A DNA stretch of 62,362 nucleotides from positions 1 through 62,362 of the IMG/VR virus record IMGVR_UViG_3300009146_000015, one strand, 5' to 3'. Position numbers and translations under genes: made by a program. Shown in pieces: positions 1-62,362 of the stretch (within the stretch, counting starts at the first letter, position 1; each line of letters begins with the position of its first letter). Source of the stretch: a virus. The notes under the pieces were generated by a model. That model saw nothing but the letters and a program-made list of their open reading frames with translations. It did no database searches and had not been told where the DNA came from.

Positions 1-3000
1 TACCTACGAATTCGTACTCCAGCGCACCGGTTGCGAGTGCCTGGTCGAGTGGACCGTCCCCATCGGCGTAACCGTGCAGGACGGACAGGTACGGTCTGCG
101 ATCAACCTTCAGACGGGCGCGGCAGTGGACACTCGCGCCCAGCAGGTGATGAGCGTCGATGAGCTTTTCGATCTCGTGGAGGATGCTCTCGGTGACGCGC
201 TGGCTGTCATGGTTGAACAGGCGATCGTTGAGGACGACATAGCCCTCGCCCGGCGTGCTCTCGTCCCGCATGTGGACATAGATGCCGTCGTACATCTCGC
301 CGGGCGCGACGCTGTACTGGCCACCGAGAAAGTTACGCAGGTCGGCGTCGCTGACGACGTAGACCTTCATGTCGCCGATCGCAGACGTCAGCCGGTTCTT
401 GAGGAAGGTCAGCGCGCTCTTGCGACCTTTGACCCCGCGCGCGGCGTCGCCAAGCTTGAGCTCGGCCAGCATGTCGCGGACGTTACTGTCCTGAAGTATG
501 CGCGAGAAAGTGCGACCACCGGGAATGTAGGGGCTCGCCAGCCAGCCGCCTTCCGGTCCCGCCTCGCGCCGCTCCCTGGCTTCCTCGGCACCGACCGTCC
601 CCTTTTTGGCGGCAGGCGGCTCGAAATCCGGCAGCGGCTCGTTGAGCTCGGCTTCAGTTTCGGTCTCTCCCTCGGTTTCGGTCTCCTCGTCGGGTTCGAT
701 CTCCAGCAGCTCGTCGACATCGATATTGACTTCGTTCTCGTCGCTGACCGTATGCAGCGGGATCTTCTCGATCTCCTTGACGATTGCGGCGTCAGCTTTG
801 GTGTCGACCACACCGATGTCGCGGTTCGGCTGGCGCGGTGCCTGCGCCTTGCCCTTGCGGGCGATCTCCCAAAGGTCGTTCAGCTGCCGTGATGCCGACT
901 GCTCCACCGCCTTCTGGCTGTTGTTTACAAAGGTGTTAGCGGTGCCAGTAGATTTATCCGATATGGCCTTCGCCATCTTCATCAGGCCGCGACCGCCACG
1001 CCGCGATGTGACCCCGGCAAAGCGCTTCTGCTGCTGCTCGGCAAACGCTTTGGCAGCGGCTTCCGGGCTGGCGTCCTCCTCTTCCTTCCGTAGCCGCTCC
1101 TTCTCCGCCAGTGCAGCCAGTTTAGCAGTAGTCTTCTCCTTGGCGCGCGCCGTCGCCTTCTCCATCGAGACACGGCGCTGTGCTGCCGCCTTGCGCTCGG
1201 CGTCGGTCTGCGGCCGCACCTCCTTCGGGTTCTCGCGGTAGTACTTGTCCTCCGCCATACGGGCTTCGCGTGCCGCCAGAGCAGTGACGAAACGCTCGTG
1301 CTCCTGACGAGCGCGGGTCGCCCGCAGTTTTACTTGCCGGGGGGTCAGCTCGGTATCCGACTTGACCTTCAGCCACGGCGGCACCGCCTTGCCGAGCCGG
1401 GCGAACTTGCTCCGCAGGCGCTTAAGCGCGGCCTGCATGTCGTTGTGCGCCACCAGTCCGGTGACGTTGCGACCCTCGTCCTTCCGCTCCTGCGCCCGCA
1501 TGCTGTCGTCGCGCGGCTTGGGAGGGGGCTCCGCACGGTGGGCGCGGCGTTCAGCCTCAAAGTCGGCGTTATACGGTATCGGCTCGCCAGTCGCTTCCGA
1601 GTACTCGACGTCTTCCGCGATCTCGACGTCGGTCATCTCCGGTGACGCCTGATCAGCGGCAGCCGGTTTTTCCTTCGTCCTTTGCCGGCTCTTGCCCTGC
1701 TCCTGCGCCCGCTCGCGCGACGGATCGACGTCCGTCCTGCCCGCCGCCCGCGCATCACGCAGCTCGCTCTCAGCCGCCAGCCACTCCTCCAGCATCTTCG
1801 GCGGGAACGGCCGGCTGTTCTTGTTGACAATGCGGTCGAGCTTGATCGCGTCCACCAGCCAGCTGTGCGTGCCCTTCAGTCCCTTGGTGCGGTACTTCTT
1901 GGGGAACTGGAATTTTGGGCCGAATTCCTTCTTACCGGCAGCCCGCACCCGGTCGACGTCAGCGGCGATGGCAGCGATACGGCGTTTCTGTCCGTCGATG
2001 TCCTTCGGGTCCTGGGCCTTCTTGGCGTGCCGATCGAACACCTCGTCAGCCCGCTCGACGACCGCGGCGTTGCGCGCCGTCTCGCCCGTGTTGGTGTCGA
2101 CCGGCGGCGGCAGGTTCTTGAGCTCGGCCGTGGCTTCGGCAGCAGCTTCCGGTTCACCGATCCGCTCTAGGAGCTCGAGTTCCTTGCGGCGCCGGACGAC
2201 CTCCGTGGTCCGCAGGCCGCGCACGCTCGTACCGATTTTCTTCTCCATCGCCCGCGACGTTGCGCGCCGCTCGGCGATATCCTCCTCGTCCTTGCTCTCC
2301 AAAATCCGGTGGAACTTGCCGTCGATGACGAAGCCGTCATAGTAGGTGGCGCTCTGCACCATATCCTTGTCTTTGAGCTTGTTCTCATCGACCACCCGCG
2401 CCCGCGCCTGATTGTGGCTGCCACCCTCGTAAATCCCCCGCGCCTCCTTGATCGGTCCGATATACGCCACGGCCGGGATGCGTTTCGGCGCTTTTGGTTT
2501 GGCTTCCGGCGCCTTTGGACGTGCAATCGGCAGCTTGCTGGTATCGATCGGCGGCAGCTTGCCAGGCACCGGTCCGGTGCGGCGGCGCTTGATCTTCTCG
2601 ACGACGGTGCCGGTCGCCGTAGTCAGCGGCTTTTTGGCCTTGCCCTTTGGCTTCTTGCCCTTGCGCTTGGGGATGCTCAGGATCTCGCGCGCCCGCGGCG
2701 TCTGCTTGTCGGGTACCGGCTCGGGTTCGGCAGCAAGATTGGCTTCGGCTTCGGCAATAGCTGCCTGCCGTTCGTCATTGGACATCCACGGCTCAGCCGC
2801 CAGTTCGGCAGTTGCTGCAGGCGGCGGCGCTGCTTTCTTCCCGCGCTTCCCCTTGGCCGGGGGCGCAGGAGCTTCGGCCAGCTCGGGGCCAGCCGTCGGC
2901 GCAGTATCCGGCACTGCGATTGGCGGCGGTGCTTCGACCCCGAAACGCTCCCGCATCTTGGTCAGCCGGTCGCGGATTAGCGCTTCGATCTCGGGTGTGA

Positions 3001-4666
3001 TCGGACCCGACGGCAGGCCCTCGGTGACGAAGTCCTCCATCGCCGCCCGGACTTCGGGGATTTCGGCGGCGAAAGTTAAATCCAGGGGTTGGTTACTTTC
3101 AGAAGTAACCTCTGGCGTTGTAGCGGGCGCAGGCGCAGCGGCGGGCGCGGCAGCTTCCGGCTCGGTCAGCAGCTCGACGTTCGACGTGGTGTCCGCAACC
3201 GGGGTCGAAGTCGACGGCTTGCGCTTCGGCGTCTCGATGATTTCAGTGGCGCTCGGCGCTCCGGGTACCGGCTTGATCGGCGGCGGTGGCGCAGTGCCGC
3301 TTGCCGGAACGCCGGGCGCGGCAGCATTGTCGGAAGGTTCAGGCGGTAGCGGCGGAGCGGGGCGCGCGCCCTCGGTACCGATTGGCGTCGGTGCCGGCGG
3401 ACCGCTGCTCTCACCAGTCAGCGCCGCCACCAGCGCCGGATCGACGCCGGGGGGCAGGCGATTGGCGGGGGGTTCTGGCGGCAGTGGTGGCGCAGCACCA
3501 GCTTTTGGCGGTGTCGCCGCTCGCTTCTTTGGCGGGGGCGCAGCCTGGCGCGAGGTCGTAGCGCCACCGGGCGACGATGGCGCTTCATAAGGCGACCACG
3601 GTGCACGTTCGACGGTCTGGTCGGGGACGGTGATACTCGGACCGGGCGGTGAGATCGGCGGGCCGACTTCCACGTCCTCCGGGATTTCCGGAAAACTGAA
3701 CGGCCCGTATTTCTCACGGGGAGAGCGAACGTCCTCGGTCTCCTCGATATCGACCGCACCCGGACGACCTTCGGGGAAGACGCCAGCACCAGCGCCAAGC
3801 ACGCTGCCGATCACGCCACCGGCCAGCGCCGCCTCGACCAGACGCTGGTCGTCGTACTCTTCCTGCAGCCCGGTCTCGACGCGGGTTGCCTGCATCGCCA
3901 GTTCTTCAGCGGTGTTCTGGATCGCCTCCTCGCCGCCCGACTGTCCCATTGCCGAGCCGACGCGGCGGATCAGTCCCTTGCGCGCCTCGCCAGTTACCGC
4001 ACCGGCAGTCCCGCGCTGGCCGATCTTGGAGACGATCTGACCGCCAGCGCTGAACCTCGCCAGCGCCGCGGTGACTACGGCAAGAGCGATGGGCTTGGCT
4101 CCGACCGCCAGCCGCTTGAACTCGCGCCGCGCCTCCTGCGGTGACAGGCCCCCGGCGATCAGCGACTGGTAGAGCTTGTTGCCGTCAAGGTTCTGGTTGT
4201 CCAGATCCTTGACCATGTCGTTGTAGGTGATGCCGGCACTGTGCACTCCGGCCAGGCCGGAGTTGAGTGCCAGCGCTACCGTAGGTCCCGAGACGATCGC
4301 GGCGGCGACACCGGCAGCGATCGGTGCGGCGGTGTTGGCGGTGTTGAGCAGCAGGTAGTCGAACTTGTGGTTCCAGAACGTCTCATCGCCGACCCTGGCC
4401 GACATGATCCGCTGCGCTGCCGGAGTGTTGGCGCCGCGGATGTCTTCACCCAGCTCGAACAGACTGTCAGCCAGTCCCTGCGATATATACTCGAGATCGC
4501 GCGCCATCGGGCTGTCGCCCTGGCTGGCGCCGTAAGCCACCATTGAAGGGACTGACCCGGCAAGGTCGGTGACGCTAGCAACGGCAGTGCGGCCGACGTC
4601 GCCCCAGGTCGCCCCCTGAGCTGCCTCCCGTCGTTGCGCTAGGCGTTCCTGTAATGCACTGGCCAT
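1..4666 (-). CDS. Giant polyvalent virion protein, N-terminal part (runs off the left edge)
   Basis: An open frame starts at ATG 4666, 2 bp after the stop of the 1590-aa virion protein gene, and stays open for about 1555 codons to the window edge. The N-terminal few hundred residues have hydrophobic and small-residue-rich helical stretches, followed by long Pro/Ala/Lys-rich disordered segments and charged coiled-coil-like segments. Near the left edge the protein reads GYVVLNDRLF followed by VTESILHE, the usual lead-in to a zincin-like HExxH helix of large polyvalent proteins. From about position 172 leftwards the reading changes to HEIEKL and no longer matches that family. The right-edge fragment supplies the expected HEFVH continuation, so I infer that the two are halves of one protein of about 2,700 aa. 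The probable role is an internal or ejected virion protein. Confidence 0.75.
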   Translation of the reverse strand, partial: MASALQERLAQRREAAQGATWGDVGRTAVASVTDLAGSVPSMVAYGASQGDSPMARDLEYISQGLADSLFELGEDIRGANTPAAQRIMSARVGDETFWNHKFDYLLLNTANTAAPIAAGVAAAIVSGPTVALALNSGLAGVHSAGITYNDMVKDLDNQNLDGNKLYQSLIAGGLSPQEARREFKRLAVGAKPIALAVVTAALARFSAGGQIVSKIGQRGTAGAVTGEARKGLIRRVGSAMGQSGGEEAIQNTAEELAMQATRVETGLQEEYDDQRLVEAALAGGVIGSVLGAGAGVFPEGRPGAVDIEETEDVRSPREKYGPFSFPEIPEDVEVGPPISPPGPSITVPDQTVERAPWSPYEAPSSPGGATTSRQAAPPPKKRAATPPKAGAAPPLPPEPPANRLPPGVDPALVAALTGESSGPPAPTPIGTEGARPAPPLPPEPSDNAAAPGVPASGTAPPPPIKPVPGAPSATEIIETPKRKPSTSTPVADTTSNVELLTEPEAAAPAAAPAPATTPEVTSESNQPLDLTFAAEIPEVRAAMEDFVTEGLPSGPITPEIEALIRDRLTKMRERFGVEAPPPIAVPDTAPTAGPELAEAPAPPAKGKRGKKAAPPPAATAELAAEPWMSNDERQAAIAEAEANLAAEPEPVPDKQTPRAREILSIPKRKGKKPKGKAKKPLTTATGTVVEKIKRRRTGPVPGKLPPIDTSKLPIARPKAPEAKPKAPKRIPAVAYIGPIKEARGIYEGGSHNQARARVVDENKLKDKDMVQSATYYDGFVIDGKFHRILESKDEEDIAERRATSRAMEKKIGTSVRGLRTTEVVRRRKELELLERIGEPEAAAEATAELKNLPPPVDTNTGETARNAAVVERADEVFDRHAKKAQDPKDIDGQKRRIAAIAADVDRVRAAGKKEFGPKFQFPKKYRTKGLKGTHSWLVDAIKLDRIVNKNSRPFPPKMLEEWLAAESELRDARAAGRTDVDPSRERAQEQGKSRQRTKEKPAAADQASPEMTDVEIAEDVEYSEATGEPIPYNADFEAERRAHRAEPPPKPRDDSMRAQERKDEGRNVTGLVAHNDMQAALKRLRSKFARLGKAVPPWLKVKSDTELTPRQVKLRATRARQEHERFVTALAAREARMAEDKYYRENPKEVRPQTDAERKAAAQRRVSMEKATARAKEKTTAKLAALAEKERLRKEEEDASPEAAAKAFAEQQQKRFAGVTSRRGGRGLMKMAKAISDKSTGTANTFVNNSQKAVEQSASRQLNDLWEIARKGKAQAPRQPNRDIGVVDTKADAAIVKEIEKIPLHTVSDENEVNIDVDELLEIEPDEETETEGETETEAELNEPLPDFEPPAAKKGTVGAEEARERREAGPEGGWLASPYIPGGRTFSRILQDSNVRDMLAELKLGDAARGVKGRKSALTFLKNRLTSAIGDMKVYVVSDADLRNFLGGQYSVAPGEMYDGIYVHMRDESTPGEGYVVLNDRLFNHDSQRVTESILHEIEKLIDAHHLLGASVHCRARLKVDRRPYLSVLHGYADGDGPLDQALATGALEYEFVG
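173..196. repeat. 24-bp edge repeat, left copy
   Basis: CTCGTGGAGGATGCTCTCGG then TGAC, identical to 62282-62305 and in the same orientation. Both copies encode TESILHE on the minus strand. This is the best candidate for the true overlap joining the two window edges. Confidence 0.7.
3092..3109. promoter_or_regulatory. Palindrome site 1 (perfect core)
   Basis: GTTACTTTCAGAAGTAAC, inside the giant polyvalent gene; it encodes VTSESN on the minus strand. Confidence 0.7.
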
Positions 4667-4668
4667 CG

Positions 4669-7600
4669 TCAGTTACCGGTTGGTGGCGCGATCGGATGCA
4701 GGCGCTTGTACTCCTCGGGGGTGGTGTACCTGTCTTCCATCTGCTTCTTCCACACACTTGGCGGGGGTGGTAGCGCCAGCGCGTCGCCAACCGCCCCGCC
4801 AATATCGACTGCGACCTCGCCGACATTAGCCATTGCTGCAGCCAGCCAGTCGTCAAGGTTGAGCTCACCCGGCTGCGGCTGCCTGACGATCTTCTTGACC
4901 AGCGGGTCGAGCATCTTCTCGACGAACCCGGGCTGCGCGGCTTCGGCTTCCGGGGTGACCGGACTGGTCGGCAGGGCGCCAGTCGTCACCTTGGTGGCGT
5001 AGCTGGCAGCGCCCATATCGATGTAGCGGTCGGCGTCTTCCCGCCACGCCTGTGCCAACGGATCGAACATCGAATTGGGGATGTGACGGATCGCGCCATC
5101 CGGCCGACCCTGTCCGTTCAGCGGCTGCACCAGCATGACCCCGGGGTTGTTGGGGTGCGGCCACGCCCGCCAGTCCGGCACGGAAGGATTGGCCGGATTG
5201 GCGAGGACCATCTCCGACGCCAGCTTGATCGCCGACGGCATGGACGAGCCGTTGGTCTTGGCGATTAGCTGTGCAGCATCGCCGATCAGCGTCTGCTGGT
5301 TTCGCAGCTGCTTCGCCTCTCCCTTGGTCAGCGGGGCTTCCTCGTCCGTCTCCAGATCGCTGATATACTTGTCGACATCATCGGTAATGCCGACAACCTC
5401 CTCCTTGTAGAGATCGCGCGGTACCGGCTCGATCGCCGCGAGCTGACGGTCGAACTCGGTCGACCGCTTCGTCCGCAGTTCCTTCCACGCCTCCTCGGCC
5501 CGTTCCGCCTTGTAAAGCAGGTTCTTCTGATACTCCTCGGGTAGGCCAAGCAGGCTGTCAGGGTTGAAGCTCGGCTTCGGCGGCATGTTGAAGCCGTCCG
5601 GACCATCGCTCGGACCGGGCGGCAGGACCGGCTGCAGGGCCGGCGCCAGCCATGGACGCTCCTGCTGCGCCCGCACGACCGGGCCCTCGTCGCCCAGCCA
5701 GCCACCCTGAAGCCCGGTCGGCGCGCCAGAGCCTGCCGGCTTCTCTTCTGGCTTGGCACCCGCCTGCCGAACCAGCCAGTCGTAGTACGCCGTCTGGTGC
5801 TGTGCCAATTCGCGATTGTAGGCGGCAACGTCCTGCTTGTTCTTTGCCTCCGACAGGTCGAGGCCGAACGACGGATCCCGCGCACTGGTTGCCTTGTACA
5901 GATCGATGTCGGGCGGTGGGCCAAGCCCGAACGTCTTATCCTTGCCGGGCGCGCGGACACCGGGTGCAACTTCCAGAGGCTTACTTTCAGAAGTAACCAA
6001 CTTGTCGCTGCCGATCAGCGTATCGTCGCTTACGTCACTATCGACGTCGAGCGCACTGGTCGGCTTGGGTGCTGCTGGCGTAGCTGCCGGCGTGGCAGGC
6101 GTGGCCGCTGGCGTGGCTGCCGGAGCTTCGGCGGGTCCAAGTATCTGCTCGACGGTTTCGCGCTGTGCAGCCGCCGCAGAGCCGCCTGTGGTATCGGTCC
6201 AGATACGGACGCTCTCGTTGAACGCCGTATTGTAGATCTGCTGCTCGTCACCGTCGAGCTCTGCCGTCGCCAGCGCGTTGTAAGCTGGGCGCTGGTCGGG
6301 CGGCACGGCGTCGAGGTCGGCCAGCAGCTTGGTCAGCTGCGGCGACGCCTCGGGCAACTCATCCTCGCCTGCCGCCTTGACGAGGAACTTGTCCACGTCG
6401 CCGGGCGACATGTTGAGGATCATGCCGGTCATCTCTTGCGGCGTCAGCACCTTCTCGGTGATGACCTTGCCGGTTTCCTCGTCAGTGTAGCGCACCGTGT
6501 AGCCGGTGGTGGCGTCACCCTGCACGTCGAAGTCCCGACCGTCGGGGATCTGGGCGTAAGCTTTGACCGCCGCCTCGACTGCCTTCTCAGTGTCGCCTTC
6601 GCCAAGCGCCGCCTTGGCAATCGCCGAGTACTGGTTGTAGCGGACCTGATTGTACTGAATGTATGACGCAGCGATTGCCGCGGCCTTCTCGGGGTCGCGC
6701 AGCACCCAGTATCCGTACAAAAGGCCAAGGGTCCGCTGGTTGAGCTCACTCTCGGTCAGCTCGACGTCGTTCTGCTCCGCCCACGCCCTGACGACGTTCT
6801 GTGCCTGGGCGACCTGCGACTGACCCATGGCGTACTTGCCAGTCAGCTTGGCAGTGGCGGCGTCGGGCATGTCGTCGTCCGGCGCGGCATCTTCCGCCAG
6901 ATCGGTATCGTCGACGCCCTCGCCGAACAGGACGTTCGACAGCCAGTTGCTGCCGGCCAGCGCGCCGCGCTTGCCGTCGGTAAAGGTGTCGTTGGCAGCC
7001 TCGCGCCCGTCCGGACGCCTGACATGCCCGGTCGGTCCGATGTCCCACGCGTCAGTGACCTCGCGTATCGAGGTCTGGGCCGGACCCAGTTCGTTGTCGC
7101 CAGCCGACTGACCGACAAGAGCGTCAGTAGCCGCTGCGCCCTGCAGTGAAACACCTTCCTCGCTATCGCCGGGATTGAGGACGCTATCCTCGACCGCCCG
7201 CGCTCGACCAACACCTTCCTGCAGAGTACGTTCGAAAGCTCTGGTTGCTACATCCGGATCAGTAGCCGTGCCGAGAATGCTCGAACGGTAATCCGACGTC
7301 CGCTTGCCGATCTCAGCCGGCCCCATCACGTCGTCGACCGCACCGGTCGGACGCGCTTCGACCGGGCGAACGGTCTCGGTCGGCGTGTAGCTACCGGTGC
7401 CGCCAGTGGCGTGCGACAGCTGCTGGATCTTGACGTCGAGCGCCTGCATCATGGCGTCGCGGGTTGCCGGCGGCATGGTCAGATCGGCTTCGACCTCACG
7501 GCGGCGATTGAGCGCCCGCTGCAGTTCGGCTTCCGGCTCGTCTGAAGTCGGCGTGTAGCTGTCGGGCGGCAGCGCGCCGGGTCCGCCAGCTGGACGCACC

Positions 7601-9441
7601 TCACCGGGAGGATTGTCATACGGGGTATAGCCCTCAACCGGACGCGGCGGCGGGTTGGGCACCGCCATGGTGTTGGCCGTCGACGACGTCATCGGGTTGG
7701 CTTCGGCAGGCGGCTCCTCGTCAACCGCCACCGCGCCGTCACCGCGCATTCGAGGGGTCGGTATGTCGGCTTCCTGCAGACCCTCCGGGATGACCAGCTT
7801 CTGCTCGGGATAGATCAGGTCGGGGTTAACGATCTGCGGGTTGGCGGCTACAATCTTGAGGTAACTTTCGAGATTGTAGCGGTTGGCCAGGTCCCACAGG
7901 GTGTCGCCCTGCTCGACCTCGTGCACGGTGTCGCGCTTCGGGGCGATCGGCACGCCGGCACCACCAGCTGCGATATCGACCGGCGACGCCGCAACCGGCT
8001 CAGGCTCGGGAGCAGCCAGCTCGTCATCCTTGGTCCGCGCTTCCGGGTATGACGGCGCCATCTCGTCGTCGAGCACGCCACCCCGCAAATTGTCGCCGCC
8101 TACCCGGCCGGCTACTCCGCCACCACCCTCGCCAAGCGGCGCGGAAACGCCCAGAGCGCGCGCACCGTCGAGTCCGGTACGATTTCCCACCCCGACCTTG
8201 GCCGCGCCGTACCACGCCCCCCAGCCATTCTCGGCAGCCTTGTCGAGCGCAAAGTCGATCTGGCGATAGACGGTGCGCGGGTCGCGCGGGTCGCCGTAGC
8301 CCTTGGCGATAAACTCGTCGCCCAGCCCGCCACCGACCAGCAGTTGGAACGGGCCGTAGGATGTCTCGCGCTTGCCGTCCTTGACGTAGTTCGACTGCCA
8401 GACGCCGGGAGCCAGACCCTCCGACCGCGCCACCCTGACCGCAACTTCGGGATCGATGCCACGGGCGCGCGCCGCCCGTCGAATGTAGACCTCCGGATCA
8501 ATCTGTCCGTCGCCACCCGCGGGAAAGCCGTCACTCCCAGCGCTGCCAACCAGAAAGTCGTCAGAGCTCGATCCGTACAGCTTGCCCGACTGGAACGCAG
8601 TGAGGAATTCCCTGTCGGCCGGATTTCTGAAATTGCGAGCGCTCGGCCCCTTGAGGACACCACCGGCTCCCCACACCGCCGACGGACGACCACCGCCGCC
8701 ATAGCCGATGTGCAGCGAACCGCCGGGGTAAAGACCGAAGCGGTTGGCTCCGACCCGTCCGCCGGCCATGGCGATGATGGCGCGTTCTCGCGGGTTCCAC
8801 TTGCTACCGTCCTGGTGGTAGCCGACCAGATCGACTTCAGTACCTGCAGCGTGGCTACGATGGCCGCCACCCTTGCCTGCGGTAACCACCAGCCGGATAC
8901 CCATCTGCTGGGCCTGCATACTGACCGCATCCATGATCTTGAGGGCGCGCGGCTGCATGCCCCGCCACGAGGTCCGGTCCTTGATGGCAACGTCGTAGGG
9001 AGTGTACGACCTCCGCCCACCGCCCAATTTGTCGCGGCTCGTGCCACCGGCCAGGGTGTCAGCGCCAGTGCCACTAAGGTCGCTGTCGTCAAGCGCCGCC
9101 GTCTTGGCCGATACCGACTTCACCTTCGGCCCTGAAGCGAGATCGACGGCGCCGGCACCTGCACCAGTCACCACCGTCGCTCGGGCGGCGTCACTGGGCC
9201 CGGACGTGGTGCCGGGTGTCTTGTCGAGCGGCTCCCATCCCTCTGTCGCAGTTGTGAGCCAGTCACCGAACTCGATCTGCGGTCCCATGATTTCGGCAGT
9301 GCGGGCGCGGGTCCACTCAATGGTGGCGCGGCGGTGCTCGTTATCGAGCCGGGCAGCCTCCCGCGACGAGCGTGTCCCCAGTACGTTGGACATAGCGCTG
9401 AAGGCGCTCGTGAAGTCTTTCATTTCCTGAGCGAAACTCAT
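4669..9441 (-). CDS. Ejection-type virion protein with M15-like peptidase, lytic transglycosylase-like and LysM domains (1590 aa)
   Basis: Three cell-wall modules can be read in the first third. Residues about 170-250 resemble a peptidase M15/VanY-like fold, with HRSHAAGTEVDLVGY supplying the His and Asp ligands and LHIG the distal His. Residues about 310-430 resemble a lysozyme/SLT-like domain (IDPEVAVRVARSEG, then SYGPFQL). Residues about 505-553 are a LysM repeat (VEQGDTLWDLANRYNL to QKLVIPEG). The remaining 1000 residues are low-complexity, acidic and Pro/Ala-rich. Family knowledge suggests local peptidoglycan opening during genome ejection. ATG 9441 lies 5 bp from a TTACTT palindrome and has no strong Shine-Dalgarno. 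A further palindrome copy lies inside the gene at 5980. Domain limits are approximate. Confidence 0.8.
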   Translation of the reverse strand: MSFAQEMKDFTSAFSAMSNVLGTRSSREAARLDNEHRRATIEWTRARTAEIMGPQIEFGDWLTTATEGWEPLDKTPGTTSGPSDAARATVVTGAGAGAVDLASGPKVKSVSAKTAALDDSDLSGTGADTLAGGTSRDKLGGGRRSYTPYDVAIKDRTSWRGMQPRALKIMDAVSMQAQQMGIRLVVTAGKGGGHRSHAAGTEVDLVGYHQDGSKWNPRERAIIAMAGGRVGANRFGLYPGGSLHIGYGGGGRPSAVWGAGGVLKGPSARNFRNPADREFLTAFQSGKLYGSSSDDFLVGSAGSDGFPAGGDGQIDPEVYIRRAARARGIDPEVAVRVARSEGLAPGVWQSNYVKDGKRETSYGPFQLLVGGGLGDEFIAKGYGDPRDPRTVYRQIDFALDKAAENGWGAWYGAAKVGVGNRTGLDGARALGVSAPLGEGGGGVAGRVGGDNLRGGVLDDEMAPSYPEARTKDDELAAPEPEPVAASPVDIAAGGAGVPIAPKRDTVHEVEQGDTLWDLANRYNLESYLKIVAANPQIVNPDLIYPEQKLVIPEGLQEADIPTPRMRGDGAVAVDEEPPAEANPMTSSTANTMAVPNPPPRPVEGYTPYDNPPGEVRPAGGPGALPPDSYTPTSDEPEAELQRALNRRREVEADLTMPPATRDAMMQALDVKIQQLSHATGGTGSYTPTETVRPVEARPTGAVDDVMGPAEIGKRTSDYRSSILGTATDPDVATRAFERTLQEGVGRARAVEDSVLNPGDSEEGVSLQGAAATDALVGQSAGDNELGPAQTSIREVTDAWDIGPTGHVRRPDGREAANDTFTDGKRGALAGSNWLSNVLFGEGVDDTDLAEDAAPDDDMPDAATAKLTGKYAMGQSQVAQAQNVVRAWAEQNDVELTESELNQRTLGLLYGYWVLRDPEKAAAIAASYIQYNQVRYNQYSAIAKAALGEGDTEKAVEAAVKAYAQIPDGRDFDVQGDATTGYTVRYTDEETGKVITEKVLTPQEMTGMILNMSPGDVDKFLVKAAGEDELPEASPQLTKLLADLDAVPPDQRPAYNALATAELDGDEQQIYNTAFNESVRIWTDTTGGSAAAAQRETVEQILGPAEAPAATPAATPATPAATPAAPKPTSALDVDSDVSDDTLIGSDKLVTSESKPLEVAPGVRAPGKDKTFGLGPPPDIDLYKATSARDPSFGLDLSEAKNKQDVAAYNRELAQHQTAYYDWLVRQAGAKPEEKPAGSGAPTGLQGGWLGDEGPVVRAQQERPWLAPALQPVLPPGPSDGPDGFNMPPKPSFNPDSLLGLPEEYQKNLLYKAERAEEAWKELRTKRSTEFDRQLAAIEPVPRDLYKEEVVGITDDVDKYISDLETDEEAPLTKGEAKQLRNQQTLIGDAAQLIAKTNGSSMPSAIKLASEMVLANPANPSVPDWRAWPHPNNPGVMLVQPLNGQGRPDGAIRHIPNSMFDPLAQAWREDADRYIDMGAASYATKVTTGALPTSPVTPEAEAAQPGFVEKMLDPLVKKIVRQPQPGELNLDDWLAAAMANVGEVAVDIGGAVGDALALPPPPSVWKKQMEDRYTTPEEYKRLHPIAPPTGN
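5980..5997. promoter_or_regulatory. Palindrome site 2 (perfect core)
   Basis: CTTACTTTCAGAAGTAAC, inside the 1590-aa virion gene, encoding VTSESK; same frame as site 1. Confidence 0.7.
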
Positions 9442-9446
9442 CGACG

Positions 9447-9464
9447 GTTACTTTCAAAAGTAAG
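9447..9464. promoter_or_regulatory. Palindrome site 3 (perfect core)
   Basis: GTTACTTTCAAAAGTAAG fills the gap between the 430-aa and 1590-aa virion genes, ending 5 bp from the start codon at 9441. Confidence 0.8.
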
Positions 9465-9465
9465 A

Positions 9466-10758
9466 TTAGATTGCGACTGCCCCGACCGGGACCGGCCTTG
9501 CTTCTGCGCCTGTACTTGCGATTAAACTTTGCTTTGCTTCAGGCGCCGACTTGATCAACTTCTGAAAATACTCTTGCCCCTTCCACTCTACTACATGCTT
9601 CGGCACGACAAACTCACCTTCGGTCAGCCGCGCCGGTATCTTGTCAGGCCCGCTGGTCGCCGCGGCGTTGGGTCCGGTTGGCGTATGGCTGCCAGTTGCA
9701 CCGCCGGTCCCCGACACATTCGGATCGCCCACTCCGCCACCGACGTCACCACCATATTTGAACCCGGGAACGTGCTCGGCTTCAACCGCACCGCCACCCT
9801 TGAACCCGGGCAGGAAACTCCTAAGCACCGCAGCGCCGGTACCGACCAGGCTGCCAATGCCGGAGCTCTCATCGGCCTCTGCCTTCTCTGCCTCTATCTG
9901 GGCCTGATACAGCCCGAGCTTGTTCTGGAACTTGTTGGTGACCGTGTCGCTCCACGTCGCCAGATGATTGGCGTTGAGCCGGCGATACTCCACGGCAAGC
10001 GCCCGCGCCCGGGTCGCCGCGTCGGCGATGCCGATCGTGCTGTCAATCGCCTGCGCCCCGGCTTCTCCAACCTGACCGGCTTCGACCGCAACCTGACCGG
10101 GGTAGGTCTGGCCGACCTTGACCATTTCGCCCTGCATGCCCAGTCCGGCTTCCGCCAGCGCCCCGGCCTGGATCTGACGATCGAGCGCCGCCTGATACTT
10201 GACGTCGCCCTCGACCCGCGCCGCGTCGGCAGCAGTCGTGCCGGCCGCAGCCATCGCGCCGCCTTCAGCCAGATTGAGACCGGCAGTCAGCGCCCGCGAT
10301 GCGCCAGCGTTGGGGTTGACACCCATGTCAAGGAGCGCACGCTCGGTCTCGGCTTTCTTCGCCGCGAAGCCTTGCGCCACCCCGGCCTGCGCCTTGCCGG
10401 CCATGTATTTCTGATTGGCTTCGGACTTGAAGGCGAGCGCCTCCGCTTTGAGCATTTTGACTTCTTCGTCGAAGTCGGCAGCCCGCTGCTGGAACGCGTC
10501 AATCTCCGCCATCTGCTCGTCTTCGAGTGGCTGGAACACCTCCTCGTAGCGAGCGCGGTCCTCTTTCATGTTGTCGAGCTGGAACTCCATGACCTCGCGC
10601 AGGTCAGCAACCACGTCCTTGTTAAGGTCCTTGGCCTGCCGATAGAAGCGCTGCGCCCACTTCATCTGCTTGTGGGCAAGCTTCTTGTCTTTCTTCGCCG
10701 ACTTCTTGATCGCCTTGATGACGCCCTTGTAGTCGGGGGCCTTGGGAGCTTTAGGCAT
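9466..10758 (-). CDS. Internal virion / ejection protein (430 aa)
   Basis: The first 35 residues are very basic (KAIKKSAKKDKKLAHK), followed by a long helical, charged segment to about residue 160 and an Ala/Gly-rich middle. The C-terminal 90 residues contain DKIPARLTEGEFVVPK followed by VVEWKGQEYF, a conserved C-terminal signature of phage internal virion or tail-tip proteins encoded beside ejection genes. It starts at ATG 10758, overlapping the upstream gene by 8 bp, and stops just before a TTACTT palindrome that separates it from the 1590-aa gene. The role is inferred from this motif and from position between the tail protein and the peptidoglycan-cutting protein. Confidence 0.7.
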   Translation of the reverse strand: MPKAPKAPDYKGVIKAIKKSAKKDKKLAHKQMKWAQRFYRQAKDLNKDVVADLREVMEFQLDNMKEDRARYEEVFQPLEDEQMAEIDAFQQRAADFDEEVKMLKAEALAFKSEANQKYMAGKAQAGVAQGFAAKKAETERALLDMGVNPNAGASRALTAGLNLAEGGAMAAAGTTAADAARVEGDVKYQAALDRQIQAGALAEAGLGMQGEMVKVGQTYPGQVAVEAGQVGEAGAQAIDSTIGIADAATRARALAVEYRRLNANHLATWSDTVTNKFQNKLGLYQAQIEAEKAEADESSGIGSLVGTGAAVLRSFLPGFKGGGAVEAEHVPGFKYGGDVGGGVGDPNVSGTGGATGSHTPTGPNAAATSGPDKIPARLTEGEFVVPKHVVEWKGQEYFQKLIKSAPEAKQSLIASTGAEARPVPVGAVAI

Positions 10759-10990
10759 CGAGCACCTTCCCGCTCGGCGCTTCGCCGAATTTCTCCGGGA
10801 TCTGATCCATGGTGATCAGCCCCATATTGACCAGATCGACGAACGTAACCGCCCGCTGCTCCTTCGGTCCGACCGCACCGCTTATCACATCGACTGCCGA
10901 CTTGAGCGCCAGCGCCGTCGTATGCAACGACGGAATGGTCGTGTTGGGCTCCGGGATCTGCGGGAGACGAAGGGCTTTCTGGGTTGCCAT
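10751..10990 (-). CDS. Small virion-operon protein, unknown function (79 aa)
   Basis: I do not recognise this protein. It starts at ATG 10990, immediately after the stop of the 583-aa tail protein gene, and overlaps the next gene by 8 bp, which points to translational coupling in the late operon. The sequence is mixed, with an early Pro-containing stretch, one likely helix (TTALALKSAVDVISG) and a C-terminal segment typical of a small soluble adaptor or chaperone. It has no membrane segment and no cysteine. It may assist assembly of the neighbouring tail or ejection proteins. Confidence 0.6.
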   Translation of the reverse strand: MATQKALRLPQIPEPNTTIPSLHTTALALKSAVDVISGAVGPKEQRAVTFVDLVNMGLITMDQIPEKFGEAPSGKVLDA

Positions 10991-10991
10991 C

Positions 10992-12743
10992 CTACACCGC
11001 GTTGAGCTCTTTGACGCTGTTGGCCATCTGCACCGACTTCAGCTTGACCTGGGCGGTGAGCTGCAGCTGCCAGAAGTCGGCCTTGAAGCCCGACGCCGGC
11101 CGCATCAGCTGGCCCGACTTGACGATCGGCCGGTCCATCGCCACCACGCCGTTATCGGCAATGACCTTGACCCGCCCCAGTGCTCCCGGCGTCGAGCCGG
11201 GCAGCACATCGAAATACAGGCGCAGCGCCCCGAAATTGCGCACCTGATTGGTCTGAAAGATCTTCGAGTTCCACAGGCTGGTCTCGAGTGAGGTCTCCAG
11301 ATCGACCATGTCGAGCCAGTAGACCTTTTCGTCCTTGATGATGAAGATCTCGCCCGACCACGGGTCGGTCTGGACGTTGATGATCGGCGTCTCGCTCTTG
11401 AGCTGGACGAGGCCGACATTCGGCGCGGCCGGGTCGATCAGGATGCCGATGTAGGACCCGGTCTCGTCGACGGTCTCGAACACCGACGGCTCGAAAGCGC
11501 TCTCGTCGAACACTCCGGTTCGGGCTGAGCCCCAAGCATAGTAAGCGGTACCGAGGCGCGCGGCGCGCAGCGCCGTCAGGTAGGTCAGCTTCTGCCACTT
11601 GTCCTTGGTCGCGGCCTCGCGAGTGATGTTCTGAATGTTGCCCGGGCCGACCAGTTGCAGCCCTGACGGTGAGGCGTAGTACACCCCCTCCGGCGCCGAC
11701 AGGATCGAACCGCGGCTGAGACAGGGCTCGAAGATGGTCAGCTGCGCCATCGAGATGAAGGCGGGGTTGGGCCCGGTCAGCACCGATGGATAGCCGGCAG
11801 TGCAGGCGACCAGCGACTGGCCGACCACCCCCAATCCGACGATCGGATACTCGACGGTCTGACCATATTTCGCCGGCCAGGCGTGCATGCGATAGGGCTC
11901 GCAGAACCAGATGTCGTTCTGCGTCCACCCCGCCACCATGCCATTGGGCATGGTCACCGCACCGACCAGATCGGTGGGCGGCGGCGTATAGAAGGTGCTC
12001 TCGATCTCACCGTTGAACGAGATGGCAGCGTCGTCTGCCGTGTCGACGTAGGTGAGCGAGCCGACCGGCGTGTAGGGCTGCTCGGTGACGAAGAAGAACG
12101 TCGCGACGCCAGCGTCCGAGGTCACCGTGCGGTAGAGCCGGTACTTGGTCAGGTTGCGATCGACGCCCTGATCGGACAGCGGCGGCGCCGTCACCGTGAC
12201 AGTGTAGGTGCCGTCGACCTTGTAGGTGACGACGGTCGGCGGCGACGGCGCGCTCTCCTCGCCATAAGCGCTGACCCAGGTGTAGACGTAGGCGCGGGTC
12301 GGGACGATAGTCGACGCGCCACCGCTCGGCACGACATTCGGCGGCACCGTCGGCGTGTTAATACCGAGCGCGAACGACGGCTGCCCGGCGAGAATGCGCG
12401 CCTTGGTGTTGTAGCGCGGTGATCCGGCGTCCGAGAAAAAGTAGTACCGATCGTGGATGTCGTTGAAAACCTGGCTGCGGATGACATTGGTGTTCGGGCT
12501 CGGCAGCTCGATCCAATGACTCTCGTAAAGATAATCCGCGTTGGCGTAGTCCTTCGGGATGCGATAGACGAAGGCACTACCAGTATTAACTAGCTCATGC
12601 AGGACTTTAGGCTTAGGCAGTGGCCGTAAAGCGCCAGAATAGAGGAAACTATTCTCGGCATATGCCGCAGCAGTTTCCGGCAACAGATTGTCATCTATTG
12701 CCGGAAGCATCCCCCCAAACATGCCGATCTTGATTGTGGCCAC
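10992..12743 (-). CDS. Beta-rich tail protein, nozzle/stabilisation-like (583 aa)
   Basis: The N-terminus has the signature GGMLPAIDDNLLPETAA followed by AENSFLYSGALRPLP, seen in podovirus tail hub or nozzle and DNA-stabilisation-like proteins, where a beta-propeller or beta-sandwich chain plugs the head. Residues about 140-215 look like a fibronectin-type insert (YVYTWVSAYGEESAPSPP). No enzyme motif is visible. The start is GTG 12743, only 2 bp from a TTACTT palindrome, so the Shine-Dalgarno is poor unless the GAAAG inside the palindrome serves as one. Position after the fibres and before the ejection proteins supports a tail role. The exact counterpart in model phages is uncertain. Confidence 0.65.
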   Translation of the reverse strand: MATIKIGMFGGMLPAIDDNLLPETAAAYAENSFLYSGALRPLPKPKVLHELVNTGSAFVYRIPKDYANADYLYESHWIELPSPNTNVIRSQVFNDIHDRYYFFSDAGSPRYNTKARILAGQPSFALGINTPTVPPNVVPSGGASTIVPTRAYVYTWVSAYGEESAPSPPTVVTYKVDGTYTVTVTAPPLSDQGVDRNLTKYRLYRTVTSDAGVATFFFVTEQPYTPVGSLTYVDTADDAAISFNGEIESTFYTPPPTDLVGAVTMPNGMVAGWTQNDIWFCEPYRMHAWPAKYGQTVEYPIVGLGVVGQSLVACTAGYPSVLTGPNPAFISMAQLTIFEPCLSRGSILSAPEGVYYASPSGLQLVGPGNIQNITREAATKDKWQKLTYLTALRAARLGTAYYAWGSARTGVFDESAFEPSVFETVDETGSYIGILIDPAAPNVGLVQLKSETPIINVQTDPWSGEIFIIKDEKVYWLDMVDLETSLETSLWNSKIFQTNQVRNFGALRLYFDVLPGSTPGALGRVKVIADNGVVAMDRPIVKSGQLMRPASGFKADFWQLQLTAQVKLKSVQMANSVKELNAV

Positions 12744-12745
12744 TG

Positions 12746-12763
12746 GTTACTTTCGAAAGTAAC
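12746..12763. promoter_or_regulatory. Palindrome site 4 (perfect core and fully symmetric)
   Basis: GTTACTTTCGAAAGTAAC is symmetric over all 18 bp and lies 2 bp before the GTG start of the tail protein at 12743. Confidence 0.85.
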
Positions 12764-13038
12764 TATTCCTTGGACTGGTTCTCGGCGCGGAGCTTTGCCT
12801 TCTCCTCAACCGCCTGCTTGCCAGCTTCCAGCTCGGCTTTGGTTGACGCCGACAGCTCGGGCTCAGCCGACGGCGCCTGCTCCTTGAGATTGACCCGCGG
12901 ATTGTCGGCGCTCAGCATCGGCTCGACAGTTACCGGCTGCCCCTCATCGGCTTCGCGCTGAAGCTCTTCGAGCTGGGCATCGATATTGGCTTCGTCCTGC
13001 GGTTCCTCGAAATCAGAACTTCCCTTTTTTCTCGCCAT
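12763..13038 (-). CDS. Small acidic coiled-coil protein (91 aa)
   Basis: I chose ATG 13038 (MARKKGSSDFEEP) rather than the upstream GTG 13080, because the upstream part would run through the preceding small gene. After a short basic start the protein is acidic and helical, with Glu/Ala/Lys-rich heptad-like segments (NIDAQLEELQREADEG; ELEAGKQAVEEKAKLRAE). The stop codon overlaps the palindrome at 12746. No family is recognised. The charge pattern would suit a small scaffold, chaperone or virion-bound protein. The gene overlaps the previous small gene by 26 bp. Confidence 0.55.
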   Translation of the reverse strand: MARKKGSSDFEEPQDEANIDAQLEELQREADEGQPVTVEPMLSADNPRVNLKEQAPSAEPELSASTKAELEAGKQAVEEKAKLRAENQSKE

Positions 13039-13165
13039 CTCTTGCTGCCGGTTTGGCTCCCTTGTTGTTGCTGGATCCACCCTGGGTCCAGCCAGTAGGC
13101 TGCTTGCGACGCAAAACCGTCTTGATGCCGGGCAGTTTTCTGGGACGATCGGACTTGATCATCAT
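13013..13165 (-). CDS. Very small basic protein (50 aa)
   Basis: ATG 13165 overlaps the TGA of the fibre gene in an ATGA junction, and the frame runs 50 codons to TGA at 13013. The product is basic (KSDRPRKLPGIKTVLRRK) with a Gly/Ser/Asn-rich middle and a Lys-rich end, and has no hydrophobic segment. The ATGA coupling and the otherwise unfilled gap between neighbours support it as a real gene. It overlaps the start of the next gene in another frame. Function unknown. Confidence 0.45.
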   Translation of the reverse strand: MMIKSDRPRKLPGIKTVLRRKQPTGWTQGGSSNNKGAKPAARDGEKKGKF

Positions 13166-14010
13166 ACACCGGCAAAAATGATCTTCCGCAGGAATTCCGT
13201 GGGCTGCATGTTGGCGTGACCGACACCGTCACCCTTCAATCCGGTATTGCCAGCAGTGTTATAGGCGACGGTTCGCACCGTCGAACCCAGCGGCTGGTTA
13301 TCGCTGCGCGACACCGCCGTCACCGGGATCGAATGGTCGTGCGGCGGCAGTTCTGGGACGGTCAGCACGACTTTCTCCGTGCCGACATCCGATCCCATAC
13401 TGTAACCAGACGCCATCAGCGAGCTCTGGCTGCCGCCCATGTTGGTGATACCGGCGAGCACCCGCGCGCGATAGTCCGGCACGGCAAACTGGGAAAGCCC
13501 AGTCGAGACGCCGAACGGTGCGTGAATGCCGGTAATCGTACCGCTGCCGGCTGCCGTGGTGATGATCGGCGCCCCCTCCCACGTCAGCGAGAAACGGAAC
13601 GCATTGGCGGAGTAACCAGCTGAAATCACGCGGTACTTCTGAATGTCAGCGCTGAGGATGCCGGTCGGCAAGGTACCGCTTGAGATGAAACCGACGTCGT
13701 CGCCGACCTTGAGCCCGTGCCCCGACCATGAGACGACGGCCGGGTTAGCGATGGTAATCGTCACCGTCGCCGACTTGACCAGCGCCGCGAACAGCTCCAG
13801 GTATGCGGCAGCGTTCAATACCTGACCGTAACACTCGAGATAGCCAGCAGGGACGGTGATCCCGCAGAAATCGAGCACGGTGCCAACCGGCAGCAGCCCG
13901 GTGATGCCGGTGATCTGGTGATCGGCGTTCCAGTCCACCGCCTGGATATGGTCGGGGTTTGGACCGGGTGGCTTGGTCGATACACGGGCATGCTTGATTG
14001 TGAGGGCCAT
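13162..14010 (-). CDS. Tail fibre with collar-type domain (282 aa)
   Basis: The N-terminal 40 residues (TIKHARVS to DWNADHQITG) are shared with the larger fibre at 14476-16773 and probably form a common attachment domain. The following segment, LPVGTVLDFCGITVPAGYLE, is the hallmark of phage tail collar/MdpB-type fibres (PF07484-like), with the usual sequence around GYLECYGQVLNAAAY. The C-terminal part is beta-rich and ends with PTEFLRKIIFAGV, close to the typical end of collar fibres. Host-receptor contact is the expected role. Two fibres with the same base suggest either alternative receptors or a branched fibre. Confidence 0.75.
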   Translation of the reverse strand: MALTIKHARVSTKPPGPNPDHIQAVDWNADHQITGITGLLPVGTVLDFCGITVPAGYLECYGQVLNAAAYLELFAALVKSATVTITIANPAVVSWSGHGLKVGDDVGFISSGTLPTGILSADIQKYRVISAGYSANAFRFSLTWEGAPIITTAAGSGTITGIHAPFGVSTGLSQFAVPDYRARVLAGITNMGGSQSSLMASGYSMGSDVGTEKVVLTVPELPPHDHSIPVTAVSRSDNQPLGSTVRTVAYNTAGNTGLKGDGVGHANMQPTEFLRKIIFAGV

Positions 14011-14012
14011 GG

Positions 14013-14279
14013 CTAACTCTCAGGAGTTGGCGGATCGGGCGGCGGTGGCGGTGGCTCTTTGGGTAACGAATGCCTGCTTTCGTACTTCATTCCCATGTAC
14101 GTAGCGACCGACCCGACCAGTGCGCCGCCGAGCGCGATCAAGACCTCTCCGCCAATCTCTCCGAGCCGCATGCCAAGAATGGCCAGCCCGATTGGAGTGA
14201 TGACGAAAATGCCGAACGCAGCGCAGACCGCGATAACCAGCGCTGACAGCCCTCGATAATCGGGTTCCCACCGGCTCAC
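14013..14279 (-). CDS. Two-helix membrane protein, possible holin (88 aa)
   Basis: Two hydrophobic segments are visible, residues about 12-34 (ALVIAVCAAFGIFVITPIG) and about 43-62 (EVLIALGGALVGSVATYMG), joined by a short polar turn. They are followed by a charged and polyproline tail (KEPPPPPPDPPTPE). Size, topology and charged tail fit a class II-type holin, but it lies among the tail fibres and not beside the amidase, where a second small membrane protein exists. It overlaps the next gene by 4 bp. The holin call is inference; a membrane-anchored virion accessory protein is the alternative. Confidence 0.5.
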   Translation of the reverse strand: MSRWEPDYRGLSALVIAVCAAFGIFVITPIGLAILGMRLGEIGGEVLIALGGALVGSVATYMGMKYESRHSLPKEPPPPPPDPPTPES

Positions 14280-14479
14280 GATCCCTCTTTCAATTCCGGG
14301 CCGTTATATGGCTCAACTTGCCCACCGTTGGCCAGGTACTGTGTCCAGTCCCCAACATCGCAATCCATGCCGGGAACAATCCACACCAACCCGTTGATAT
14401 CAATGGCTTCGATCCGCGTGTCGCCACGCTCGGTGTCGTAGTCCCACACAAACTTCGCCGAGACGTATGTCGACATCAC
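14276..14479 (-). CDS. Small unknown protein (67 aa)
   Basis: The gene overlaps both neighbours by 4 bp (fibre stop upstream, membrane protein start downstream), so it is clearly part of the coupled late transcript. The protein is acidic and rich in Asp, Gly and aromatic residues (KFVWDYDTERGDTRIEA; WIVPGMDCDVGDWTQYL) and probably folds as a small beta domain. No motif is recognised. Position directly after the long fibre raises the possibility of a fibre-assembly chaperone, without direct evidence. Confidence 0.6.
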   Translation of the reverse strand: MMSTYVSAKFVWDYDTERGDTRIEAIDINGLVWIVPGMDCDVGDWTQYLANGGQVEPYNGPELKEGS

Positions 14480-16773
14480 AACATCCTCGCGTTTGCCGCG
14501 TAATTACCGCCGTAAGCACGATACTGACCCGTTGCCGTAATACTCACCCGCAAATATGCACCCTGCGGACCACTTATTCCTATAAACGGCGCACTGCAAT
14601 TTTCCAGAATTTCCGCAACTATTGTTGCTAAAGTCGGTGTTGTTCGCAAGAGAACACCATAATCTTTCCCTCCCGCGTCTGCGATTGTATTACCAGCAGC
14701 ACCGTAGCGTCTACTAACTGCACTATTAAAAACAAAATTCTGCCAGTAACGCTGGCAGGCGCGCAGCTCTTCCGCCGGGTCCGGGTCTTCCCACGGCGGC
14801 GCAACGCCGCTGCCGTCGTCGAGGTAAAGCCCGACGCGGGAGATACCCAATTGGTTGTTAACCGCTGCCATTCCGTTGGTGATGCCTACCGGCGCTATAA
14901 AGCTACCCGCCGTCCAGGCATTGATCGTTGCCGTCTGATGGGTCGAACCAGCAGCCAGAACAAACGAAATACCAAGAGCAGCCGTTTCATCCGTGAGGAA
15001 CGTGCCGCTGGTCGGCCCCGGTATTAAGACAGTCTTCTCGACATGCAAGCCGACTTCGCCAGCCGAAATCGTGAACGGGGCAACAAAGCTCAGGGTCGCG
15101 CTAGTTCCCCCCTTATCACGCAAGGCCACGGCGAAAGTTCCGGCCTGTGGGGCATGGACGGTGAAGCGCAACACCGCCGGTTTTGCTGACGCCAATCCCC
15201 AATCCCAATCGGCAATCCGGCTGCCCTCGATCTGGGTCTGGATCATGGCATAATTGCCGGCACCCATCGACGCTTGCGCGGTCGTAACCATCTGCCGGAC
15301 GCGGAAACGCGGGAAATTCGCTGCCAGAGAATTGACCTGGTTGCCTGTAACCACGCCGCCAGTAAGATTGAACATCGATAACCACTGGTCGGCCATGTAG
15401 TAGAGATGGGTAGTTCCACTTAAACCGCCGTTTTCCTGACTGATCTGCATCGCCCCATTGATGACACGATTGCGGTAGCGGAGATTTTCCGAGATCGGTG
15501 TTACATTGTACCGCGTATAGGCAACGACCCGCGAAGTGGTGGGGGACTGCGCCACCACCAGAAAATGATCGCCCTGCTCGCAGTTGATCGTCACCGCGCC
15601 GGGGAGAAGAAAGTTCGCTCCGGGGACCAGCGACATGCCGGCAACGTTGACCGTGATCCACGCCGCGCGCCCGCCTTTTGGCGTCGCAAACAGGATGTTT
15701 GTGACCGCCCCCGGAGCACCGGCCTGTATAAAGAAATAGCCGCCCTCGCCCAGCGTGAGCACGCCCGCTGCCGCGACAATATCGGTACCCCGCTCCCACA
15801 GCGCCGCCAGCGCGTCCGGCGTCACTATTGTCTTTGTCTCGACCCCGGCCCAAACCTCGCTGGTTGAAGACCGACCCACGGCTGGCGTACCGTCAAGTCT
15901 GGTAATGCCGATCACGCGGCGGTCATTAAGCCGTTGATAAATCTCAATCGTGTCGCCAGCAGCAATGACGTAATTGGTCGCGCCGGGGACATAAAGCGTC
16001 GCGCTATGGACCAGCGTATTGCCCGTGACTGAGAAGTAGATCAGTGCTCGCCTGCCGTCTTTAGGCGTAGCAAACTGGATATCGTTGATGTTGCCAATTG
16101 CAGTGTTGACGAAAAAGACACCGCCATCACCAAGGATCAGCGGATCGGCCGCCGCCTGATTGCCAACCCGCTCCCACAAGGCCGCCAGTGCATCCGGCGT
16201 CACCGTCTTGTTGGCGTCGGTGCCGGTTAAAACGTCGGTGGTCGAAGCCTTGTCGAAAACGCCCTGCCCGTTCGCCCGGAGGTAATTGACAACGACGACC
16301 ACGTCGCCCGAATGCTGAATGATCTGGAAGAAATCACCCGCGTTGACCGCAATATTTGTCGAAAGCGGGCAAACAAGGTTTGCGCTGTGAACTAACGTCG
16401 CGGTAACGCCGGAATAAATCCAAGCGGCCCGACCGTCCTTCGGAACGGCGAAATCAATGTCGGTGATCGACACGCCCGAACTACCGGTGAGGTAGAAGTA
16501 GCTGCCTTCACCGAGAATGGTGTTGGCCGCCGGGGCGACGTTGACGCCGCGTTCCCACAGCGCCGCAATTGCGTCCGGGGTCGCAAATTGCGTTGTTCCA
16601 GTACCGGTCAAAACCTCAGTGGTGGTCGCTGCAACCGGACGCCCGGCAATCTCCGCCCAGTTGATCGTGCCGGTGATCGCATGGTCGGCGTTCCAGTCGG
16701 ACGGCTGCACCTGGTTGGTGTCGCCACCGTCAGGAACGCCAGAGGTTTTGGCATGCTTGATTGTCTGGGCCAT
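14476..16773 (-). CDS. Long tail fibre with triplicated domain and C-terminal receptor region (765 aa)
   Basis: The first 40 residues match the base of the shorter fibre (TIKHAKTS to DWNADHAITG). Residues about 50-400 hold three tandem copies of a roughly 115-residue unit. Each begins STxEVLTG-like, contains TPDAxAALWERG, and continues through a conserved LGxGxYFxxxG stretch and a ATPKxGRxAxI segment. The C-terminal half opens with NRVINGAMQISQENGG and ADQW, a sequence common to phage fibre carbohydrate-binding tips. Base composition drops near the C-terminus (14476-14760), compatible with recent exchange of the receptor tip. It starts one base after the stop of the upstream gene. Confidence 0.75.
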   Translation of the reverse strand: MAQTIKHAKTSGVPDGGDTNQVQPSDWNADHAITGTINWAEIAGRPVAATTTEVLTGTGTTQFATPDAIAALWERGVNVAPAANTILGEGSYFYLTGSSGVSITDIDFAVPKDGRAAWIYSGVTATLVHSANLVCPLSTNIAVNAGDFFQIIQHSGDVVVVVNYLRANGQGVFDKASTTDVLTGTDANKTVTPDALAALWERVGNQAAADPLILGDGGVFFVNTAIGNINDIQFATPKDGRRALIYFSVTGNTLVHSATLYVPGATNYVIAAGDTIEIYQRLNDRRVIGITRLDGTPAVGRSSTSEVWAGVETKTIVTPDALAALWERGTDIVAAAGVLTLGEGGYFFIQAGAPGAVTNILFATPKGGRAAWITVNVAGMSLVPGANFLLPGAVTINCEQGDHFLVVAQSPTTSRVVAYTRYNVTPISENLRYRNRVINGAMQISQENGGLSGTTHLYYMADQWLSMFNLTGGVVTGNQVNSLAANFPRFRVRQMVTTAQASMGAGNYAMIQTQIEGSRIADWDWGLASAKPAVLRFTVHAPQAGTFAVALRDKGGTSATLSFVAPFTISAGEVGLHVEKTVLIPGPTSGTFLTDETAALGISFVLAAGSTHQTATINAWTAGSFIAPVGITNGMAAVNNQLGISRVGLYLDDGSGVAPPWEDPDPAEELRACQRYWQNFVFNSAVSRRYGAAGNTIADAGGKDYGVLLRTTPTLATIVAEILENCSAPFIGISGPQGAYLRVSITATGQYRAYGGNYAANARML

Positions 16774-17082
16774 CTAGCAGTTCCTGACCGACATGAGGAC
16801 GCAGTCTTCCTTGATTTGCCCGCCGTTGGTGTGGACCCTGAGCGTGATCTTATACACCACCCCGGCAGCGCCACCGCTGACGAAGAACACCACCGCCAGC
16901 AGGTCGGTACTCAGTGAATAGCTTTCGACCACCGGCAGCGTCGCATCGTCAACGCCGATATCAACTCCGACCTCGAACACCACGCTTTCCAGCAGCTCAT
17001 TGGTGTCGAGCCAGTCGACATAGCTGATGACGTAGCGCTTGGTCTCGTCGGGATCCTTCACGAATTTAGCTAAAGCGCTCAT
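16774..17082 (-). CDS. Small virion protein, unknown (102 aa)
   Basis: ATG 17082 is preceded by AAGGA at good spacing; an in-frame TTG at 17085 is less likely. The start lies within the end of the upstream gene. The protein is mixed alpha/beta with an acidic middle (VFEVGVDIGVDDATLPV) and a beta-rich end (GGAAGVVYKITLRVHTNGG), ending in MSVRNC. It resembles small phage proteins of the Ig-like or fibre-base type but I do not recognise a family. Its position directly before the long fibre suggests a fibre-adaptor role. Confidence 0.55.
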   Translation of the reverse strand: MSALAKFVKDPDETKRYVISYVDWLDTNELLESVVFEVGVDIGVDDATLPVVESYSLSTDLLAVVFFVSGGAAGVVYKITLRVHTNGGQIKEDCVLMSVRNC

Positions 17083-18109
17083 CAATCCTTACCTGCGAAC
17101 TGACCTTATCCGTGAAGAAGGTGTCTGCTTCGTACACTTCCTGCTCGAACGTTCCCTGTATCGTCGGGGTCGACGGCGGCAAGGCAGGGCGCTGACTGGC
17201 TTTGATCGGGAAGCGCTGCCGCGGCCGGGCGTAGGACTGGCGGACCTCGCGCAACCGCTCGGTGACAGCCGGCGCCGGCACCCTGATCGCCTCGTCGTCG
17301 CTATAGTGGAATGCGCCCGAACCGGTGAAGAAGGCGTTGTTGTAGAACGCCTGCTCGTTGAAGGCGGTGATGAACGGATGGAAGGTTATCTCGCCACCGC
17401 GCGGACGCCCGGGCACCACCACCTTCTGCTCCTCCCAGGCGACGAAGATCATCTCGCTGTCGGCGTACCAGAACTCCCAGCGCCCCGCCGTAGCAGTGAG
17501 CACGTCGATATCCTCGACCAGCTCCATCGAGGCTTCAGTGTACGCGAACAAATCGACGCTGAGCTGATCCGGCGCTTCGGTCACCTCCATGTCGACATTG
17601 GCCGTGGTGGCGAGCTCCATGTCGAAGGCGTCAGCCGTCTCGACCAGGTCGAAGCTCGGCAGGTGGGCGACCAGCGCGTCGCCCGTCGCCGTGTCGACGA
17701 AGTCCTCGGTGACCGCCAGCGCCGCATGAGTGATCGAGCTGACGTCGACCACCACTACATCCGGCTGCTCGGAAATCGCAAAATCTGCGAAAGCAACGAT
17801 CTCGAGTGTAGTCGCGAGGATATCCTTGGCTTCGACCGCCGCCAGATAGCTCTCGGTCGCTGCAGCCAGCGCCGCTGCCAGCGTGTCAGTGTCCTCCACC
17901 GACACTAAGGCCAACATGTGCGCGACAAGTGCGCTGCCGGCCAGCGTATCGACCGGCTCGGTCACTGCGAAGCTGGCAGTGGCGATGATGCCAGCGCTGG
18001 CCGCAAACACATCCGCCGTCTCGACAGCAGCCAGCGCGGCGTCGAACGGCAGGTGTTCGAACGCGACGCCATAGAAGCCGGCGGGGTTGAAGGCGTTGGT
18101 GTCGGCCAT
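17066..18109 (-). CDS. Repeat-containing virion protein (347 aa)
   Basis: Residues about 20-215 consist of about eight degenerate repeats of 23-30 residues. Each has a short acidic signature such as VETADVF, VTEPVDTL, VEAKDIL, ISEQPDVV, VETADAF, VTEAPDQL or VEDIDVL, followed by an Ala/Val-rich stretch. This pattern fits a beta-solenoid or beta-stacked rod. The C-terminal third is different, with aromatic and basic residues (WEFWYADSEMIFVAWEEQK) and a conserved end. It starts at ATG 18109 directly against a TTACTT palindrome. I read it as a tail or head-fibre rod protein; no enzyme motif is visible. Confidence 0.6.
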   Translation of the reverse strand: MADTNAFNPAGFYGVAFEHLPFDAALAAVETADVFAASAGIIATASFAVTEPVDTLAGSALVAHMLALVSVEDTDTLAAALAAATESYLAAVEAKDILATTLEIVAFADFAISEQPDVVVVDVSSITHAALAVTEDFVDTATGDALVAHLPSFDLVETADAFDMELATTANVDMEVTEAPDQLSVDLFAYTEASMELVEDIDVLTATAGRWEFWYADSEMIFVAWEEQKVVVPGRPRGGEITFHPFITAFNEQAFYNNAFFTGSGAFHYSDDEAIRVPAPAVTERLREVRQSYARPRQRFPIKASQRPALPPSTPTIQGTFEQEVYEADTFFTDKVSSQVRIDERFS

Positions 18110-18127
18110 GTTACTTCTAAAAGTAAC
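18110..18127. promoter_or_regulatory. Palindrome site 5 (perfect core)
   Basis: GTTACTTCTAAAAGTAAC exactly fills the gap between the Pro-rich gene stop and ATG 18109. Confidence 0.85.
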
Positions 18128-18649
18128 CTACTTGTGTTTCTTGCTACTCTTACGTTTGATCGGATCGCCCTTCCGGTACGCTTTGACCGCGCCGCCCTTG
18201 TTGTAACCGGGCGCCTGCTGGGGAGGCGCTGGCGCCATAGGAACCGGCGCCGGACCTTTCGTCCTGCCGGTCGGAGCAGCTGATGCCATTCTCGGCTGTG
18301 TGGGTGGCGGCGCAGGCCCCTTCGTCCTGCCGGTCGGTGACGTCGCTCGCACCGCAGTCGCAGTACGGGTTGGCGGCGCAGGTGATTTGGGCCCGCGCGG
18401 TGTTACCGGGTGAGCAGTAGCCTGCGCCATGCCTGGCCGCGTAGGCGGCGCGGCAGCGGTGCGGGTGGGTGCAGGCTTGGGTCCGCGCGGTGTTACCGGG
18501 TGAGCAGTAGCCTGCGCCATGCCTGGCCGCGTAGGCGGCGCGGCAGCGGTGCGGGTGGGCGCTGGCTTGGGTCCACGCGGTATTGCCGGGCGAGCAGTAG
18601 CCTGCGCCATGCCGGGAGTCTGCGGGGGTGGACGTGGGGGTAGGGCCAT
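18128..18649 (-). CDS. Low-complexity Pro/Ala/Thr-rich repeat protein (173 aa)
   Basis: The frame has a strong Shine-Dalgarno (GGAGGAA) before ATG 18649. The central part has repeats of a 30-residue unit (PTRPGMAQATAHP then VTPRGPKPAPTRTAAAP), encoded by 90-bp nearly identical DNA repeats. The C-terminus is basic (KRKSSKKHK). A protein this rich in Pro, Ala, Thr and Arg must be disordered; the basic end could contact DNA or the capsid interior. Frame assignment is supported by the clean start and by the stop abutting the palindrome at 18110. Function unknown. Confidence 0.5.
   Translation of the reverse strand: MALPPRPPPQTPGMAQATARPAIPRGPKPAPTRTAAAPPTRPGMAQATAHPVTPRGPKPAPTRTAAAPPTRPGMAQATAHPVTPRGPKSPAPPTRTATAVRATSPTGRTKGPAPPPTQPRMASAAPTGRTKGPAPVPMAPAPPQQAPGYNKGGAVKAYRKGDPIKRKSSKKHK
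18391..18610 (-). repeat. Tandem 90-bp repeats in the Pro/Ala/Thr-rich gene
   Basis: Two full 90-bp units start at 18421 and 18511, with partial units on each side. They are almost identical at DNA level, which indicates recent slippage or duplication; each encodes 30 residues. Confidence 0.85.
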
Positions 18650-18657
18650 AGTTCCTC

Positions 18658-19041
18658 CTATCCGTGGGTGATTGTCCCACTGTTGATCTGCACGGTCTGA
18701 CCGGACGAGATCGCGACCGAATTGATGATGATATCGCTGGCGGAGACGCCAACAGTCAGGCCGGACACCACCACCGCCCCGGTGCTGTCACGCAGCTCCG
18801 CCTTGGCCGCGGTGCCGGTAGCCGACGCGATCGCCGACTTTGGCATTCCGGCGAGGGTCAGCACCGCGCCGGAAACCGTCCCGGCCGGATCGGCCAGCGT
18901 GATGGTGCAAAGCACGCCGGTTGCCCCGGACAGCGCCGAGGTGCCGATAACCAGTGTCGCAGCGGCAGGGCCAGCATCGAGCGCGGCTTCGACTGCGTTC
19001 ATCCGCGTGGTCTTCAGCGCGGCAGCATAAACAACGGCCAT
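18658..19041 (-). CDS. Putative head decoration protein (127 aa)
   Basis: The start ATG 19041 follows TTAGGAG at good spacing. The protein is almost free of Lys, Arg and aromatic residues and is rich in Ala, Gly, Ser, Thr and Val, with beta-strand alternation in the second half (DIIINSVAISSGQTVQINSG). This composition is typical of small phage capsid-decoration or fibre-like proteins. It lies between the head-tail adaptor genes and the rod proteins. No enzymatic residues can be seen; the call rests on composition and position. Confidence 0.55.
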   Translation of the reverse strand: MAVVYAAALKTTRMNAVEAALDAGPAAATLVIGTSALSGATGVLCTITLADPAGTVSGAVLTLAGMPKSAIASATGTAAKAELRDSTGAVVVSGLTVGVSASDIIINSVAISSGQTVQINSGTITHG

Positions 19042-19043
19042 GG

Positions 19044-19664
19044 CTATCTCCTAAGCATGGGCATGAACTGCTGGGGGAAGCGCCAGCGCTGCGCCCCGCG
19101 CGTATGGGCGTGCAGGTAATCGACCTTGGCCTGCCCGATCGAGTTGCGGAATTTCTGCCCGTAGAGCACGCCGATCTCACCGTTCGACCACGGTTTGTTC
19201 GGCATCAGGGCCATCTTGTAGACCAGCCCACTGGTGATTGTCTGGTGGTAGCGCTCGAGGATCCAGGTCGGGCACTGCGGGAAGCCGGCGCGGGTCACCG
19301 GGTCGAGCACGGTCAGCGACACCCGGACTTGCGCCGGTTGGATTTCCGACGGCGCCCGGTACAGCTGCAGCCAGCCAGGCTGCGGCATCACCGCCGGAAT
19401 TTCATGGACGCGGTAGTCGCTGTCCGCCGGCCAGCAATAGATCAGGTGGACGATCCGCCCGGTTATCGGCACCACGTCGTAGTCGACGACGTCAGGCTGG
19501 GCCTCGAACGGAATGTCCTCGTACCAGATGTCGGTCTCGCTGAGCAGCTCGTCGAGGACGTTGTAGAGTTCGTACTGGATACCGTCTTCGATCGACCCGG
19601 GCAGGTGGATTTTGGCATTGTTGACGATGCGGGTGAGGATGGCCTTGGGGGTGCTCTCGACCAT
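19044..19664 (-). CDS. Putative head-tail adaptor / tail connector protein (206 aa)
   Basis: The N-terminal helix (AILTRIVNNAKIHLPGS), the beta-rich middle with VVPITGRIVHLIYC and the end motif NSIGQAKVDYLHAHTRG are typical of a conserved phage neck/connector protein encoded between the coat gene and the tail genes of podovirus-like phages. The family role is connecting portal to tail; which ring it forms is not determinable here. It starts one base after the stop of the DUF6682-like adaptor gene, so the two are probably made together. Confidence 0.6.
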   Translation of the reverse strand: MVESTPKAILTRIVNNAKIHLPGSIEDGIQYELYNVLDELLSETDIWYEDIPFEAQPDVVDYDVVPITGRIVHLIYCWPADSDYRVHEIPAVMPQPGWLQLYRAPSEIQPAQVRVSLTVLDPVTRAGFPQCPTWILERYHQTITSGLVYKMALMPNKPWSNGEIGVLYGQKFRNSIGQAKVDYLHAHTRGAQRWRFPQQFMPMLRR

Positions 19665-19665
19665 T

Positions 19666-20007
19666 CTACACCGCCGTTGTCATCTGCGCGGCGAAGGATG
19701 TGAGGAAGGCGCTGGCGCGAGCATCAGTCGTCTCCTCCTCGTCCCGCAACTGGGCATGACCTACCATGAAAAACAGCACAGCGCGACGGTAGCCCGGGTC
19801 AATGTCGACCTCGGTGGCAGCCAGCACCGGATATTCCGGGGTAGTAGCGTACTTGAGGAACAGGTCGCGGCGCAGCTTGTGCGCCTGCTCCAGTCCCATG
19901 TTGAGGCCGGAGATCAGCTCCGTGTCGGCGTAACGGTACGGAACCAGTAGATCCTGCAGGAGGATCCTTGCCTCACGGACATAGTCCTCGACGGTGACCA
20001 GCGCCAC
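19666..20007 (-). CDS. Head-tail connector, DUF6682-like (113 aa)
   Basis: The helical N-terminus (TVEDYVREARILLQDL) followed by RYADTELISGLNMGLEQA matches the layout of phage DUF6682-type adaptors, which sit below the portal. The start is GTG 20007 with an excellent GGGAGG Shine-Dalgarno. This is the first gene after the hairpin and TTACTT palindrome that separate it from the coat gene, so its level may be set independently of the coat protein. The family call is from memory of the pattern and should be treated as probable. Confidence 0.6.
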   Translation of the reverse strand: MALVTVEDYVREARILLQDLLVPYRYADTELISGLNMGLEQAHKLRRDLFLKYATTPEYPVLAATEVDIDPGYRRAVLFFMVGHAQLRDEEETTDARASAFLTSFAAQMTTAV

Positions 20008-20018
20008 GACGCACCTCC

Positions 20019-20036
20019 CTTACTTTCACAAGTAAC
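20019..20036. promoter_or_regulatory. Palindrome site 6 (perfect core)
   Basis: CTTACTTTCACAAGTAAC lies between the coat-gene hairpin and the GGGAGG leader of the connector gene. Confidence 0.85.
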
Positions 20037-20067
20037 GGCGTCCCTGCGACCAGCTCACAGGGACGCC
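20037..20067 (-). terminator. Hairpin downstream of the major capsid gene
   Basis: Perfect 10-bp GC-rich stem (GGCGTCCCTG with CAGGGACGCC) and an 11-nt loop lie in the gap after the capsid stop codon. Read in the direction of transcription it is followed at once by the TTACTT palindrome, which begins GTTACTT. There is no long T run, so it may be a partial terminator or an mRNA-stabilising hairpin for the abundant coat transcript. Confidence 0.6.
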
Positions 20068-20111
20068 TACTCGACAGCAATCAAAACGCTATAGGCAGGG
20101 AGTAGGGCCTA

Positions 20112-21107
20112 CTACACCTTGATGACAATCGCTTCCGCGATCGCGATGCTGTCGAGAACCTTCCAGCCGTAGATCTGCAAGCCACGAAGCAGGGTCGAGA
20201 AGCTGAGCTCGGAGCGCATCGTCTCGACGTTGGTGAACTGCGACGCGAAGGTCAGACCGTGCGAGGTACCGGCATAGAACGGCTGCTCGCCAGCGGCGAG
20301 CGCGGGCGGGCCGGTCACCGGACCACGGGGCAGGAGGTTGGAGACGTAGATGGTGGCGCGGTCGATCTGCCCGATGCGGCCGTTGCGGAGCGGCGACACG
20401 CTGTCACCGGTCAGGTAAGCCTGACGGAGCTCGGACTGCTTGAGCATCATCGCGGCCCAGGCCGGGATAACCACCCAGCGCCCACTCTCCGGGATGTTCT
20501 GCTCGTCGAGGATCTGCATCAGCCGCAGGATGACGTCGAGGATCTCGACCTGGCCGGTGGTCGGCGACCGGGCGACGACGGCAAGCGGCGTGCCGGTGAC
20601 ACCAAGGTTGACGTCGCCGGAGATCATGCCGGCGGCAATGCCGCGGTTCTTGGCGTGGGCTTTTCCGAGCAGGTCGAGGAGGACCGCGCGGTCGACCACG
20701 ATCTTCATCTGCTCGCCAGCGTCGTCAGACCAGATGTCGAGCAGGTTGATGTCGGACTGGATCCGCATCACGTCGTCGAGGGCGAGGTTGAAGTAGTCGC
20801 CCTTGTCGATCAGCAGCTCGACATTGCCACCTTCCGGACGGTCGATGGTGAGCAGGCCGTCAGCCCGGTACGGCCGAATGGTGATGGTCGGCTTGGTGCG
20901 GATGATAACCTTGTCGCCCTGCGACTTGATCTCGCCCTCGTAGTCGGTGTTCGAGATCGCCGCGAGCACGGTGCTCGCATAGAACTTCTCGATCAGCTTG
21001 CCCGACCAGATTTCCGGGATGAACTTGTTGGCAGAAAGCGCGTTGGCAGTCGAACCGACCGGCCAAAGCGGAGGTGTGGTACCAGCACCTGCTACTGGGA
21101 ATGCCAT
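20112..21107 (-). CDS. Major capsid (coat) protein (331 aa)
   Basis: Length, position after a scaffold gene and the sequence pattern fit an HK97-fold major capsid protein. The N-terminal region has FIPEIWSGKLIEKFYAST; next come an extended-loop-like GDKVIIRTKPTITIRPY and RPEGGNVELLIDKGDYF, then VLLDLLGKAHAKNRGI; the end is beta-rich. Proteins starting this way are widespread coat proteins of podo- and siphophages. A hairpin follows the stop codon, as often seen for abundantly expressed coat genes. ATG 21107 is preceded by AAGGAA. I am confident of coat function, less so of subfamily. Confidence 0.85.
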   Translation of the reverse strand: MAFPVAGAGTTPPLWPVGSTANALSANKFIPEIWSGKLIEKFYASTVLAAISNTDYEGEIKSQGDKVIIRTKPTITIRPYRADGLLTIDRPEGGNVELLIDKGDYFNLALDDVMRIQSDINLLDIWSDDAGEQMKIVVDRAVLLDLLGKAHAKNRGIAAGMISGDVNLGVTGTPLAVVARSPTTGQVEILDVILRLMQILDEQNIPESGRWVVIPAWAAMMLKQSELRQAYLTGDSVSPLRNGRIGQIDRATIYVSNLLPRGPVTGPPALAAGEQPFYAGTSHGLTFASQFTNVETMRSELSFSTLLRGLQIYGWKVLDSIAIAEAIVIKV

Positions 21108-21153
21108 TTCCTTGGCTCCGGGTTAGCCCCTCGCGGGACGACCCGGAGGAGCG

Positions 21154-22149
21154 CTAAACGATACGACCCTCGTTTGCAGCGAGGATGATTTCGGCGTCGT
21201 TCTCCAGCTTCTCCGCTTCCCGGCCGCGGTATTTGCCTGCGGCCACGTCGGCATAGAACTGGGTAATCTGCTGTCGGGTGATGACTGGCTTGTCAGCGGG
21301 CGTTGGACCCGGTGCCGCTGGGCTGGCTCTGCCTGGTGCCGCGAGACTTTCGAGCGGGATCTTGGCAGGCTGCGGCGTGGCCGACCCATTGGTCGGTGCT
21401 GGCGGCGTACCGTTTCCCGGCGAAGGCGGAGACCCTGCAGCCTCTTCAGCCACAAAAGCCTTGAAGAAGTTCAGCACGCGAGCGGTCTGATTGCTCGTGT
21501 AGGCTGACTTCAACAACTCATGCCGTATAACACCGGAAAAAGCGTCAGGCAACGCCAACCACGACAGAAACTTGTCGTCGTAGTTGATCGTCCGCCACTC
21601 GGGCATCGCCTCGTCAAGCTGCGATTTCATCTTCTCCCGCGCATCGGTAACCACCGCGGTCTGCACCGTGCCGACGCCAGCGCTCAACTCGTTGAGCTGA
21701 CGCTGGATCTTGAACATCTCGGAGGCTAGTTCCTCGCGGGCTTTCTTGCCGACGACGCTCAGGAACTCCGACCCGTACTCCTCTTCTTCCTCTGGGGTCA
21801 CCAGCTTGGCCGGCGGCGCCGGTTGCGGCTGCGGCTGGGGGCGCTGGGGCTGCGGCTGCGCCGGACGCTGCGCCTCAAGTGCCGCCAGCCGGGCTGCGAG
21901 AGTTTTCCGTTCACTCTCGGCTTTGGCGAGCCGACCCTCGGTCGACCTCAGCTTGTGCTCCATATCCGTTTCTGGTGTCGGGGCAGGAGCAGGAGGCGTT
22001 GGCGGGGTTTCGGCTGGCGGCGCTTCAGGCGCCTCGCCGGCTGCTTCCTTCCGCATCGCCTCCTGCAGCGCCAGGGCGCGCTGGGTGGCGGCGACGACGG
22101 CAGCGGGCAGGCGGACGTTGGTATCGACGGGGGCTATCTGGACGGCCAT
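21154..22149 (-). CDS. Capsid scaffold protein (331 aa)
   Basis: It lies immediately before the coat gene. A helical segment at about residues 60-95 (KLRSTEGRLAKAESERK) is followed by a Gln/Pro-rich linker (about 95-115) and a second helical acidic part. The conserved end, TRQQITQFYADVAAGKYRG with REAEKLENDAEI, is the signature C-terminus of phage scaffolds that binds the coat protein. No active-site residues of a protease are visible, so maturation proteolysis is not indicated. It starts at ATG 22149, overlapping the upstream gene by 16 bp. Confidence 0.8.
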   Translation of the reverse strand: MAVQIAPVDTNVRLPAAVVAATQRALALQEAMRKEAAGEAPEAPPAETPPTPPAPAPTPETDMEHKLRSTEGRLAKAESERKTLAARLAALEAQRPAQPQPQRPQPQPQPAPPAKLVTPEEEEEYGSEFLSVVGKKAREELASEMFKIQRQLNELSAGVGTVQTAVVTDAREKMKSQLDEAMPEWRTINYDDKFLSWLALPDAFSGVIRHELLKSAYTSNQTARVLNFFKAFVAEEAAGSPPSPGNGTPPAPTNGSATPQPAKIPLESLAAPGRASPAAPGPTPADKPVITRQQITQFYADVAAGKYRGREAEKLENDAEIILAANEGRIV

Positions 22150-22418
22150 GGGGTTTTCTCGATTGCTGGTTTGGCTTTACGCAAACGCTCGACGTTCTCG
22201 ACGGTCCTGCGGGCGTCGGCCAGCAGGTTGAAAATGTACTGCGCCTGCACGGCTTGACCCTGGAAATTGGACAGGGTGGCTGGCTCCGATGCAACCAGCT
22301 TCTTCACCGCCTCGGCGACGTAGGCGTCGAACGCCTTGATGAACTCCTCCCACTCACGCGGCGCGGCAGAAGAGAGCTGGAAGGCGGTAACCACCAGCCC
22401 TTCTGTAACCGACGCCAT
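22134..22418 (-). CDS. Small helical head-operon protein (94 aa)
   Basis: The start ATG 22418 directly follows the stop of the previous small gene, and the end overlaps the scaffold start. The sequence is mainly helical, with WEEFIKAFDAYVAEAV, VQAQYIFNLLADARRT and ENVERLRKAKPAIEK. It has no cysteine or transmembrane segment. Small helical proteins at this place are common in podovirus head operons, but their role is generally unknown. I do not assign a function. Confidence 0.6.
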   Translation of the reverse strand: MASVTEGLVVTAFQLSSAAPREWEEFIKAFDAYVAEAVKKLVASEPATLSNFQGQAVQAQYIFNLLADARRTVENVERLRKAKPAIEKTPWPSR

Positions 22419-22658
22419 CTAGGCCGGCGTCTGGTTCTTGGCGGTGTTCTTGCCGCTCATCTTGCCAGAGCCGCCACCGCTGGCGAACCTGCCGCCGCCG
22501 CGACCCATCTGTGCCGACTGGCCGGGGGTCTGAGGTCCCGCCGAGTTCTTGCCCGACATCTTGTGTCCGCCCGCATCGACGAACTTCGGTGAGCTCTTCT
22601 TGGTGGTTTTTCCCTTGGTCGCCGGAGGGGACTTCCCCTTCGCAGGATACTCAGCCAT
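22419..22658 (-). CDS. Small basic Gly/Ser/Lys-rich protein (79 aa)
   Basis: The protein is basic and disordered, with an internally repeated motif: KMSGKNSAGPQTPGQ in the middle and KMSGKNTAKNQTP at the end, joined by a glycine-rich hinge (GRGGGRFASGGGSG). It begins with a Lys/Pro-rich stretch. The stop codon abuts the next gene. Such proteins are encoded next to portal and scaffold genes in other phages without known role; nucleic-acid binding is possible from charge alone. Confidence 0.5.
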   Translation of the reverse strand: MAEYPAKGKSPPATKGKTTKKSSPKFVDAGGHKMSGKNSAGPQTPGQSAQMGRGGGRFASGGGSGKMSGKNTAKNQTPA

Positions 22659-22698
22659 GGATGCGCTCCTTTATCGGGTTGGTTGGTGGTTGATTACG

Positions 22699-22716
22699 GT
22701 TACTTTACAAAGTAAC
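22699..22716. promoter_or_regulatory. Palindrome site 7 (perfect core)
   Basis: GTTACTTTACAAAGTAAC overlaps the stop of the 71-aa gene and lies 41 bp before the next leftward gene. Confidence 0.85.
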
Positions 22717-22931
22717 TAGGGTACCGCGATCAGCGCTGCACGCACCATGGTGCTGAGATCGCCATCGTTGATGTTACGCTGGGTCGGCGAGAATGTCGCC
22801 CCGATGACGAAGCCCATGTCGTGGCGGTTGACCTTGACCATATCGACGGCAGCATGGTTGGCCCGTGCCAGCTTGATGTACTTCTCAAGATCACCATCGT
22901 CGATCTTGTAGGGGATATCGGTGAGCGGCAT
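22716..22931 (-). CDS. Small head-operon protein (71 aa)
   Basis: ATG 22931 follows the Ig-like gene by 9 bp with a purine-rich leader. The sequence has two similar halves: IDDGDLEKYIKLARANHAA and NINDGDLSTMVRAALIAV, suggesting a duplicated helical unit. The intervening KVNRHDMGFVIGATFSP is probably a strand pair. The stop codon falls within the TTACTT palindrome at 22699. Function unknown. Confidence 0.55.
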   Translation of the reverse strand: MPLTDIPYKIDDGDLEKYIKLARANHAAVDMVKVNRHDMGFVIGATFSPTQRNINDGDLSTMVRAALIAVP

Positions 22932-22940
22932 GTCTGCCTC

Positions 22941-23510
22941 CTAAGCGGTGGTGAACGACCACGCCGTGGTCGAAGCCTGTGCGGCGACATTGTTGCCAGC
23001 AATGTCGCGCACCACGCCAGCGGTCCAGGTGATGTAATACTCAACCCCCGGTGTCAGCGCCACCGGAGGCCACAGCGAAACCTTGTCGCCGCCGACCAGC
23101 GACGCCTGCCCGATCCCCGGTCCGACATTGGTCGGGATCACCCAGGCAGCCACTGCCGTGCCACCGATCGTCGTCCGCAGTGAAAACTGCCCGACGCCAA
23201 ACACCACCGGCTCGTCGAACGTCACTGCCGGCTTGACGCCGACCGCGACCCCGGTCGCATTGTCGAACGGGTTGAGCACGCTGACCGCCGGCGGCGTGGT
23301 GTCGGTAGCGGCTTCGACCTGAGCGTTGATGATGATCTCGGAAATGTCGTGATCGTCGCAGTTGAGATGAGCCGGCGTAATCGCCAGTACCGTCTCCATC
23401 TGTTTGATCACCTTGGCGTAATCGCCGGTATCGATCGACGTACGCCCCGACCCAGCGACCCTGAGCACCTTCGGGATGTCGTGAAAGTCGATGTCGCGAT
23501 AGATCGGCAT
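22941..23510 (-). CDS. Virion protein with bacterial Ig-like (Big_5/SbsA-type) domain (189 aa)
   Basis: Residues about 75-189 read as one Ig-like domain of the SbsA/Big_5 type (PF13205-like). It opens TTPPAVSVLNPFDNATGV, passes through PAVTFDEPVVFG and VALTPGVEYYITWTAG, and ends VRDIAGNNVAAQ to WSFTTA. The N-terminal 65 residues form a separate helical segment with YAKVIKQMETVLAIT. Ig-like domains on phage heads usually bind weakly to host surfaces or decorate the capsid. The start overlaps the portal stop (ATGA), so the two are co-translated. Confidence 0.7.
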   Translation of the reverse strand: MPIYRDIDFHDIPKVLRVAGSGRTSIDTGDYAKVIKQMETVLAITPAHLNCDDHDISEIIINAQVEAATDTTPPAVSVLNPFDNATGVAVGVKPAVTFDEPVVFGVGQFSLRTTIGGTAVAAWVIPTNVGPGIGQASLVGGDKVSLWPPVALTPGVEYYITWTAGVVRDIAGNNVAAQASTTAWSFTTA

Positions 23511-25654
23511 CAGCCTACCCCTCCCGCTACCGTCGGACTGACCCGCGGCCCCATGTCCTCAGTCGCCACCGGGCCCTGCTGCGCGCCCTGCGCCTCCGCC
23601 CCCGCCTGTTCGGGGGAAACCGGACTCGGCACCACACCGCGCGCCATCGCCGCCTCAAGCTGGGCCTGAGCTTCCGCCTCGGCTTCCTGCTGCGCGATCT
23701 CTTCTTCCGAAGGTACAATATTATCGCCATCCATACCAATGGTGTCGGCAACCGAGCGCAGGATGTTGGCACGACCCTTGGTGCCAAGGATCGGCGCGTC
23801 GATCGGGTTGGCAGTGATCTGCAGGAACTCGAGCTGGCGGGAACGCTGGGTCTCGCGCTGCACCGCGACGTTCACCCCCTTGACCTGGATTTTCTCGTTG
23901 CCGTTGAACACCCCGGTGGTGTCGGTCAGCATCAAGAGATCATAGAGGTAGCTGAGCATCTGCTCCATGATATCGCCGTCGATATTAGCGGCAACCGTCT
24001 GCAGGATCTTCGACGCGTTGCCCATCAGCATGGCCAGCCCGGCGGCAGTGCGCCCGGCGCCGGCCCCGGCTCCCTGCCCGCTCAGGTACTTCGGGATGGC
24101 GCTCAGATCGTCGGCAATGGCATTGAAGCGTTCGTAGATCGCCAGCAGGTCCTGAGCATTACTGTTGGGCTGAAAGAACGAGATGGGGGCTTGCGTGTTG
24201 TTGCCCATCGGGTCGGAATTGACGTGCCAGCGCTTCCACGGATAAAGGTCCTCGCCGTCCTCGCCCGGTGACAATCGATCGTCGGTGACCACCACCTGCG
24301 GGCCTGAAGCAATACTGAGGTTGTTAACCAGCGCCCGAAGCGTTGCTGCCGCCACGTCCTCGATATCGGCCAGGATATCAGGCAACCCGTTGCCTACCGG
24401 CGTTCCGGGCACCTTCTCGAAGCTGGTGACGAAGTAGTTGTGACGCTGGCGCGGGCTCGGGTTCATCGTGCATTTGATGACGTGCGTCCCGATCAGGTAG
24501 AGCTCGACCTTGTAGTCGCGCATCGGGTCGCTGACCCCCTGCATGCCCCAGTCGATCAGCATCCTGCCCTGAATGTTACCGTTGAAAGTAAGGTAATTGA
24601 GCATCCCCGAGCGGTTATACCTCGGGTTCTCCCGGTTCTCCTGGATCGCCCGCTCGGCGTCGTAGCTGTCCCAGTCGTCGGCAATGCCGCCGCGCCCGTA
24701 CTCGTCGAGCACCGCTTGCACTTCGTCGTGCATGTACCCCGGCAGGTCGAGGCAGTCGTTGAGCTCGGCGCGGGTGATCCGCCCGCGTTCGATGACGTCG
24801 GCATGCTCGACGGTGCGCGCGCCCGGCGTCCAGTAGACGTCGAAGGGCGACAGGCGCTCCCACTGCATCTTGGGAACCTGCTTGGTCGCCGAGACGCCAT
24901 CAGTGCCCCACACCACCTGCGGCATGATCCGCACCACCGGCCCCTTGAGCACGCAGTAAGGAAACAATGGGATGTCGACCACCAGCTCGGCCAGAGCGTG
25001 GTAGAACCCGCCCTCCTGCAGCAGCTCCTCGATCCGCTTCTCGGCAGCTGTCGCCCGCTTCTGCGCCTTCTTGGTTTCAGCTTTCTTCGCCTCCGCCATC
25101 AGCCCTTCGACGCGGGTCTTGATCTGCAGCGGCTCGACCGACTGACCGGCAGCCGCCACCGTGTCGAGCTCGACCTCGACCAGCCGTTTGATGTGCTCGA
25201 TCATATCCTGCGGGATATCCGGATCGGCCGGCGGCGCCAGCCCCCACGGCTTATCCGGCGACAGGTACACGTCGCGGAGCAGCGAACTGGCGCCGCGGCA
25301 TTTCATTGCGATGATGCGGGGATACACCTCGCTGCCACCGAACTGCCTGATCTGCTGCAGCTTGCTGGGGTGGTACTCACCGTTGAAAGTGCGGAGCGCG
25401 CTGATCAGCCGCGCCGACCAGCCGCCACTGACCATGTCGCGATGGGTGCGGAACATGTCGTAGAGCCCGCGGACGTAACCCGCCAGGCTGGTCATGGTCT
25501 GAACGTTCTTGCCGGCCTTGGCGTAGCTCTCAGCCTTGAGCTTGTCCTGCGCCTGCAGCTGCTGCTCGTACTGACCCGGGGGGACGACCCGGACTGCACC
25601 GCGACTGGGATGTGAGTAGGCTGGTGCTAATGGGATCGGCAGCGCCGCGGCCAT
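23510..25654 (-). CDS. Portal protein (714 aa)
   Basis: The length is typical of podovirus portals. The N-terminal part has YVRGLYDMFRTHRD and a conserved MKCRGASSLLRDVYLSP region. The middle has WERLSPFDVYWTPGARTVEH, a recurrent portal motif. The C-terminal part is helical with ALRALVNNLSIASGPQVVV and GRTAAGLAMLMGNASK, and a Gln/Glu/Ala-rich end that would form the barrel. It is the first gene of the leftward arm, divergent from the small terminase with 71 bp between them. A TATACT box at 25684 lies in that gap but I cannot assign it to one direction. Confidence 0.85.
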   Translation of the reverse strand: MAAALPIPLAPAYSHPSRGAVRVVPPGQYEQQLQAQDKLKAESYAKAGKNVQTMTSLAGYVRGLYDMFRTHRDMVSGGWSARLISALRTFNGEYHPSKLQQIRQFGGSEVYPRIIAMKCRGASSLLRDVYLSPDKPWGLAPPADPDIPQDMIEHIKRLVEVELDTVAAAGQSVEPLQIKTRVEGLMAEAKKAETKKAQKRATAAEKRIEELLQEGGFYHALAELVVDIPLFPYCVLKGPVVRIMPQVVWGTDGVSATKQVPKMQWERLSPFDVYWTPGARTVEHADVIERGRITRAELNDCLDLPGYMHDEVQAVLDEYGRGGIADDWDSYDAERAIQENRENPRYNRSGMLNYLTFNGNIQGRMLIDWGMQGVSDPMRDYKVELYLIGTHVIKCTMNPSPRQRHNYFVTSFEKVPGTPVGNGLPDILADIEDVAAATLRALVNNLSIASGPQVVVTDDRLSPGEDGEDLYPWKRWHVNSDPMGNNTQAPISFFQPNSNAQDLLAIYERFNAIADDLSAIPKYLSGQGAGAGAGRTAAGLAMLMGNASKILQTVAANIDGDIMEQMLSYLYDLLMLTDTTGVFNGNEKIQVKGVNVAVQRETQRSRQLEFLQITANPIDAPILGTKGRANILRSVADTIGMDGDNIVPSEEEIAQQEAEAEAQAQLEAAMARGVVPSPVSPEQAGAEAQGAQQGPVATEDMGPRVSPTVAGGVG

Positions 25655-25725
25655 GGCGTCTCGCTTCTCGCTGTTTGCCGAGCTATACTAGCTTTACCCA
25701 ACCCGTCAAGCAGCGGACTCACGCA

Positions 25726-26328
25726 ATGTTGCCGATTTTACAACGGGATACCGACCTAATCAGGTTGGCACGCGAAATTGCCATCGACCACTACGATATC
25801 GAAGATGTACTCGATCGGTATCAGTTGAGTTATGACGCGTGGGGATGGTTGTGCGTGTACCCACGGTTTGCTACATTACTTGCGAACGAAGAGGAAGCGT
25901 GGAAATCGGCGAAAAATACTAAGGAAAGGGTACGGCTCAAGTCGGCGGCAGTGATCGAAGCGTACCTGGAGAGCGCCGCCACGTCGCTGCTCGACAGCAA
26001 GGAAACGCTGGTAGCGAAAACCGGGCTGGCCAAGCTGGTAGCGTCGTTCGCCGGGATCGGCACCGAGGCCGACCACAAGCATGCTGCCGGTGGCAGCGGC
26101 TTCTCGATCACCATCAACCTCGGCGACCGCACCGTGCAGGTCGGCACGGGCAGGGGGTTGCGGTTAGGTGAGGACGAGGACGACGAGGATGAGATGCCGG
26201 ATGGGGAGGATTTGGTGGAGGGAGCGCTCGAAATCGAGGAGTTTGGGGCGATTTCACCGGTTTTTGAGCTCGAAAACCTGCCCGATGTGAACGAAACCGC
26301 GACCGATCTGGCGTCTGATTTGAGCTAA
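25726..26328 (+). CDS. terS: Small terminase subunit-like protein (200 aa)
   Basis: I chose ATG 25726 rather than the far upstream start, which would overlap the portal gene. The N-terminal half is helical (DLIRLAREIAIDHYDIEDVL, RYQLSYDAWG) with helix-turn-helix character, followed by SAKNTKERVRLKSAAVIEA and LLDSKETLVAKTGLAKLVAS. The latter two resemble the oligomerisation helices of podovirus small terminases. The end is very acidic. Position one gene before the large terminase, diverging from the portal, supports DNA recognition for packaging. No direct DNA-binding test is possible from sequence. Confidence 0.65.
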   Translation: MLPILQRDTDLIRLAREIAIDHYDIEDVLDRYQLSYDAWGWLCVYPRFATLLANEEEAWKSAKNTKERVRLKSAAVIEAYLESAATSLLDSKETLVAKTGLAKLVASFAGIGTEADHKHAAGGSGFSITINLGDRTVQVGTGRGLRLGEDEDDEDEMPDGEDLVEGALEIEEFGAISPVFELENLPDVNETATDLASDLS

Positions 26329-26332
26329 AAAT

Positions 26333-26380
26333 GGGGGTTTTGGAAGGTTTTTGGGGATGTTTTTGGGGGTTTCAGGGGGG
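26333..26380 (+). other. G-rich run with quadruplex potential between terS and the next gene
   Basis: Four G tracts of 5, 4, 5 and 6 bases at 26333, 26353, 26365 and 26375 are separated by T-rich loops of 15, 8 and 5 bases. It fills the whole gap between terS and the following gene and is unlike the surrounding composition. It could fold as a quadruplex on the + strand or its mRNA, and the last G tract may also act as ribosome-binding site. Confidence 0.45.
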
Positions 26381-26385
26381 TTTTG

Positions 26386-27048
26386 GTGACCCGGGACGAG
26401 TATTTCGACCAGCTTGAACTGCCTTTGGCGGTTAGAAATGAGCAAATTGCCTGGGAACGACGTCATACCCTCTTAAGATTGTGGCGGATCAAGGGAATAG
26501 GGTTCAAGGATCTCCTGCCCGTCATGGCGAAACTGGGCAGTAGCGCCAAAACCGTCGAACGGATCCGTAATCTGTGCCGCCGCGCGATCCGCGACGAGAA
26601 CCATCCCGGCTGGAAGCACGGCAGTCCGATCGAGCGCTGGCTCAAACAGCAGACAACACCAAGGGCACTGTATAACGAGCTGCAGGAGGTGCTTAACCCG
26701 AAACCGGTTAAGAAAGTGCGGAAGCGCCCGCCCGGCCCGCGCCCCCCGCGCCGCCTGCCTTACTCGTGGCAGCTGACCTGGCTCAGGCTGCCCAAGTTCG
26801 TCGACATTCCGCTCGATGTGCGACTGCCGGAGGGGTGGGAAGGGCAGGGGCAGGTCATCTACGTACCGCAAGCCGGCACGACGGTGTTCCGGCTGCTATG
26901 CACGACGCCACGCGGCGAGTACTACTGCGATCTCGGCATCGATGACGGCTGGAACGGCTACGCCCATCCACTGTTCGTGAAGGCGCTCGACAAGATCTTC
27001 GAACTGCATTTTGAAGCGTTCATGAAAGACAACGATGCCCGACATTGA
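26386..27048 (+). CDS. Unknown protein between the terminase genes (220 aa)
   Basis: The likely start is GTG 26386 after a G6 tract; a TTG at 26383 is also in frame. The N-terminal half is helical and basic: WERRHTLLRLWRIKGIGF, then MAKLGSSAKTVERIRNLCRR, which has helix-turn-helix character. A Lys/Arg/Pro linker (VRKRPPGPRPPRRLPYS) leads to a beta-rich C-terminal domain. It overlaps the large terminase by 14 bp. I do not recognise a family; a DNA-binding packaging accessory is a reasonable inference from position and N-terminal helices. Confidence 0.55.
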   Translation: MTRDEYFDQLELPLAVRNEQIAWERRHTLLRLWRIKGIGFKDLLPVMAKLGSSAKTVERIRNLCRRAIRDENHPGWKHGSPIERWLKQQTTPRALYNELQEVLNPKPVKKVRKRPPGPRPPRRLPYSWQLTWLRLPKFVDIPLDVRLPEGWEGQGQVIYVPQAGTTVFRLLCTTPRGEYYCDLGIDDGWNGYAHPLFVKALDKIFELHFEAFMKDNDARH

Positions 27049-28483
27049 TTTCGTACCGCCCCCCACCGTCCGCGATTTCATGCTCAGCGAGGCGTTCTTC
27101 CGGATCATCGCCGGACCGGTCGGCAGCGGGAAAACCACCGGAGTGATGATGGAGCTGCTGCGGCGCTCATGTGAGCAGGCGCCGGCACCGGATGGATTGC
27201 GGTATACACGATGGGCGATCGTGCGAACTACATTAAAACAACTACGTGATACTGTGCTGAAGGATATTACACAGTGGCTGGAACCAATCGTTACTTTCAA
27301 GGTAACCGACAACACGGTTTACATCAGCGCCGGGGATGTACGGTCGGAGTGGCTGCTGATCCCGCTCGAGAACCAGGAGGATCAGAAGCGCCTGCTGTCG
27401 ATGCAGCTGACGGGAGCGTGGTTGAGTGAAGCGATCGAGATCCCGCTGTCGCTGACCGAACCGCTGGCTGGCAGATGCGGGCGGTACCCAGGCGCCAGCA
27501 TGGGCGGCGCGACATGGTTCGGCATGGTGGCGGACACCAATCTGCCGACACTGGGGAGCGACTGGGCGGAGTACATGCTCGACCCCCCGCCCGGCACCGA
27601 CGTTTACGTGCAGCCGTCGGGGTTGAGCGAGGAAGCGGAGAACCTGCCGTGGCTGATGCAAACCCCGGAAACGCTGAAACTGCCAGTCGATGATGAGCGG
27701 CGGATTGCACAGGGGAGAACTTACTACGAACGGCTGGCCCAGTCGCCACTGGGGGATGCGTGGATCGCGCGGTATGTGCGGGCGGAATACGGTGAGGACC
27801 CCAGTGGACTGGCGGTGCACCGCGAAACGTTTCAACTTAATTTCCACGTTTTGGAGAGTGTGGACCCGGTGCAGCAGCAGATGCTGATCATCGGCCAGGA
27901 TTTCGGCCGCAACCCGTGCAGTGTGGTGCTGCAGGTGGACGCGAGGGGGAAGGTGCGGGTGCTGGGGGAGTGCATCGCGGAGGATATTTCGCTGGAATTG
28001 CATATTCAGAAATCGCTTCGACCGATGCTGGCAACAAGGCGGTACGCCGGCCTGCCGGCAGTGGTGGTCGGCGACCCCAGCGGGGCGGCAAAGGATAGCC
28101 TGTACGAGGAAACTTCGTTCGATATGCTGAAGCGGCTCGGGTTCATCGCTTATCCGGCACCGACGAATGATATTGATGCGCGGTTGCGGGCAGTGGATGC
28201 GTTGCTGCTGCAGCAAAGGGAAGGCGGGCCGGCGATCGTGTTCAGCTACGAGCATTGCCCGGTGCTGGTGCGAGCGATGATGGGGGGCTACCGCTACGCC
28301 AAGACCCGGCAGGGGGATACCAAGCCGCTACCCGACAAGAGCGGACCCTACTCCCATCCAGCCGATGCGCTGCAATACGCATGTCTGGCGGTGCACGGAG
28401 GGCTAATGACCCGGATCATAGCGCAGATGGCTCGGGGTCCTCGTCAGAAACGGCCGACGATCCCCGCGGGGGCGTGGACTTAG
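27035..28483 (+). CDS. terL: Large terminase subunit (482 aa)
   Basis: The ATPase part has Walker A GPVGSGKTT at residues 27-35 and a Walker B-like GAWLSEAIEI at 127-136. The nuclease part has IIGQDFGRNP (Asp289) and VVVGDPSG (Asp347), then HPADALQY (His441, Asp444), giving the acidic cluster of terminase RNase H-like nucleases. The N-terminus is short, as in podovirus TerL proteins. Its C-terminal codons overlap the opposite-strand DNA-binding gene by 68 bp. A palindrome variant with 3-nt spacer lies inside the gene at 27290. Confidence 0.92.
   Translation: MPDIDFVPPPTVRDFMLSEAFFRIIAGPVGSGKTTGVMMELLRRSCEQAPAPDGLRYTRWAIVRTTLKQLRDTVLKDITQWLEPIVTFKVTDNTVYISAGDVRSEWLLIPLENQEDQKRLLSMQLTGAWLSEAIEIPLSLTEPLAGRCGRYPGASMGGATWFGMVADTNLPTLGSDWAEYMLDPPPGTDVYVQPSGLSEEAENLPWLMQTPETLKLPVDDERRIAQGRTYYERLAQSPLGDAWIARYVRAEYGEDPSGLAVHRETFQLNFHVLESVDPVQQQMLIIGQDFGRNPCSVVLQVDARGKVRVLGECIAEDISLELHIQKSLRPMLATRRYAGLPAVVVGDPSGAAKDSLYEETSFDMLKRLGFIAYPAPTNDIDARLRAVDALLLQQREGGPAIVFSYEHCPVLVRAMMGGYRYAKTRQGDTKPLPDKSGPYSHPADALQYACLAVHGGLMTRIIAQMARGPRQKRPTIPAGAWT
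27290..27306. promoter_or_regulatory. Palindrome variant, 3-nt spacer, inside terL
   Basis: GTTACTTTCAAGGTAAC, one mismatch in the right half; a coding-internal copy, less certain. Confidence 0.4.
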
Positions 28484-28985
28484 GAGGGGCTGCTGTCAGC
28501 TCCTCGATGTCGACGATACCAAGCTCCGGAGGGGGAGTTTGAGTGGTGGCGGAAACTGAGGGAGCGCGGGTGCCGTCGGGGCGGAGTTCGCCAGAGTTGA
28601 GTTCGGGAACGGGATAGAATGAAGCGAGCGTAGGTTTGCGCTTGCGCGAACGCTTGGGGCGGGTGACGGCAGGGATGAGCACGGACTTGCCCGTGGTGGC
28701 ATCCCAACCCATGGTTGGAGCCGGGCGCGGCACCAGGAATTCGCCAGAGCGCGCGTCGCGCGTGTTCTCGATCACCCACTGCACGATGTCGGCAGTGCGA
28801 TAAAAGATATTTCGCTTGAACTGAAAGTACGGGGGGCCTTCGCCGTTGTTGCGCCAGAGCGCGATGGTCGGGCCGACGACGCCAACCGCACGGCCAAATT
28901 CATCCTCGGTGACGATCCCCAGCAGCGTCCGCACATCGTTGGTTGACATGGGAGCCGGGGGCTTGGGAGCTTTGGGAGTTTTCAT
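28416..28985 (-). CDS. DNA-binding protein with HTH_17/MerR-like domain (189 aa), candidate regulator
   Basis: Residues about 18-75 form a helix-turn-helix of the excisionase/MerR type (VTEDEFGRAVGVVGPTIALW, then a basic wing ending RTADIVQWVIENT). The C-terminal half is basic then Pro-rich and probably disordered. It is the only leftward gene within the rightward arm and overlaps the terL 3' end by 68 bp, so its transcript is antisense to terL. The control region upstream (28986-29322) carries two palindromes and a G-quadruplex motif. It could repress the early arm or modulate packaging genes; which sites it binds is not known. Confidence 0.6.
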   Translation of the reverse strand: MKTPKAPKPPAPMSTNDVRTLLGIVTEDEFGRAVGVVGPTIALWRNNGEGPPYFQFKRNIFYRTADIVQWVIENTRDARSGEFLVPRPAPTMGWDATTGKSVLIPAVTRPKRSRKRKPTLASFYPVPELNSGELRPDGTRAPSVSATTQTPPPELGIVDIEELTAAPPKSTPPRGSSAVSDEDPEPSAL

Positions 28986-29142
28986 GTCCGATCCGTAGCG
29001 GAGGTCATATCTGATTTAGGATAGGTACCGAGTTAATGGGGAGGTGGTCAAGAGGTGAAATGGTGTAGAGACCTACAAGGCTTATGTAATGTATTTGTAA
29101 TTTTGATTTTTGGGGTTTTGTGTTTGCGACTCACCTAAAAGA

Positions 29143-29162
29143 GGGGGGCGGGGGTGGGTGGG
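29143..29162 (+). other. Compact G-quadruplex motif
   Basis: G6-C-G5-T-G3-T-G3, that is four G tracts with single-nucleotide loops, which is the most stable class of parallel quadruplex by general rules. It sits 33 bp before a TTACTT-class palindrome in the divergent control region, and a further G8 run follows at 29174. Confidence 0.6.
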
Positions 29163-29194
29163 TCTGTCCAAATGGGGGGGGCGGGTCGGCCATT

Positions 29195-29212
29195 GTTACA
29201 TGTAAAAGTAAC
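29195..29212. promoter_or_regulatory. Palindrome variant in the divergent control region
   Basis: GTTACATGTAAAAGTAAC, one mismatch in the left half, 32 bp right of the quadruplex motif. Confidence 0.55.
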
Positions 29213-29230
29213 ATTCTCCCAGATTTGATG

Positions 29231-29248
29231 GTTACTTTTAGTTGTAAC
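29231..29248. promoter_or_regulatory. Degenerate palindrome next to 29195
   Basis: GTTACTTTTAGTTGTAAC, two mismatches; starts 36 bp after the start of the previous site, a possible helical-phase pair. Confidence 0.4.
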
Positions 29249-29322
29249 CACGCCAAAAGCCCGATTAAAATTCTGGTATGTAGAGACCGCATTGTGTGGC
29301 TCACAAACGGAGAATGAAAACT

Positions 29323-30192
29323 ATGTCTACCAAATCGTCAAAGAAGCTTGCGAATACGAATGCCTTCAATCCGGAGGTTTCCGCGTTCATCGCGTCGCAG
29401 GCTACCGCCATTGTGAAGAGCGAAGATATCTGGCCGGCCGCGTTCATTCAATGCGTAAAATGGGCAACACCGAACGGCGACGTGCCGCCTGTAATGACGC
29501 TGACGAACAAGGCCCCGAAGCCTGCGGCCGGAACCAAGGTTTCGGGCAAAGCAACGAAGGTCGGTAAGGCGGCGATTGTCGACGATGTAAGTCTTTTCGT
29601 CGACGCGCTCCGCGATCAAGTCAACGAGGAAGGCAAGGCGAAAGACGTCAGCATGACCGACAAAACCGCCAAGTCGCGCAAGTCGCTCTTGCGGTCGGCC
29701 GTCGGACTTGGCGCTCTGGAAAATATCAACGGTATCGACTTGCTCGCCGATGCACGTCTTGAGCGCAACGCATTGGCCGACGACGACAAGAAAAACTTGA
29801 TCGATTGCTACTATTCGATCGCCGTCGAGCAAATCAAGTCGCCTGAAAAGGCGCTCGACAAGACTAAGATCAAGTCGCTTGTCGAGAAAAAGAAGGCGGC
29901 AGAAAAGTCGCTCGGGCAGGTCTGGACAGATATGGCAAAGAAGCTTGTCGAATTGTCGAAAAACGACACGCTGCCCGGCCACCAGACACGCGGCAAGCTT
30001 GCCTTGCTTTTTCAGTCGGAAGCTAAGAAGCTTGTCAGCGCGGAAGAAGCAAAGCACAAGATGGACGAAGCCGAGACGGCAAAGGAAACTTACGCGGCGC
30101 TCACCGACGACGATAGCGGCGCGGCCGTTCTCGCAACGCTGGTCGGCCGTCCGAAGCGTACCGCGAAGGCGACCAACGGCAAGACGGCCTAG
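29323..30192 (+). CDS. Lysine-rich unknown protein in its own transcription unit (289 aa)
   Basis: I place the start at ATG 29323, 10 bases after GGAG; ATG 29314 is possible. The protein is Lys/Ala-rich and largely helical: KKKAAEKSLGQVWTDMAKKL, HKMDEAETAKETYAALTD, with a basic end RPKRTAKATNGK. The gene has a control region before it and a strong terminator behind it, so it stands alone, like a moron or a separately controlled early gene. Codons are less GC-rich at wobble positions than in neighbours. I do not recognise it; a nucleoid-associated or DNA-covering role is only a guess from charge. Confidence 0.6.
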   Translation: MSTKSSKKLANTNAFNPEVSAFIASQATAIVKSEDIWPAAFIQCVKWATPNGDVPPVMTLTNKAPKPAAGTKVSGKATKVGKAAIVDDVSLFVDALRDQVNEEGKAKDVSMTDKTAKSRKSLLRSAVGLGALENINGIDLLADARLERNALADDDKKNLIDCYYSIAVEQIKSPEKALDKTKIKSLVEKKKAAEKSLGQVWTDMAKKLVELSKNDTLPGHQTRGKLALLFQSEAKKLVSAEEAKHKMDEAETAKETYAALTDDDSGAAVLATLVGRPKRTAKATNGKTA

Positions 30193-30208
30193 TTACTTCG
30201 AAGGTAAC
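30192..30208. promoter_or_regulatory. Palindrome variant, 3-nt spacer, before terminator
   Basis: GTTACTTCGAAGGTAAC starts on the last base of the 289-aa gene stop codon, just before the terminator stem. Confidence 0.55.
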
Positions 30209-30211
30209 GAG

Positions 30212-30249
30212 GGGAGAGGCGAAAGCCTCTCCCTTCTTATTTTTTGTTT
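30212..30249 (+). terminator. Rho-independent terminator
   Basis: A perfect 9-bp stem (GGGAGAGGC with GCCTCTCCC) and a GAAA tetraloop are followed by TTCTTATTTTTTGTTT. It closes the transcription unit of the 289-aa gene and lies 3 bp after a 17-bp palindrome variant. Confidence 0.9.
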
Positions 30250-30285
30250 CGCGCATTCCCCAACGAACCCGGGCGCGCGCGTGAA

Positions 30286-30312
30286 ATGTAACGGTAATGA
30301 TTACCGTTACAT
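30286..30312. repeat. 13-bp perfect inverted repeat
   Basis: ATGTAACGGTAAT, one central G, then ATTACCGTTACAT. It partly overlaps the palindrome at 30306-30323 and is placed where a promoter for the following small genes is expected, so it is probably an operator. Confidence 0.6.
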
Positions 30313-30323
30313 TACAAAGTAAC
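30306..30323. promoter_or_regulatory. Palindrome variant in control module copy 1
   Basis: GTTACATTACAAAGTAAC, one mismatch, 14 bp before ATG 30338 and overlapping the 13-bp inverted repeat. Confidence 0.55.
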
Positions 30324-30337
30324 ATAGGAGAAATGTG

Positions 30338-30541
30338 ATGATCCTCAACTATGTAATCCACAATCCCAACAATCCCAGCGAAGGCATGGGCATACAGGGA
30401 CGGACGCGAAGCGAGCAAGCCAACATCGAAGCAATCCTCGACATGCTCGGAGCCTGCTATACGGTCGAGATCGACGATCGCTGGCAGGCGAAATATGTGG
30501 CGCGTTACGGCCGCCGGCAGGTCCGCCATGACCAGACATGA
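30338..30541 (+). CDS. Small unknown early protein (67 aa)
   Basis: ATG 30338 has TAGGAG 7 bases upstream; GTG 30335 is also in frame but too close. The protein is neutral, with a short helix around SEQANIEAILDMLGACY and a strand VEIDDRW. Together with the next gene it forms a two-gene unit bounded by two terminators. A remote similarity between the two products can be seen (ILDMLGACYTVEID and MEMLQERFRFVIDI), suggesting they may be related. Function unknown. Confidence 0.6.
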   Translation: MILNYVIHNPNNPSEGMGIQGRTRSEQANIEAILDMLGACYTVEIDDRWQAKYVARYGRRQVRHDQT

Positions 30542-30746
30542 GCTCGCCCTGATAATCATCCGGCAATATGGCGGTAAGGTATGGCACGAAGGGCCGTACT
30601 GGAACTGGTGCAAGTTCGGTAATCATGCCAGCGCCAGTAATGCTATGGAAATGTTACAGGAACGTTTCCGCTTCGTGATCGACATCGGTACATGGTGTCC
30701 GACCGTACCATTGATCGGGTTCCGTTACAGAATCGTTACGATGTAA
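30528..30746 (+). CDS. Small unknown early protein (72 aa)
   Basis: The frame starts at ATG 30528 inside the end of the preceding gene (14-bp overlap). The protein has a helical start (MTRHELALIIIRQYGG), an aromatic-rich centre (VWHEGPYWNWCKFGN) and a hydrophobic end. A strong terminator follows 14 bp after its stop. No family recognised; it may bind a partner protein through the Trp-rich segment, but this is speculation from composition. Confidence 0.6.
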   Translation: MTRHELALIIIRQYGGKVWHEGPYWNWCKFGNHASASNAMEMLQERFRFVIDIGTWCPTVPLIGFRYRIVTM

Positions 30747-30759
30747 GTGAAATGTGATG

Positions 30760-30798
30760 GGCGGCCCCTCGGGGCCGCCTTTCATTTGTCATTTTTTT
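30760..30798 (+). terminator. Rho-independent terminator
   Basis: A 9-bp stem (GGCGGCCCC with GGGGCCGCC) and a 2-base apex (the innermost pairs probably open) are followed by TTTCATTTGTCATTTTTTT. It closes the two-gene unit at 30338-30746. Confidence 0.85.
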
Positions 30799-30871
30799 GT
30801 AACGCGCATTCCCCACGAGCCCGAAAAGCGGTGAATTATGGAACATTATTACAGTTACATTACAATGTAAT
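30793..30871 (+). repeat. Control module copy 2 (paired with 30240-30323)
   Basis: This copy repeats the blocks TTTTTTG, CGCGCATTCCCC, ACGAGCCCG, GTGAA and GTTACATTACAA of copy 1 with small gaps. The 13-bp inverted repeat is not preserved, and the closing palindrome has drifted to GTTACATTACAATGTAAT. Confidence 0.6.
30854..30871. promoter_or_regulatory. Degenerate palindrome in control module copy 2
   Basis: GTTACATTACAATGTAAT, two mismatches, equivalent in position to the site at 30306. Confidence 0.4.
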
Positions 30872-31048
30872 CTTATTGTAATCTAATTAATCGTAGCTCA
30901 ACCGGGGCGCGCACCATACGGCAGTGAGGGAGAAAGGCCAAGCCCTAAGCCAAGATTACTGGACCTTGAGTTGTATTTGATTACATCTCCTTATTATTAT
31001 TGTTAATGTTAAATAATTTATAAAACCACGGACACGAAAGAATACCAG

Positions 31049-31080
31049 AAGTTGTACATAGGCGTAAAGCTCTACAACTT
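31049..31080. repeat. Inverted repeat AAGTTGTA / TACAACTT
   Basis: Two 8-bp arms separated by 16 bp lie in the AT-rich control region, 60 bp before the -35 box of the early promoter. Size and spacing suit an operator or a small RNA hairpin. Confidence 0.45.
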
Positions 31081-31140
31081 ATACGTCCTGACTTGTCTCT
31101 ATTGTCGGCGGGTTTGGTTAAACTATTAACACCAATGGCC

Positions 31141-31170
31141 TTGACACCCCGGCAATTAATAACGTGTAAT
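31141..31170 (+). promoter_or_regulatory. Sigma70-type promoter for the early gene block
   Basis: A perfect -35 box TTGACA (31141-31146), an 18-bp spacer and a near-consensus -10 box TGTAAT (31165-31170), 34 bp before the start of the 175-aa DNA-binding gene. It would drive host-polymerase transcription of the rightward early genes on entry. Confidence 0.6.
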
Positions 31171-31203
31171 CCAGCCCCAAAACGTCGATTAACAAGAGGA
31201 GTA

Positions 31204-31731
31204 ATGAAAATGCGTCATCCAACACGCGTGGTCGACCCTGACGGGATTGCGTTCTCTTACAAGGATGTTTCCCAGATATACAATATCCCGATTGGCAGCA
31301 TTCGTGTGCGGGCCAGTCTGTGGCGACGCGAGCACGGTGATGCCGACGTGCCGCTTGCGGCCGTCCTGCGCCAGTCGAAGGACCTGATCACGATCAAGGT
31401 TCATAGCGACAAGCATACTCCTAAAACCTGGGACATGACCATCCCCGAGCTGGTCGAACATGTGGGTAAGCCACGGACCACTGTGATGCGGGCTCTCGAC
31501 CAATGGCGTGCGCTCTATTCCGAGGGGCCGGTCAATCTCCCCGGCTTCCGTCAGTTTGCCGTCCAATCGAAGCGTGTCCGCGACGCACAGCTACGCAGGC
31601 TCGACGCGGCGCGTCGTCGCGTCCTTCGTGAGGTTCGCGGCCTTGAGGTTGCGCATTCGGAGCGCCTGCTTGGCGACCCCTTAGAACCGACCCCAGACAC
31701 TAACAACGAGGGAGGGAACAATCCAGAGTAG
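31204..31731 (+). CDS. DNA-binding early regulator with two helix-turn-helix-like segments (175 aa)
   Basis: ATG 31204 has GAGGAG just upstream; the second ATG (31210) is also usable. Two segments have helix-turn-helix layout: YKDVSQIYNIPIGSIRVRAS at about residues 20-39 and IPELVEHVGKPRTTVMRAL at about 82-100. The region after them is a basic helix (AQLRRLDAARRRVLREVRG). It is the first gene after the best promoter in the window, the usual place of an early transcription regulator. It is a candidate binder of the genome-wide palindrome; the target is unproven. Confidence 0.6.
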   Translation: MKMRHPTRVVDPDGIAFSYKDVSQIYNIPIGSIRVRASLWRREHGDADVPLAAVLRQSKDLITIKVHSDKHTPKTWDMTIPELVEHVGKPRTTVMRALDQWRALYSEGPVNLPGFRQFAVQSKRVRDAQLRRLDAARRRVLREVRGLEVAHSERLLGDPLEPTPDTNNEGGNNPE

Positions 31732-31758
31732 CAACCCTAGCGTGTAACTTTCCACAAT

Positions 31759-31776
31759 GTTACTTTGAAAGGTAAC
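31759..31776. promoter_or_regulatory. Palindrome variant merged with ribosome-binding site
   Basis: GTTACTTTGAAAGGTAAC, 4 bp before ATG 31781; the extra G makes AAAGG. Confidence 0.7.
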
Positions 31777-31780
31777 CACA

Positions 31781-32050
31781 ATGGCCGAGGACTACGAAAA
31801 GCTCGCCCGCGCTGCCGGCTGGCATGGCCCTGACGCCCAAGGCTGGTGGTATCGCAGGTACAAACGCGGGGACAGTGCGGCCCTGCGTTCATTACACAAA
31901 CATGCGCCAGAGCAGAGGCGAAACTACCTGCAAACGCACGGATACCAGAGACTGCATGCGTTGACTGCACTGCACGCGGTGACGTTCGACCTGCGTAAGG
32001 ACGTCCTGAGTGATGAACTGAACCCACCCAAAGGAGACCAAAATGACTAA
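31781..32050 (+). CDS. Small basic early protein (89 aa)
   Basis: ATG 31781 lies 5 bp after a palindrome whose right half (AAAGGTAAC) also provides the AAGG for ribosome binding. The protein is rich in Arg, His, Trp and Tyr (AGWHGPDAQGWWYRRYKRGD; HKHAPEQRRNYLQTHGYQRL) and probably compact. It overlaps the following gene by 8 bp. No family is recognised. The aromatic-basic surface could bind nucleic acid. Confidence 0.55.
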   Translation: MAEDYEKLARAAGWHGPDAQGWWYRRYKRGDSAALRSLHKHAPEQRRNYLQTHGYQRLHALTALHAVTFDLRKDVLSDELNPPKGDQND

Positions 32051-32306
32051 CCCTGATCTGTACGCCATCGTCACCCTGATCTCGGGTCGACGCTATTACT
32101 GGAAGCGCGCCCGCAAGGGCGCAAAGAACACATCTGGCTCATGGGGATACTTCCTCGATGCCAGCGTGTTCACTGCCGACGAGCGCAAGCAAACCACCCT
32201 GCCGCCTAATGGCGCATGGGTAAGCGTGCTGCATGGCATGGGCAAGAACCACTACTATCCTGCCGACAGCGTGCTGCACTACCCTACTCAGCACGCTGCC
32301 GAGTAA
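32043..32306 (+). CDS. Small early protein (87 aa)
   Basis: The start overlaps the stop of the previous gene, with GGAGA 7 bases before ATG 32043, so the two are coupled. The sequence is beta-rich with basic loops (VTLISGRRYYWKRARKGAKN) and a C-terminal aromatic-His stretch (GMGKNHYYPADSVLHY). It ends 22 bp before the next palindrome. Function unknown; no membrane segment or cysteine pair is visible. Confidence 0.55.
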   Translation: MTNPDLYAIVTLISGRRYYWKRARKGAKNTSGSWGYFLDASVFTADERKQTTLPPNGAWVSVLHGMGKNHYYPADSVLHYPTQHAAE

Positions 32307-32328
32307 CACACCCACCCCTTACCGCAAC

Positions 32329-32346
32329 GTTACTTTGAAAGGTAAC
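32329..32346. promoter_or_regulatory. Palindrome variant merged with ribosome-binding site
   Basis: Same 18 bases as the site at 31759, 4 bp before ATG 32351. Confidence 0.7.
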
Positions 32347-32350
32347 CGTA

Positions 32351-32524
32351 ATGATAGAAGTACTCGGAATGATCTGGGCGATCGGCGTGCCGATCTACTG
32401 GATCCACGCCATTAACGAAGCTCACGCCGTACGTCAGCCCCTCGTGCCAGCCATGTTCGAGTGTGCACCGCTGGCGCTGATCTGGCCGCTGATGCTCACC
32501 GACAGAAACCCACGGAGGTGGTGA
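32351..32524 (+). CDS. Small membrane-type protein (57 aa)
   Basis: ATG 32351 follows a palindrome by 4 bp, and the next gene starts on its stop codon (TGATG). Residues 3-22 are hydrophobic (EVLGMIWAIGVPIYWIHAI) and a second apolar stretch occupies residues about 34-49 (AMFECAPLALIWPLML), suggesting a hairpin membrane protein. Small inner-membrane proteins in early phage regions often act on host functions or superinfection; there is no specific evidence here. Confidence 0.55.
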   Translation: MIEVLGMIWAIGVPIYWIHAINEAHAVRQPLVPAMFECAPLALIWPLMLTDRNPRRW

Positions 32525-32715
32525 TGGAAATCAAGGAAATGCATCACACCATGCAGAAGCTGCACGAGCTGGTCGAGGAGATGGCCGGTGAGCGTTGCGA
32601 GGATTACGACCCGGGCTGTGCCACCTGTCAGATGTGGGCCAAGCACGATATCCTCACCAACGCGCTGGATGACGTGATCAACTTCACATACCCGCAATCA
32701 GTGGTGCGGGGCTGA
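32524..32715 (+). CDS. Small acidic protein with cysteines (63 aa)
   Basis: It is coupled to the previous gene through a TGATG junction, with GGAGG 7 bases upstream. The N-terminal helix is acidic (EIKEMHHTMQKLHELVEEM). The middle has C-x7-C-x2-C (CEDYDPGCATCQM), which with nearby His residues could hold one metal ion. No family recognised. Confidence 0.55.
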   Translation: MEIKEMHHTMQKLHELVEEMAGERCEDYDPGCATCQMWAKHDILTNALDDVINFTYPQSVVRG

Positions 32716-32763
32716 ACTCCAACAAAAATATCACCTCAACGTTACAACGTCTCGGTGATCAAC

Positions 32764-32781
32764 ATTACTTTGGAAGGTAAC
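32764..32781. promoter_or_regulatory. Palindrome variant merged with ribosome-binding site
   Basis: ATTACTTTGGAAGGTAAC, 4 bp before ATG 32786. Confidence 0.65.
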
Positions 32782-32785
32782 CAAA

Positions 32786-32983
32786 ATGTTGAATGATATC
32801 GAACGTGCAGCCCGTCTTGTGGAACTGCAGGTACTGCTGTCTTGTTACGGGCAGGGCGACGACAGCAAGAAGCGCAAGCTTGCCATCGAGCTGCTGGTCG
32901 GTAAGCCCGACGGCGATCAGACCGATCGGCTGGCGCAGCTTGCCATCATGATCGCCACGGGTGGCGTTGGAGTGGCGCCATGA
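32786..32983 (+). CDS. Small helical protein (65 aa)
   Basis: ATG 32786 lies 5 bp after a palindrome whose right half reads GGAAGGTAAC and so includes the ribosome-binding site. The product is a helical small protein (IERAARLVELQVLLSCYG; KKRKLAIELLVGKP). Its stop overlaps the next start in an ATGA junction. Function unknown. Confidence 0.55.
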   Translation: MLNDIERAARLVELQVLLSCYGQGDDSKKRKLAIELLVGKPDGDQTDRLAQLAIMIATGGVGVAP

Positions 32984-33198
32984 CGCTCCCCGTTAAGCCC
33001 CACCCCTCGCTGACTTTCGAGCGCGTGCTCGAAGCAGCGCTCCGCCAGCAGAACACACTGGATAACCCAGGCTTCTGTATCGCATGCGGCCGCGAGCAGG
33101 ACGGCTGCGAGCCGGATGCCCGCAACATCAGGTGCGAGATCTGCTTCGAACGCCAGGTGTTCGGTGCCGCCGAGCTGATGGTCATGCTCGGATGGTGA
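32980..33198 (+). CDS. Small zinc-ribbon-like protein (72 aa)
   Basis: An ATGA overlap couples it to the previous gene. Residues about 33-57 contain CIACGREQDGCEPDARNIRC followed by EICF, with two CxxC knuckles at either end, the layout of a single zinc ribbon. Small zinc-ribbon proteins of this form are common in phage early regions and probably mediate protein or nucleic-acid contacts. The next gene begins inside its end. Confidence 0.6.
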   Translation: MTLPVKPHPSLTFERVLEAALRQQNTLDNPGFCIACGREQDGCEPDARNIRCEICFERQVFGAAELMVMLGW

Positions 33199-33461
33199 GC
33201 CAGATCGTGTTCGGAGCGCTGGTGCCCGATCGCCTCGACAACGCCGCCAGTTCAAGCGCCACCGTCGGCACCGAAGATGGTGGTCAGGCGGTGGTCATCA
33301 CCATCAGCAGCGACCCGGCAGCCGGCAACCTGCCGGAAGCCGACCGCCTGTTCCTGCGCATCCAGTCGTGGGACGAAACCAAGGAGCACACTGCCATCAA
33401 ACACCTGCTTGGCAAGCAGCTGACTGTTACTATCGATGTAACCGAGCCCACCCAAACCTAA
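33192..33461 (+). CDS. Small beta-rich protein (89 aa)
   Basis: The frame opens at ATG 33192, 7 bp before the end of the zinc-ribbon gene. It is beta-rich and acidic (GGQAVVITISSDPAAGN; HLLGKQLTVTIDVTEPT). A sequence resembling the palindrome class (33426, GTTACTATCGATGTAAC) lies in its last codons but I do not count it. No family recognised. Confidence 0.5.
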   Translation: MVSQIVFGALVPDRLDNAASSSATVGTEDGGQAVVITISSDPAAGNLPEADRLFLRIQSWDETKEHTAIKHLLGKQLTVTIDVTEPTQT

Positions 33462-33468
33462 CCCACCC

Positions 33469-33493
33469 GCACAGGACGCTACGCATCCTGTGC
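33469..33493 (+). promoter_or_regulatory. Leader hairpin 1 (GCACAGGA/TCCTGTGC)
   Basis: An 8-bp stem with a 9-nt loop lies between two genes; its right arm runs into the 23-bp leader TCCTGTGC...GGAGAA that also precedes the gene at 35977. The hairpin could insulate or stabilise the 5' end of the downstream message. Confidence 0.5.
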
Positions 33494-33508
33494 TAAAGCA
33501 AAGGAGAA
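33486..33508 (+). repeat. 23-bp leader repeat, copy 1
   Basis: It carries the same 23 bases as 35949-35971, reading TCCTGTGCTAAAGC then AAAGGAGAA. It includes the Shine-Dalgarno of the gene that starts at 33514. Confidence 0.7.
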
Positions 33509-33513
33509 CCCCG

Positions 33514-34113
33514 ATGGGCATTGACATCTATTTGAAATGGAAGGGTATGACTGCTGCAGACCAGCAGGCGCAATACACCGGCTTCAGCACTGTTGCCGGC
33601 GACATCGGCTACTTGCGTGAGGCGTACCATGGTGCGCCCTATGCCACCCGCTACTTCGTCAGCGAGGCGTTCGAGTACGAGTACGACGCCGACCCCAACC
33701 TCGAAAGCGAGGACGTCGGCTATGTGCCGATCCCCGCTGCCACCTTGCGCGAGCGCCTGCCCTATGCCGTGATCCTCACCATTGCCCGCGACATGATCGT
33801 CTACGGCAACGACGAGGACGTTGGCGTGTTCGAGCTTCCGCCCAACACGTCCGACCCTGTTCCCGGCGAACTACCGCCTGAGATCATGCCCGCGCTTGCC
33901 AAAGTGTTCGGCGGCATCACCACCATGCGTGGCGGCTCCATCGAAAACTACATGGTCGAGCGTACTCCGCCCGAGCTGCTCAAGATGGTTGACGCGCGCA
34001 TTCGGGCGCGCTCATTGCCGGACTACGCATTGAGCTACGTCGACTTCTGCCGCCTGGCGGAGCTCAAGGAGCAGGAGACTGGCGAGCCGGTGCGGATCCT
34101 CGCCTCATACTAG
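33514..34113 (+). CDS. Conserved-looking early phage protein (199 aa)
   Basis: The start ATG 33514 has AAGGAG 8 bases upstream, inside the 23-bp leader repeat. The N-terminus (MGIDIYLKWKGMT) and GYLREAYHGAPYATRY are of a type I associate with small early proteins of other phages and mobile elements, with no known function. The rest is mixed alpha/beta and acidic. A strong hairpin follows 16 bp after the stop, ending this transcript module. Confidence 0.65.
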   Translation: MGIDIYLKWKGMTAADQQAQYTGFSTVAGDIGYLREAYHGAPYATRYFVSEAFEYEYDADPNLESEDVGYVPIPAATLRERLPYAVILTIARDMIVYGNDEDVGVFELPPNTSDPVPGELPPEIMPALAKVFGGITTMRGGSIENYMVERTPPELLKMVDARIRARSLPDYALSYVDFCRLAELKEQETGEPVRILASY

Positions 34114-34129
34114 CACACCACCGCACGAC

Positions 34130-34156
34130 CCGAGGGGGGCGGCAAACCCCCCTCGG
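34130..34156 (+). terminator. GC hairpin, module end
   Basis: A 10-bp perfect stem (CCGAGGGGGG with CCCCCCTCGG) and a CGGCAAA loop have no T run after them. It stands 16 bp before a palindrome and may act as a Rho-independent-like pause, a transcript stabiliser or an RNase III target. Confidence 0.55.
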
Positions 34157-34172
34157 TGTACCTTAACCACAG

Positions 34173-34190
34173 GTTACTTTCTGAAGTAAC
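34173..34190. promoter_or_regulatory. Palindrome (perfect core)
   Basis: GTTACTTTCTGAAGTAAC lies between the hairpin at 34130 and the gene at 34213. Confidence 0.85.
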
Positions 34191-34212
34191 CCACAACCAA
34201 AGGAGACCCACA

Positions 34213-34668
34213 ATGACCAACATCAATCGTCGCTTTTTCGGTGAACTGGCGGACTGCCTGCGTGCCGGCGAAGCCAGTCAGCCGCTCATCTTCCAGATCG
34301 CTGACGTCCTCAACCGCAACTGCTCGCACTTTAAGCGCGACTGGTTCCTCGCTGAAGCGGGGTACCAGCCCGAGCACCTGAGCTTGCGTGTGCTCAAGCT
34401 CGGCAACAAGATGAAGATCGTGCCGTTGCATCCCTCGCCTGAGAGCATAACCGCCGACGATGAGCAATCGACCACCACCGTGGAAGAGAAGCAGGCGGTA
34501 GCTGACTTCCTGACCAACGCCCCGCGTCGCGGCTGGCTGTTCGACGAGAACGGCAAGGAGCGGGAGATGACGCCAGAGGAAGTCGCGCGATCGTACCCGG
34601 CGCCAAAAGGGTGGGATCAGATCGAACCCGGACCGGAGCAGAGTTTTGCTCCAAACAAGGAGAAGTAA
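34213..34668 (+). CDS. Unknown early protein (151 aa)
   Basis: ATG 34213 is preceded by AAAGGAG and, 22 bp further up, by a perfect-core palindrome. The N-terminal half looks folded (LADCLRAGEASQPLIFQIAD; FKRDWFLAEAGYQP) and the C-terminal third is acidic and Pro-rich, probably disordered (PAPKGWDQIEPGPEQS). I do not recognise a family. Confidence 0.55.
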   Translation: MTNINRRFFGELADCLRAGEASQPLIFQIADVLNRNCSHFKRDWFLAEAGYQPEHLSLRVLKLGNKMKIVPLHPSPESITADDEQSTTTVEEKQAVADFLTNAPRRGWLFDENGKEREMTPEEVARSYPAPKGWDQIEPGPEQSFAPNKEK

Positions 34669-34716
34669 CCGCGCATCAACCAACCCATCACTTACCACCC
34701 ACCCACAGGAGACCTG

Positions 34717-34938
34717 ATGAGTACCAGATACGAATTAGACCCCACCCTTGCCGATGTCCTCAACCGGATTAGCGACCTGACCCCGCGTCAGATCGAGATC
34801 CGGTCTGGCGTCAGCACCCAGACCATCCGCAACTGGCGGAACGGTAGGACCCGGCGCCCCCAGAACATCACGCTGGAGTTCGCGTTGCGAGCTGCCGGCT
34901 ACAAGCGGGTGATCGTCAAGGACAACAGCAGAAGGTAA
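34717..34938 (+). CDS. Small HTH protein, Cro-like (73 aa)
   Basis: Residues about 22-45 read as a helix-turn-helix: LTPRQIEIRSGVSTQTIRNW followed by RNGRTRRPQ. The length is that of a stand-alone Cro/XRE-type DNA-binding domain, with a basic C-terminal strand (YKRVIVKDNSRR). It follows ACAGGAGA at good spacing. Such a protein would bind as a dimer to a palindrome, making it one of the best candidates for recognising the TTACTT-class sites, but no direct evidence links them. Confidence 0.65.
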   Translation: MSTRYELDPTLADVLNRISDLTPRQIEIRSGVSTQTIRNWRNGRTRRPQNITLEFALRAAGYKRVIVKDNSRR

Positions 34939-34954
34939 CCCACAGGAGACTACG

Positions 34955-35377
34955 ATGAGTGACAGTAACGAGGAAGATCGCACTAATTTCCCCCCCACTA
35001 ACCGCCCACCGCCGCCCGAGAACATCCCGCCTGACAAGAAAGCAGTGTGGGTGGTAGCCCACGCATCATCGAAGGGCAAACACATCCCCGGCAAGTGGCG
35101 GGTGATCAACCGGCGCGTCAAACCCAACGCGAAGAAGCGGGGACCGAAGCTGGGCCAGCCGAGGATGACCAACGTCGCGCACGCCAGCTACGTGCTGGAG
35201 CGGCTTGATCCGGTGGTGGCATTCATTCAGGGCATCGCCCTGCATAACCGGCACCCTTACGACGACGACCTTGCCGACATCCTGCGCATCTGCCGGCACG
35301 CCCTCTACGATGCGCGCTCGTTCATCAACCGCTTCACGACCAGCCCACCGCTGCCCGACGAGGCGGAGGATGAGTAG
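34955..35377 (+). CDS. Unknown early protein, Pro-rich start and basic core (140 aa)
   Basis: The CACAGGAGA leader precedes ATG 34955. The first 30 residues are Pro/Asn-rich and disordered, followed by a basic stretch (RVINRRVKPNAKKRGPKLG) and a helical C-terminal half (HASYVLERLDPVVAFIQGI; DILRICRHALYDARSFI). It overlaps the next gene by 8 bp. The basic segment suggests DNA or RNA contact; otherwise unknown. Confidence 0.55.
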   Translation: MSDSNEEDRTNFPPTNRPPPPENIPPDKKAVWVVAHASSKGKHIPGKWRVINRRVKPNAKKRGPKLGQPRMTNVAHASYVLERLDPVVAFIQGIALHNRHPYDDDLADILRICRHALYDARSFINRFTTSPPLPDEAEDE

Positions 35378-35537
35378 GTACATCGTCGTCGTCAACGGCA
35401 AGCTGTACCTCGTCGCAAAACGTCTGCCGGGGACACCCCCGGTGTATCACACTATCGCAATTACCAGACATCTATCCACAGCCAATGATATAGTGGATAG
35501 GTTAAACCAGAGTAAGGAGCCGACACATCTCGCATAA
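35370..35537 (+). CDS. Very small early protein (55 aa)
   Basis: ATG 35370 overlaps the previous stop, with GGAGG immediately upstream. The product is a short beta-hairpin plus helix (YIVVVNGKLYLVAKRLPG; HLSTANDIVDRLNQS). Its wobble bases become AT-richer towards the end. No family recognised. Confidence 0.5.
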   Translation: MSRYIVVVNGKLYLVAKRLPGTPPVYHTIAITRHLSTANDIVDRLNQSKEPTHLA

Positions 35538-35570
35538 TGCTCGATGTGCCTCCTCCATAGGAGTAAGCAA

Positions 35571-35831
35571 ATGAACATTGCTACAATGGTCGGCACCCCG
35601 CGCAAGCGGGCTGACGACGGCTTCGCCTTCTGCCCGGACAATGGTCCGTCCCGGCTGATCCGCTATGATCTGCCGTGGTCGGATTTTGGGCTGGTGGCGG
35701 CGCTCGACTTCGACCAGAACCTGTTGCGTGTCTGCCGTGAGCTCTACGACGAGCTTAGCGAGATGCAACAGCACATCGTGCTGAAGACCCGTGATGAGTT
35801 CACCTACCTCAAGGATCTGCAGCAGTACTAA
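35571..35831 (+). CDS. Small early protein (86 aa)
   Basis: ATG 35571 follows ATAGGAG by 8 bases. The sequence opens with a basic patch (TPRKRADDGFAFCPDNG) and continues into an acidic helical part (LLRVCRELYDELSEMQQHIV). It is probably a small soluble protein. The following 79 bp before the next palindrome hold no clear gene. Confidence 0.5.
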   Translation: MNIATMVGTPRKRADDGFAFCPDNGPSRLIRYDLPWSDFGLVAALDFDQNLLRVCRELYDELSEMQQHIVLKTRDEFTYLKDLQQY

Positions 35832-35910
35832 CCAATTGCTGGCCGTAGTACCTGCCCCCCAGCAGTGGCCAGGGAGGGTGGACGTTTAGCCAAGGCGTCG
35901 CGACCCTCAC

Positions 35911-35927
35911 CTTACTTCCAAAGTAAC
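35911..35927. promoter_or_regulatory. Palindrome, 3-nt spacer (perfect core)
   Basis: CTTACTTCCAAAGTAAC, 9 bp before leader hairpin 2 of the gene at 35977. Confidence 0.7.
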
Positions 35928-35936
35928 CCACCCAAA

Positions 35937-35951
35937 GGACACTTCGTGTCC
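35937..35951 (+). promoter_or_regulatory. Leader hairpin 2 (GGACAC/GTGTCC)
   Basis: A 6-bp stem with a TTC loop (or 5 bp with loop CTTCG) leads straight into the second copy of the 23-bp leader repeat. It thus plays the same part as leader hairpin 1 at 33469, with a different stem sequence. Confidence 0.5.
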
Positions 35952-35971
35952 TGTGCTAAAGCAAAGGAGAA
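35949..35971 (+). repeat. 23-bp leader repeat, copy 2
   Basis: Identical to 33486-33508. It supplies the AAGGAGAA ribosome-binding site for the gene starting at 35977. Confidence 0.7.
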
Positions 35972-35976
35972 ACACC

Positions 35977-36216
35977 ATGAAACTTCTTACACCGACGTTC
36001 ATCGAGGACATTCTCGAACGGGCAGCGCAGATCGAGAAGATCTACGATGCCCTCACCCCCGAGCAGAAAGCGGAGGTCGATGCCTATAACCAGCGCCTCA
36101 TCGCCGCGGCGGAGAGTGGTGATCCCAAGCAGGTTGCTGCCCTGCCAGTCAACCCGATGCTGGCATACATCGACGCTGCCGAGGATACCGCCATGCATCT
36201 CGGACAAAAGCTATGA
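35977..36216 (+). CDS. Small helical early protein (79 aa)
   Basis: The start ATG 35977 is set by the leader repeat. The protein is helical and acidic: FIEDILERAAQIEKIYDAL, then EQKAEVDAYNQRLIAAAESG. It ends in an ATGA overlap with the next gene. The pattern of two amphipathic helices suggests a small dimer; function unknown. Confidence 0.55.
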   Translation: MKLLTPTFIEDILERAAQIEKIYDALTPEQKAEVDAYNQRLIAAAESGDPKQVAALPVNPMLAYIDAAEDTAMHLGQKL

Positions 36217-36407
36217 GCGTGTTCTGGTTCGCCAAAGGCGGTAGCAAGGCTGGGATCTACTCCATCGGCCTTGGCAATATCGAGGTCGCAGTGATCACTG
36301 CTGGCACCGATGAGCAGGCAGCGCAGTGGGCGCAGGTCTGCACCCGGGCGCTGAACGAGCACGAGCGCAAGCTGCGCCGGCTGGCGGAAGAGCTGGACCC
36401 CGAGTGA
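36213..36407 (+). CDS. Small early protein (64 aa)
   Basis: It is coupled to the previous gene by ATGA. A beta-hairpin start (VFWFAKGGSKAGIYSIGLG, then IEVAVITAG) is followed by a long helix (EQAAQWAQVCTRALNEHERK). No motif recognised. It directly precedes the tandem paralogue cluster but shares no visible similarity with it. Confidence 0.5.
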   Translation: MSVFWFAKGGSKAGIYSIGLGNIEVAVITAGTDEQAAQWAQVCTRALNEHERKLRRLAEELDPE

Positions 36408-36429
36408 CGCGCGCATTCGGAGTTCCGTG

Positions 36430-36702
36430 ATGGGCTGGGAAATCAACCATCTCCCTGCCGGCTGGCGCCGCCCGCCGCTGCTTGAGAAGTGGTTCGGGGA
36501 GAAATTCCCGAACATGGAGTTCGTCGTCCGGCGGTTCAAAAGTCACCGCGACGGGCAGAGCTATGTCAGCGTCAAAGCGGTGGTCAGGGGCAAGCCCAGT
36601 CACTTGCTCCTCCATCGCCACATCCCGCTAACCGAGCTGGCGTCGGTCGACGGCCAGCACCTGATCGTGAGCCAGCTATGGCTAGTGCAACCGACCCCAT
36701 AG
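36430..36702 (+). CDS. Tandem paralogue A (90 aa)
   Basis: First of three tandem genes of about 90 codons. Helical N-terminal half (LLEKWFGEKFPNMEFVVRR), then strands with basic residues, and the family ending SQLWLVQP. It starts at ATG 36430 after GGAGTTCCGTG. The last 25 bp overlap paralogue B. Fold and function are unknown; the spacing and shared ending show descent from one ancestor. Confidence 0.6.
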   Translation: MGWEINHLPAGWRRPPLLEKWFGEKFPNMEFVVRRFKSHRDGQSYVSVKAVVRGKPSHLLLHRHIPLTELASVDGQHLIVSQLWLVQPTP

Positions 36703-36950
36703 GGCTGCATCACTACAATCGTTGGCGCGTTGCCGATCAACTGGAGGAGAAGCTCCGTCCCATGTTCCCGACCTTGTACTGCAACGTGCAACCGGCGCCA
36801 GAGATCGGGTTCGTGGTTGTCAAAGTTTCCCAACGCGATCCGGTTTATGGCGTTGGTGCCAACTACGTGTTCGAGAATACCGAGAGTGTGTACGGGTTCC
36901 CGAATGAATTACTGGTGGCACGGCTATGGCTAGTACAACCAAATTCATGA
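36678..36950 (+). CDS. Tandem paralogue B (90 aa)
   Basis: ATG 36678 is read in another frame from within the codons for the LWLVQP ending of paralogue A, so that CTATGGCTAGT encodes LWLV in one frame and starts MAS in the other. The N-terminal helix (RWRVADQLEEKLRPMFP) aligns with the helices of A and C, and the ending ARLWLVQP is nearly the same as in A. It overlaps paralogue C by 25 bp. Confidence 0.6.
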   Translation: MASATDPIGLHHYNRWRVADQLEEKLRPMFPTLYCNVQPAPEIGFVVVKVSQRDPVYGVGANYVFENTESVYGFPNELLVARLWLVQPNS

Positions 36951-37207
36951 AGGGCGCAAAGCCCGGCTGGGGTGTCGCCCAGCAACTCGCCAGCCGGCTC
37001 AACAAGGAGTGCATGGGTCGACTGTGGATCAGTGTGTATAGCGAGTACAGCCCCGATACCAACGTCGAAGCCTACCACATCATCGCCAAGCATCCGACGA
37101 CCGGTGAGCCCCGGTTCCGGCGCCTGGTCACCACCAACGAGCTCTTATCAGAGGAGGGCGTCGAGCTGCTGATGACGCAGCTATACTTAGTTGAACCACC
37201 CACATAG
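36926..37207 (+). CDS. Tandem paralogue C (93 aa)
   Basis: It begins, like B, on ATGGCTAGT inside the previous gene. The start MASTTKFM resembles MASATDP of B. The helical region is VAQQLASRLNKECMGRL and the ending TQLYLVEP is the diverged family signature. The stop codon overlaps the palindrome at 37207, which separates the cluster from the MoxR-type gene. Confidence 0.6.
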   Translation: MASTTKFMKGAKPGWGVAQQLASRLNKECMGRLWISVYSEYSPDTNVEAYHIIAKHPTTGEPRFRRLVTTNELLSEEGVELLMTQLYLVEPPT

Positions 37208-37224
37208 TTACTACCAAAAGTAAC
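37207..37224. promoter_or_regulatory. Palindrome variant before the MoxR-type gene
   Basis: GTTACTACCAAAAGTAAC, one mismatch; overlaps the last stop of the paralogue cluster. Confidence 0.65.
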
Positions 37225-37239
37225 CAATAGGAGACCGAT

Positions 37240-38382
37240 ATGAGACTGTCAGACCTACGGGACGTCCTCGTGGCGTTCATCGATGCGGGCATCGCCGTGG
37301 TGGTCGAGAGCCCACCCGGCCGCGGCAAGTCGACCTTCATGGAAGACCTGATCCAGTACTTCACCCATCGCGACGGCTACACGTGGGGCTATCAGGCCAT
37401 GTTCATGGCCACCCAGACGCCGACCGAGATGCAGGGCTACCAGTTCAAGGGTGAGCGCTGGTGGGACGACAACGGCAAGCTCGTCAAGCCCGGTACAAAG
37501 GGCGTGGAAGCGACGGCGGTGACCGAGCCGTCTCTCCCGCCGTGGATGCTGTCGAATGAAGGCAAGCCGATCTGGGCCTATCGCAGGGGCATCCTGGCGC
37601 TGGAGGAGTACGGGCAGGGCGAGGCCGACGTCAAGCGGGCGACGGCACAGCTCCTGCTCAAGGGCGAGCTTGGGCCGTTCCGCATCCCCGGCTTCCAGAC
37701 TGGCGACGGCTGGGGCATCGTCGCCCTGACCAACGGATCCGGTGACCGCTCCGGCGTGACGAAGAACTTCGACTTCGTCATCAACCGGGTGGCGTGGATC
37801 AGGCTGACCGACGACATCGTCGGCACCGAGACGGCGCTGATCAAGCGTAACGTTTTGCCGGCACTGGTGGCGTTCGCCCACCAGCATCCCGAGGTGGTGC
37901 TCAGCCCCGGCGTCCCCGAGAAGCAGGGACCGTGGATGACGCCGCGGACGCTCGAGATGACGTCGAAATTCCTCACTCAGTGGCGGAAGGTCAACGGTGA
38001 GGACAAGGTGCCGACCACGGGCGTCACCATGGAGGCGATGGCGGCAATGATCGGGCACGAGGCTGCGATGAGCGTCCTCAACTTCATCCGCCTCGATCAG
38101 GAGATGCCGACCATCGAGCAGATTGTCGCGGCGCCGGACACTTGTGCCATCCCGGACAGCCTCGATGCCCGCTACCTGATCTGCTACTCGCTGGCGCATC
38201 GCGTCACCGAGAAGAATGCCGAGAAGGTGCTGATCTATGTCGATCGGCTCGGCAAGGAATTCAGCGTCACCTTCGCCAAGGCGGCATGCGGTCGCCTGCC
38301 GATGCTGGCGCTGACCCCCTCGTTCACCACCTGGGCGAAGGGCAACTCCAGCCTGATGGCGCTGATGCAGCAGTTCAAGTGA
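37240..38382 (+). CDS. MoxR-type AAA+ ATPase (380 aa)
   Basis: Walker A ESPPGRGKST lies at residues 23-32, Walker B GILALEEYGQ at about 117-126, and a sensor-like ALTNGS follows, the layout of the MoxR/YehL group of AAA+ proteins. The C-terminal part is helical. Genes of this type are nearly always paired with a VWA-domain protein, and one lies three genes downstream (39595). Family knowledge: the pair remodels or loads cofactors into protein complexes. In a phage the target is unknown. The gene follows a palindrome and a TAGGAGA leader, and is closed by two hairpins. Confidence 0.8.
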   Translation: MRLSDLRDVLVAFIDAGIAVVVESPPGRGKSTFMEDLIQYFTHRDGYTWGYQAMFMATQTPTEMQGYQFKGERWWDDNGKLVKPGTKGVEATAVTEPSLPPWMLSNEGKPIWAYRRGILALEEYGQGEADVKRATAQLLLKGELGPFRIPGFQTGDGWGIVALTNGSGDRSGVTKNFDFVINRVAWIRLTDDIVGTETALIKRNVLPALVAFAHQHPEVVLSPGVPEKQGPWMTPRTLEMTSKFLTQWRKVNGEDKVPTTGVTMEAMAAMIGHEAAMSVLNFIRLDQEMPTIEQIVAAPDTCAIPDSLDARYLICYSLAHRVTEKNAEKVLIYVDRLGKEFSVTFAKAACGRLPMLALTPSFTTWAKGNSSLMALMQQFK

Positions 38383-38389
38383 GCGCTGA

Positions 38390-38433
38390 CACGAGCCAGG
38401 CTCGTGCAATGCAGTGGGTTTAGGCCCACTGCA
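38390..38433 (+). terminator. Two consecutive hairpins after the MoxR-type gene
   Basis: The first is CACGAGCC-A-GGCTCGTG (38390-38406), whose innermost pairs must open. The second is TGCAGTGGG-TTTAGG-CCCACTGCA (38410-38433). No T run follows. They lie between the ATPase stop and the next palindrome, as at other module boundaries. Confidence 0.5.
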
Positions 38434-38444
38434 ATCTCACCCAC

Positions 38445-38462
38445 ATTACTTTCGGAGGTAAC
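38445..38462. promoter_or_regulatory. Palindrome variant merged with ribosome-binding site
   Basis: ATTACTTTCGGAGGTAAC; the right half contains GGAGG, 6 bp before ATG 38469. Confidence 0.7.
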
Positions 38463-38468
38463 CACTTG

Positions 38469-39002
38469 ATGTACGACGATAAATTCAGCGAGAAGCGTTA
38501 CGAGATCCAGCGAGCTCGTGACCGCGATCTGGAGCGCATCGACGAGGACCACGAGATGTTCAACCGCTACCTCGACGCGTTCAACACCTACCCGATCGTG
38601 CTCTATGACCTGACTGACCAGAACCTGCTTTGGAGCAAGTACCAGATCAACCTGTCCAAGATTTTAGCGGACCGTTGCAAGGCGAAGGGTTGGCTGTTCG
38701 TCGACGCGTACCGGTATGGCAGCTTCCAGAATTCGATCCGGATGGTCGTGCCGCGCAACAGAAAGACGCCGAAGCTGGTGTCCAATCTGATGCTGCTCAA
38801 CGACGGCACCAATGCCCACGTTGGCATCTACACCAAGTCACGGTCGTGGCAATTCGATTTTGCCGGTGCAGACGGGCAGAAATTGTACGACGCCTGGATC
38901 GAAAACTGCAAACAGGATGTGGTGTCGCAGATGGTCCTCGGCTTTGGCCCGGGGGAGAATGGTGAATACAACTACGACATGGGAGAAGACCAACTACTAT
39001 GA
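38469..39002 (+). CDS. Unknown protein between ATPase and VWA genes (177 aa)
   Basis: ATG 38469 is 6 bp beyond a palindrome whose right half reads GGAGGTAAC, a near-perfect Shine-Dalgarno. The N-terminus is a charged helix (KFSEKRYEIQRARDRDLERI); the remainder looks like a folded alpha/beta domain (GWLFVDAYRYGSFQNSIRM; GTNAHVGIYTKSRSWQFDF). The stop overlaps the next start. The conserved place inside the ATPase/VWA cluster suggests it belongs to that system, possibly as a substrate adaptor. Confidence 0.55.
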   Translation: MYDDKFSEKRYEIQRARDRDLERIDEDHEMFNRYLDAFNTYPIVLYDLTDQNLLWSKYQINLSKILADRCKAKGWLFVDAYRYGSFQNSIRMVVPRNRKTPKLVSNLMLLNDGTNAHVGIYTKSRSWQFDFAGADGQKLYDAWIENCKQDVVSQMVLGFGPGENGEYNYDMGEDQLL

Positions 39003-39340
39003 TCACGATCAATATCGAACTCAGAACCATGTTCAGCATGGCGGAGAAGGATGCGGTGATGCTCAAGCTCACGCGCATTCTATGCAAGCAATTGCTGGCT
39101 CAGGCAGCTTTGATGCAGGAGAGGTTCCCCTGCAAGCTGAAGATAACCTGCGGCGAGTTCAACGAAGCCGAAGAGGAGGTGCTGCTGTTCGACGAGGACG
39201 GCAACGAGTTCGACACCGAGGTCATCGAGGCGATCGAGCGTTTCGACATCATGAACAAGGGCAAGCTCGCCCGTGTCGTCGTTAACGCGCCGAAGCGCCC
39301 CGACGTGATGGAGGATAGCGACGAGGAGGAAGCTCGATGA
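38999..39340 (+). CDS. Unknown acidic protein (113 aa)
   Basis: Coupled by ATGA on both sides. A helical start (DAVMLKLTRILCKQLLAQA) with a CKLKITCGEF strand pair is followed by an acidic middle (EEEVLLFDEDGNEFDTEV) and a very acidic tail. It belongs to the ATPase/VWA cluster by position. No family recognised. Confidence 0.5.
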   Translation: MITINIELRTMFSMAEKDAVMLKLTRILCKQLLAQAALMQERFPCKLKITCGEFNEAEEEVLLFDEDGNEFDTEVIEAIERFDIMNKGKLARVVVNAPKRPDVMEDSDEEEAR

Positions 39341-39555
39341 GAACTCTGCGCGTCAGGCAGGTTGCAACAAAGCTTGGTGTCAGCGTCCAAACTATCTGGC
39401 GCTGGCGCCACACCAACCCTGGTTTCCCGCAATCCTTCAAGCTGACGCCGGGCACCACCGTGTGGTCGGAGCAGGAGATCGACGACTGGCTGAACAATCT
39501 CACGCGGCGCGAAGCAACGCGGATGAAGCTGCCAGAGGAGGAACTCGATAACTGA
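39337..39555 (+). CDS. AlpA/excisionase-type DNA-binding protein (72 aa)
   Basis: The whole protein is a HTH_17/AlpA-like domain: LRVRQVATKLGVSVQTIWRW, then the wing with the characteristic FPQSFKLTPGTTVWSEQEI and DDWL. Proteins of this form act as small activators or excisionases. With no integrase in view an excisionase role has no partner, so transcription control is more likely. It is coupled to the previous gene by ATGA and is followed by a 17-bp palindrome. Confidence 0.7.
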   Translation: MRTLRVRQVATKLGVSVQTIWRWRHTNPGFPQSFKLTPGTTVWSEQEIDDWLNNLTRREATRMKLPEEELDN

Positions 39556-39571
39556 TTACTTCGGAAGTAAC
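39555..39571. promoter_or_regulatory. Palindrome, 3-nt spacer (perfect core)
   Basis: ATTACTTCGGAAGTAAC starts on the stop codon of the AlpA-type gene and precedes the VWA gene. Confidence 0.7.
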
Positions 39572-39594
39572 CACCCATCAACAGGAGATCTAAC

Positions 39595-40923
39595 ATGATT
39601 AAGCTATCACGCGTAAGAGCGACGCCGCAGCAGCTCAAGGACTGGGACGACACCCGCGCCGTGCTGATGTGGTACGCCCCGGCGTTCACCCACCTGTTCT
39701 ACACCCTGATGAACAAGGACGATAAATACGTCGCCGTGTTCACCACCAGCAAGCTCGTGCCGACGGCTGCCACCGATGGCACCAGCGTCATCATCAACGT
39801 CGACACCTTCTTCAAGCATCCGTTGATGGAGCGGCTGTTCATCGTCGGCCATGAGATCCTGCACAACATCCTCAACCACATTCCGCTGCTCGCCCACTGC
39901 CGGCGCACCGGGCGGGTGGTATTGGCCGACGGCAGGTCGCTGCCGTATGTCGATCTGGCGATGCAGGTGGCGCTCGATTATGTGGTCAACGCCATTCTGG
40001 TCGACGCCAAGCTCGGCACGAAGCCGGATAACGCACTGTGGGACATCAAGATCGCGACGCATCTGGAGAGCGTGCTCGACGTCTATGCCAAGCTCGTGCG
40101 GGTGGTTGGTGGCGGTGGCGGTGGCGGCGATGAGGACGACGATGGTGGTAGCGGCGGTAAGGGAGACGACGACGGCGGCGGCGGTGACCAGCCCGGTCGT
40201 GCGCCCGGCGGCTTCGATAGTCACCTTGACCCCGGCACCGTTGATGGCAAGGACCCGGTGCAGGCCGAAGCCGAGCGTAACCAAGCTGAATGGGACGTGG
40301 CGATCAAGGCGGCGATGGAGCTCGCCCAGAGCCAGGGCAAGCTGCCGGCCGGCATCAAGCGTCTGTTTGAGGAGGTGATCGAGGACAAGGTCGACTGGTC
40401 GGATATCGCCCAGTCATGGTTCGCCCGCAAGGTCGGTTCGGGTTCGTCCGACTGGCGTCACCCCGATCGCAAGCTGATCGTCCGCGACATCTGGGCTCCG
40501 GGCCGTACCGGTCACGGCGCTGAGCTGGTGGTCATCGCCTGCGACACGTCAAGCTCTATCACGCCGCGGATCCTCGATCGGTGGTTCAGTGTGCTCGGCT
40601 CGATCCTTGAGCAGGTCCGGCCGCGGCGGATCATCGTCATCTGGTGCGACGCCGAGGTCGGCAGGGTCGATGAGGTTGAGGAAGCCAGCGATCTGGAAAG
40701 CATCCGCAGAGCGGGCGCTCCCGGCGGTGGCGGCACCGACTTCCGGCCGGTGTTCAAGTACGTCTACGACCAGCGGCTGGAGCCCGACGCGCTGGTCTTC
40801 CTGACCGATGGCTACGGATATTTCCCTGAGCACGCGCCGAACTACCCGCTGTTCTGGGGGTCGATCGGGCGGGCGCCGGAGGAGTACCCGTTCGGGGAAG
40901 TGGTTGTTATCCCGGAGGACTAG
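39595..40923 (+). CDS. VWA-domain protein with HExxH metallopeptidase-like region (442 aa)
   Basis: Residues 84-95 contain VGHEILHNIL, an HExxH motif (His86, Glu87, His90). Residues about 165-200 are an Asp/Gly-rich linker with poly-Gly runs. The C-terminal domain is a von Willebrand A fold with the metal site ACDTSSS (Asp317, Ser319, Ser321) and FLTDGYG near the end. This is the putative-metallopeptidase/VWA-like domain pair (PF13203 with PF09967), the usual partner of MoxR-type ATPases such as the one at 37240. Its leader is ACAGGAGA. Confidence 0.8.
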   Translation: MIKLSRVRATPQQLKDWDDTRAVLMWYAPAFTHLFYTLMNKDDKYVAVFTTSKLVPTAATDGTSVIINVDTFFKHPLMERLFIVGHEILHNILNHIPLLAHCRRTGRVVLADGRSLPYVDLAMQVALDYVVNAILVDAKLGTKPDNALWDIKIATHLESVLDVYAKLVRVVGGGGGGGDEDDDGGSGGKGDDDGGGGDQPGRAPGGFDSHLDPGTVDGKDPVQAEAERNQAEWDVAIKAAMELAQSQGKLPAGIKRLFEEVIEDKVDWSDIAQSWFARKVGSGSSDWRHPDRKLIVRDIWAPGRTGHGAELVVIACDTSSSITPRILDRWFSVLGSILEQVRPRRIIVIWCDAEVGRVDEVEEASDLESIRRAGAPGGGGTDFRPVFKYVYDQRLEPDALVFLTDGYGYFPEHAPNYPLFWGSIGRAPEEYPFGEVVVIPED

Positions 40924-40940
40924 TTACTTCCGGAAGTAAG
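40923..40940. promoter_or_regulatory. Palindrome (perfect core)
   Basis: GTTACTTCCGGAAGTAAG follows the VWA gene stop and touches the hairpin at 40942. Confidence 0.8.
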
Positions 40941-40941
40941 G

Positions 40942-40966
40942 AGGGGCCGGCGGAGGGCCGACCCCT
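40942..40966 (+). terminator. Hairpin after the VWA gene
   Basis: AGGGGCCGGC with GCCGACCCCT, nine pairs with one C-A mismatch and a 5-nt loop. It starts one base after the palindrome at 40923-40940. The following sequence is only weakly T-rich (CTTAGTATCT). Confidence 0.5.
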
Positions 40967-41072
40967 CTTAGTATCTCCCACCCACAGGAGACCGGGCAAA
41001 ACTCCGGTGACCTGTACCTAATACCGTAATGTTACATTGTCAAGCGCCCCCTTCACCCAAGGAGAAATCCCC

Positions 41073-42941
41073 ATGGAACTCGTGTTCATGGACTTCGAGA
41101 CGTTCTACGACAAGGAGTATTCCCTACGAAAAATGACGCCGATCGAGTATATCCTCGACCAGCGGTTCGAAGCTCTTGGCGTTGCGGTAAAGTATGGCCT
41201 AGCCGGCAAATCGAAATGGGTTGGCTGGCAGGATATACCAAAACTTATCGCCGAGTTGCGTGATCGCAACGAGCGTAATCAGATCGCTATCGTCAGTCAC
41301 AATTCCCTGTTCGATGCTGCCATTTTGGCGTGGCGGTACGGCTTTGTCCCGACCAGGCTGATCGACACCCTCGGCATGGCGCGGGCGATGGTCGGCTACC
41401 GGCTCAAATCGCTGGCACTCGACAGCGTTAGCCAGCATCTCGGCTTCGGTGCCAAGTGGGGGACGCTGCAGAAGATGGTCGGCGTCGGTCGGCGGCAGCT
41501 GGCATTGAATGGAGCGCTGGCAACCGAGCTGGGCCAGTACGGCTGCGACGACAACGACAAGTGCGCCAGCATTTTCAAGACGCTGATCGTCGACTTTCCG
41601 CTCGACGAGCTGGAGGTCATGGACCTCGTCATCAAGGCGACCGTCTTGCCGCAGTTCAAGCTCGACCGGCAGGTGCTTGCCGATCATCTGGCTAAGGTCC
41701 AGCAGCAGAAGCGGGACATGCTGTCCCGCGCCGACGTCATCGATGCCGGCGCGCTGCGTTCGAACGAGAAGTTCGCGGAGTTGCTACGCCAGCTCGGTGT
41801 CGATCCGCCGATGAAAACCTCGATCACCAACCCGGAACTCAAAATTTACGCGTTTGCCAAGACCGACAGTGCGTTCATCGATCTGGCGGAGCACGACGAT
41901 CCCGCCGTGCAGGCGCTGGTCGCGGCCCGGCTCGGGCACCGCTCGACGCTCGAGGAGACCCGCAGCCAGCGGCTGATATCGATCGGCAACCTGACATGGC
42001 CGGTCGGCGATCGCTGGATGCCGGTGCCGCTCAGGTTCAGCGGAGCGCACACTCATCGTTTGTCCGGCGACATGAAGCTCAACATGCAGAACCTGCCACG
42101 CAAGGGCGGGCTGCGTGACGCGCTGGTGGCACCGGCCGGGTTCCAGGTGGTGTCGATCGACATGAGCCAGATCGAGGCTCGTATCGTGGCGTGGATCTGC
42201 GAGCAGCTTGATTTGCTGGAAGCGTTCGCTCTCGGCATTGATGTCTATTCCGAATTCGGCACCGAAGTGTTCGGCATGGAGGTCAGTAAGACCATCAATC
42301 CGAACCTCCGGTTCCTCAGCAAGACGGCGATCCTCGGGCTCGGCTACGGCATGTCGGCGCCGCGCTACGTCATCAGCGTCAAGTCGGGGTCGAAGAACCA
42401 GCTCGGCTACGTCATCGAGATCACCCTCGATACCGGCATCAAGGTGGTCGACGGCTACCGCGGCAAGTACAGGCGCATCCCGGCGACGTGGCGGACGCTG
42501 GACGGTACCGGCATTCCGACGCTGGCGCGCGGCGGCACTTACGTCGTCGGCGCGTGCGTCTTCACCAAGGGCGAGATCCGCCTGCCGAACGGGCTCAAGC
42601 TGTTCTACGACGACCTTGAAATGACCAGCGACGGTTGGCGGTTCCGCTACGGTGGCCGCTACAAGTTCGCCTACGGCGCCAAGGTGCTGGAGAACATGAC
42701 CCAGGCGCTGGCCCAGATTATCATCAAGGACTTGGCGCGGCGCGCGCATTCGAACGGCTTGCGATTTGCCCATCAGGTCCACGACGAGCTGATCTTCGTG
42801 GTCAAGAACAAACTCGTCGGCAAGACCTGCGAGCGCCTGTTGGAGCTCGCCGCCATTCGCCCCGACTGGGCTCCGGAGCTGCCGCTGGCGTCCGAGGTCA
42901 AGGCCGGAAAAAGCTATGGCGAAATGAAGCCATTACTTTGA
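41073..42941 (+). CDS. Family A DNA polymerase with 3'-5' exonuclease (622 aa)
   Basis: The N-terminus carries exonuclease motif I (MDFET, residues 6-10) and later VSHNSLFDAAI and YGCDDNDKC, fitting Exo II and III. The polymerase domain has FSGAHTHRLSGD with LNMQNLPRKGG, motif A VSIDMSQIEARI at about 358-370, motif B RFLSKTAILGLGYG at about 413-427, and motif C HQVHDELIF at about 567-575. The length is that of small phage PolA enzymes without 5' nuclease. It is the replicative polymerase, acting with the primase-helicase downstream. ATG 41073 follows AAGGAG. Confidence 0.92.
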   Translation: MELVFMDFETFYDKEYSLRKMTPIEYILDQRFEALGVAVKYGLAGKSKWVGWQDIPKLIAELRDRNERNQIAIVSHNSLFDAAILAWRYGFVPTRLIDTLGMARAMVGYRLKSLALDSVSQHLGFGAKWGTLQKMVGVGRRQLALNGALATELGQYGCDDNDKCASIFKTLIVDFPLDELEVMDLVIKATVLPQFKLDRQVLADHLAKVQQQKRDMLSRADVIDAGALRSNEKFAELLRQLGVDPPMKTSITNPELKIYAFAKTDSAFIDLAEHDDPAVQALVAARLGHRSTLEETRSQRLISIGNLTWPVGDRWMPVPLRFSGAHTHRLSGDMKLNMQNLPRKGGLRDALVAPAGFQVVSIDMSQIEARIVAWICEQLDLLEAFALGIDVYSEFGTEVFGMEVSKTINPNLRFLSKTAILGLGYGMSAPRYVISVKSGSKNQLGYVIEITLDTGIKVVDGYRGKYRRIPATWRTLDGTGIPTLARGGTYVVGACVFTKGEIRLPNGLKLFYDDLEMTSDGWRFRYGGRYKFAYGAKVLENMTQALAQIIIKDLARRAHSNGLRFAHQVHDELIFVVKNKLVGKTCERLLELAAIRPDWAPELPLASEVKAGKSYGEMKPLL

Positions 42942-42950
42942 AAAGTAACA
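42933..42950. promoter_or_regulatory. Palindrome (perfect core) upstream of a promoter
   Basis: ATTACTTTGAAAAGTAAC overlaps the polymerase stop and lies 11 bp before the TTGACA box of the winged-helix gene promoter. Confidence 0.8.
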
Positions 42951-42961
42951 TGAAATAGGAC

Positions 42962-42990
42962 TTGACACATTCTAAATGTTATGGTAAGGT
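42962..42990 (+). promoter_or_regulatory. Sigma70-type promoter before the winged-helix gene
   Basis: TTGACA (42962-42967), 17-bp spacer, TAAGGT (42985-42990). A perfect-core palindrome lies 11 bp upstream of the -35 box, a suitable operator position. Transcription would begin close to ATG 42997, which would make the message almost leaderless; the AAGGT Shine-Dalgarno-like bases are part of the -10 box. Confidence 0.5.
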
Positions 42991-42996
42991 AGCACC

Positions 42997-43875
42997 ATGA
43001 GCCAGCACAACCTTGAACGTGAGAACCTGATCCTTCGCGCTCGCATCACGCAGCTCGAAGCCGCGCTGCATCAGAACGAGCGGTCGATCGAGTACCTGTT
43101 CAATTTGCCGCCGACACTGGCCAACCTGTTTGGCCTGCTGCTGGCGAAAGAGTTTGTGTCAAAACAACTTGCGAAGGATATGATGAACCTCGTCGCCGAC
43201 GCGAACGTCGCGATCTGGCGTCTGCGTGAGCGTCTCCTCCCGATGGGTATAACCGTCAACACCAGACGGGGCGTCGGCTGGTACCTCGATGATGAAACCA
43301 AGCAACGCGTTCGTACTCTGATGGAGACGCACCAACCCATAGGAGCATCCCATGGCCAGGAAGAAGGACGACAAGCCGAAGAACAAAGCCTCCCCGCCCA
43401 AGAAGGTGGCGAAGAAGACGGCGAAGAAGACGAGAAGGTCAGTTACATCCACGACGACATCGACGCCGAAGGCTACAACATCACCGCCGCGGTCCCAGCC
43501 GACGGTGACCAAGCCGACGGTTGGATCGGTGACCGCCAAGGACAAGGACAAGCTCAACGGCAAGAAGGCCAAGACGAGCAACACCGTCAAGGAGATGGCC
43601 AAGAACCAGGATCGCAACAAGAACAAGAACAAGTACACCACCCGGTACGGCACGCCGAAGGGGGTGGGCGACAAGAAAATGAAGGATCTGAAGCGGAAGG
43701 CGGCGCTAGCAACGACGCAGCCGAGCTCGGGGATGGCGCCATCGCGCGCCAACCAGAACGCCGTTCTCGATCTGCAAAAGGCGCGGCAGAGAAACCGCAT
43801 CGCCAACGTCGACAAAAAGAACCGGAGGACGGCAAGCTCGGTGGTCAAGTCGACGATGTCACCGGAGGAGCTTAA
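42997..43875 (+). CDS. OmpR-type winged-helix protein with long out-of-frame extension
   Basis: The first 110 residues look real: a helical start (LILRARITQLEAALHQNE) and then a winged helix like response-regulator effector domains (NVAIWRLRERLLPMGITVN, TRRGVGWYLDDE). After about codon 118 the frame runs another 175 codons through the next gene in a +1 relation. There it becomes Gln/Glu/Gly-rich and loses wobble GC preference. The biologically relevant part is probably 42997 to about 43350; the extension may be fortuitous, or the true stop may have been lost by mutation or a sequencing error. A DNA-binding regulator is the likely role. Confidence 0.5.
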   Translation: MSQHNLERENLILRARITQLEAALHQNERSIEYLFNLPPTLANLFGLLLAKEFVSKQLAKDMMNLVADANVAIWRLRERLLPMGITVNTRRGVGWYLDDETKQRVRTLMETHQPIGASHGQEEGRQAEEQSLPAQEGGEEDGEEDEKVSYIHDDIDAEGYNITAAVPADGDQADGWIGDRQGQGQAQRQEGQDEQHRQGDGQEPGSQQEQEQVHHPVRHAEGGGRQENEGSEAEGGASNDAAELGDGAIARQPERRSRSAKGAAEKPHRQRRQKEPEDGKLGGQVDDVTGGA

Positions 43876-44260
43876 GGAGTACCGGCAGACATTGCGCGGT
43901 GTCGGCGGTAACAGCCTGAAGGAAACCAACAAAGCTCGGATACTGGCCGGCAAGGACAAGCTCGACCGCGACAAGTATACCGACCGGCAGGTGGAGCGCG
44001 GGCTGCGCGATCCGAAAACCGGCAAGCTCACTGATAAGGGCAAGGTAAAAGCGGGCAAGGATCCAGTGAAGCCGACGGAGCCAGTGAAGCCGACGGAGCC
44101 AGTGAAGCCGACGGAGCCAGTGAAGCCGACGACGCCAACGCCGCCGCCTCCGCCGCCGAAGACACCGACACCGACGCCGCCGCCAAAGCCACCGACGCCG
44201 CCGCCCACCGACAAGACGCCAAAGACTGATAACTGGGTGGATGCGACCGGTCGTTCGTAG
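43352..44260 (+). CDS. Lys/Thr/Pro-rich disordered protein (302 aa)
   Basis: Start ATG 43352 follows TAGGAG at good spacing. The N-terminal half is strongly basic (KKVAKKTAKKTRRSVTS), the middle is polar, and the C-terminal part holds VKPTEP repeats followed by long Pro/Thr runs. Wobble positions are GC-rich in this frame, supporting it over the overlapping frame. Composition resembles histone-like or DNA-coating proteins and cell-wall-spanning linkers; neither can be decided. The first 524 bp overlap the winged-helix frame. Confidence 0.6.
   Translation: MARKKDDKPKNKASPPKKVAKKTAKKTRRSVTSTTTSTPKATTSPPRSQPTVTKPTVGSVTAKDKDKLNGKKAKTSNTVKEMAKNQDRNKNKNKYTTRYGTPKGVGDKKMKDLKRKAALATTQPSSGMAPSRANQNAVLDLQKARQRNRIANVDKKNRRTASSVVKSTMSPEELKEYRQTLRGVGGNSLKETNKARILAGKDKLDRDKYTDRQVERGLRDPKTGKLTDKGKVKAGKDPVKPTEPVKPTEPVKPTEPVKPTTPTPPPPPPKTPTPTPPPKPPTPPPTDKTPKTDNWVDATGRS
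44063..44134 (+). repeat. Four tandem 18-bp repeats
   Basis: The unit CCAGTGAAGCCGACGGAG occurs three times exactly and a fourth time with changes in its last bases. It encodes PVKPTE repeats in the basic disordered protein. Confidence 0.85.
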
Positions 44261-44281
44261 CGTAGCGTCGCGAGTAAACGT

Positions 44282-44305
44282 GGGGGGTGCAGCAATGCAC
44301 CCTCC
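44282..44305 (+). terminator. Hairpin before the Cas4-like gene
   Basis: GGGTGC-AGCAAT-GCACCC, extended to nine pairs by G-T, G-C and G-C. GTGTTTTAACC follows after a gap, so it could terminate weakly. A palindrome begins 20 bp further on. Confidence 0.5.
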
Positions 44306-44324
44306 ATTGCCGTGTTTTAACCAG

Positions 44325-44342
44325 CTTACTTTTGGGAGTAAC
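44325..44342. promoter_or_regulatory. Palindrome variant before the Cas4-like gene
   Basis: CTTACTTTTGGGAGTAAC; GGGAG doubles as ribosome-binding site, and ATG 44344 is 1 bp away. Confidence 0.65.
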
Positions 44343-44343
44343 C

Positions 44344-45042
44344 ATGGTTGCGGTCACCACACGTCACAGCGACAAGCCGTTCGCCTGGAGTTATAGCCGG
44401 CTGAAGAACTTCGAGACTTGCCCGAAGCGCCACCAGCAGATCGATATCCTCAAGCGCTTCAAGGACGAGAGCGAGCAGTTGAAGTACGGCGACATGGTCC
44501 ACAAGGCGGCAGCTGCGCGGCTCGGCCATGGTCGCACTCCGCTGCCGAAGGAGATCGAACCGATCCTCGAGCCGTGGTGCCAGAAGATCGAGAAGCACGG
44601 CGGCAGGATCTACGTCGAGCAGAAGCTCGCCATCAAGAAGGACTTCAGCCCGTGCGGCTACTTCGACCGCGGCGTCTGGTTCCGCACCGTCGGCGACGTC
44701 GTTCAGATCCGTGACAACGTGGCGCTCGGCGTCGACTGGAAGACCGGCAACATCATCGAGGACAGCGTGCAGCTCGCGCTGCTCGCCCAATGTGTGTTCT
44801 CGCATCACCCTGGCGTCAGGGCGGTGCGGACCGATTTCATCTGGCTGAAGGAGGACGCAAGCACCACCGAAACATTCCGGCTACGCGACATGCCCCAGCT
44901 CTGGATCGAGCTCGCCCCGCGCATCAAGGCTCTGGAGGAAGCCTACAATACCGAAGTCTTTCCACCCATCCACAACAAGCTGTGTCGCAAATGGTGCCCG
45001 GTCTGCACCTGCGAGTTTCACGGCGTCAGCACATGGGACTGA
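44344..45042 (+). CDS. Cas4/RecB-like PD-(D/E)XK nuclease with probable iron-sulfur cluster (232 aa)
   Basis: The N-terminal WSYSRLKNFETCPKRH is the classic opening of PDDEXK_1 (PF12705) exonucleases. Catalytic-type residues follow: His53 in GDMVHKA, GVDWKTGN (Asp131, Lys133) and Gln143. Cys26 together with Cys214, Cys218 and Cys221 or Cys223 near the C-terminus (CRKWCPVCTC) has the spacing of a Cas4/AddB-type 4Fe-4S cluster. Role: 5'-3' exonuclease for recombination or host DNA breakdown. There is no CRISPR gene in the window. Start ATG 44344 is 1 bp after a palindrome. Confidence 0.8.
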   Translation: MVAVTTRHSDKPFAWSYSRLKNFETCPKRHQQIDILKRFKDESEQLKYGDMVHKAAAARLGHGRTPLPKEIEPILEPWCQKIEKHGGRIYVEQKLAIKKDFSPCGYFDRGVWFRTVGDVVQIRDNVALGVDWKTGNIIEDSVQLALLAQCVFSHHPGVRAVRTDFIWLKEDASTTETFRLRDMPQLWIELAPRIKALEEAYNTEVFPPIHNKLCRKWCPVCTCEFHGVSTWD

Positions 45043-45043
45043 G

Positions 45044-45406
45044 ATGATACCGAAACCCACCCAACGGGAACGTTTGAGCCCATCGGTCAGGCCGATGGTT
45101 AGCCGGCTACTCCGGTTCACTCCGAACTGCGACTACGCCGAGGTGCAGGTCATCCACCACCCCGGCAGTCACCACCAGACTGGCGACGTTATCCTGATGT
45201 CGCGTGATGAATTCGAGCGCGGACGCTACATCACCACGCCCGACCCGTTCCTCGCCAACGTACCCGACGCGCCGATCGTGCGGCCATATGAGAGTGCCGA
45301 GAAATTTCTCAACAACTTGCCGCATAAACCCACACGGAGCAAGAAACCCAATGCAAGCCACCCCAGAGGGAAAAGTAAAGCAAAAAGTAAAGTCACTACT
45401 CGCTAA
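45044..45406 (+). CDS. Unknown basic protein (120 aa)
   Basis: ATG 45044 follows the previous stop by one base. The core has a beta-like VQVIHHPGSHHQTGDVILMS and RYITTPDPFLANV, and the C-terminal 25 residues are strongly basic (RGKSKAKSKVTT). It overlaps the VRR-NUC gene by 56 bp in another frame. No family recognised; placed between two nucleases it may be a DNA-processing accessory. Confidence 0.5.
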   Translation: MIPKPTQRERLSPSVRPMVSRLLRFTPNCDYAEVQVIHHPGSHHQTGDVILMSRDEFERGRYITTPDPFLANVPDAPIVRPYESAEKFLNNLPHKPTRSKKPNASHPRGKSKAKSKVTTR

Positions 45407-45647
45407 CTACGAGAACCTGTATCACTTCATGCCGGTGCCGGTGGCGTATCAAGCCAGTTCGCTTGACTTCTTTGTGTGTTACTTTGGTCGGTTCATCGCC
45501 ATCGAAACCAAACGCGAGGGCGAGGATCTGACCAAGATGCAGGACCTGATCCGGCGTCGCATCGAGGCAGCAGGCGGCAGCGTGTTCCGTGTCAGCAATG
45601 ACGAGGAGCTGTTCGCGCTTAAAACGTTTCTCGACCATCTGCACTGA
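45351..45647 (+). CDS. VRR-NUC domain nuclease (98 aa)
   Basis: The full length matches a stand-alone VRR-NUC domain (PF08774): Glu6 in TPEGKVKQKVK, Asp39 in SSLDFF, IAIETKREG with Glu52 and Lys54, and Gln64 in TKMQDLIRRR. The end GGSVFRVSNDEEL is typical. Phage VRR-NUC proteins resolve or nick branched DNA during replication and packaging. It starts within the end of the preceding gene, with CGGAGC upstream. Confidence 0.85.
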   Translation: MQATPEGKVKQKVKSLLANYENLYHFMPVPVAYQASSLDFFVCYFGRFIAIETKREGEDLTKMQDLIRRRIEAAGGSVFRVSNDEELFALKTFLDHLH

Positions 45648-45685
45648 GCTTTGCCGGGGGGACTAGGTCTCCCCTCCGGTGAGAG

Positions 45686-45722
45686 CCCCCTCCATCATCT
45701 GCCGCATCTTTGGTGGAGGGGG
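45686..45722 (+). terminator. Hairpin after the VRR-NUC gene
   Basis: A 9-bp stem (CCCCCTCCA with TGGAGGGGG) and a 19-nt loop end 1 bp before the next palindrome. No T run follows. Confidence 0.5.
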
Positions 45723-45723
45723 T

Positions 45724-45741
45724 ATTACTTTCGCAAGTAAC
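45724..45741. promoter_or_regulatory. Palindrome (perfect core) before the HAD gene
   Basis: ATTACTTTCGCAAGTAAC, 1 bp after a hairpin and 14 bp before ATG 45756. Confidence 0.8.
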
Positions 45742-45755
45742 CATGGGAGAAACCT

Positions 45756-46166
45756 ATGACAAGCAAGCCAATCTTATGTCTGGATTTTGACGGCGTCTGT
45801 CATTCCTACACGTCAGGATGGATCAATGCATGGACTATACCTGACCCGCCTGTGCCGGGACTGTTCGAGTTCCTTGAGCAGGTTCTGCCGCACTTCCGCG
45901 TGGCTATCTATTCCAGCCGTAGCGAGTTCGAGCGTGGGCGACATGCGATGAAGGTGTGGTTCTTCGACCAAGCGGATAAGCACTACCAGAACGACAACGT
46001 CGTCGAGCAGCTGGTGCCCCGGCTCGAGTTTCCCGCCAGCAAGCCGTCAGCCTTCGTCACTCTCGACGACCGGGCGCTGACGTTTCAGGGGATCTGGCCA
46101 GAGATCCCCACCCTGCGTGACTTCATCCCGTGGAACCAGCACCTCAAGGTGAAGTCGAATGGATGA
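45756..46166 (+). CDS. HAD-superfamily phosphatase (136 aa)
   Basis: Motif I LCLDFDGVCHSY gives the nucleophile Asp10 and acid/base Asp12. YSSRSEFERG is consistent with motif II (Ser/Thr), and TLDDRALTF near residue 110 supplies the metal-binding acid pair. The size matches small phage HAD proteins, which act as nucleotide or polynucleotide phosphatases. ATG 45756 has GGGAGA and a perfect-core palindrome upstream. It overlaps the next small gene by 8 bp. Confidence 0.75.
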   Translation: MTSKPILCLDFDGVCHSYTSGWINAWTIPDPPVPGLFEFLEQVLPHFRVAIYSSRSEFERGRHAMKVWFFDQADKHYQNDNVVEQLVPRLEFPASKPSAFVTLDDRALTFQGIWPEIPTLRDFIPWNQHLKVKSNG

Positions 46167-46338
46167 GGATGGCTTCGTTCGGACAACAGAACTGCGCTTC
46201 GTCAAGCGCACGGTCAACTTCCGCGAATGGCGGATCCTGCAGCAATTGTGGGTGCTCACTTACGACGACACCGAGGTCAGTCGGGAGTGGCGTGACGTAC
46301 CAGTGGAGGAAGAGGATGTACGCTCGGATCAATCATGA
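46159..46338 (+). CDS. Small protein between HAD and helicase genes (59 aa)
   Basis: This gene overlaps both neighbours: ATG 46159 lies within the HAD end, and its stop lies 23 bp into the helicase gene. It reads MDEDGFVRTTELRFVKRTV, then NFREWRILQQLWVLTYDD, and ends acidic. The TELRFVKRT and ILQQLW pattern recurs in small phage proteins encoded beside helicases. Function unknown, but the tight embedding argues that it is translated. Confidence 0.55.
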   Translation: MDEDGFVRTTELRFVKRTVNFREWRILQQLWVLTYDDTEVSREWRDVPVEEEDVRSDQS

Positions 46339-47863
46339 GCGCCGGCTGGTAGGAGCGCCGCGCCAGTACATGGGGTATTGGCAGGACGGCATGGAGATGG
46401 AGGTCAACGGCAAGCCGTTCACCGTCATCCCGCACGACCTGACCAACACCTTCCTGATGCGCAAGCTCGGCTTCGACGTGCCGTCGCCGATCCTCACCCA
46501 ATACGCCTGGCCGGGCGTGCTCCAGCCGTTCGACGTGCAGAAGAAGACCGCGGCGCACCTGACGCTCAACCCGCGGGCATATGTCCTCAACGAGCTGGGG
46601 ACGGGCAAGACACGCGCCGTGTTGTGGGGGTGGGATTACCTGCGGAGCATCAACGCGTGCGGCAAGGTGCTCGTCGTAGCCCCGCTGAGCACGCTTAATT
46701 TCGTCTGGGCCCGGGAGGTGCTGTCGACCCTGCCGCATCGTCGCTACGCGGTGCTGCACGGCACCCGCGCCCGCCGGCTCGAGCTTTTGGACAAGAAGGA
46801 CGTCGAGATCTTCATCATCAATCACGACGGTTTCCGCACCATCTACGACGAGCTCCAGCGGCGCCGGGACATCGACGTCCTGATCCTCGACGAGCTTGCC
46901 GTCTATCGCAACGGTCAGGCGTCGCGGACCAAGCTGATGAAGGTCTACGCCCAAAGCCGCAAGATCGTCTGGGGTATGACCGGCAGCCCGATCCCGCACA
47001 GTCCGACCGATGCCTGGGCGCAGGCGACGATCGTCACCCCGAACCGGGTGCCGAAGTATTTCGGACGGTTTCGCGACGACCTGATGTTCAAGGTCAGCCA
47101 GTTCAAATGGGTCGAGAAACCGGACGCCATCGCCAAGGCATTCGACGCGCTACAGCCTGCCGTCAGGTACACGCTCGACGATGTTGTCGAGCTGCCAGAG
47201 GTTGTCAGCCGGTTCGTCGACGTGGCGCAAGGACCCATTCAGGTGCGGGTCTACAAGGCCATGCTCGACCATTGTTACGCAATGGTGCAGTCGCAGGAGA
47301 TCACCGCCGCCAATGCCGGTGCGGCGATGATGAAGCTCTTACAAGTCTCCTGTGGATGGGTGTACGATCGCCAACGCGGTGTGGTCACGCTCGACAACGA
47401 GCTCCGGATCGAGGCGATGATGGACGAGATCAACGCCAGCGCTCGCAAGGTGCTGGTGTTTGTCCCGTTCAAGCATGCTCTTGCCGGCATCTCGAAGGCG
47501 TTGGCCGAGGAGAAGATCGACCACGCCACCATGTCGGGGAGTACGCCTGCTGGCGAGCGGGCGAAAACGTTCAATATATTTCAGAATACCAGCAAGTATC
47601 GTGTGCTGGCAGCGCATCCGCAATGTCTAGCCCACGGGGTTACGTTGACTACTGCAAGTACAATCATCTGGTTTTCTCCGACCATGTCGCTTGAAATCTA
47701 CGAGCAAGCTAATGCTCGTATTCGTCGTGTTGGACAAAAGAGCAAGCAGCTGATTTTGCACTTGCAGGCAACTCCGGTGGAGCGCAAGATGTACGCTCTC
47801 CTCCAGCGTAAACAGAACGTTCAGAACCAGCTTATGGAGATGTTCGAACTCGGCACTTCATAA
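46316..47863 (+). CDS. SNF2/DEAD-type superfamily 2 helicase (515 aa)
   Basis: ATG 46316 has GGAGGAAGAGG just upstream, favouring it over earlier in-frame starts. Walker A-like NELGTGKTRA lies at residues 92-101, motif II LDEL at 191-194, GMTGSP as motif III, and the second lobe has KVLVFVPFKHAL followed by a VI-like region (YEQANARIRRVGQ). This is the layout of phage SNF2-like helicases, used in replication-fork remodelling or recombination. It sits in the replication block between nucleases and the primase-helicase. Confidence 0.85.
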   Translation: MYARINHERRLVGAPRQYMGYWQDGMEMEVNGKPFTVIPHDLTNTFLMRKLGFDVPSPILTQYAWPGVLQPFDVQKKTAAHLTLNPRAYVLNELGTGKTRAVLWGWDYLRSINACGKVLVVAPLSTLNFVWAREVLSTLPHRRYAVLHGTRARRLELLDKKDVEIFIINHDGFRTIYDELQRRRDIDVLILDELAVYRNGQASRTKLMKVYAQSRKIVWGMTGSPIPHSPTDAWAQATIVTPNRVPKYFGRFRDDLMFKVSQFKWVEKPDAIAKAFDALQPAVRYTLDDVVELPEVVSRFVDVAQGPIQVRVYKAMLDHCYAMVQSQEITAANAGAAMMKLLQVSCGWVYDRQRGVVTLDNELRIEAMMDEINASARKVLVFVPFKHALAGISKALAEEKIDHATMSGSTPAGERAKTFNIFQNTSKYRVLAAHPQCLAHGVTLTTASTIIWFSPTMSLEIYEQANARIRRVGQKSKQLILHLQATPVERKMYALLQRKQNVQNQLMEMFELGTS

Positions 47864-47878
47864 AGGGAGACCACCCAC

Positions 47879-48292
47879 ATGGCCTACGCTAAACGCACAG
47901 AGGTGCCGGTCGGCCAGACCCGCACCGAGATTGATACGATGCTGCAAAAACACGGGGCAAAGAGCGTCGCCTTCATGTTCAGCGCCACCCGTGCCATCGT
48001 CGTGTTCGAACTTCGAGACCGGCGGATCAAGTTCGATCTGCCGCTGCCGTCGGCCGACGAGAAGGGCTATGAGCAGCGGACCCGCAGCCGGTGGCGGGCG
48101 CTGCTCCTCTGCATCAAGGCCAAGCTGGAAAGCGCCGAGAGCAACATCGAGACGTTCGATGAAGCGTTCCTCGCCCAGACCGTGATGCCCGATGGCCAGA
48201 CCGTCTATGAGCATACCCTGCCGACGATCAAGCAGGTCTATGCCGACGGTCAGATGAAGCCGTTGTTGCCGCCACCGGGAGCACGGCCATGA
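47879..48292 (+). CDS. Unknown phage protein of a recurrent type (137 aa)
   Basis: The leader GGGAGACC precedes ATG 47879. The sequence has IKFDLPLPSADE, then RWRALLLCIKAKLESAES, IETFDEAFLAQTVMPDGQT, and a Pro-rich end. The block RWRALLLxIKAKLE with a downstream LPDG/MPDG is one I associate with many phage replication regions, with unknown function. It ends in ATGA overlap with the next gene. Confidence 0.65.
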   Translation: MAYAKRTEVPVGQTRTEIDTMLQKHGAKSVAFMFSATRAIVVFELRDRRIKFDLPLPSADEKGYEQRTRSRWRALLLCIKAKLESAESNIETFDEAFLAQTVMPDGQTVYEHTLPTIKQVYADGQMKPLLPPPGARP

Positions 48293-48693
48293 AGAATGTC
48301 ACCGACCTGCCCGCTGCCGCGGTCAAGACCGAGATCCTGATCGCGTGGCTGCAAGAAGCCGCTGATGGTGGCGTCAACCATACTGCAATGCGGCGCCTGT
48401 GCTGGCTCGCAGCGGAGAAGCTGAAGCTGATGCTGGAGCTCGCCGACCACGTCGACAAGCTCAGCGATCTGGCGGCGAGAGAGATCGAGCGTGCCAACGA
48501 GGCGATCGAGAAACTGGCGAACATCGAGAAGGGGTCGGGCGCAGGCTCGGCATCTAACGAGGAAAAACCCGTCACGGACGTTCTGGGGGGAGCCGGCTTA
48601 AGCGGTCCCCAGACTGATGGTCCCGTGATCCCGACCCCGACTGCCTGCCCGCATTGCGGTCATCGGCACCCGCCCGACGGCGTGTGCGTCTAA
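48289..48693 (+). CDS. Helical protein with C-terminal zinc ribbon (134 aa)
   Basis: Coupled to the previous gene by ATGA. The first 80 residues are helical (RRLCWLAAEKLKLMLELAD; REIERANEAIEKLANIEKG), followed by a flexible linker. The last residues, CPHCGHRHPPDGVC, form a probable metal-binding knuckle. A small nucleic-acid-binding or clamp-like accessory is possible. A palindrome separates it from the next gene. Confidence 0.55.
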   Translation: MKNVTDLPAAAVKTEILIAWLQEAADGGVNHTAMRRLCWLAAEKLKLMLELADHVDKLSDLAAREIERANEAIEKLANIEKGSGAGSASNEEKPVTDVLGGAGLSGPQTDGPVIPTPTACPHCGHRHPPDGVCV

Positions 48694-48717
48694 CGAAAGG
48701 AGGTTAAACGCAGACAG

Positions 48718-48735
48718 GTTACTTCTGAAAGTAAC
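48718..48735. promoter_or_regulatory. Palindrome (perfect core)
   Basis: GTTACTTCTGAAAGTAAC, 22 bp before ATG 48758. Confidence 0.8.
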
Positions 48736-48757
48736 AACCTAAAAGGGAACCACCCAC

Positions 48758-49147
48758 ATGGCTAAGCCTGATTTTGAAATGCGAGTGTCGCAGTACGTCC
48801 AGCTGCGAGCACTGATCAAAGCTGAGGACGATGCCCACAAGGAGCGAATGAAGGAGAAACGCGACACGCTGGATGTACTCAACAACGTGCTGCTCAAGCA
48901 CTTGGAAGATATCAAAGCGGACAATGTCCGTACCAAGGCCGGGACGGTCTACCGCACCGTCAAGCGGTCCGCCAGCACGGCGGACTTCAAGGCGTTCTGG
49001 GACTTCGTCACCACCCACGAACTGTGGGACCTGGTCGACCGCAAACCGAACGTCACGGCGGTTTCCGAATACCTCGAGGAGAACAAGGCACTGCCCCCCG
49101 GGGTCAACCTCAACTCGACCTACGTGGTCGGCGTCCGCAAATCATAG
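48758..49147 (+). CDS. Coiled-coil protein paired with the ssDNA-binding-like gene (129 aa)
   Basis: The N-terminal 60 residues are a charged helix (RALIKAEDDAHKERMKEKRD; NVLLKHLEDIKADNV). The C-terminal half has TKAGTVYRTVKRSAST and PGVNLNSTYVVGVRK, which look like strands. The shape resembles small phage proteins encoded directly before single-strand-binding-type genes. It follows a perfect-core palindrome by 22 bp. No exact family is assigned. Confidence 0.55.
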   Translation: MAKPDFEMRVSQYVQLRALIKAEDDAHKERMKEKRDTLDVLNNVLLKHLEDIKADNVRTKAGTVYRTVKRSASTADFKAFWDFVTTHELWDLVDRKPNVTAVSEYLEENKALPPGVNLNSTYVVGVRKS

Positions 49148-49156
49148 GAGTGAAAC

Positions 49157-50221
49157 ATGGCCGCAAGTGAGATGATTTCGAAGGAGTTCTTCAAGCACAA
49201 AGCCGCCGCGGTGTTTGCCGACATCCCGGTGGAGAACGACCTCTCTGCCGGCATAACCGGTGGCTTTCCGGTGGTCGGCTACAAGGGCAAGACGTGGAGC
49301 ATCCGCAAGCGTGGCGAGGAAGAACTGCTGATGCGTCCCGATGGCGACGGGCCGCGTGGCAGCATTGACGTGGTGATCCTGTCGAGCGCCAAGGTGCTGA
49401 GCAAGACCTGGTACGAGAGTGGCTACGTCGAGGGCAACTCCGCCCCGCCCGACTGCTGGTCCGGCAACGGCCAGGTGCCGAGCCCGCAGTCACCGAAGAT
49501 CCAGTCGGCGACCTGCGGTACCTGCCCCCGCAACATCTGGGGCGGCAGGATCACCGAGAACGGCAAGCGGGCGAAGGAGTGTGCCGACGCCAAGCGCATG
49601 GCGGTGGTGTTCTACGACGAGATCGGCGAGGAGGGGCTTGAGCCGGCCCTGCTCCGGGTGCCGGCGGCGTCGCTGGCCGACCTGATGAGCTACGGCAACG
49701 AGGTGGCCAAGCTCGGCCACCATTACTTCTCGGTGGTGACCAAGATCAGCTTCGACCCCGAGGAGGCGTATCCCAAGTTCAAGTTCATGGCGACACGCCC
49801 GCTCAACGACGCTGAAGGTGCGGCCATTCTCGAAGTGCGTAAGGATGACAGCTCGGTCGAGCGCATTCTCGACGAGACCGGCGACACGGTGATCGACGCC
49901 GACGGCAACGTCCGTCCGGCCCAGCTGCCAAGGCCGGCGCCGACCGCGGCGATTGCCAAGCCTGCCGTCAAGACGATCAACGCTGCGCCGGCTACCAAGC
50001 CCGCTGGCAAGGTGGTTACTCCGAAAAGTAAGGTGACGCCGCGCAAGGCGGCTGTCGCCCGTGCCGAGGAGACGATCGAGGATGCGACGGTTGTGGAGGA
50101 GGAGGCTGCTGCTAACGGCGGCGAGACGGCTGCGGAAGAGGAGGTTGAGGCGGCAGAAGACGACGATGAAGCCTTCGACGCCGCCCTCGAAGCCAAGCTG
50201 AACGCGTTCCTCAAGTCCTAG
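49157..50221 (+). CDS. Putative ssDNA-binding / replication protein with zinc site and acidic tail (354 aa)
   Basis: The core has GFPVVGYKGKTWSIRKRG and then an extended cysteine cluster (Cys120 region: CGTCPRNIWGGR followed by KECADAKR), probably binding zinc. The C-terminal 100 residues are Ala/Pro-rich and then strongly acidic (EEEVEAAEDDDEAFDAALE), like the tails of single-strand-binding proteins that recruit replication partners. I associate this cysteine layout with proteins encoded beside phage primase-helicases. A palindrome variant is embedded at 50015. The exact biochemical role is inferred. Confidence 0.6.
   Translation: MAASEMISKEFFKHKAAAVFADIPVENDLSAGITGGFPVVGYKGKTWSIRKRGEEELLMRPDGDGPRGSIDVVILSSAKVLSKTWYESGYVEGNSAPPDCWSGNGQVPSPQSPKIQSATCGTCPRNIWGGRITENGKRAKECADAKRMAVVFYDEIGEEGLEPALLRVPAASLADLMSYGNEVAKLGHHYFSVVTKISFDPEEAYPKFKFMATRPLNDAEGAAILEVRKDDSSVERILDETGDTVIDADGNVRPAQLPRPAPTAAIAKPAVKTINAAPATKPAGKVVTPKSKVTPRKAAVARAEETIEDATVVEEEAAANGGETAAEEEVEAAEDDDEAFDAALEAKLNAFLKS
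50015..50032. promoter_or_regulatory. Palindrome variant inside the ssDNA-binding-like gene
   Basis: GTTACTCCGAAAAGTAAG, one mismatch; encodes VTPKSK. Confidence 0.5.
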
Positions 50222-50232
50222 TCAGCGTGAGT

Positions 50233-50258
50233 GGCAGGGGGGCGGTAACCCCCCTGCC
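50233..50258 (+). terminator. GC hairpin before the primase-helicase
   Basis: GGCAGGGGGG-CGGTAA-CCCCCCTGCC is a perfect 10-bp stem with a loop close to that of the hairpin at 34130 (CGGCAAA). There is no T run. Confidence 0.55.
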
Positions 50259-50290
50259 ATCCTGCAGCCTCTCACCCACGAGCATGGCCG

Positions 50291-53257
50291 ATGACCCGTT
50301 TGACGAAAGACTACAGCGCTGCCCGGCAGTACCTCGCCAAGGTGCTGCCCTGGCCGCAAGCTGACGACGAACCTGCGTGGATCGGCGTCACGTACAAAAG
50401 CAAAGGAGAAGGCAAGAAATGGTTCTGGAGCACGCGCGGGGCCAAGTCCGTCGCTGAGGCGGTTGGTCTGATCGACTGGGCGCTGGCGCGCCCGAGCATC
50501 CACGACATCTACGTCTGCATGGGGTCGCTGCGTACTGCGGAAGTGGTCACCTCCAAGCGTGGCTTCAAGTACACCAAGGCCGAGCGCTCGCAAGAGCAGG
50601 TCGTCGGCCTCAAATCCCTCTACATCGACCTAGACGCCAAGGGGGGATCCGATAGCTACGCCACGATCGATGACGCGATTGTGGCGCTTTTCAACTTTCT
50701 CAAGGCGACGCGGTTCCCGCTTCCGTCGTGCATGGTCAGGACGGGCGGCGGGGTTCACGTCTACTGGACGCTCGACCGGCTGCTTGAGCCGGCAGAGTGG
50801 TTGCCACTGGCGCAGGCGCTGGTTAACGCGGCAACGAAGCACGGCCTCAAGTTCGATACCGGCTGCACGATCGATTACGCCCGTATCCTCCGCGTCCCGC
50901 AGACACTGAACCACAAGTTCGATCCGGCGAAGGAAGTCGAGCTGGTTGACGTCTCGGATTTCGACTATTCGGTGGCCAAGATTGAACATGTGTTAGCTCC
51001 GTACAAGGACGCTACTAGACCTGTAGTAAGCCAGTATATAGAAAACCCCGACTTGTTCAAGCCGGGGCCTGCGTTGGGCAGTAGCGATCTCGCGGCTGGC
51101 ATCGAGGCGATCCAGTTGCCCAAGCCAACACTCGGTCAGTTGGCTAAAGCTTGCCCATTTGTCAAGGAAGCGTGCCGGGAGGAAGGGGCGAATTACCCCG
51201 AGCCGCTCTGGTACGAGACGGTCCAGCTGGCGATGTGGACCGTCGAAGGCGAGCGGGCGGCGCATGTGATGAGCATGAAGCACCCGAACTACAGTCACAC
51301 TGAAACCGAAGAGAAATACGACGCGGCGGTCGAGGCCCAGGCAACGAAGAAGCTCGGCTGGCCGCAGTGCCGAACGATCAGCAATGCCGGCAGCAAGCCA
51401 TGCAAGTCTTGTCCAAATCTGAACTCGAGCAAGTCACCTTTGAACTTCGTTACTTTGCAAAGTAATCCGGCGGCAATCAATGGGATCCAGTTCAAGACCA
51501 CCTTCGCCGGGATGAATACCATCCTGCAGGGCGATATCGACCTGCCGGATGGCTACAAGCGCGCTGCCGACGGGATCATCAGCAAGGCGCTGGTCGACGA
51601 GGCGGGTGCTACCTTCTACGTGCCGGTGTCGAGCTACCCGATGATCAACCCGTTCATCAACACCGACGCCGAAGGCCAGCACACGCTCAATTTCACCACC
51701 TCGGTACAGGTCGGGGTGCCCAAGGTGATCCGGGCCAAAACCGCGGTGATCCAGAACCTCAACATGCGGGGCGCGCTGCAGGGCGTCGGCCTGATGATGA
51801 GCGAGACTGAAGTCAAACCAATGGGAGAATTCCTCGTGGCATGGGTGAAGAAATTGCAACAGCTCAAGGACGCGATGATCAGCACCGAGCCGTTTGGCTG
51901 GTCGGCAGAAGGCTTCGCTTACGGTGGCGTCTTGTACACGCCGAACGGCAACCGCAGCGCTCCCGGCGCTGAGCACGCGCTGGCGGCGCACTACGCGCCG
52001 ATCGGCGATCTGGCGGTGTGGTTCGCCGCCGCCAAGATGCTCACCGATCAGCACCGACCGGCGCTCGACGCCATTCTTGCTTCGGCGTTCGCCGCACCGC
52101 TGGTGCGCTCGACCGGCCAGCCTGGCCTGTTGATGAGCATCTACTCGATCAAGAGCGGCGTCGGCAAGACTACGGCGATGAAGGTGGCACAGGCGGTTTG
52201 GGGCGATCCGTCGCGCGCCATGCAGGGGCTCAACGACACCCAGAACTCGGTGCTGAACAAGCTCGGCAAGCTGCGCTCGCTGCCGATGTTCTGGGACGAG
52301 CTCAAGACCGAGGAGGATACCAAGAAGATGATCGTCATCTGGTTCGCCGTGACCGGAGGACGGGAGAAGCACCGGCTGCAGCAGAACATCGAGCAGCGCG
52401 AGGTCGGCTCATGGGAGACGCTGCTGATGTCGGCGTCGAACGAGAGCATGCTCGACCATATCGTCCGCCAGACCAAGGCGACGACGGCAGGGCTGCACCG
52501 GATGTTCGAGTTCACCATCGAGGCCGGGACGCAGGCACGGATCCCGATCTCGGAAGCCGCTCGTATGACCGCGGCGCTCAACACCAACTTCGGCGGCGCC
52601 GGGCAAGCCTACGCCCAGTTCCTCGGCACCCAGTACCCGCGCGTCGATCAGGAAGTCGCCGACAAGATGATCGAGATCGGCGATCTGGTCAGCGTTGAGC
52701 CTGACGAGCGGTTTTGGGCGGCGCTGGTTGCCGTCATCGTCATGGGCGCGACCTACGCCAATGAGCTCGGACTGACCAGCATCGACCTGCCGCGCCTGCA
52801 GGAGTTCATGGTCGCCCAGTTCCACGGCATGCGGCAGCTGCGCGACAGCCAGTCAGTCGACATGGAGAAGACCATCAACGTCGCCGATCTGCTGGTCCAG
52901 TTCCTGCGCGACATGCGGCCGAAGAACACGCTGGTCACCGACGTCATGTGGCGCGGGCGGGGCAAGCCGCCCAAGGGTGCCGTCAAGACCGTAGAAGGGC
53001 CCAAGGAAGCGTTGCTGTGCCATGTGGCGGTCACTGACCACTGGCTGCGGATAAGCCAGTCTGGCCTATTCGACTGGCTAGAGAAACGGCAAGCGCCGCG
53101 GCACCTGTTCCTCGAACAGCTCAAGGCGCTGTTCGGTGCCACCCGGGTCAACGCCACCCTCGGCGCCGGCACCATCCATCCGAGCGGCAGCGGCTTCTGC
53201 GTCGACATCGACCTGACCCACGCCGCCTCGAAGCTGTATCTGGCGGACATCGCCTGA
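50291..53257 (+). CDS. Archaeo-eukaryotic-type primase fused to helicase (988 aa)
   Basis: The primase part has motif I YIDLDAKG (Asp113, Asp115), motif II TGGGVHVYWT (His156) and motif III IDYARILRVPQTLNHK (194-209), the pattern of AEP primases. A cysteine group follows (CRTISNAGSKPCKSCPN, about residue 356). The second half has a superfamily 3/D5-like ATPase, with Walker A YSIKSGVGKTTA at about 619-630 and Walker B LPMFWDELKT at about 661-670. This single chain would prime and unwind at the fork for the PolA enzyme. A perfect-core palindrome lies inside the gene at 51449. The ribosome-binding site is weak. Confidence 0.85.
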   Translation: MTRLTKDYSAARQYLAKVLPWPQADDEPAWIGVTYKSKGEGKKWFWSTRGAKSVAEAVGLIDWALARPSIHDIYVCMGSLRTAEVVTSKRGFKYTKAERSQEQVVGLKSLYIDLDAKGGSDSYATIDDAIVALFNFLKATRFPLPSCMVRTGGGVHVYWTLDRLLEPAEWLPLAQALVNAATKHGLKFDTGCTIDYARILRVPQTLNHKFDPAKEVELVDVSDFDYSVAKIEHVLAPYKDATRPVVSQYIENPDLFKPGPALGSSDLAAGIEAIQLPKPTLGQLAKACPFVKEACREEGANYPEPLWYETVQLAMWTVEGERAAHVMSMKHPNYSHTETEEKYDAAVEAQATKKLGWPQCRTISNAGSKPCKSCPNLNSSKSPLNFVTLQSNPAAINGIQFKTTFAGMNTILQGDIDLPDGYKRAADGIISKALVDEAGATFYVPVSSYPMINPFINTDAEGQHTLNFTTSVQVGVPKVIRAKTAVIQNLNMRGALQGVGLMMSETEVKPMGEFLVAWVKKLQQLKDAMISTEPFGWSAEGFAYGGVLYTPNGNRSAPGAEHALAAHYAPIGDLAVWFAAAKMLTDQHRPALDAILASAFAAPLVRSTGQPGLLMSIYSIKSGVGKTTAMKVAQAVWGDPSRAMQGLNDTQNSVLNKLGKLRSLPMFWDELKTEEDTKKMIVIWFAVTGGREKHRLQQNIEQREVGSWETLLMSASNESMLDHIVRQTKATTAGLHRMFEFTIEAGTQARIPISEAARMTAALNTNFGGAGQAYAQFLGTQYPRVDQEVADKMIEIGDLVSVEPDERFWAALVAVIVMGATYANELGLTSIDLPRLQEFMVAQFHGMRQLRDSQSVDMEKTINVADLLVQFLRDMRPKNTLVTDVMWRGRGKPPKGAVKTVEGPKEALLCHVAVTDHWLRISQSGLFDWLEKRQAPRHLFLEQLKALFGATRVNATLGAGTIHPSGSGFCVDIDLTHAASKLYLADIA
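51449..51466. promoter_or_regulatory. Palindrome (perfect core) inside the primase-helicase gene
   Basis: GTTACTTTGCAAAGTAAT, symmetric apart from the last base; placed between the cysteine group and the ATPase part. Confidence 0.7.
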
Positions 53258-53622
53258 TGCAGTGGTTCTGGACGGCTTACGGGGCGTCGATTGCCGGTTT
53301 GTTATTGTGCTGGAACGGCGTCCCCGTGGTCCTCAGTCGCACGCGCTACCAGAGCCTGCTTCGTGCGGCGGGGGAGCGGCAGCAGGAGCGCGGCTACAGT
53401 CCAAACAAGCAGGATCTAACCGACACCGGGATGCTGTTCCGCAAGCTGTGGCGGCACCCGCCACAATACACGCTGCTGCCGTTCGAGTACCTCGAAGCGA
53501 TCGCGACCGAAGACAAGATGATCGTGTTCCTCGTCCACAACGGCCAGCCGGCGATGTTCGAGGACGACCTGCACCTGTTCCCCAGCGACAAGCTGATCAA
53601 CGCTTTGAGGTTACTCCTATGA
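53257..53622 (+). CDS. Membrane-anchored unknown protein (121 aa)
   Basis: It begins on the TGATG junction with the primase-helicase. Residues 2-28 are hydrophobic (WFWTAYGASIAGLLLCWNGV), a likely anchor. The soluble part contains PPQYTLLPFEYLEAIATED and a hydrophobic C-terminus. Function unknown. Confidence 0.5.
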   Translation: MQWFWTAYGASIAGLLLCWNGVPVVLSRTRYQSLLRAAGERQQERGYSPNKQDLTDTGMLFRKLWRHPPQYTLLPFEYLEAIATEDKMIVFLVHNGQPAMFEDDLHLFPSDKLINALRLLL

Positions 53623-53825
53623 CAGCGCGAGGATACGAGGAAAAAACCAAGCTGACGCCGGATGAGAAGCTGCGGGTTGCCTTTGGCTACCTGTGCCTTG
53701 GCATGAGCCAGCACCAGCTTGTCGCCTTGTTCAACGTCAATCCAGGGCGGATCAACGACGCCATATCCGACGTGCGTGAGGTTCTGGACTGGCCTAAGCC
53801 TGAAAAGGACGAGAACAATGACTGA
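53619..53825 (+). CDS. Small HTH-like protein (68 aa)
   Basis: ATGA overlap with the previous gene. Residues about 14-54 look like a sigma-region-4/HTH fold: DEKLRVAFGYLCLGMSQHQL, then ALFNVNPGRINDAISDVRE. The size allows only a DNA-binding domain. It is another small candidate regulator late in the early block. The stop overlaps the next start. Confidence 0.55.
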   Translation: MTARGYEEKTKLTPDEKLRVAFGYLCLGMSQHQLVALFNVNPGRINDAISDVREVLDWPKPEKDENND

Positions 53826-54021
53826 ATTATGGATCCACACGCGACACTGCCCGAACTGCGACGACGTCGAACTGGCAACCAACGTCGTCGATAAGGATGG
53901 ACGGGTCCACACCTGGTGCAATTATTGCGGCCGGACGCTTAGGAAGTACGATGAGAACGGTGAACTGGAATGGGAGGATACAGAGTGGGCTGCCAACGAA
54001 AGACCAGACGTTACTTCCTAA
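53818..54021 (+). CDS. Small zinc-ribbon protein (67 aa)
   Basis: HCPNCDDVELAT at residues 10-21 and WCNYCGRTLRKY at 33-44 give two CxxC knuckles of one zinc ribbon, followed by an acidic tail. The stop codon lies within the palindrome at 54010-54027. Such proteins can bind nucleic acid or host polymerase; target unknown. Confidence 0.65.
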   Translation: MTELWIHTRHCPNCDDVELATNVVDKDGRVHTWCNYCGRTLRKYDENGELEWEDTEWAANERPDVTS

Positions 54022-54027
54022 AGTAAT
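54010..54027. promoter_or_regulatory. Palindrome (perfect core)
   Basis: GTTACTTCCTAAAGTAAT contains the stop codon of the zinc-ribbon gene and precedes ATG 54047. Confidence 0.8.
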
Positions 54028-54046
54028 CTACCCACAGGAGATGATC

Positions 54047-54589
54047 ATGGATGACCAAGCAGAGCGCAAGGAAACTGTATGGGTGGTTAGTGTTCTTGTT
54101 GTGTTACTTGTTGTGTTACTGGTGGTTATTCTGACGTGGAGCAGTAAGGCGCAAGCGGAGAAGTTCTCCGAGATCAGCGCGGTCAACGCCAGCTACTGCG
54201 CCCTTTACGCGCGGCAGATGGTGTTCATCGACGCCATGCACGGAGACGGCAAGCTGACGGCGGACAGCGACGTCATCAAGAACGCTGCGCTCGCCCATTA
54301 CGTCGACTGTATCTCGATCCTGCCGACGCTCCTGCCGCTGCCGTCCGACCTTGGCGGCTATGACCGTTGGGTCGTCGATATCCGCGACCTGGTGTTCCTG
54401 CGCGCCAAGGAGAAAGTCGTCACCATCGGCACGGTGCCGGCAACTGCGAAGCCTACCGACGAGGAATGGCGCCGGCAGTGCCGGGCCGAATATGCCAGCT
54501 GGAACGAGGAGGATGGAACCGTGATCCGCCGCGGTAACCCAACTCCGGTGCGATGCCCGTGCATGGCGGAAGTGCAATGTGTCTACTAA
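54047..54589 (+). CDS. Membrane-anchored protein with cysteine-rich end (180 aa)
   Basis: ATG 54047 is 6 bases after GGAG; ATG 54041 overlaps the GGAG spacing too closely. Residues about 10-31 are a strong transmembrane segment (TVWVVSVLVVLLVVLLVVIL), probably placing the rest in the periplasm. The soluble part is helical with conserved-looking Cys residues (ASYCALYARQM; HYVDCISILP; CRAEYASW; CPCMAEVQC), likely forming disulfides. It could be a superinfection or envelope factor; no family is known to me. Confidence 0.55.
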   Translation: MDDQAERKETVWVVSVLVVLLVVLLVVILTWSSKAQAEKFSEISAVNASYCALYARQMVFIDAMHGDGKLTADSDVIKNAALAHYVDCISILPTLLPLPSDLGGYDRWVVDIRDLVFLRAKEKVVTIGTVPATAKPTDEEWRRQCRAEYASWNEEDGTVIRRGNPTPVRCPCMAEVQCVY

Positions 54590-54605
54590 CCCACAGGAGA
54601 GTGAA

Positions 54606-54863
54606 ATGACCAACGATACGATCCCTACCCAGATGAACGTGCAGCTGCTCGGCAACGGCACCGTGATCCTGATGTCGGTTCACGTCAGCAGCGAGATGAA
54701 CACCAACTTCGTCATCGGTGCCGACAAGCTGGTGGTCATGCTCGAGGAGCTGATCAAGAAGGCGTCGGACTATCCAGACTCGCCGCTGTCGCGGATCACC
54801 GTCCGCCCGCTTGAGACGCTGGTCTATGGAGGCGACAAATACCACGGGGGCGAAACACCGTGA
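54606..54863 (+). CDS. Small beta/alpha protein (85 aa)
   Basis: ATG 54606 follows CACAGGAGAG. Strands VQLLGNGTVILMSVHV and NFVIGADKLVVM are followed by a helix (LEELIKKASD) and a Pro-rich end. It is compact and soluble. The stop overlaps the GTG start of the next gene. Function unknown. Confidence 0.5.
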   Translation: MTNDTIPTQMNVQLLGNGTVILMSVHVSSEMNTNFVIGADKLVVMLEELIKKASDYPDSPLSRITVRPLETLVYGGDKYHGGETP

Positions 54864-55180
54864 ATTGGATCGACCGCGCCTTGAATGCCGAAGCTCAGCT
54901 TGCCACTGCGATGGAGGAGCGAGATCTCGCACAAGCCCATTACGCCGGGCTGCAACGGGACCTAGCTGAAGCCAATGATGTGATCGGCTGCCTCACAGCC
55001 CTTGCCTCCCAGCTTGCCCCCTATGAAGCCCGCACCAAGAAGCTCGAAGCAGTGCTGCGGCCGTTTACATTCCCGGACCATCCCGAGAAGTTCACCAGCG
55101 CGGAAGGTGGTTGCACGGAAGTTATTATTGCGGACGAGCAGGTGCAAATCGCCCGCGCCACCCTTGGAGAGAAGCCATGA
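54860..55180 (+). CDS. Coiled-coil small protein (106 aa)
   Basis: GTG start 54860 on the previous TGA. The N-terminal 60 residues form a heptad-like helix (LNAEAQLATAMEERDLAQA; LQRDLAEANDVIGCL), followed by a short domain ending VQIARATLG. The protein is likely a small dimer. It shares an ATGA junction with the last gene of the arm. Function unknown. Confidence 0.5.
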   Translation: MNWIDRALNAEAQLATAMEERDLAQAHYAGLQRDLAEANDVIGCLTALASQLAPYEARTKKLEAVLRPFTFPDHPEKFTSAEGGCTEVIIADEQVQIARATLGEKP

Positions 55181-55455
55181 CTGGCGAAGGCGAGTGGATG
55201 CGCCGGGCGGAAGAGGCCGAAGAACTGTCTCGTCGCTACGGGCTTGAAGCCGAAAAGTACGAGGCGGCGCTGCAGCGGATAGTCCAGTGGGCGGACGCCT
55301 ACCCACTGGACGTTTTCCCCGAACCGGACTTCGCCAAGGCGCACGAACTGCTCAAGGCAGGTGGGATGACGCTGGACGCAATCAGCGCCAGCAACATGCG
55401 ACACGTTATCGAGGGCGTCGGCAAGATCGCGCGCGACGCCCTCGCTCCCGACTAG
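55177..55455 (+). CDS. Last gene of the rightward arm, helical protein (92 aa)
   Basis: Helical start ([35 protein letters not shown]), then a short loop and a C-terminal helix ([16 protein letters not shown]). Its 3' end overlaps the end of the leftward collagen/RTX gene by 4 bp, marking where the two arms converge. I see no clear terminator between them. Function unknown. Confidence 0.5.
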
Positions 55456-56174
55456 AAGTCGAAGTCGCCAGCGTCGAGCGATCCGATCTTCCGGCGACCG
55501 CACAGAATGCTGTCTCCACCGCCAAGGTCGATCAGTATGTTGTTTCCGACCTGCGTCATGTCGAGGTCGCCGAAGCTGGTGACATCCGTTCCCGACAGAT
55601 CGAGCTTGTCCCGCTTGGTGAGCCGGATCACGTCGTTGCCGTCGCCAGTGGCAAAGACGTAGAGGTCGGCTTGCCTGCCGCCTGCGAGGGTGTCGTCACC
55701 GAGCCCACCGATTACGGTATCCCTGCCTCTGCCGCCGAAGATGTAGTCGTCACCGCCAAGGCCGAACAGCGTGTCATTGCCGCCGCGACCGCTGATGATG
55801 TCGTTCAGTTCGGTGACCGGGTTCCAGTAATCGGCGTCGATCAGATTGGCCTTGCGCGTGCCGATGATGAAATTGCCAACGGTGTCGTTGGCGTTGGTTC
55901 CCGGAGTACCAGCAGGGCCAGCAGGGCCAGCAGGACCAGTAGGCCCAGCAGGGCCAGCAGGTCCAGGTTCTCCATCCTTACCCGGTGGACCGGCGGGACC
56001 AGGCTCCCCATCTTCGCCCGGCGGGCCGGGCGGGCCGGGCGGCCCTGCGGGTCCGGGGTCCCCATCTTCACCGTCCTTTCCGGGTGGTCCAGCAACACAT
56101 TCCTCGTCCTTGGTGTGGTCCTTGGTGCAACCGTCCTCGTGGTCCCAGTCCCAGTCCCATTGGAAATAAGTCAT
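55452..56174 (-). CDS. Collagen-like and RTX-repeat protein, probable virion spike (240 aa)
   Basis: Residues about 29-91 are 21 uninterrupted Gly-X-Y triplets ([19 protein letters not shown] and so on), which would trimerise as a collagen helix. Residues about 120-165 hold RTX-type calcium-binding nonapeptides ([38 protein letters not shown]), and the end [14 protein letters not shown] is typical of RTX C-terminal caps. The N-terminus is Trp/Asp-rich with two cysteines. Both repeat types suit an extended surface protein. It is the promoter-distal gene of the leftward late arm, behind lysis genes, with a GGGAG leader. Confidence 0.75.
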
Positions 56175-56212
56175 CGCTTAACTCCCTATCGCGATATTGA
56201 CGCCTGACGCTA

Positions 56213-56485
56213 CTACTTGTCGCCGCCGTTACGCCAGCCACGGTTCTTGCTCTTGTGCAGGGGCTTGAGGTTGGACCGGACGGTCTTTCCCCCTGCGCGG
56301 TGCCCCTTGATGTGAGCGGCATCGCGTGGGTCGCCCTTTTTCAGGCCCAGCATCTTGCGGGCCTTGTTGTCCTCATCGCGGATCTTGATCCGCTCCGGGC
56401 GAGCGTCGTAGCCCCGGTTCATGCGCTTGATCTGCCCGGGCGTACGATGGCTCGACGGGTCGCGTGTCTCCCCCTTCTCCGCCAC
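56213..56485 (-). CDS. Small basic protein with HNH-like region (90 aa)
   Basis: GTG start 56485, adjacent to the previous stop. The C-terminal half reads KGDPRDAAHIKGHRAGG, then SNLKPLHKSKNRG, which resembles the reduced HNH-like family where AH, a GG turn and SNL are conserved but further catalytic His residues are missing or shifted. The N-terminal part is very polar. It may be a nuclease relative or simply a basic virion-associated protein. The start is less certain than the frame. Confidence 0.5.
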   Translation of the reverse strand: MAEKGETRDPSSHRTPGQIKRMNRGYDARPERIKIRDEDNKARKMLGLKKGDPRDAAHIKGHRAGGKTVRSNLKPLHKSKNRGWRNGGDK

Positions 56486-56650
56486 CTACATCTTCCTCTT
56501 GCTGTAGTCCTTCGACGGCGCCCGGCCAGCTGGTGTCAGCTTCTTAGCGCTCGGCGTGCTGCCGATATCCTTGCCAGGACCGACGATCCCGATCGTGCCG
56601 CCAAAACGATGGGCAGGCTTCGCCTTCTTCGCTTTCTTCTTATTCGCCAT
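56486..56650 (-). CDS. Very small basic protein (54 aa)
   Basis: ATG 56650 sits 1 base after a palindrome variant whose minus-strand reading ends GGAGGTAAC, a perfect Shine-Dalgarno. The protein starts MANKKKAKKAKPAHRFGG and ends APSKDYSKRK, basic and disordered. Function unknown. Confidence 0.5.
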   Translation of the reverse strand: MANKKKAKKAKPAHRFGGTIGIVGPGKDIGSTPSAKKLTPAGRAPSKDYSKRKM

Positions 56651-56651
56651 A

Positions 56652-56668
56652 GTTACCTCCAAAGTAAT
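56652..56668. promoter_or_regulatory. Palindrome variant, 3-nt spacer, merged with ribosome-binding site (leftward)
   Basis: GTTACCTCCAAAGTAAT; read leftward it ends GGAGGTAAC one base before ATG 56650. Confidence 0.65.
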
Positions 56669-56672
56669 CAAT

Positions 56673-56831
56673 CTATTTTTCGCTCTTTTTGCCTTTGGGG
56701 GTCAGCTTTTGCGTCCCCTTCTTAAGCTCCCCCGACTTCTGCAGCGTCGACGTCGCGATCGCATACGCTTCCTCCCGGCTATGACCCTTGGCCCTCAGCT
56801 GCTGCACCAGTCGCTCGAGGATCTTCGGCAT
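56673..56831 (-). CDS. Small helical basic protein (52 aa)
   Basis: ATG 56831 follows AGGAGGAAG. The sequence, LERLVQQLRAKGHSREEAYA then IATSTLQKSGELKKGTQKLT, is a compact helical unit seen in many small phage and bacterial proteins of unknown function. It lies between a membrane protein and other basic small proteins in the late arm. Confidence 0.6.
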   Translation of the reverse strand: MPKILERLVQQLRAKGHSREEAYAIATSTLQKSGELKKGTQKLTPKGKKSEK

Positions 56832-56844
56832 CAGAAGCTTCCTC

Positions 56845-57048
56845 CTACGGCAGCGCCACGCCAAGCCCCGGCAGGATCGCCCGCAGTATCCAGAGTATTG
56901 CTAAGAGCGCAAAGACCACCCAGATCGCTTGCACCACCTTGGCCGGTATCTGCCAGCCGATGACCGTGGCAAACACATAAAGCACCAGCCAGACGACAAT
57001 GGCTGCGACGACAATGTAGATCAACGCAATGAGAACAGCCTCGATCAT
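56845..57048 (-). CDS. Small membrane protein, Thivi_2564-like, possible holin (67 aa)
   Basis: Two transmembrane segments occupy residues about 3-30 (AVLIALIYIVVAAIVVWLVL) and about 37-60 (VQAIWVVFALLAILWILRAI), with a short loop between. The sequence resembles the small Thivi_2564-type membrane proteins of proteobacteria. Proximity to the amidase (three genes upstream in the same transcript) makes a holin role plausible, but this family is also found outside phages. Shine-Dalgarno AGGAGGGAA precedes ATG 57048. Confidence 0.6.
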   Translation of the reverse strand: MIEAVLIALIYIVVAAIVVWLVLYVFATVIGWQIPAKVVQAIWVVFALLAILWILRAILPGLGVALP

Positions 57049-57148
57049 CGTTCCCTCCTGTAAAAAGCGAGGCGGTTCCGGTCACGGGTGACAGCGCTTC
57101 CCCCGAGGGTATGAGACTTCAGGGGGATTTGGACGCGCCTTTCCCGCC

Positions 57149-57511
57149 TCAGTTCTGTGGCGTCACCTTCGGCGCCGCATTGACGATTTCCCAGTCGACC
57201 GCCAGCAAGTCGGTCTGTGAGCACAGCCACGGCACCACCGAACCGTCTGCCGTCTGCATGTCGACGTGAGGCTGGTAGTTGATCTGGGTTCCTACCTCGT
57301 AGTGGGCAGCCATCGGCCGGCCCTCGCTGACGGCAAAAGTCGATCCCGGCACCAGGAACAGGAACATCCCCCTGCCGTTCCAGCCGCGCCGAGCAACGGT
57401 GGCACCGGCCAGCAGCTGTTTCACCGCCCAACCGATGCCACCGCGCTCCGCGGGGGCCTCGGCCGCGGCACGGAATTTGCGCTGGTCTTCCTCGAAGTGC
57501 TCCCTCGTCAT
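57149..57511 (-). CDS. tad2: Tad2-like anti-Thoeris protein, DUF2829 family (120 aa)
   Basis: ATG 57511 with GGGAGA 6 bases upstream is the right start; a longer frame would run into the amidase gene. Residues about 25-110 match the DUF2829/Tad2 domain (PF11195): GIGWAVKQLLAGATVARRGW, NGRGMFLFLVPG, and the closing VPWLCSQTDLLAVDWEIV. In known family members the protein forms oligomers that sequester the cyclic ADP-ribose-type signal of Thoeris, blocking abortive infection. It lies between the endolysin and small membrane protein and is therefore in the late transcript, unless an internal promoter is present. The N-terminal 22 residues are an extra helix. Confidence 0.8.
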   Translation of the reverse strand: MTREHFEEDQRKFRAAAEAPAERGGIGWAVKQLLAGATVARRGWNGRGMFLFLVPGSTFAVSEGRPMAAHYEVGTQINYQPHVDMQTADGSVVPWLCSQTDLLAVDWEIVNAAPKVTPQN

Positions 57512-57522
57512 TGTTCTCTCCC

Positions 57523-58206
57523 TCACATGAAGCTCTGAACGTGCCGGCGAAACTCGTCGCAGACCTCGGTCTTGCTCAGCCCCGACGACCACGGCAGCTT
57601 GGTGATGTCCCATTTGCCGTTCTGCGGCACGCCCTGGTTCGACTGCCACTCGCCGTGCTGCATGATCTTGTAGCGGTCGTTGGGGATCTTGTAGCGGATC
57701 GCGAGCTCGGCAGCGCACTTGGCCAGCGTCATCCACTGCAGCTCGGTCAGCGGGTATTTGCCGGCGTTGAATGGGCTCTCAACCGCACCTGCCATGCATG
57801 CTGCAGCAAGGCCAATATTCTTGGTGTTGGCTTGGTTGGTGTGGGCGGCATAACCGTCGGCATCGCTGGTACTGACGTTGGCCTTGATCGAGTAATCGCC
57901 TCGCACCAGTCGACCGCCTCCATCGACGATGATGTGGTAGTGCTCCTTGTCGGCGCTTGAAACCTCATAGGCACCCGCGCTCCAATGGGTGGTGATGTAG
58001 ATCATGGTGCATTCGGGCATCCACTCGATCGGAATGATCTGTCCTTCGGGCGGCGGTGGCGGCTCCTTGTCGAGGTCCATGCCGGTGTTAAACCAGCCCT
58101 TGGTCGCACCCTCGGTTGACGGTCCCCACAGCCCGTCGGCGCCGTAAGCGCCACAGGAAAATCCGTGGGCAATTAATTTCTCCTGAAAGGCTTTGGGCGT
58201 AAGCAT
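57523..58206 (-). CDS. N-acetylmuramoyl-L-alanine amidase endolysin (227 aa)
   Basis: The N-terminus (LTPKAFQEKLIAHGFSCGAY, then GLWGPSTEGATKGW) is a short peptidoglycan-binding-type domain, followed by a Pro-rich linker (about 48-55). The catalytic Amidase_2 domain has His74 in YITTHWSAG, a central HYHIIVDGGG, His184 in MQHGEWQ and Asp200 in KWDITKLPW, the three zinc ligands of the family. There is no signal peptide, so a holin is required for release. ATG 58206 follows AAGGGGG and a perfect-core palindrome, with a hairpin before that. Confidence 0.88.
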   Translation of the reverse strand: MLTPKAFQEKLIAHGFSCGAYGADGLWGPSTEGATKGWFNTGMDLDKEPPPPPEGQIIPIEWMPECTMIYITTHWSAGAYEVSSADKEHYHIIVDGGGRLVRGDYSIKANVSTSDADGYAAHTNQANTKNIGLAAACMAGAVESPFNAGKYPLTELQWMTLAKCAAELAIRYKIPNDRYKIMQHGEWQSNQGVPQNGKWDITKLPWSSGLSKTEVCDEFRRHVQSFM

Positions 58207-58217
58207 TTGACCCCCTT

Positions 58218-58235
58218 GTTACTTTTAGAAGTAAC
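58218..58235. promoter_or_regulatory. Palindrome (perfect core) before the endolysin
   Basis: GTTACTTTTAGAAGTAAC, 11 bp before ATG 58206 and touching the hairpin at 58236. Confidence 0.85.
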
Positions 58236-58264
58236 GGGCCGGAGAGGTCGGTGGTCTCCGGCCC
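58236..58264 (-). terminator. Hairpin before the endolysin gene
   Basis: GGGCCGGAGA with TCTCCGGCCC, a perfect 10-bp stem and 9-nt loop, read leftward between the coiled-coil gene and the endolysin. It touches the palindrome at 58218-58235, giving the same hairpin-palindrome-gene order as in the rightward arm. Confidence 0.55.
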
Positions 58265-58272
58265 GCACCCTG

Positions 58273-58647
58273 TTACCGCTTGCCGCGCCCTTCGACGTTG
58301 GGGTCATACTCGGGCTCGGGCGGTACAAGTGCTTCTGCTTCCTCACCAAGCGCTGCCGCTGCGGCATCGCGGGTCTCCTTGGCCTTGGCTTCTGCCGCGT
58401 CGGCGTTGGCGTCACTCGCCTGGTTCTCCGGCCAGCTCCGCTCCGCGGTGGCGGCGTCCTGCCGCAGCTTGTCGCGGGTCGACTGCTCGGCGTAGAGGCC
58501 GATATGGGCGTTGGCTTCGTTGGCGTCGTGCGCCGCCTTGGCGGTGTTCTTCGCCTCGCGCTCTGCCGCCTCGGCATCGCGTAATGCCTTGGCCTTCTCC
58601 TGAGCTTCGCTCTTGGGTTCAGCCTGGGCCGGTCCGATATCGCTCAT
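58273..58647 (-). CDS. Ala/Glu-rich coiled-coil protein (124 aa)
   Basis: ATG 58647 has GGAGGAAAGCG upstream and is preferred to the longer frame. Most of the chain is a charged helix (AQEKAKALRDAEAAEREAKN; DKLRQDAATAERSW; AAEAKAKETRDAAAAALG) with no membrane or signal segment, so a spanin is unlikely. It lies between the giant virion protein and the endolysin. A virion-assembly or scaffold-like helper is a guess. Confidence 0.5.
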   Translation of the reverse strand: MSDIGPAQAEPKSEAQEKAKALRDAEAAEREAKNTAKAAHDANEANAHIGLYAEQSTRDKLRQDAATAERSWPENQASDANADAAEAKAKETRDAAAAALGEEAEALVPPEPEYDPNVEGRGKR

Positions 58648-58684
58648 CGCTTTCCTCCATGTTAAACACCAGTTGTCCACTTAC

Positions 58685-61600
58685 TCACCGGGCGTTGTAG
58701 ACGCCTTGAGCCCTCTCTAGCACATAACGGTTGGCCCGGGTCGGCCGAACACCGCTTTCCATCTCCTCAATTTCCGACGACCGCCGGCTGGTGTAGGCCC
58801 TCAACGCAGCATTAGTCAGCTGTGCATCCTTCGGCTTACCGCGATTGAAGCGCTCGATCCGGCCTCGCATGCGGACACGCTCTCTGGATGAAGCGTCAGC
58901 CCATGCCCGCTGCAGCTCTCCCCGCTCCTTGTTGATGGCAGTCTGGCTGGCGTAGAACTGCGCCTTGAGATCCTGATCCTCGGCCTCGCGTTCCGGTGTG
59001 GCACCGAGCACCCGGATGAACATCTCCGAGAACGAATAGGGATCCATCGACGGGCGACCGGTGCGGGTCTCCTTGCCGAACGCACCAACGTCAACGGCTT
59101 TAATCAGATCCTTCAGCGCCTTGACCGGCGCCAGTTTCGGCAGCGCTGCCGAATAGTCACCGTCGATCAGCTCCCGTGCCCCTTGCCCGTAGTCGTAAAG
59201 CATCATCCCGGGCGCGCCGATCAGCATGTCCTGCAGCCAATTCTTGACGTCCTCGGGATCGCCGGAAGTCGGCTCGCGGGCAAGGAACATGTCGGCCATG
59301 CCGACGCGCTGCGACATGTCGAACGCCAGCCCGAACGGCAGGGCGCGGGTGATGCCACGGGTGACGACTTCACCCAGGTCGGGCCCTAGCAGGTCCGCTG
59401 CCAGTTCACGTTCGGCATTCTCGAAGTCCTGCCAGCTGAACGGCACGCCCAGCATCTGCAGTCCGAGGACCATCGCCTTGATCGGCTCTGTCGGCAGCCC
59501 GAGCGTGCCGGCCATCAGAGTGTGAGTGGCGGCGATATAGGCCAGCGACTTCAGCGCCTCGGCGCGATCGCCGGGGCTCTCGTTGCGCCACGCCCGGCCA
59601 ATCTGTTGACCGAGCAGCTGGTACATGGCGTGACCGAAGCGCTTGAACTGGAACGTCACCTTGAGCAGCGGGTGATTGAACAGTCGGGGTGCGTTAACCT
59701 CCGAATAATTGAAGTTGGTCATGTTGTTGGTGTCGTCGGCGTACTGCAGCGCGGCTTCGTGGTTGCCGCCATTGGCCGCGTACTCGAGCCGATATGCGGC
59801 GAGCAGGACGGCAGCGCGGTTGATCGCCTCGGCCGACGACGGCATCTGCCGGGTGATCTGCTCCAGCCAGTTGAGCGCGGTATCGGTTGCTTCCAGCGAT
59901 TTCGCAGCGACGCCACCCTGCGGCCGGCGCAGCCGCTGCCGTTTGGAAATCTCCAGTCCGCCGCGGAAGTCGAGGAACTGGAAGACCTCAGCCTCGCGTT
60001 CGAGTATACCCGCGCGACTGGTTAGGTCCTCGATGAAGGTGGCGCTTTCGGCATCCGGATTTTTCGCCTTCTTCCACGTCTCAACGGCCCCACGCTTGGC
60101 CATGTCGAGCGCGCCAATATCCTTGTAAGCCTTGCCAAACGCCCGCACCGTCGGCGCTACCTTGTGGCGAGCAGCAACCACCGGCATCGACACCATGCTG
60201 ACCTGCATCAGGTTCATGATGGTGTACATCGGCGAGCCGAGCCGAGCGACGAACGAAGCGGTAAGGATGCGGGATACGAATGGCGAGTACCACTGGCTGT
60301 CGTGGACAAAGCCGTTGCCCTTGTCGACGCGCTTGACGACTTCGTTCCAGATCGCCCGCCGCCCGAGCGCCCCGGCACGATGACCAGCGTCGATCGACTG
60401 CTGGCCGTCACGCATGACCTGGTTGAGCTCCTGCGCGTGCTCCAGACGGGCGAGGTAGCTGGCCGTACTGTCAGCGTAGTCGATCATCGCCCGGGTGATA
60501 TCCAGCGACGCGCCGCTGACGCTGCGGCGTGCGATCCGGCGCTTGTGGACGCGGGTCGAGCTCATCATCTGCAGCCCGAACTCCTGCGCCGCCAGACGGA
60601 GCTGGTTCTGCATCTCCTTGGGCATATCCTTGTAGCCCTGCCGCTTCTCCAGCGACTTGATCATCAGGCTGACGTCGGCAGACGAGATGTCGATGCCGCG
60701 GTCGCCGGGCGACCACTGGCGCTCCTGCACACCCTCGACGCTCTCAACGTCGGGGTCACTCTCCAGCTCATGGGCTTCCCGGAGCGCCGTCGCCTTGTCA
60801 TCGAAGAACTCGACGTGGTCCTCCTGCACCTCGGTGCGGAACACCCGGACAGCGCCGGGGTCCTTCATCGTGATCTTGACGCGGCTGCCCGGTGCCTCGC
60901 TGTCGTCAGGCAGAATGTCCCAGCTCTCGCCGGTTTTCTCGTCGACGGTGGTGCCGCTGACCCAGGCTTTTTCCTTGGTCGCAGCGGCGTATTCCATCGC
61001 CCGCTCGCGGGCGTCCTTGCCGCGGAACTCGTAGACGTTGGTGGTACCCTCCTTGAGCGTCCCCTTGAGCCGGGCAGCGGGCGCGGCAACCTTGAGCTTG
61101 GCCCGCACCACCCACTTGCCGCGCCGCATCAGCGGGAAGTACGGCCCGAGCATATGGTAGAGCTCCTTGGCCCGGACGATCCGGGTCAAAAGCTCGGGGT
61201 TGCCCTTGAACAGCGCCTTGTCGGCGTCGGTCATCTCCTTGCCGAGGATGCGATCGACCAGCCCCTCGTCGATATCCTTAGCGTCGATCTCGCCGCGGAA
61301 GCCCTCGACCAGCATGTTGTGCACCAGAAGGTGCGACATCAGGAACTGGCGCTCGCGCATGAAGTCATGCAGGTCGTGGCGGAGCTCGTCGAGATACGGC
61401 GCTGCGTCGATAATCTCGGCATACTCGCGCGACAGCTCGGCATACTTGGCCCGCGCCTGCACCCCCTTCAGCGTCGGATTGCCAACCGGGTCCTTGCCAA
61501 GATGCGTCTGGGCGGCAAGCGGCTGGTCGACGAAGACGTTGGCGTTGGTCTCATCGTTGATCAGCTGGGCGAACCGCGACCACATCTCACGCCCGGCCCG

Positions 61601-62362
61601 CTTCTCGGCATGCACCATGCGGTCGATCAGCGCCTCGGCCATCTTCTGATTACGATTGGTCTGCCGGATGATGTTGGTCAGGATCCGGTAAACCCGCCGC
61701 ACCGGGTTGTCCTTGCTTCTCCAGTAGCGGTCGGCAGTGCGGGCGAGCTGATCGAGCCCCGCCAGCATCAGCGCCTTGGGCACCCGCATCTGCTCCTGCC
61801 GGCCCTCGCCCGTGTAGCTCTCGTAGATATCGCGAGTGACGCGCCTCGCGGTCTCACGTGGTGAAATCTTAGCGTGGACAGTGACCTCGCTGTCCCGCGC
61901 TGCCGCTGCCGCCGTCTCCGCTTTGGCGGTCAGGCGTTCGGTGGCATGCATCACCGCGTCGAGCACCGACAGATCGTTGCCAAGCTTGCCGATGGTCTTA
62001 CTTACGAAAGTAACAAATGCCTGCCACGCGTCCGCCAGCGTGCCGCGCTTGATCCCCAGCTGCCGTGCCATCCGCTTCGACAGCGGGGTGCCGGCAAGCA
62101 GCTCCTGGAATGCCGGGTTGCTCATCGCTTCGGCGACGAACTCGAACACGTCGTTGAAGCCGTAGTGCTTGGACGGATCGACGATGCCGTGGTGGCGGAT
62201 AACGTCGCCCATCAGGGTCTCAAGATAGGCCCGCAGGCGCGGATCGCGCTTGATCCCGGCGATTGTCGCTCCGTGCACGAACTCGTGGAGGATGCTCTCG
62301 GTGACCGCCTCGACATCCACAAAAAACAAAAGACAGAGCAGCAACAACAAAAACACACCAGA
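58685..62362 (-). CDS. Giant polyvalent virion protein, C-terminal part with zincin and LPD38-like domains (about 1200 aa)
   Basis: The frame is open from the right edge; GTG 62356 lies in an odd T/G-rich stretch and is probably not a true start. ILHEFVHGAT at 62267-62296 is an HExxH zinc-protease-like helix, followed by NDVFEFVAEAMSNPAF, a conserved companion segment. The C-terminal 500 residues, with NAPRLFNHPLLKVTFQFK and RFGHAMYQLLGQQIG, are the large-polyvalent-protein-associated domain 38 pattern. Proteins of this kind are virion components injected with DNA. I infer that this is the rest of the gene that starts at 4666. A palindrome copy is embedded at 61997. Confidence 0.75.
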   Translation of the reverse strand, partial: SGVFLLLLLCLLFFVDVEAVTESILHEFVHGATIAGIKRDPRLRAYLETLMGDVIRHHGIVDPSKHYGFNDVFEFVAEAMSNPAFQELLAGTPLSKRMARQLGIKRGTLADAWQAFVTFVSKTIGKLGNDLSVLDAVMHATERLTAKAETAAAAARDSEVTVHAKISPRETARRVTRDIYESYTGEGRQEQMRVPKALMLAGLDQLARTADRYWRSKDNPVRRVYRILTNIIRQTNRNQKMAEALIDRMVHAEKRAGREMWSRFAQLINDETNANVFVDQPLAAQTHLGKDPVGNPTLKGVQARAKYAELSREYAEIIDAAPYLDELRHDLHDFMRERQFLMSHLLVHNMLVEGFRGEIDAKDIDEGLVDRILGKEMTDADKALFKGNPELLTRIVRAKELYHMLGPYFPLMRRGKWVVRAKLKVAAPAARLKGTLKEGTTNVYEFRGKDARERAMEYAAATKEKAWVSGTTVDEKTGESWDILPDDSEAPGSRVKITMKDPGAVRVFRTEVQEDHVEFFDDKATALREAHELESDPDVESVEGVQERQWSPGDRGIDISSADVSLMIKSLEKRQGYKDMPKEMQNQLRLAAQEFGLQMMSSTRVHKRRIARRSVSGASLDITRAMIDYADSTASYLARLEHAQELNQVMRDGQQSIDAGHRAGALGRRAIWNEVVKRVDKGNGFVHDSQWYSPFVSRILTASFVARLGSPMYTIMNLMQVSMVSMPVVAARHKVAPTVRAFGKAYKDIGALDMAKRGAVETWKKAKNPDAESATFIEDLTSRAGILEREAEVFQFLDFRGGLEISKRQRLRRPQGGVAAKSLEATDTALNWLEQITRQMPSSAEAINRAAVLLAAYRLEYAANGGNHEAALQYADDTNNMTNFNYSEVNAPRLFNHPLLKVTFQFKRFGHAMYQLLGQQIGRAWRNESPGDRAEALKSLAYIAATHTLMAGTLGLPTEPIKAMVLGLQMLGVPFSWQDFENAERELAADLLGPDLGEVVTRGITRALPFGLAFDMSQRVGMADMFLAREPTSGDPEDVKNWLQDMLIGAPGMMLYDYGQGARELIDGDYSAALPKLAPVKALKDLIKAVDVGAFGKETRTGRPSMDPYSFSEMFIRVLGATPEREAEDQDLKAQFYASQTAINKERGELQRAWADASSRERVRMRGRIERFNRGKPKDAQLTNAALRAYTSRRSSEIEEMESGVRPTRANRYVLERAQGVYNAR
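61997..62014. promoter_or_regulatory. Palindrome (perfect core) inside the giant polyvalent gene
   Basis: CTTACTTACGAAAGTAAC encodes FVSKT on the minus strand. Confidence 0.65.
62282..62305. repeat. 24-bp edge repeat, right copy
   Basis: This copy has the same 24 bases as 173-196. To its left the coding sequence continues as a normal zincin domain; to its right the window ends in a 57-bp stretch that turns into A/C-rich low complexity. Confidence 0.7.
62319..62362. other. Low-complexity right edge
   Basis: The last 44 bases are A/C-rich (AAAAAACAAAAGACAGAGC and CAACAACAAAAACACACC) in a genome that is otherwise GC-rich. This is unlike any other coding region here and may be an assembly or read-end artefact. 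Confidence 0.5.

Follow-up and report, generated by a model that had tools for sequence, protein, structure and literature searches.

Three small genes that lie one after another on the plus strand of a phage genome, here called A, B and C, are best read as paralogues in tandem that belong to a single orphan family of small phage proteins, in which a duplicated unit bounded by a short repeat carried an ancestral overlap with it, an overlap that a related phage, L001, has since lost. We would put the probability of this evolutionary account at roughly two in three. The best explanation of the overlap is that it came with the duplicated unit; it is neither a product of chance nor a strictly preserved feature. 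The window, by which we mean the whole 62,362-base virus record that was analyzed, encodes tailed-phage head, head-tail adaptor/portal, terminase, internal virion protein, helicase, primase and family A polymerase genes. Judged by the polymerase, its nearest annotated relatives are the Rhizobium phages RHph_TM (44% identity) and Pseudomonas phages such as KPP25 (31%).

As Table 1 shows, the three genes stand directly ahead of an AAA ATPase gene. The coordinates were re-read and agree with the sequence-only reading: the ATG codons at 36430, 36678 and 36926 are spaced 248 bp apart from A to B and again from B to C, the last bases of the stop codons are 36702, 36950 and 37207, and each overlap is 25 nt. 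At each overlap the downstream gene lies in the -1 frame. The usual spacing within this operon is a 4-nt ATGA overlap (for example at 36213/36216, 38999/39002 and 39337/39340), and the 25-nt overlaps are a local exception among these neighbors.

Table 1. Positions in the window of the three genes, their junctions and the gene downstream.
Feature	Position	Strand	Remarks
Gene A	36430..36702	+	90 aa, first copy; L001 orthologue 5407-5673, 43/88 aligned residues identical
Gene B	36678..36950	+	90 aa, middle copy; not found in L001
Gene C	36926..37207	+	93 aa, third copy; L001 orthologue 5677-5967, 53/90 aligned residues identical
A/B overlap, 25 nt	36678..36702	+	end of A and start of B
B/C overlap, 25 nt	36926..36950	+	end of B and start of C
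Junction repeat GCTATGGCTAGT, copy 1	36675..36686	+	
Junction repeat GCTATGGCTAGT, copy 2	36923..36934	+	
Diverged third junction-repeat copy GCTATACTTAGT	37180..37191	+	end of C; ATA instead of ATG; Leu codons CTA, TTA
AAA ATPase (phrog_1297)	37240..38382	+	downstream of C; syntenic in L001, 78% identity

Both junctions carry the same 12-nt repeat, the first nine bases of which are confined to these two places within the window; a search of both strands of the window found no further occurrence of GCTATGGCT. At 36676 and 36924, CTATGGCTAGT is read as LWLV in the frame of the upstream gene and as MAS from the ATG of the next. The dual reading proposed earlier thus holds, while the placing of LWLV at the very end of the proteins does not; the motif lies near the end, A closing with LWLVQPTP, B with LWLVQPNS and C with LYLVEPPT.

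All three genes look protein-coding by codon usage. The log-odds per codon in the annotated frame are 0.14 for A and 0.18 for C, and for B they are 0.12 outside the overlaps and 0.00 over the whole gene, while both alternative forward frames score -0.31 or lower in each gene. A start for B further upstream in its open frame is ruled out, since by codon usage that frame is non-coding across A. Inspection by eye found no X XXY YYZ heptamer in either overlap of the kind that a programmed frameshift fusing A, B and C would use.

The sole other carrier of the family that we found is L001 (IMGVR_UViG_3300009678_000062), which was reached through the ATPase at 37240 and has an A orthologue and a C orthologue directly upstream of its own ATPase gene. 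Gene B was sought in the L001 record and was not found, so that the variable copy number anticipated in relatives is seen, with two copies there and three in the window. The two L001 genes do not overlap; the TGA of A is followed by 3 nt (GCT) and then by the ATG of C. Measured against L001 as the one known relative, dN/dS is about 0.35 for A (dN 0.49) and about 0.25 for C (dN 0.36), with dS high and imprecise in both cases, and these values indicate purifying selection on A and C. Both genes evolve faster than the neighboring ATPase, for which dN is 0.16. Beyond L001, no member of the family was found in viral contigs, bacterial genome contigs or PDB sequences, nor by tblastn in annotated phages and plasmids, and none was detected in the whole genomes of five phages with a related ATPase or polymerase. 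The DNA of the region has no match in the phage collection, and the family profile returned nothing below E 0.04 from Pfam or PHROGs.

Gene order around the array also differs between the two phages. A conserved small gene (LIRYDLPWSD..., 68% identity; 35544-35831 in the window, 5138-5404 in L001) lies directly before A in L001 and two genes away from it in the window, which shows that genes have been inserted, lost or moved there. Two further small genes, at 36213-36407 in the window and 4711-4950 in L001, have ends that are weakly similar by eye and stand in a different gene order; tblastn gave no match between them at E 0.05.

The history of the overlap is suggested by what lies at the start of C in L001. 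In the alternative frame that an overlap would use, the reading at position 5675 is LWLVSP-stop. When all six frames are considered in both the window and L001, the pattern L[WYF]LVxP occurs six times, five times at the ends of family genes (in the window at the three gene ends only) and once here, the only instance outside a family member's own end. When synonymous codons were simulated for MARFTVKDARHP with the codon usage of both phages, LWLVxP arose, given the protein sequence, with a chance of ∼1e-3 (about 1 in 1,000), and LWLVxP with a stop within four codons with a chance of ∼5e-4 (about 1 in 2,000). The hidden LWLVSP-stop has the appearance of a relic, left by an upstream gene whose end formerly ran across the start of C. 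On this evidence the overlap is probably older than the divergence of the two phages, with a later loss in L001, and copy number and overlap are therefore not fixed. A conserved context of the start site, combined with an N-terminal MA that is itself conserved, could also explain the remnant. The inherited overprinting proposed in the sequence-only reading gains from the hidden motif, which suggests a former overlap in L001, and loses its strict form, as the overlap is absent there. A second, weak clue comes from the end of C, where no gene starts and where the junction position uses the rare codons CTA and TTA (2.6% and 0.9% of the leucine codons in the window); this choice would fit a former junction role, with two codons as its whole extent. 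A stretch at the start of A in L001 (CTATGGAAAGTCACC) was considered as a possible leftover junction repeat and dropped, because 152 of 140,554 positions score equally well.

The order of events, loss in L001 as opposed to gain in the window, is read from two genomes, one 7-codon remnant and codon choice, and the reverse order is the strongest competitor, although we judge it unlikely. On that account the non-overlapping arrangement with two genes, as in L001, came first, the overlap seen in the window arose when a short stretch was deleted between similar sequences at the end of A (GCTGTGGTTGGT) and the start of C (GCTATGGCTCGT), and a later 248-bp duplication made B. L001 does have two genes and no overlap, and the two sites lie 28 nt apart in it and share 9 of 12 bases. 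However, this order leaves the LWLVSP-stop at the start of C in L001 as a coincidence (∼5e-4 to 1e-3), and B does not have the look of a recent copy; it is nearly equidistant from A and C of the window, with 24 identities to each, and is nearest to C of L001 (31/84).

In the favored account, with an ancestral overlap, the boundary of the duplicated unit would be the C-terminal (Q/R)L(W/Y)LVxP, the DNA of which in the window also supplies the start codon of the next copy in the -1 frame. Duplication of such a repeat-bounded unit would deliver a daughter copy that automatically overlaps its neighbor by the same 25 nt, and the equal spacing would thereby be explained. In L001 the overlap may have been resolved by loss of B, with its last codons left behind, or alternatively through a duplication of ∼28 nt at the A-C junction. 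Both routes fit, and the data favor neither over the other.

The paralogy itself very probably holds, with its support coming mainly from the shared C-terminal motif and with similarity between the protein bodies at the edge of what can be detected. The three window genes and their two L001 counterparts all encode proteins of ∼90 aa that end in L(L/I)(V/M/L)x(Q/R)L(W/Y)LVxPxx. The profile alignment that had been suggested was run and upholds the relationship, with P = 9e-8 for A and C, 1.5e-5 for A and B, and 2e-4 for C and B; most of this signal comes from the ending L(L/I)(V/M/L)x(Q/R)L(W/Y)LVxP. When the last 16 residues are removed, the pairwise comparison of A and C falls to chance (p = 0.35 to 0.92), in agreement with the strong divergence of the bodies noted from the sequence. 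Such a result would also be expected if A, B and C were unrelated small genes sharing only a copied short C-terminal or junction sequence, and B, as described below, gave no usable structure prediction. Several observations nevertheless make that account improbable. Without the last 16 residues the body of B still resembles C of L001 (Z 6.1) and A (Z 4.7), and A and C of L001 resemble each other (Z 3.5), the remaining pairs being at or near chance. Further, the C-terminal stretch that they share (LLVAQLWLVxP) extends beyond the repeated DNA, and conserved W and L positions occur outside it. We read this as an old duplication followed by strong divergence, with homology over the whole length less than certain.

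With regard to function, A, B and C are most likely accessory proteins of the phage that form an orphan array, expanded by tandem amplification and translated together with the AAA ATPase, function and co-translation being what we infer from the arrangement. The three proteins would be made together from one message. They may be small, compact binding proteins, whose partner could be one of their own number, the ATPase or a host enzyme and whose bodies diverged toward different targets or positions. Taken alone, a hetero-oligomeric or partner-binding function is a tentative suggestion, which we hold to be possible at best. Among gene pairs that overlap or lie close together (-8 to +10 nt), those encoding subunits of heteromeric complexes are enriched, and the same spacing has been linked to coupled translation (PMC10666635). 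The 25-nt overlaps fall outside this range, both for termination-reinitiation and for enrichment in complexes, and its extension to A, B and C would be by analogy. More speculative still is a self-propagating overlap, in which the C-terminal motif also provides the next copy with its start site, duplicates arrive already overlapping and placed for co-translation with their parent, and the array expands and contracts to yield diverged subunits of one hetero-oligomer; we regard this combination as doubtful. The downstream ATPase and a peptidase-like gene were considered as a clue to function and set aside, because relatives of the ATPase occur without detectable A, B or C (among the five phages above).

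Structure prediction gave for C an alpha-beta-beta-beta-alpha model from an alignment of five sequences (mean pLDDT 78, pTM 0.66), and for B a model that is not usable (pLDDT 46.6). The weak structural matches of the C model do not fix a function. A role for the three proteins in host takeover, as inhibitors of the same kind as T7 Gp1.2 (a dGTPase inhibitor), is a functional proposal compatible with the evolutionary account and is very improbable. Among PDB structures the C model matches the T7 Gp1.2-dGTPase complex best (E 0.067, prob 0.96, TM 0.46/0.51), Gp1.2 homologues are also among its viral structural matches and the sizes are similar (∼85 aa for Gp1.2, with a layout like that of C by weak fold match), but Z is only 4.7 and is equaled or exceeded by unrelated proteins, profile comparison with seven Gp1.2 sequences is negative (P 0.086 over 7 columns), the invariant Gp1.2 residues YSG and DxDV are without counterpart, and the gene neighborhood is a different one. 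The Gp1.2 sequence profile showed no similarity to the A/B/C family either, with no alignment beyond 8 columns.

Two known arrangements are comparable. Same-strand overlapping pairs of prokaryotes and phages (PMC3887535, PMC10666635) likewise have terminal overlaps and, as is usual for ATGA pairs, place the downstream gene in the -1 frame; their overlaps are of 1-8 nt, in contrast to the 25 nt found here, which moreover are repeated because the genes themselves are duplicates. In the Rhizobium phage RHph_TM3_14A, a run of short, diverged, adjacent genes with a shared short motif also lies upstream of the same kind of ATPase (L003, 192-3353). There, however, the motif is AMLLG, nothing matches the A/B/C profile and no 25-nt overlap is repeated at identical junctions; by these comparisons the run is another tandem small-gene family with no sequence kinship to A, B and C. 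A search of the literature at the level of titles and abstracts found no earlier description of tandem paralogues that overlap in this way. The array is a compact natural case that couples gene duplication with gene overlap, and its relative L001 seems to preserve the state that followed loss of the overlap. With more relatives, the case would bear directly on how overlaps are made, copied and resolved, and on whether overlapping paralogues stay together because their products assemble.

Two other features of the window may be recorded. At the end of the record, a 1223-aa open frame on the minus strand (58685-62356), which is probably incomplete, matches the C-terminal part of very large phage proteins, one of them annotated as DarB-like antirestriction. 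Finally, the window carries a single tRNA-Leu with the anticodon CAG (3980-4069, minus strand).

Follow-up and report, generated by a model that had tools for sequence, protein, structure and literature searches.

A phage MoxR-type ATPase and VWA protein of the N4 gp24/gp25 kind, accompanied by a small third protein in one phage clade

Results

The locus

The window, by which we mean the whole stretch of 62,362 nucleotides analysed here, is an entire IMG/VR virus record with a T7-like virion gene set. The phage is podovirus-like; its minus strand carries the head, portal and internal virion protein genes, its plus strand the early and replication genes. Its head and portal PHROGs are T7-like, and a scan of the large ORFs for the mark of N4-like phages (Schitoviridae), the giant virion RNA polymerase and RNAP1/2, gave no RNA polymerase match. 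Among isolates, Rhizobium phage RHph_TM27A is nearest. The ORF at the right edge of the window (58685-62356, minus strand) matches very large phage proteins in their C-terminal half, namely phrog_37402 (2639 aa) and the DarB-like antirestriction family phrog_10089.

Five ORFs that a sequence-only reading had placed at 37240-40923 were confirmed there, with three small genes lying between the ATPase gene (37240-38382) and the VWA gene (39595-40923). The features are as follows.

37240..38382, plus strand: MoxR-like AAA+ ATPase, 380 aa, N4 gp24 family (phrog_1297, named "ATPase", E=1.4e-45)
37309..37332, plus strand: Walker A SPPGRGKS, residues 24-31 of the ATPase
37603..37608, plus strand: Walker B acidic pair E122-E123 of the ATPase (E123 invariant in 19/19)
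38469..39002, plus strand: 178-aa accessory protein (homologues in L005, L006, L008, L010, L011, L053 and the nearest relative)
38999..39340, plus strand: SP, the small third component, 113 aa, a new family (between ATPase and VWA genes in 29/29 contigs)
39155..39157, plus strand: E53 of the window SP, at a predicted hairpin tip (D in the other 28 family members)
39337..39555, plus strand: AlpA/excisionase-type HTH protein, 72 aa (PF05930, E=1.7e-9)
39595..40923, plus strand: metallopeptidase-like (PF13203) and VWA (PF09967) protein, 442 aa, N4 gp25 family
39850..39864, plus strand: HExxH, residues 86-90 of the VWA protein (invariant in 20/20)
40111..40200, plus strand: Gly/Asp-rich disordered linker at the junction of the metallopeptidase-like and VWA domains, residues 173-202 (pLDDT <50)
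40543..40557, plus strand: MIDAS DxSxS, residues 317-321 of the VWA protein (invariant in 20/20)
40735-40737 and 40807-40809, plus strand: MIDAS-completing residues T381 and D405
41073..42941, plus strand: family-A DNA polymerase, PolA (PF00476; start set by alignment with relatives)

ORFs, phrog_1297, PF13203/PF09967 and motifs all agree with the earlier description of a MoxR-type AAA+ protein and a VWA protein with an HExxH site around small genes, and the AlpA-type DNA-binding protein is present as well. The genes had also been described as all tightly coupled. This holds for the 178-aa and SP genes and for the SP and AlpA genes, which overlap by ATGA, but not for the outer junctions, with gaps of 83 bp between the ATPase and 178-aa genes and 39 bp between the AlpA and VWA genes. 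For the 178-aa gene, ATG at 38469 is a more likely start than TTG at 38466. Compared with the nearest relative, pN/pS was 0.32-0.53 for the ATPase, 178-aa, SP, VWA and PolA genes; because this indicates purifying selection, we consider these genes to be real.

In the window the genes run ATPase-SP-VWA-PolA, with a RecB-like exonuclease and a helicase after them, and the family-A DNA polymerase comes next after the VWA gene in all loci of sufficient length. In some relatives PolA appears to be split into at least 2 neighbouring ORFs (L019:6900-8923, L020:2931-4954, L005:15107-17000), with a frameshift, a split gene or an intervening element as possible causes.

The ATPase and the VWA protein

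The ATPase shares 34% identity with its counterpart in RHph_TM27A and 23-24% with N4-like gp24, which it matches over 94-97% of the length by tblastn. Walker A, E123, sensor-1 N165, R183 and sensor-2 R236 vary little or not at all across 19 homologues, and G66 and R236 are invariant among the homologues aligned. AAA_5 (dynein-related) matches were found in 3 of the 19 family members, and the best PDB match of the ATPase profile is Midasin. None of the MoxR-specific Pfam or NCBIfam models was matched by the ATPase. Its AAA+ core, MoxR-like motifs and dynein/Midasin-type relatives suggest, with moderate confidence, that it belongs to the MoxR AAA+ clade.

The VWA protein matches PF13203 (E=2.5e-16) and PF09967 (E=8.2e-21), and is 46% identical to its RHph_TM27A counterpart. 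A profile built without N4 sequences retrieved N4 gp25 (prob 99.7, E=6e-27). The MIDAS pattern DxSxS...T...(S/T)DG is complete, TDG being residues 404-406. HExxH, D128, N132 and the MIDAS residues D317, S319, S321, T381 and D405 are identical in all 20 homologues, N4-like gp25 included. The structural model (pLDDT 82) predicts an N-terminal helical domain with HExxH on helix 77-92 and the invariant D128 and N132 on a second helix (120-138), then, after the disordered linker, a C-terminal VWA fold. Its PDB matches include the Midasin MIDAS domain (8ql1) and NorD (9qhe), among many VWA folds.

PHROGs files this protein in phrog_1314, under the name "HNH endonuclease". We rejected this name: Pfam detects only the putative metallopeptidase and VWA domains, and no HNH domain. 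Many phage records give the same label to metallopeptidase/VWA proteins of the gp25 type, for which it is misleading.

The same pair in other phages

By sequence, the pair is that of N4 gp24 and gp25 (phrog_1297 and phrog_1314), and hence of an already known kind: ATPase and VWA-metallopeptidase are homologous, in the same order, with all motifs kept. In N4-like phages gp24 and gp25 are core genes, expressed as middle genes, of unknown function (PMC4193335, PMC2784036), and we found no report in the literature on what they do. For Bacillus phage 0305phi8-36, a MoxR-type two-subunit chaperonin was proposed from gene adjacency (PMC2147016).

An ATPase gene followed by a VWA gene on the same strand, within about 3 kb, was present in 10 of the 10 phages inspected (N4, G7C, DSS3phi2, KPP21, Presley, Thermus phiFa, PA5oct, Phosso, Salmonella 7t3 and Vibrio 2.275.O), and in phage G the two genes are 4.4 kb apart. 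The pair ranges from 60-kb podophages to 470-kb jumbo phages (the 469-kb Phosso). A scan of genome contigs with the VWA alignment returned no bacterial or prophage copies. The strict gene adjacency of the N4 pair is absent from the window, where three genes intervene; small insertions are also seen in G7C, KPP21, Presley, phiFa and PA5oct, and strict adjacency is therefore no defining trait of the pair. That the ATPase and VWA protein act together, as had been suggested, is thus supported by neighbouring genes in the same order and by catalytic and MIDAS residues kept in very distant phages.

The sequence-only reading had listed a host polymerase or a host defence complex among the possible targets, and the presence of the pair, which is no structural module, in very different phages and hosts would fit a machine that disarms such a host complex. 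However, PADLOC gave no convincing match for the ATPase, SP or VWA protein, the active-site residues show no diversification, and core status together with a position in the replication module better fits a house-keeping phage role. We consider a counter-defence or host takeover function quite improbable.

SP, a constant third component

Between the pair, the window differs from N4: its two genes are separated by about 1.2 kb containing the SP gene, and PolA follows directly, whereas N4 has no detectable SP. SP has no match in Pfam or PHROGs. A four-sequence VWA alignment, run against viral contigs, yielded 21 loci, and all those spanning the interval have an SP-related ORF between ATPase and VWA genes. 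A leave-one-out profile recovered the window SP with E=2.1e-9 among 4128 ORFs. Conversely, a search of 2.9 million viral contigs with SP only gave 22 loci, all with the ATPase just upstream, and with the VWA gene just downstream wherever the contig reaches that far; in this search SP was never found without its neighbours. The SP scan was pattern-based and used a subset alignment, and may miss distant SPs.

Altogether, 29 distinct contigs span the interval, the window and RHph_TM27A counted in. RHph_TM27A (EVB29_051-055) has the ATPase, an SP homologue (EVB29_054), the VWA protein and PolA in the window's order; its other two linkers are unrelated and it lacks AlpA. In L043 the ORF called as SP is short, without the family's N-terminal part. 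In the nearest relative (the contig of L004), SP lies at the contig edge and is closer to the family consensus than the window SP. Thus three genes, two of them with intact active-site residues, are obligately linked in this phage clade.

HMM searches of ten other neighbourhoods did not find SP near gp24/gp25 of N4-like and jumbo phages. As judged from these profile searches and the pattern-based scans, SP appears confined to this phage clade, with the reservation that short fast-evolving proteins could be missed elsewhere. Weak tblastn matches in Grimontviridae phages were dropped, as they fall inside a 2.3-kb gene near terminase and capsid genes. In the PDB, MADS-box-like matches to SP (E>1) were ignored. 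The viral model library contains one good match (E=1e-4, 73 aa), which is probably the Rhizobium phage homologue.

SP family members are about 65-110 aa long, with a predicted long helix and beta-hairpin. The model (pLDDT 81, pTM 0.56) predicts in addition an N-terminal segment without partner strand, and it has no convincing match among PDB folds. At alignment position 54, which ends strand 50-54 ahead of strand 58-62, where the hairpin tip is predicted, 28 of the 29 sequences have D, and the window has E. Among the columns examined, only L39, a buried-looking leucine, rivals its chemical constancy.

These data change the description of the locus. The three intervening genes had been called unknown linkers, a label that no longer fits: SP is a constant third component, the 178-aa protein is an accessory of restricted lineage distribution, and AlpA was seen in the window only. 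A neighbourhood survey of the five-gene set had been proposed, with failure to be conserved together counting against it; the survey finds the triad conserved and the five-gene set not. The ATPase-SP-VWA genes are therefore the unit, and the five genes are not. What is new here is this anatomy of the linker region, with SP as a third part that travels with the pair in all 29 checkable relatives.

The 178-aa protein, AlpA and other neighbours

Homologues of the 178-aa protein occur in about a quarter of the relatives and are missing from the rest, the pattern of a lineage-limited accessory. A search of seven related contigs, among them that of the nearest relative G001, which ends inside the cluster, found no AlpA; being seen in the window only, it was rejected as a machine part and is probably incidental to the cluster. 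In the larger subgroup of relatives (e.g. L012-L024), a second small family (FRSFAERY...W...AK..Y) lies between SP and VWA. In most relatives (26 loci), the gene for a conserved protein of about 240 aa precedes the ATPase gene (e.g. L013:6620-7327), at a median of about 3.8 kb upstream of VWA; it was not found in the window.

Comparison with known systems

NorQ/NorD and RavA/ViaA each combine an AAA+ ring with a VWA partner, and presumably work in a like manner. In NorQD, the AAA+ ring takes hold of the VWA domain, a finger of which reaches into the pore, and a NorD linker is remodelled by the motor (PMC13036017). The window differs from both in that its VWA partner bears a metallopeptidase-like domain and its ATPase no LARA-like extension. 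The earlier comparison with RavA-ViaA may stand at the level of how such a pair works, but matches are restricted to the AAA+ core and about 100 VWA residues. Membership of that family was rejected: only RavA 36-264 and ViaA 303-405 align, weakly, LARA and the ViaA N-terminal domain are unmatched, and the window ATPase matches the RavA AAA+ core no better than it does Lon. The CobS/CobT cobaltochelatase was also rejected, with no CobS or CobT Pfam domain matching.

Midasin (Rea1/Mdn1), with its ligands Ytm1 and Rsa4, likewise has AAA+ and MIDAS. There, the ligand contributes the glutamate that completes the MIDAS metal site, and this residue is essential for binding (PMC6624252); for the window, a grip through an acidic residue of the ligand is only proposed here. 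Midasin is a single 5000-residue chain and its ligands have UBL domains, whereas no UBL match was found for SP. Bacterial MoxR-vWA ternary conflict systems (PMC7159879) consist, as in the window, of MoxR, vWA and one third protein. In the window, by contrast, the vWA protein carries no effector domain, there is no VMAP or iSTAND, and the third protein is the small SP.

A possible remodelling machine

We tentatively propose, at somewhat less than an even chance, that the three proteins form a MoxR/VWA remodelling machine in which SP serves the VWA MIDAS site as its cognate ligand or adaptor, and which acts on phage replication or expression complexes. A hexamer of the ATPase would bind the VWA protein, and ATP hydrolysis would pull or twist it, the force reaching the metal-binding HExxH domain via the flexible Gly-rich linker. 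An acidic residue of SP would provide the sixth ligand of the MIDAS metal, a role that the UBL domains of Ytm1 and Rsa4 have on Midasin, and SP may be an adaptor or handle for gripping a client, or the client itself. If timing follows N4, the machine would act in mid-infection.

The acidic residue at position 54 in 29/29 sequences is only suggestive of such a role for SP. Against SP as a necessary part, N4-like and jumbo phages have no detectable SP, so that there the pair can apparently work without it, or has a partner that has gone unrecognised. A more specific version, which we regard as doubtful, makes the ~80-residue SP a dedicated acidic-tip MIDAS ligand within a three-part MoxR-SP-VWA remodeller, as the viral counterpart of the Midasin/UBL grip, dismantling or maturing the phage replisome or a host complex. 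The analogy with UBL domains would be functional, not structural, because model confidence is moderate and PDB gave no fold match.

The phage's own replication or expression complexes would be the likeliest clients because the triad opens the replication module with PolA always next, and the exonuclease and helicase genes that follow point to the replication apparatus. However, PolA may lie next to the triad only because the replication module is conserved; N4 itself has PolA about 10 kb away from the pair.

SP might instead be a substrate: driven by ATP, the VWA protein would act as a metallopeptidase or maturase, processing SP or an SP-bound phage protein or loading it with metal. The invariance of HExxH, D128 and N132 in 20/20 homologues and the Pfam name "putative metallopeptidase" speak for this, as does the finding that a zincin and a small, diverging precursor protein are linked to some of the MoxR-vWA ternary systems of bacteria (PMC7159879). 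Yet the whole SP core is conserved, without the split into variable and constant parts that cleavage would suggest, and other VWA partners such as NorD work by metal insertion and not proteolysis. We find this reading unlikely.

Co-conservation of ATPase, SP and VWA protein is not interaction, and the locus could be a plain house-keeping operon whose three products form no physical complex, synteny reflecting shared timing only. Beyond the acidic tip there is no sequence hint of an SP interaction, and correlations between distance matrices are moderate for SP (rho 0.54 with VWA, 0.54-0.58 with its partners; 0.79 for ATPase-VWA). Nevertheless, SP stays between ATPase and VWA genes in 29/29 contigs while the distances to PolA and the exonuclease differ between loci and other neighbouring genes are present in some and absent from others, and we would give the operon reading only a slim chance. 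For the remodelling machine, which we prefer, SP with its one conserved acidic tip offers a concrete experimental handle on a pair that belongs to the small core gene set of N4-like phages.

A palindrome at gene boundaries

About 30 copies of a 17-18 bp palindrome, GTTACTT-N3/4-AAGTAAC, are present in the window, mostly at gene boundaries, including those around the cluster (e.g. 3092, 12746, 18110, 31759, 37207, 38445, 39555, 40923, 42932, 48718, 58218). With a 4-base spacer there are 26 sites, against 0.03 expected. In related phages the palindrome has other arms, with changes that compensate each other (TTACCT..AGGTAA, TTACCG..CGGTAA). An RNA hairpin was considered, a reading that lost support once A.C mismatches were also counted: departures from symmetry are G.T and A.C equally often (37 vs 44), and because of this a DNA dyad, perhaps an operator, is favoured.

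What the first reader, a model, noticed from the sequence alone, without database searches (positions are those of the whole stretch)
57149..57511. Tad2 anti-Thoeris gene beside the endolysin
The DUF2829/Tad2 signature is complete (ARRGWNGRGMFLF and VPWLCSQTDLLAVDWE). It implies that hosts of this phage carry Thoeris defence. The location in the late lysis block is unexpected for an anti-defence protein that must act early, unless it is expressed from a local promoter or also carried in the virion.
Basis: partly seen in the sequence, partly recalled or inferred. Interest (0 to 1): 0.7.

Follow-up and report, generated by a model that had tools for sequence, protein, structure and literature searches.

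The report
Phage Tad2 immune sponge beside endolysin
A virus that probably infects Rhizobium-type soil bacteria carries an ordinary Tad2 gene, whose relatives soak up the alarm molecule of the bacterial Thoeris defence; it lies among the genes made late in infection, which makes sense because Thoeris can be triggered by the virus's late-made capsid protein.

Summary
The ORF is real: 57149-57511, minus strand, 120 aa. It is an unambiguous Tad2-family protein: Pfam Tad2-like 79.5 bits against a cut-off of 25; phmmer hits only Tad2/AcrIIA7 chains; the predicted fold (pLDDT 92) matches ModTad2, SptTad2, HgmTad2 and SPO1 Tad2, and the next unrelated Foldseek hit is E=0.44. It starts 11 nt after the Amidase_2 endolysin and is followed by a two-helix membrane ORF (candidate holin). 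Every called gene from portal and capsid to this cassette is on the same strand, so late expression is likely. 'Must act early' does not follow: studied Thoeris systems are triggered by the major head protein, itself late, and Tad2 sits in lysis or structural blocks of several unrelated phages. 'Implies Thoeris hosts' is untested: the host is unknown (relatives infect Rhizobium), and ThsA-type effectors were found in 3 of 385 alphaproteobacterial genomes. New details: the first 16 residues match the start of a different ORF at the same site in the closest relative (13/16), so the domain was swapped in, or out, there; and capsid relatives lack Tad2 or carry it elsewhere. Verdict: a new member of a known family, modest interest.

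The parts
57149..57511 (-). tad2: 120-aa Tad2-family protein; Tad2 domain at residues 26-110 preceded by a 24-aa helical N-terminal extension
57440..57511 (-). N-terminal extension of Tad2 (residues 1-24, MTREHFEEDQRKFRAA...); residues 1-16 match the start of the ORF at the same site in relative L050 (13/16 identical)
57523..58206 (-). Amidase_2 endolysin with weak N-terminal peptidoglycan-binding match, directly upstream of tad2
56845..57048 (-). 67-aa ORF with two strongly hydrophobic segments, candidate holin or small membrane lysis protein (inference; no family match)
56673..56864 (-). small basic ORF; its homologue follows tad2 and a membrane ORF in L017/L018 as well
58273..58680 (-). small ORF between the polyvalent protein and the endolysin; no family match
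58685..62356 (-). C-terminal part of a giant virion-type polyvalent protein (weak DarB-like similarity), same strand upstream of the lysis cassette

Best explanation
The gene encodes a Tad2-type nucleotide sponge. Its product should form the known Tad2 oligomer and bind, without degrading it, the ADP-ribose-derived signal (gcADPR or His-ADPR) that a host Thoeris TIR protein makes during infection, so that the ThsA effector is not activated and the cell survives until lysis. It is most likely transcribed with the late minus-strand block (portal, capsid, virion proteins, endolysin) and translated right behind the endolysin, so sponge and capsid, the known Thoeris trigger, would accumulate together. 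Shown: sequence family, fold, conserved loop residues, gene order and strand. Inferred: oligomer, ligand, late transcription, anti-Thoeris effect.
For: Pfam PF11195 at 79.5 bits. PDB relatives are all Tad2/AcrIIA7. AlphaFold model pLDDT 91.8; Foldseek E 4e-9 to 5e-9 to SptTad2 and ModTad2-hisADPR, next non-family hit E 0.44; VIA Z 11.4, 2.6 A over 87 residues to ModTad2. In 42 homologues R41, G43, W44, N45, G46, D101 and D106 are invariant, and G48, M49, W95, S98, L103, W107 nearly so; on the model these lie in the loop after the first strand, the loop before the last helix and that helix, in line with the published description of the gcADPR pocket (PMC12043709). Thoeris senses the major head protein (PMC12578639). 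All called genes 2-25654 and 55452-62320 are on the minus strand, the same layout as in the circular Rhizobium phage TM3_14A. 11-nt spacer to the endolysin. Lysis-cassette or endolysin-adjacent Tad2 elsewhere: L017/L018, L023 and L034, Pasteurella phage Pm86, Vibrio phage 44E38.1 two genes from the endolysin, AP-20-A holin p014 / Tad2 p015 / autolysin p016 (PMC13299392).
Against: No binding or plaque data. Host unknown; ThsA-type effectors rare in sampled Alphaproteobacteria (3 of 385). Capsid sensing was shown for staphylococcal and streptococcal Thoeris, not for alphaproteobacterial ones. Transcription timing untested. Some Tad2 genes lie in replication blocks, so a late position is not a rule of the family. 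Pocket residues were mapped from a published description, not from coordinates.
Confidence: 0.75

Rival explanations
1. Tad2-type sponge whose main ligand is a cyclic dinucleotide (anti-CBASS) rather than a Thoeris signal.
For: SptTad2 and HgmTad2 bind cyclic dinucleotides (PMC12043709); SptTad2-cGG is the top Foldseek hit.
Against: Cyclic-dinucleotide binding is attributed to a long insertion between beta2 and beta5. The window domain (residues 26-110, 85 aa) is close to ModTad2 and SPO1 Tad2 (82 each), shorter than SptTad2 (94) and HgmTad2/AcrIIA7 (99). SPO1 Tad2 does not bind 3'3'-cGAMP (PMC11722364).
Confidence: 0.08
2. AcrIIA7-type anti-CRISPR (Cas9 inhibitor).
For: AcrIIA7 belongs to the same family and is a PDB hit (8kbi, 9kzr); some phage records label the gene anti-CRISPR.
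Against: The same AcrIIA7/HgmTad2 protein has been crystallised with cADPR and cGG, pointing to a sponge; nothing in the window concerns Cas9.
Confidence: 0.04
3. The Tad2 fold has been recruited to the lysis cassette, for instance to time lysis or to act through the shared N-terminal helix, and no longer serves mainly as a sponge.
For: Tad2 sits between the endolysin and a small membrane ORF here and in L017/L018 and next to holin and autolysin in AP-20-A. Its first 16 residues match the start of another ORF at the same site in L050.
Against: Loop residues of the family are intact. L050 has no Tad2 but a similar endolysin and membrane ORFs, so lysis does not need it. Endolysin adjacency in 3 of 41 surveyed loci is not clearly above chance.
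Confidence: 0.07
4. Early expression from a local promoter, or delivery with the virion.
For: A large polyvalent virion-type gene with DarB-like similarity lies just upstream; an early-acting sponge would protect from any early trigger.
Against: No sigma70-like promoter in 54500-59000 and only 11 nt to the endolysin. No packaging signal is known; L017's Tad2 lacks the N-terminal extension.
Confidence: 0.06

Closest known systems
Tad2 of the Myroides odoratus prophage (ModTad2, PDB 9eib, 8v3e), described as inhibiting type II Thoeris by binding His-ADPR
   Same: Best PDB sequence match (4e-15), similar domain length, VIA Z 11.4
   Different: About one third identical; the window protein has a 24-aa N-terminal extension and lies in a podovirus lysis cassette
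SPO1 phage Tad2 (Gp34.65, PDB 8sme, 8smf, 8smg), inhibits type I Thoeris by binding gcADPR
   Same: Same family, fold and conserved loops
   Different: About 35% identical; in the related Bacillus phage SP8 the gene lies in a run of small genes of unknown function, not next to an annotated endolysin
P015 of Sinorhizobium phage AP-20-A (PMC13299392)
   Same: Tad2-like protein in a rhizobiophage, numbered between holin p014 and autolysin p016
   Different: 97 aa; from the published description a different podovirus lineage; its sequence could not be compared here
Tad2 of IMG/VR contigs L017/L018
   Same: Directly after a 57%-identical amidase endolysin, then a membrane ORF and a homologue of 56673-56864; capsid 72% identical
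   Different: 75 aa, no N-terminal extension, much shorter middle loop, 47% identical; the cassette lies between capsid and internal virion protein

Membership tests
Tad2 (PF11195, Thoeris anti-defence 2) | Match to the PF11195 profile above its curated cut-off over nearly the full model | tested here: met
   79.5 bits against 25, profile 3-73 of 73
Tad2 (PF11195, Thoeris anti-defence 2) | Tad2 fold | tested here: met
   Model pLDDT 91.8; Foldseek and VIA matches to the solved Tad2 structures
Tad2 (PF11195, Thoeris anti-defence 2) | Conserved residues in the loops that form the ADP-ribose-signal pocket | tested here: met
   R41, G43-G46, D101, D106 invariant and present; mapped to loops from the description in PMC12043709, not from coordinates
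Tad2 (PF11195, Thoeris anti-defence 2) | Homotetramer with pockets between protomers | not testable with these tools
   Only the monomer was predicted
Tad2 (PF11195, Thoeris anti-defence 2) | Binds gcADPR or His-ADPR and protects a phage from Thoeris | not testable with these tools
   Needs a binding assay and a plaque assay
Cyclic-dinucleotide-binding Tad2 subgroup (SptTad2, HgmTad2) | Long insertion between beta2 and beta5 | tested here: not met
   Domain 85 aa against 94 and 99 for the cyclic-dinucleotide binders, 82 for ModTad2 and SPO1 Tad2
AcrIIA7 anti-CRISPR | Inhibits type II-A Cas9 | not testable with these tools
   Shared sequence family only

The most novel reading that the evidence does not exclude
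Late placement is an adaptation: phages put Tad2 on the same late transcript as the capsid protein that triggers Thoeris, here by swapping the Tad2 domain behind the conserved start of a small lysis-cassette gene, so that sponge and trigger rise together.
Probability: 0.25. Interest if true: 0.5.

Novelty: new member of a known kind. Interest (0 to 1): 0.3.

Why it matters
Tad2 in a rhizobial-type podovirus lineage adds to a report of 2026 that called Tad2 new for rhizobiophages (PMC13299392), although annotated DUF2829 genes are present in Rhizobium phage records. The more useful point is timing: anti-defence genes are often expected to be early, but a sponge against a capsid-triggered alarm can be late. 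That can be tested by transcription timing and by moving the gene between early and late positions in a laboratory phage.

Tried and rejected
Megablast of 23.6 kb of the window against phages: no match. Enrichment of endolysin adjacency: 3 of 41 distinct loci (L017, L023, L034) have an endolysin as immediate neighbour; with two neighbours in roughly 60 genes about 1.4 would be expected, so I do not claim enrichment (rough estimate). A second source of the N-terminal extension: a scan with the L050 ORF found only itself, and no other fetched start matched better than 8/16, a chance hit in L027. Host by prophage: the genome scan returned only six distant Tad2 loci, the best in Oceanicaulis, so host was inferred from capsid and endolysin relatives only. 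A Tad2 tree had too few columns to date the transfer; it puts the window near L005, L002 and L003. VIA hits at Z 5.0 or less (phage 812 neck, ribosomal proteins, HU) were treated as common arrangements. A search with the primase for more relatives gave nothing useful.

Full report
Observation. The ORF at 57149-57511 on the minus strand is open, 120 aa, starts with ATG and carries both quoted motifs. Pfam-A gives one family, PF11195 Tad2-like, 79.5 bits against a cut-off of 25, covering profile positions 3-73 of 73. Searching the whole record with the same family gives this single place. phmmer against all PDB chains returns only Tad2/AcrIIA7 proteins: ModTad2, HgmTad2/AcrIIA7, SptTad2 and SPO1 Gp34.65.

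Structure. With 41 homologues from viral contigs as the alignment, AlphaFold2 gives a mean pLDDT of 91.8. Foldseek against the PDB ranks 24 Tad2-family chains first (E 4e-9 to 4e-6); the next hit is E 0.44. VIA-align gives Z 10.1-11.4 for the Tad2 entries and 5.0 or less for everything else. Columns R41, G43, W44, N45, G46, D101 and D106 are invariant in the 42 sequences, and G48, M49, W95, S98, L103 and W107 nearly so. On the model they lie in the loop after the first strand, the loop before the last helix, and that helix. A review describes the gcADPR pockets as built from the beta1-beta2, beta3-beta4 and beta4-alpha3 loops, strand beta4 and helix alpha3 (PMC12043709). I had no coordinates, so this mapping is by description.

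Ligand. The same review attributes cyclic-dinucleotide binding to a long insertion between beta2 and beta5. The window domain spans 85 residues; ModTad2 and SPO1 Tad2 span 82, SptTad2 94 and HgmTad2/AcrIIA7 99. The window protein is therefore of the short type, and a Thoeris ADP-ribose signal is the likelier ligand. PMC13299392 states that the Myroides protein binds His-ADPR (type II) and SPO1 Tad2 binds gcADPR (type I). The window protein is slightly closer to the Myroides protein, which is too little to choose between the two.

Surroundings. The upstream gene is an Amidase_2 endolysin ending 11 nt before the tad2 start, with an SD-like GAGGGAG overlapping its stop codon. Downstream lies a 67-aa ORF with two strongly hydrophobic segments, a candidate holin without family match. 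All called genes in 2-25654 and 55452-62320 are on the minus strand, and the circular relative Rhizobium phage RHph_TM3_14A has the same layout, with its late genes running on one strand across the record's start. So tad2 is most simply read as lying near the far end of the late block. No sigma70-like promoter was found in 54500-59000, although phage-specific promoters would not be seen.

The phage. Structural proteins match a podovirus-like set: head-tail adaptor phrog_332, internal virion protein phrog_511, major head protein phrog_267. The capsid is 68% identical to those of four Rhizobium phages, and the endolysin's nearest annotated relatives are Rhizobium and Sinorhizobium phages. A rhizobial or other alphaproteobacterial host is inferred, not shown.

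Is a late position odd? Thoeris of Staphylococcus and Streptococcus is activated by the phage major head protein (PMC12578639), which phages make late. A sponge made on the late transcript would arrive with the trigger. Tad2 also lies in lysis or structural blocks elsewhere: directly after an amidase in L017/L018; after an endolysin ORF in L023 and before an amidase in L034; a few genes after holin and lysozyme in Pasteurella phage Pm86; two genes before the endolysin in Vibrio phage 44E38.1; between terminase and a DUF1073 gene in Klebsiella phage IME346. In Sinorhizobium phage AP-20-A the gene numbers place it between holin p014 and autolysin p016 (PMC13299392). Neighbours in 41 distinct viral contigs include scaffold, portal, capsid, terminase and head proteins as well as replication proteins, and several annotated phages have it among replication genes. 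So a late position is common enough not to need a special explanation, but not universal, and endolysin adjacency is not shown to be enriched.

Does it imply Thoeris hosts? Only as an inference. In 385 alphaproteobacterial genomes, ThsB-type TIR domains were found in 55, a macro-type ThsA in two and a STALD-type ThsA in one, each of the three on the same contig as, and within a few kb of, a ThsB-type hit. The defence exists in the class but canonical systems look rare at this sensitivity.

Origin of the gene. The closest relative with the same region, L050 (endolysin 65%, primase 66%, capsid 95% identical), has no Tad2. At the same site it has a 63-aa ORF whose first 16 residues match those of the window Tad2 at 13 positions, followed by a proline-rich tail. 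Among all start codons in the fetched loci no other comes near this, apart from one chance 8/16. So the Tad2 domain was joined to, or lost from, an existing small gene of the lysis cassette; direction unknown. L017's Tad2 lacks this extension and starts right after the endolysin stop. Of 47 records reached through capsid relatives, many of them fragments, two others have Tad2, on the far side of the terminase gene. Tad2 is thus an accessory gene of this lineage, found in three different places.

Judgement. A well-supported Tad2-family member with a sensible late context. Family and fold are shown; ligand, timing and anti-Thoeris action are inferred. The novel parts, the swapped N-terminus and the match between late expression and a late trigger, are modest and testable.

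Noticed in passing
L043:9767-10267: Tad2 protein preceded by a second, degenerate-looking Tad2-like stretch (KRPHWAGYWM...AAEDWEV), suggesting a tandem two-domain form; judged by eye from the translation only.
   Followed up: no
L012:9770-10258, L044:9833-10297, L049:1777-2208, L027, L029: Tad2 domain is the C-terminal part of longer proteins with different N-terminal regions; L012, L044 and L049 share one type (YIG...SWSPK), in line with the C-terminal match to phrog_1048 and phrog_872.
   Followed up: partly
window 58685-62356 and 2-4543: Large open frames run off both ends of the record on the minus strand; joined they are out of frame (8344 bases, remainder 1), so if the genome is circular a few bases are missing or the ends differ.
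   Followed up: partly
window 55452-56174: Protein joining a collagen-like repeat to RTX calcium-binding repeats, last gene of the minus-strand block; possibly a fibre or decoration protein.
   Followed up: no
window 3980-4069: ARAGORN reports a tRNA-Leu (cag) inside a long virion-type open frame on the same strand; possibly a false positive.
   Followed up: no
PMC13299392, genes p014-p016 of Sinorhizobium phage AP-20-A: Gene numbers place Tad2 between holin and autolysin; the passages read here do not comment on it. The paper calls Tad2 new for rhizobiophages, but annotated DUF2829 genes exist in Rhizobium phages RHph_I1_18 and RHph_Y2_17_1.
   Followed up: partly
Alphaproteobacteria sample: ThsB-type TIR domains in 55 of 385 genomes against ThsA-type effectors in 3, so most such TIR domains may belong to other systems.
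   Followed up: no
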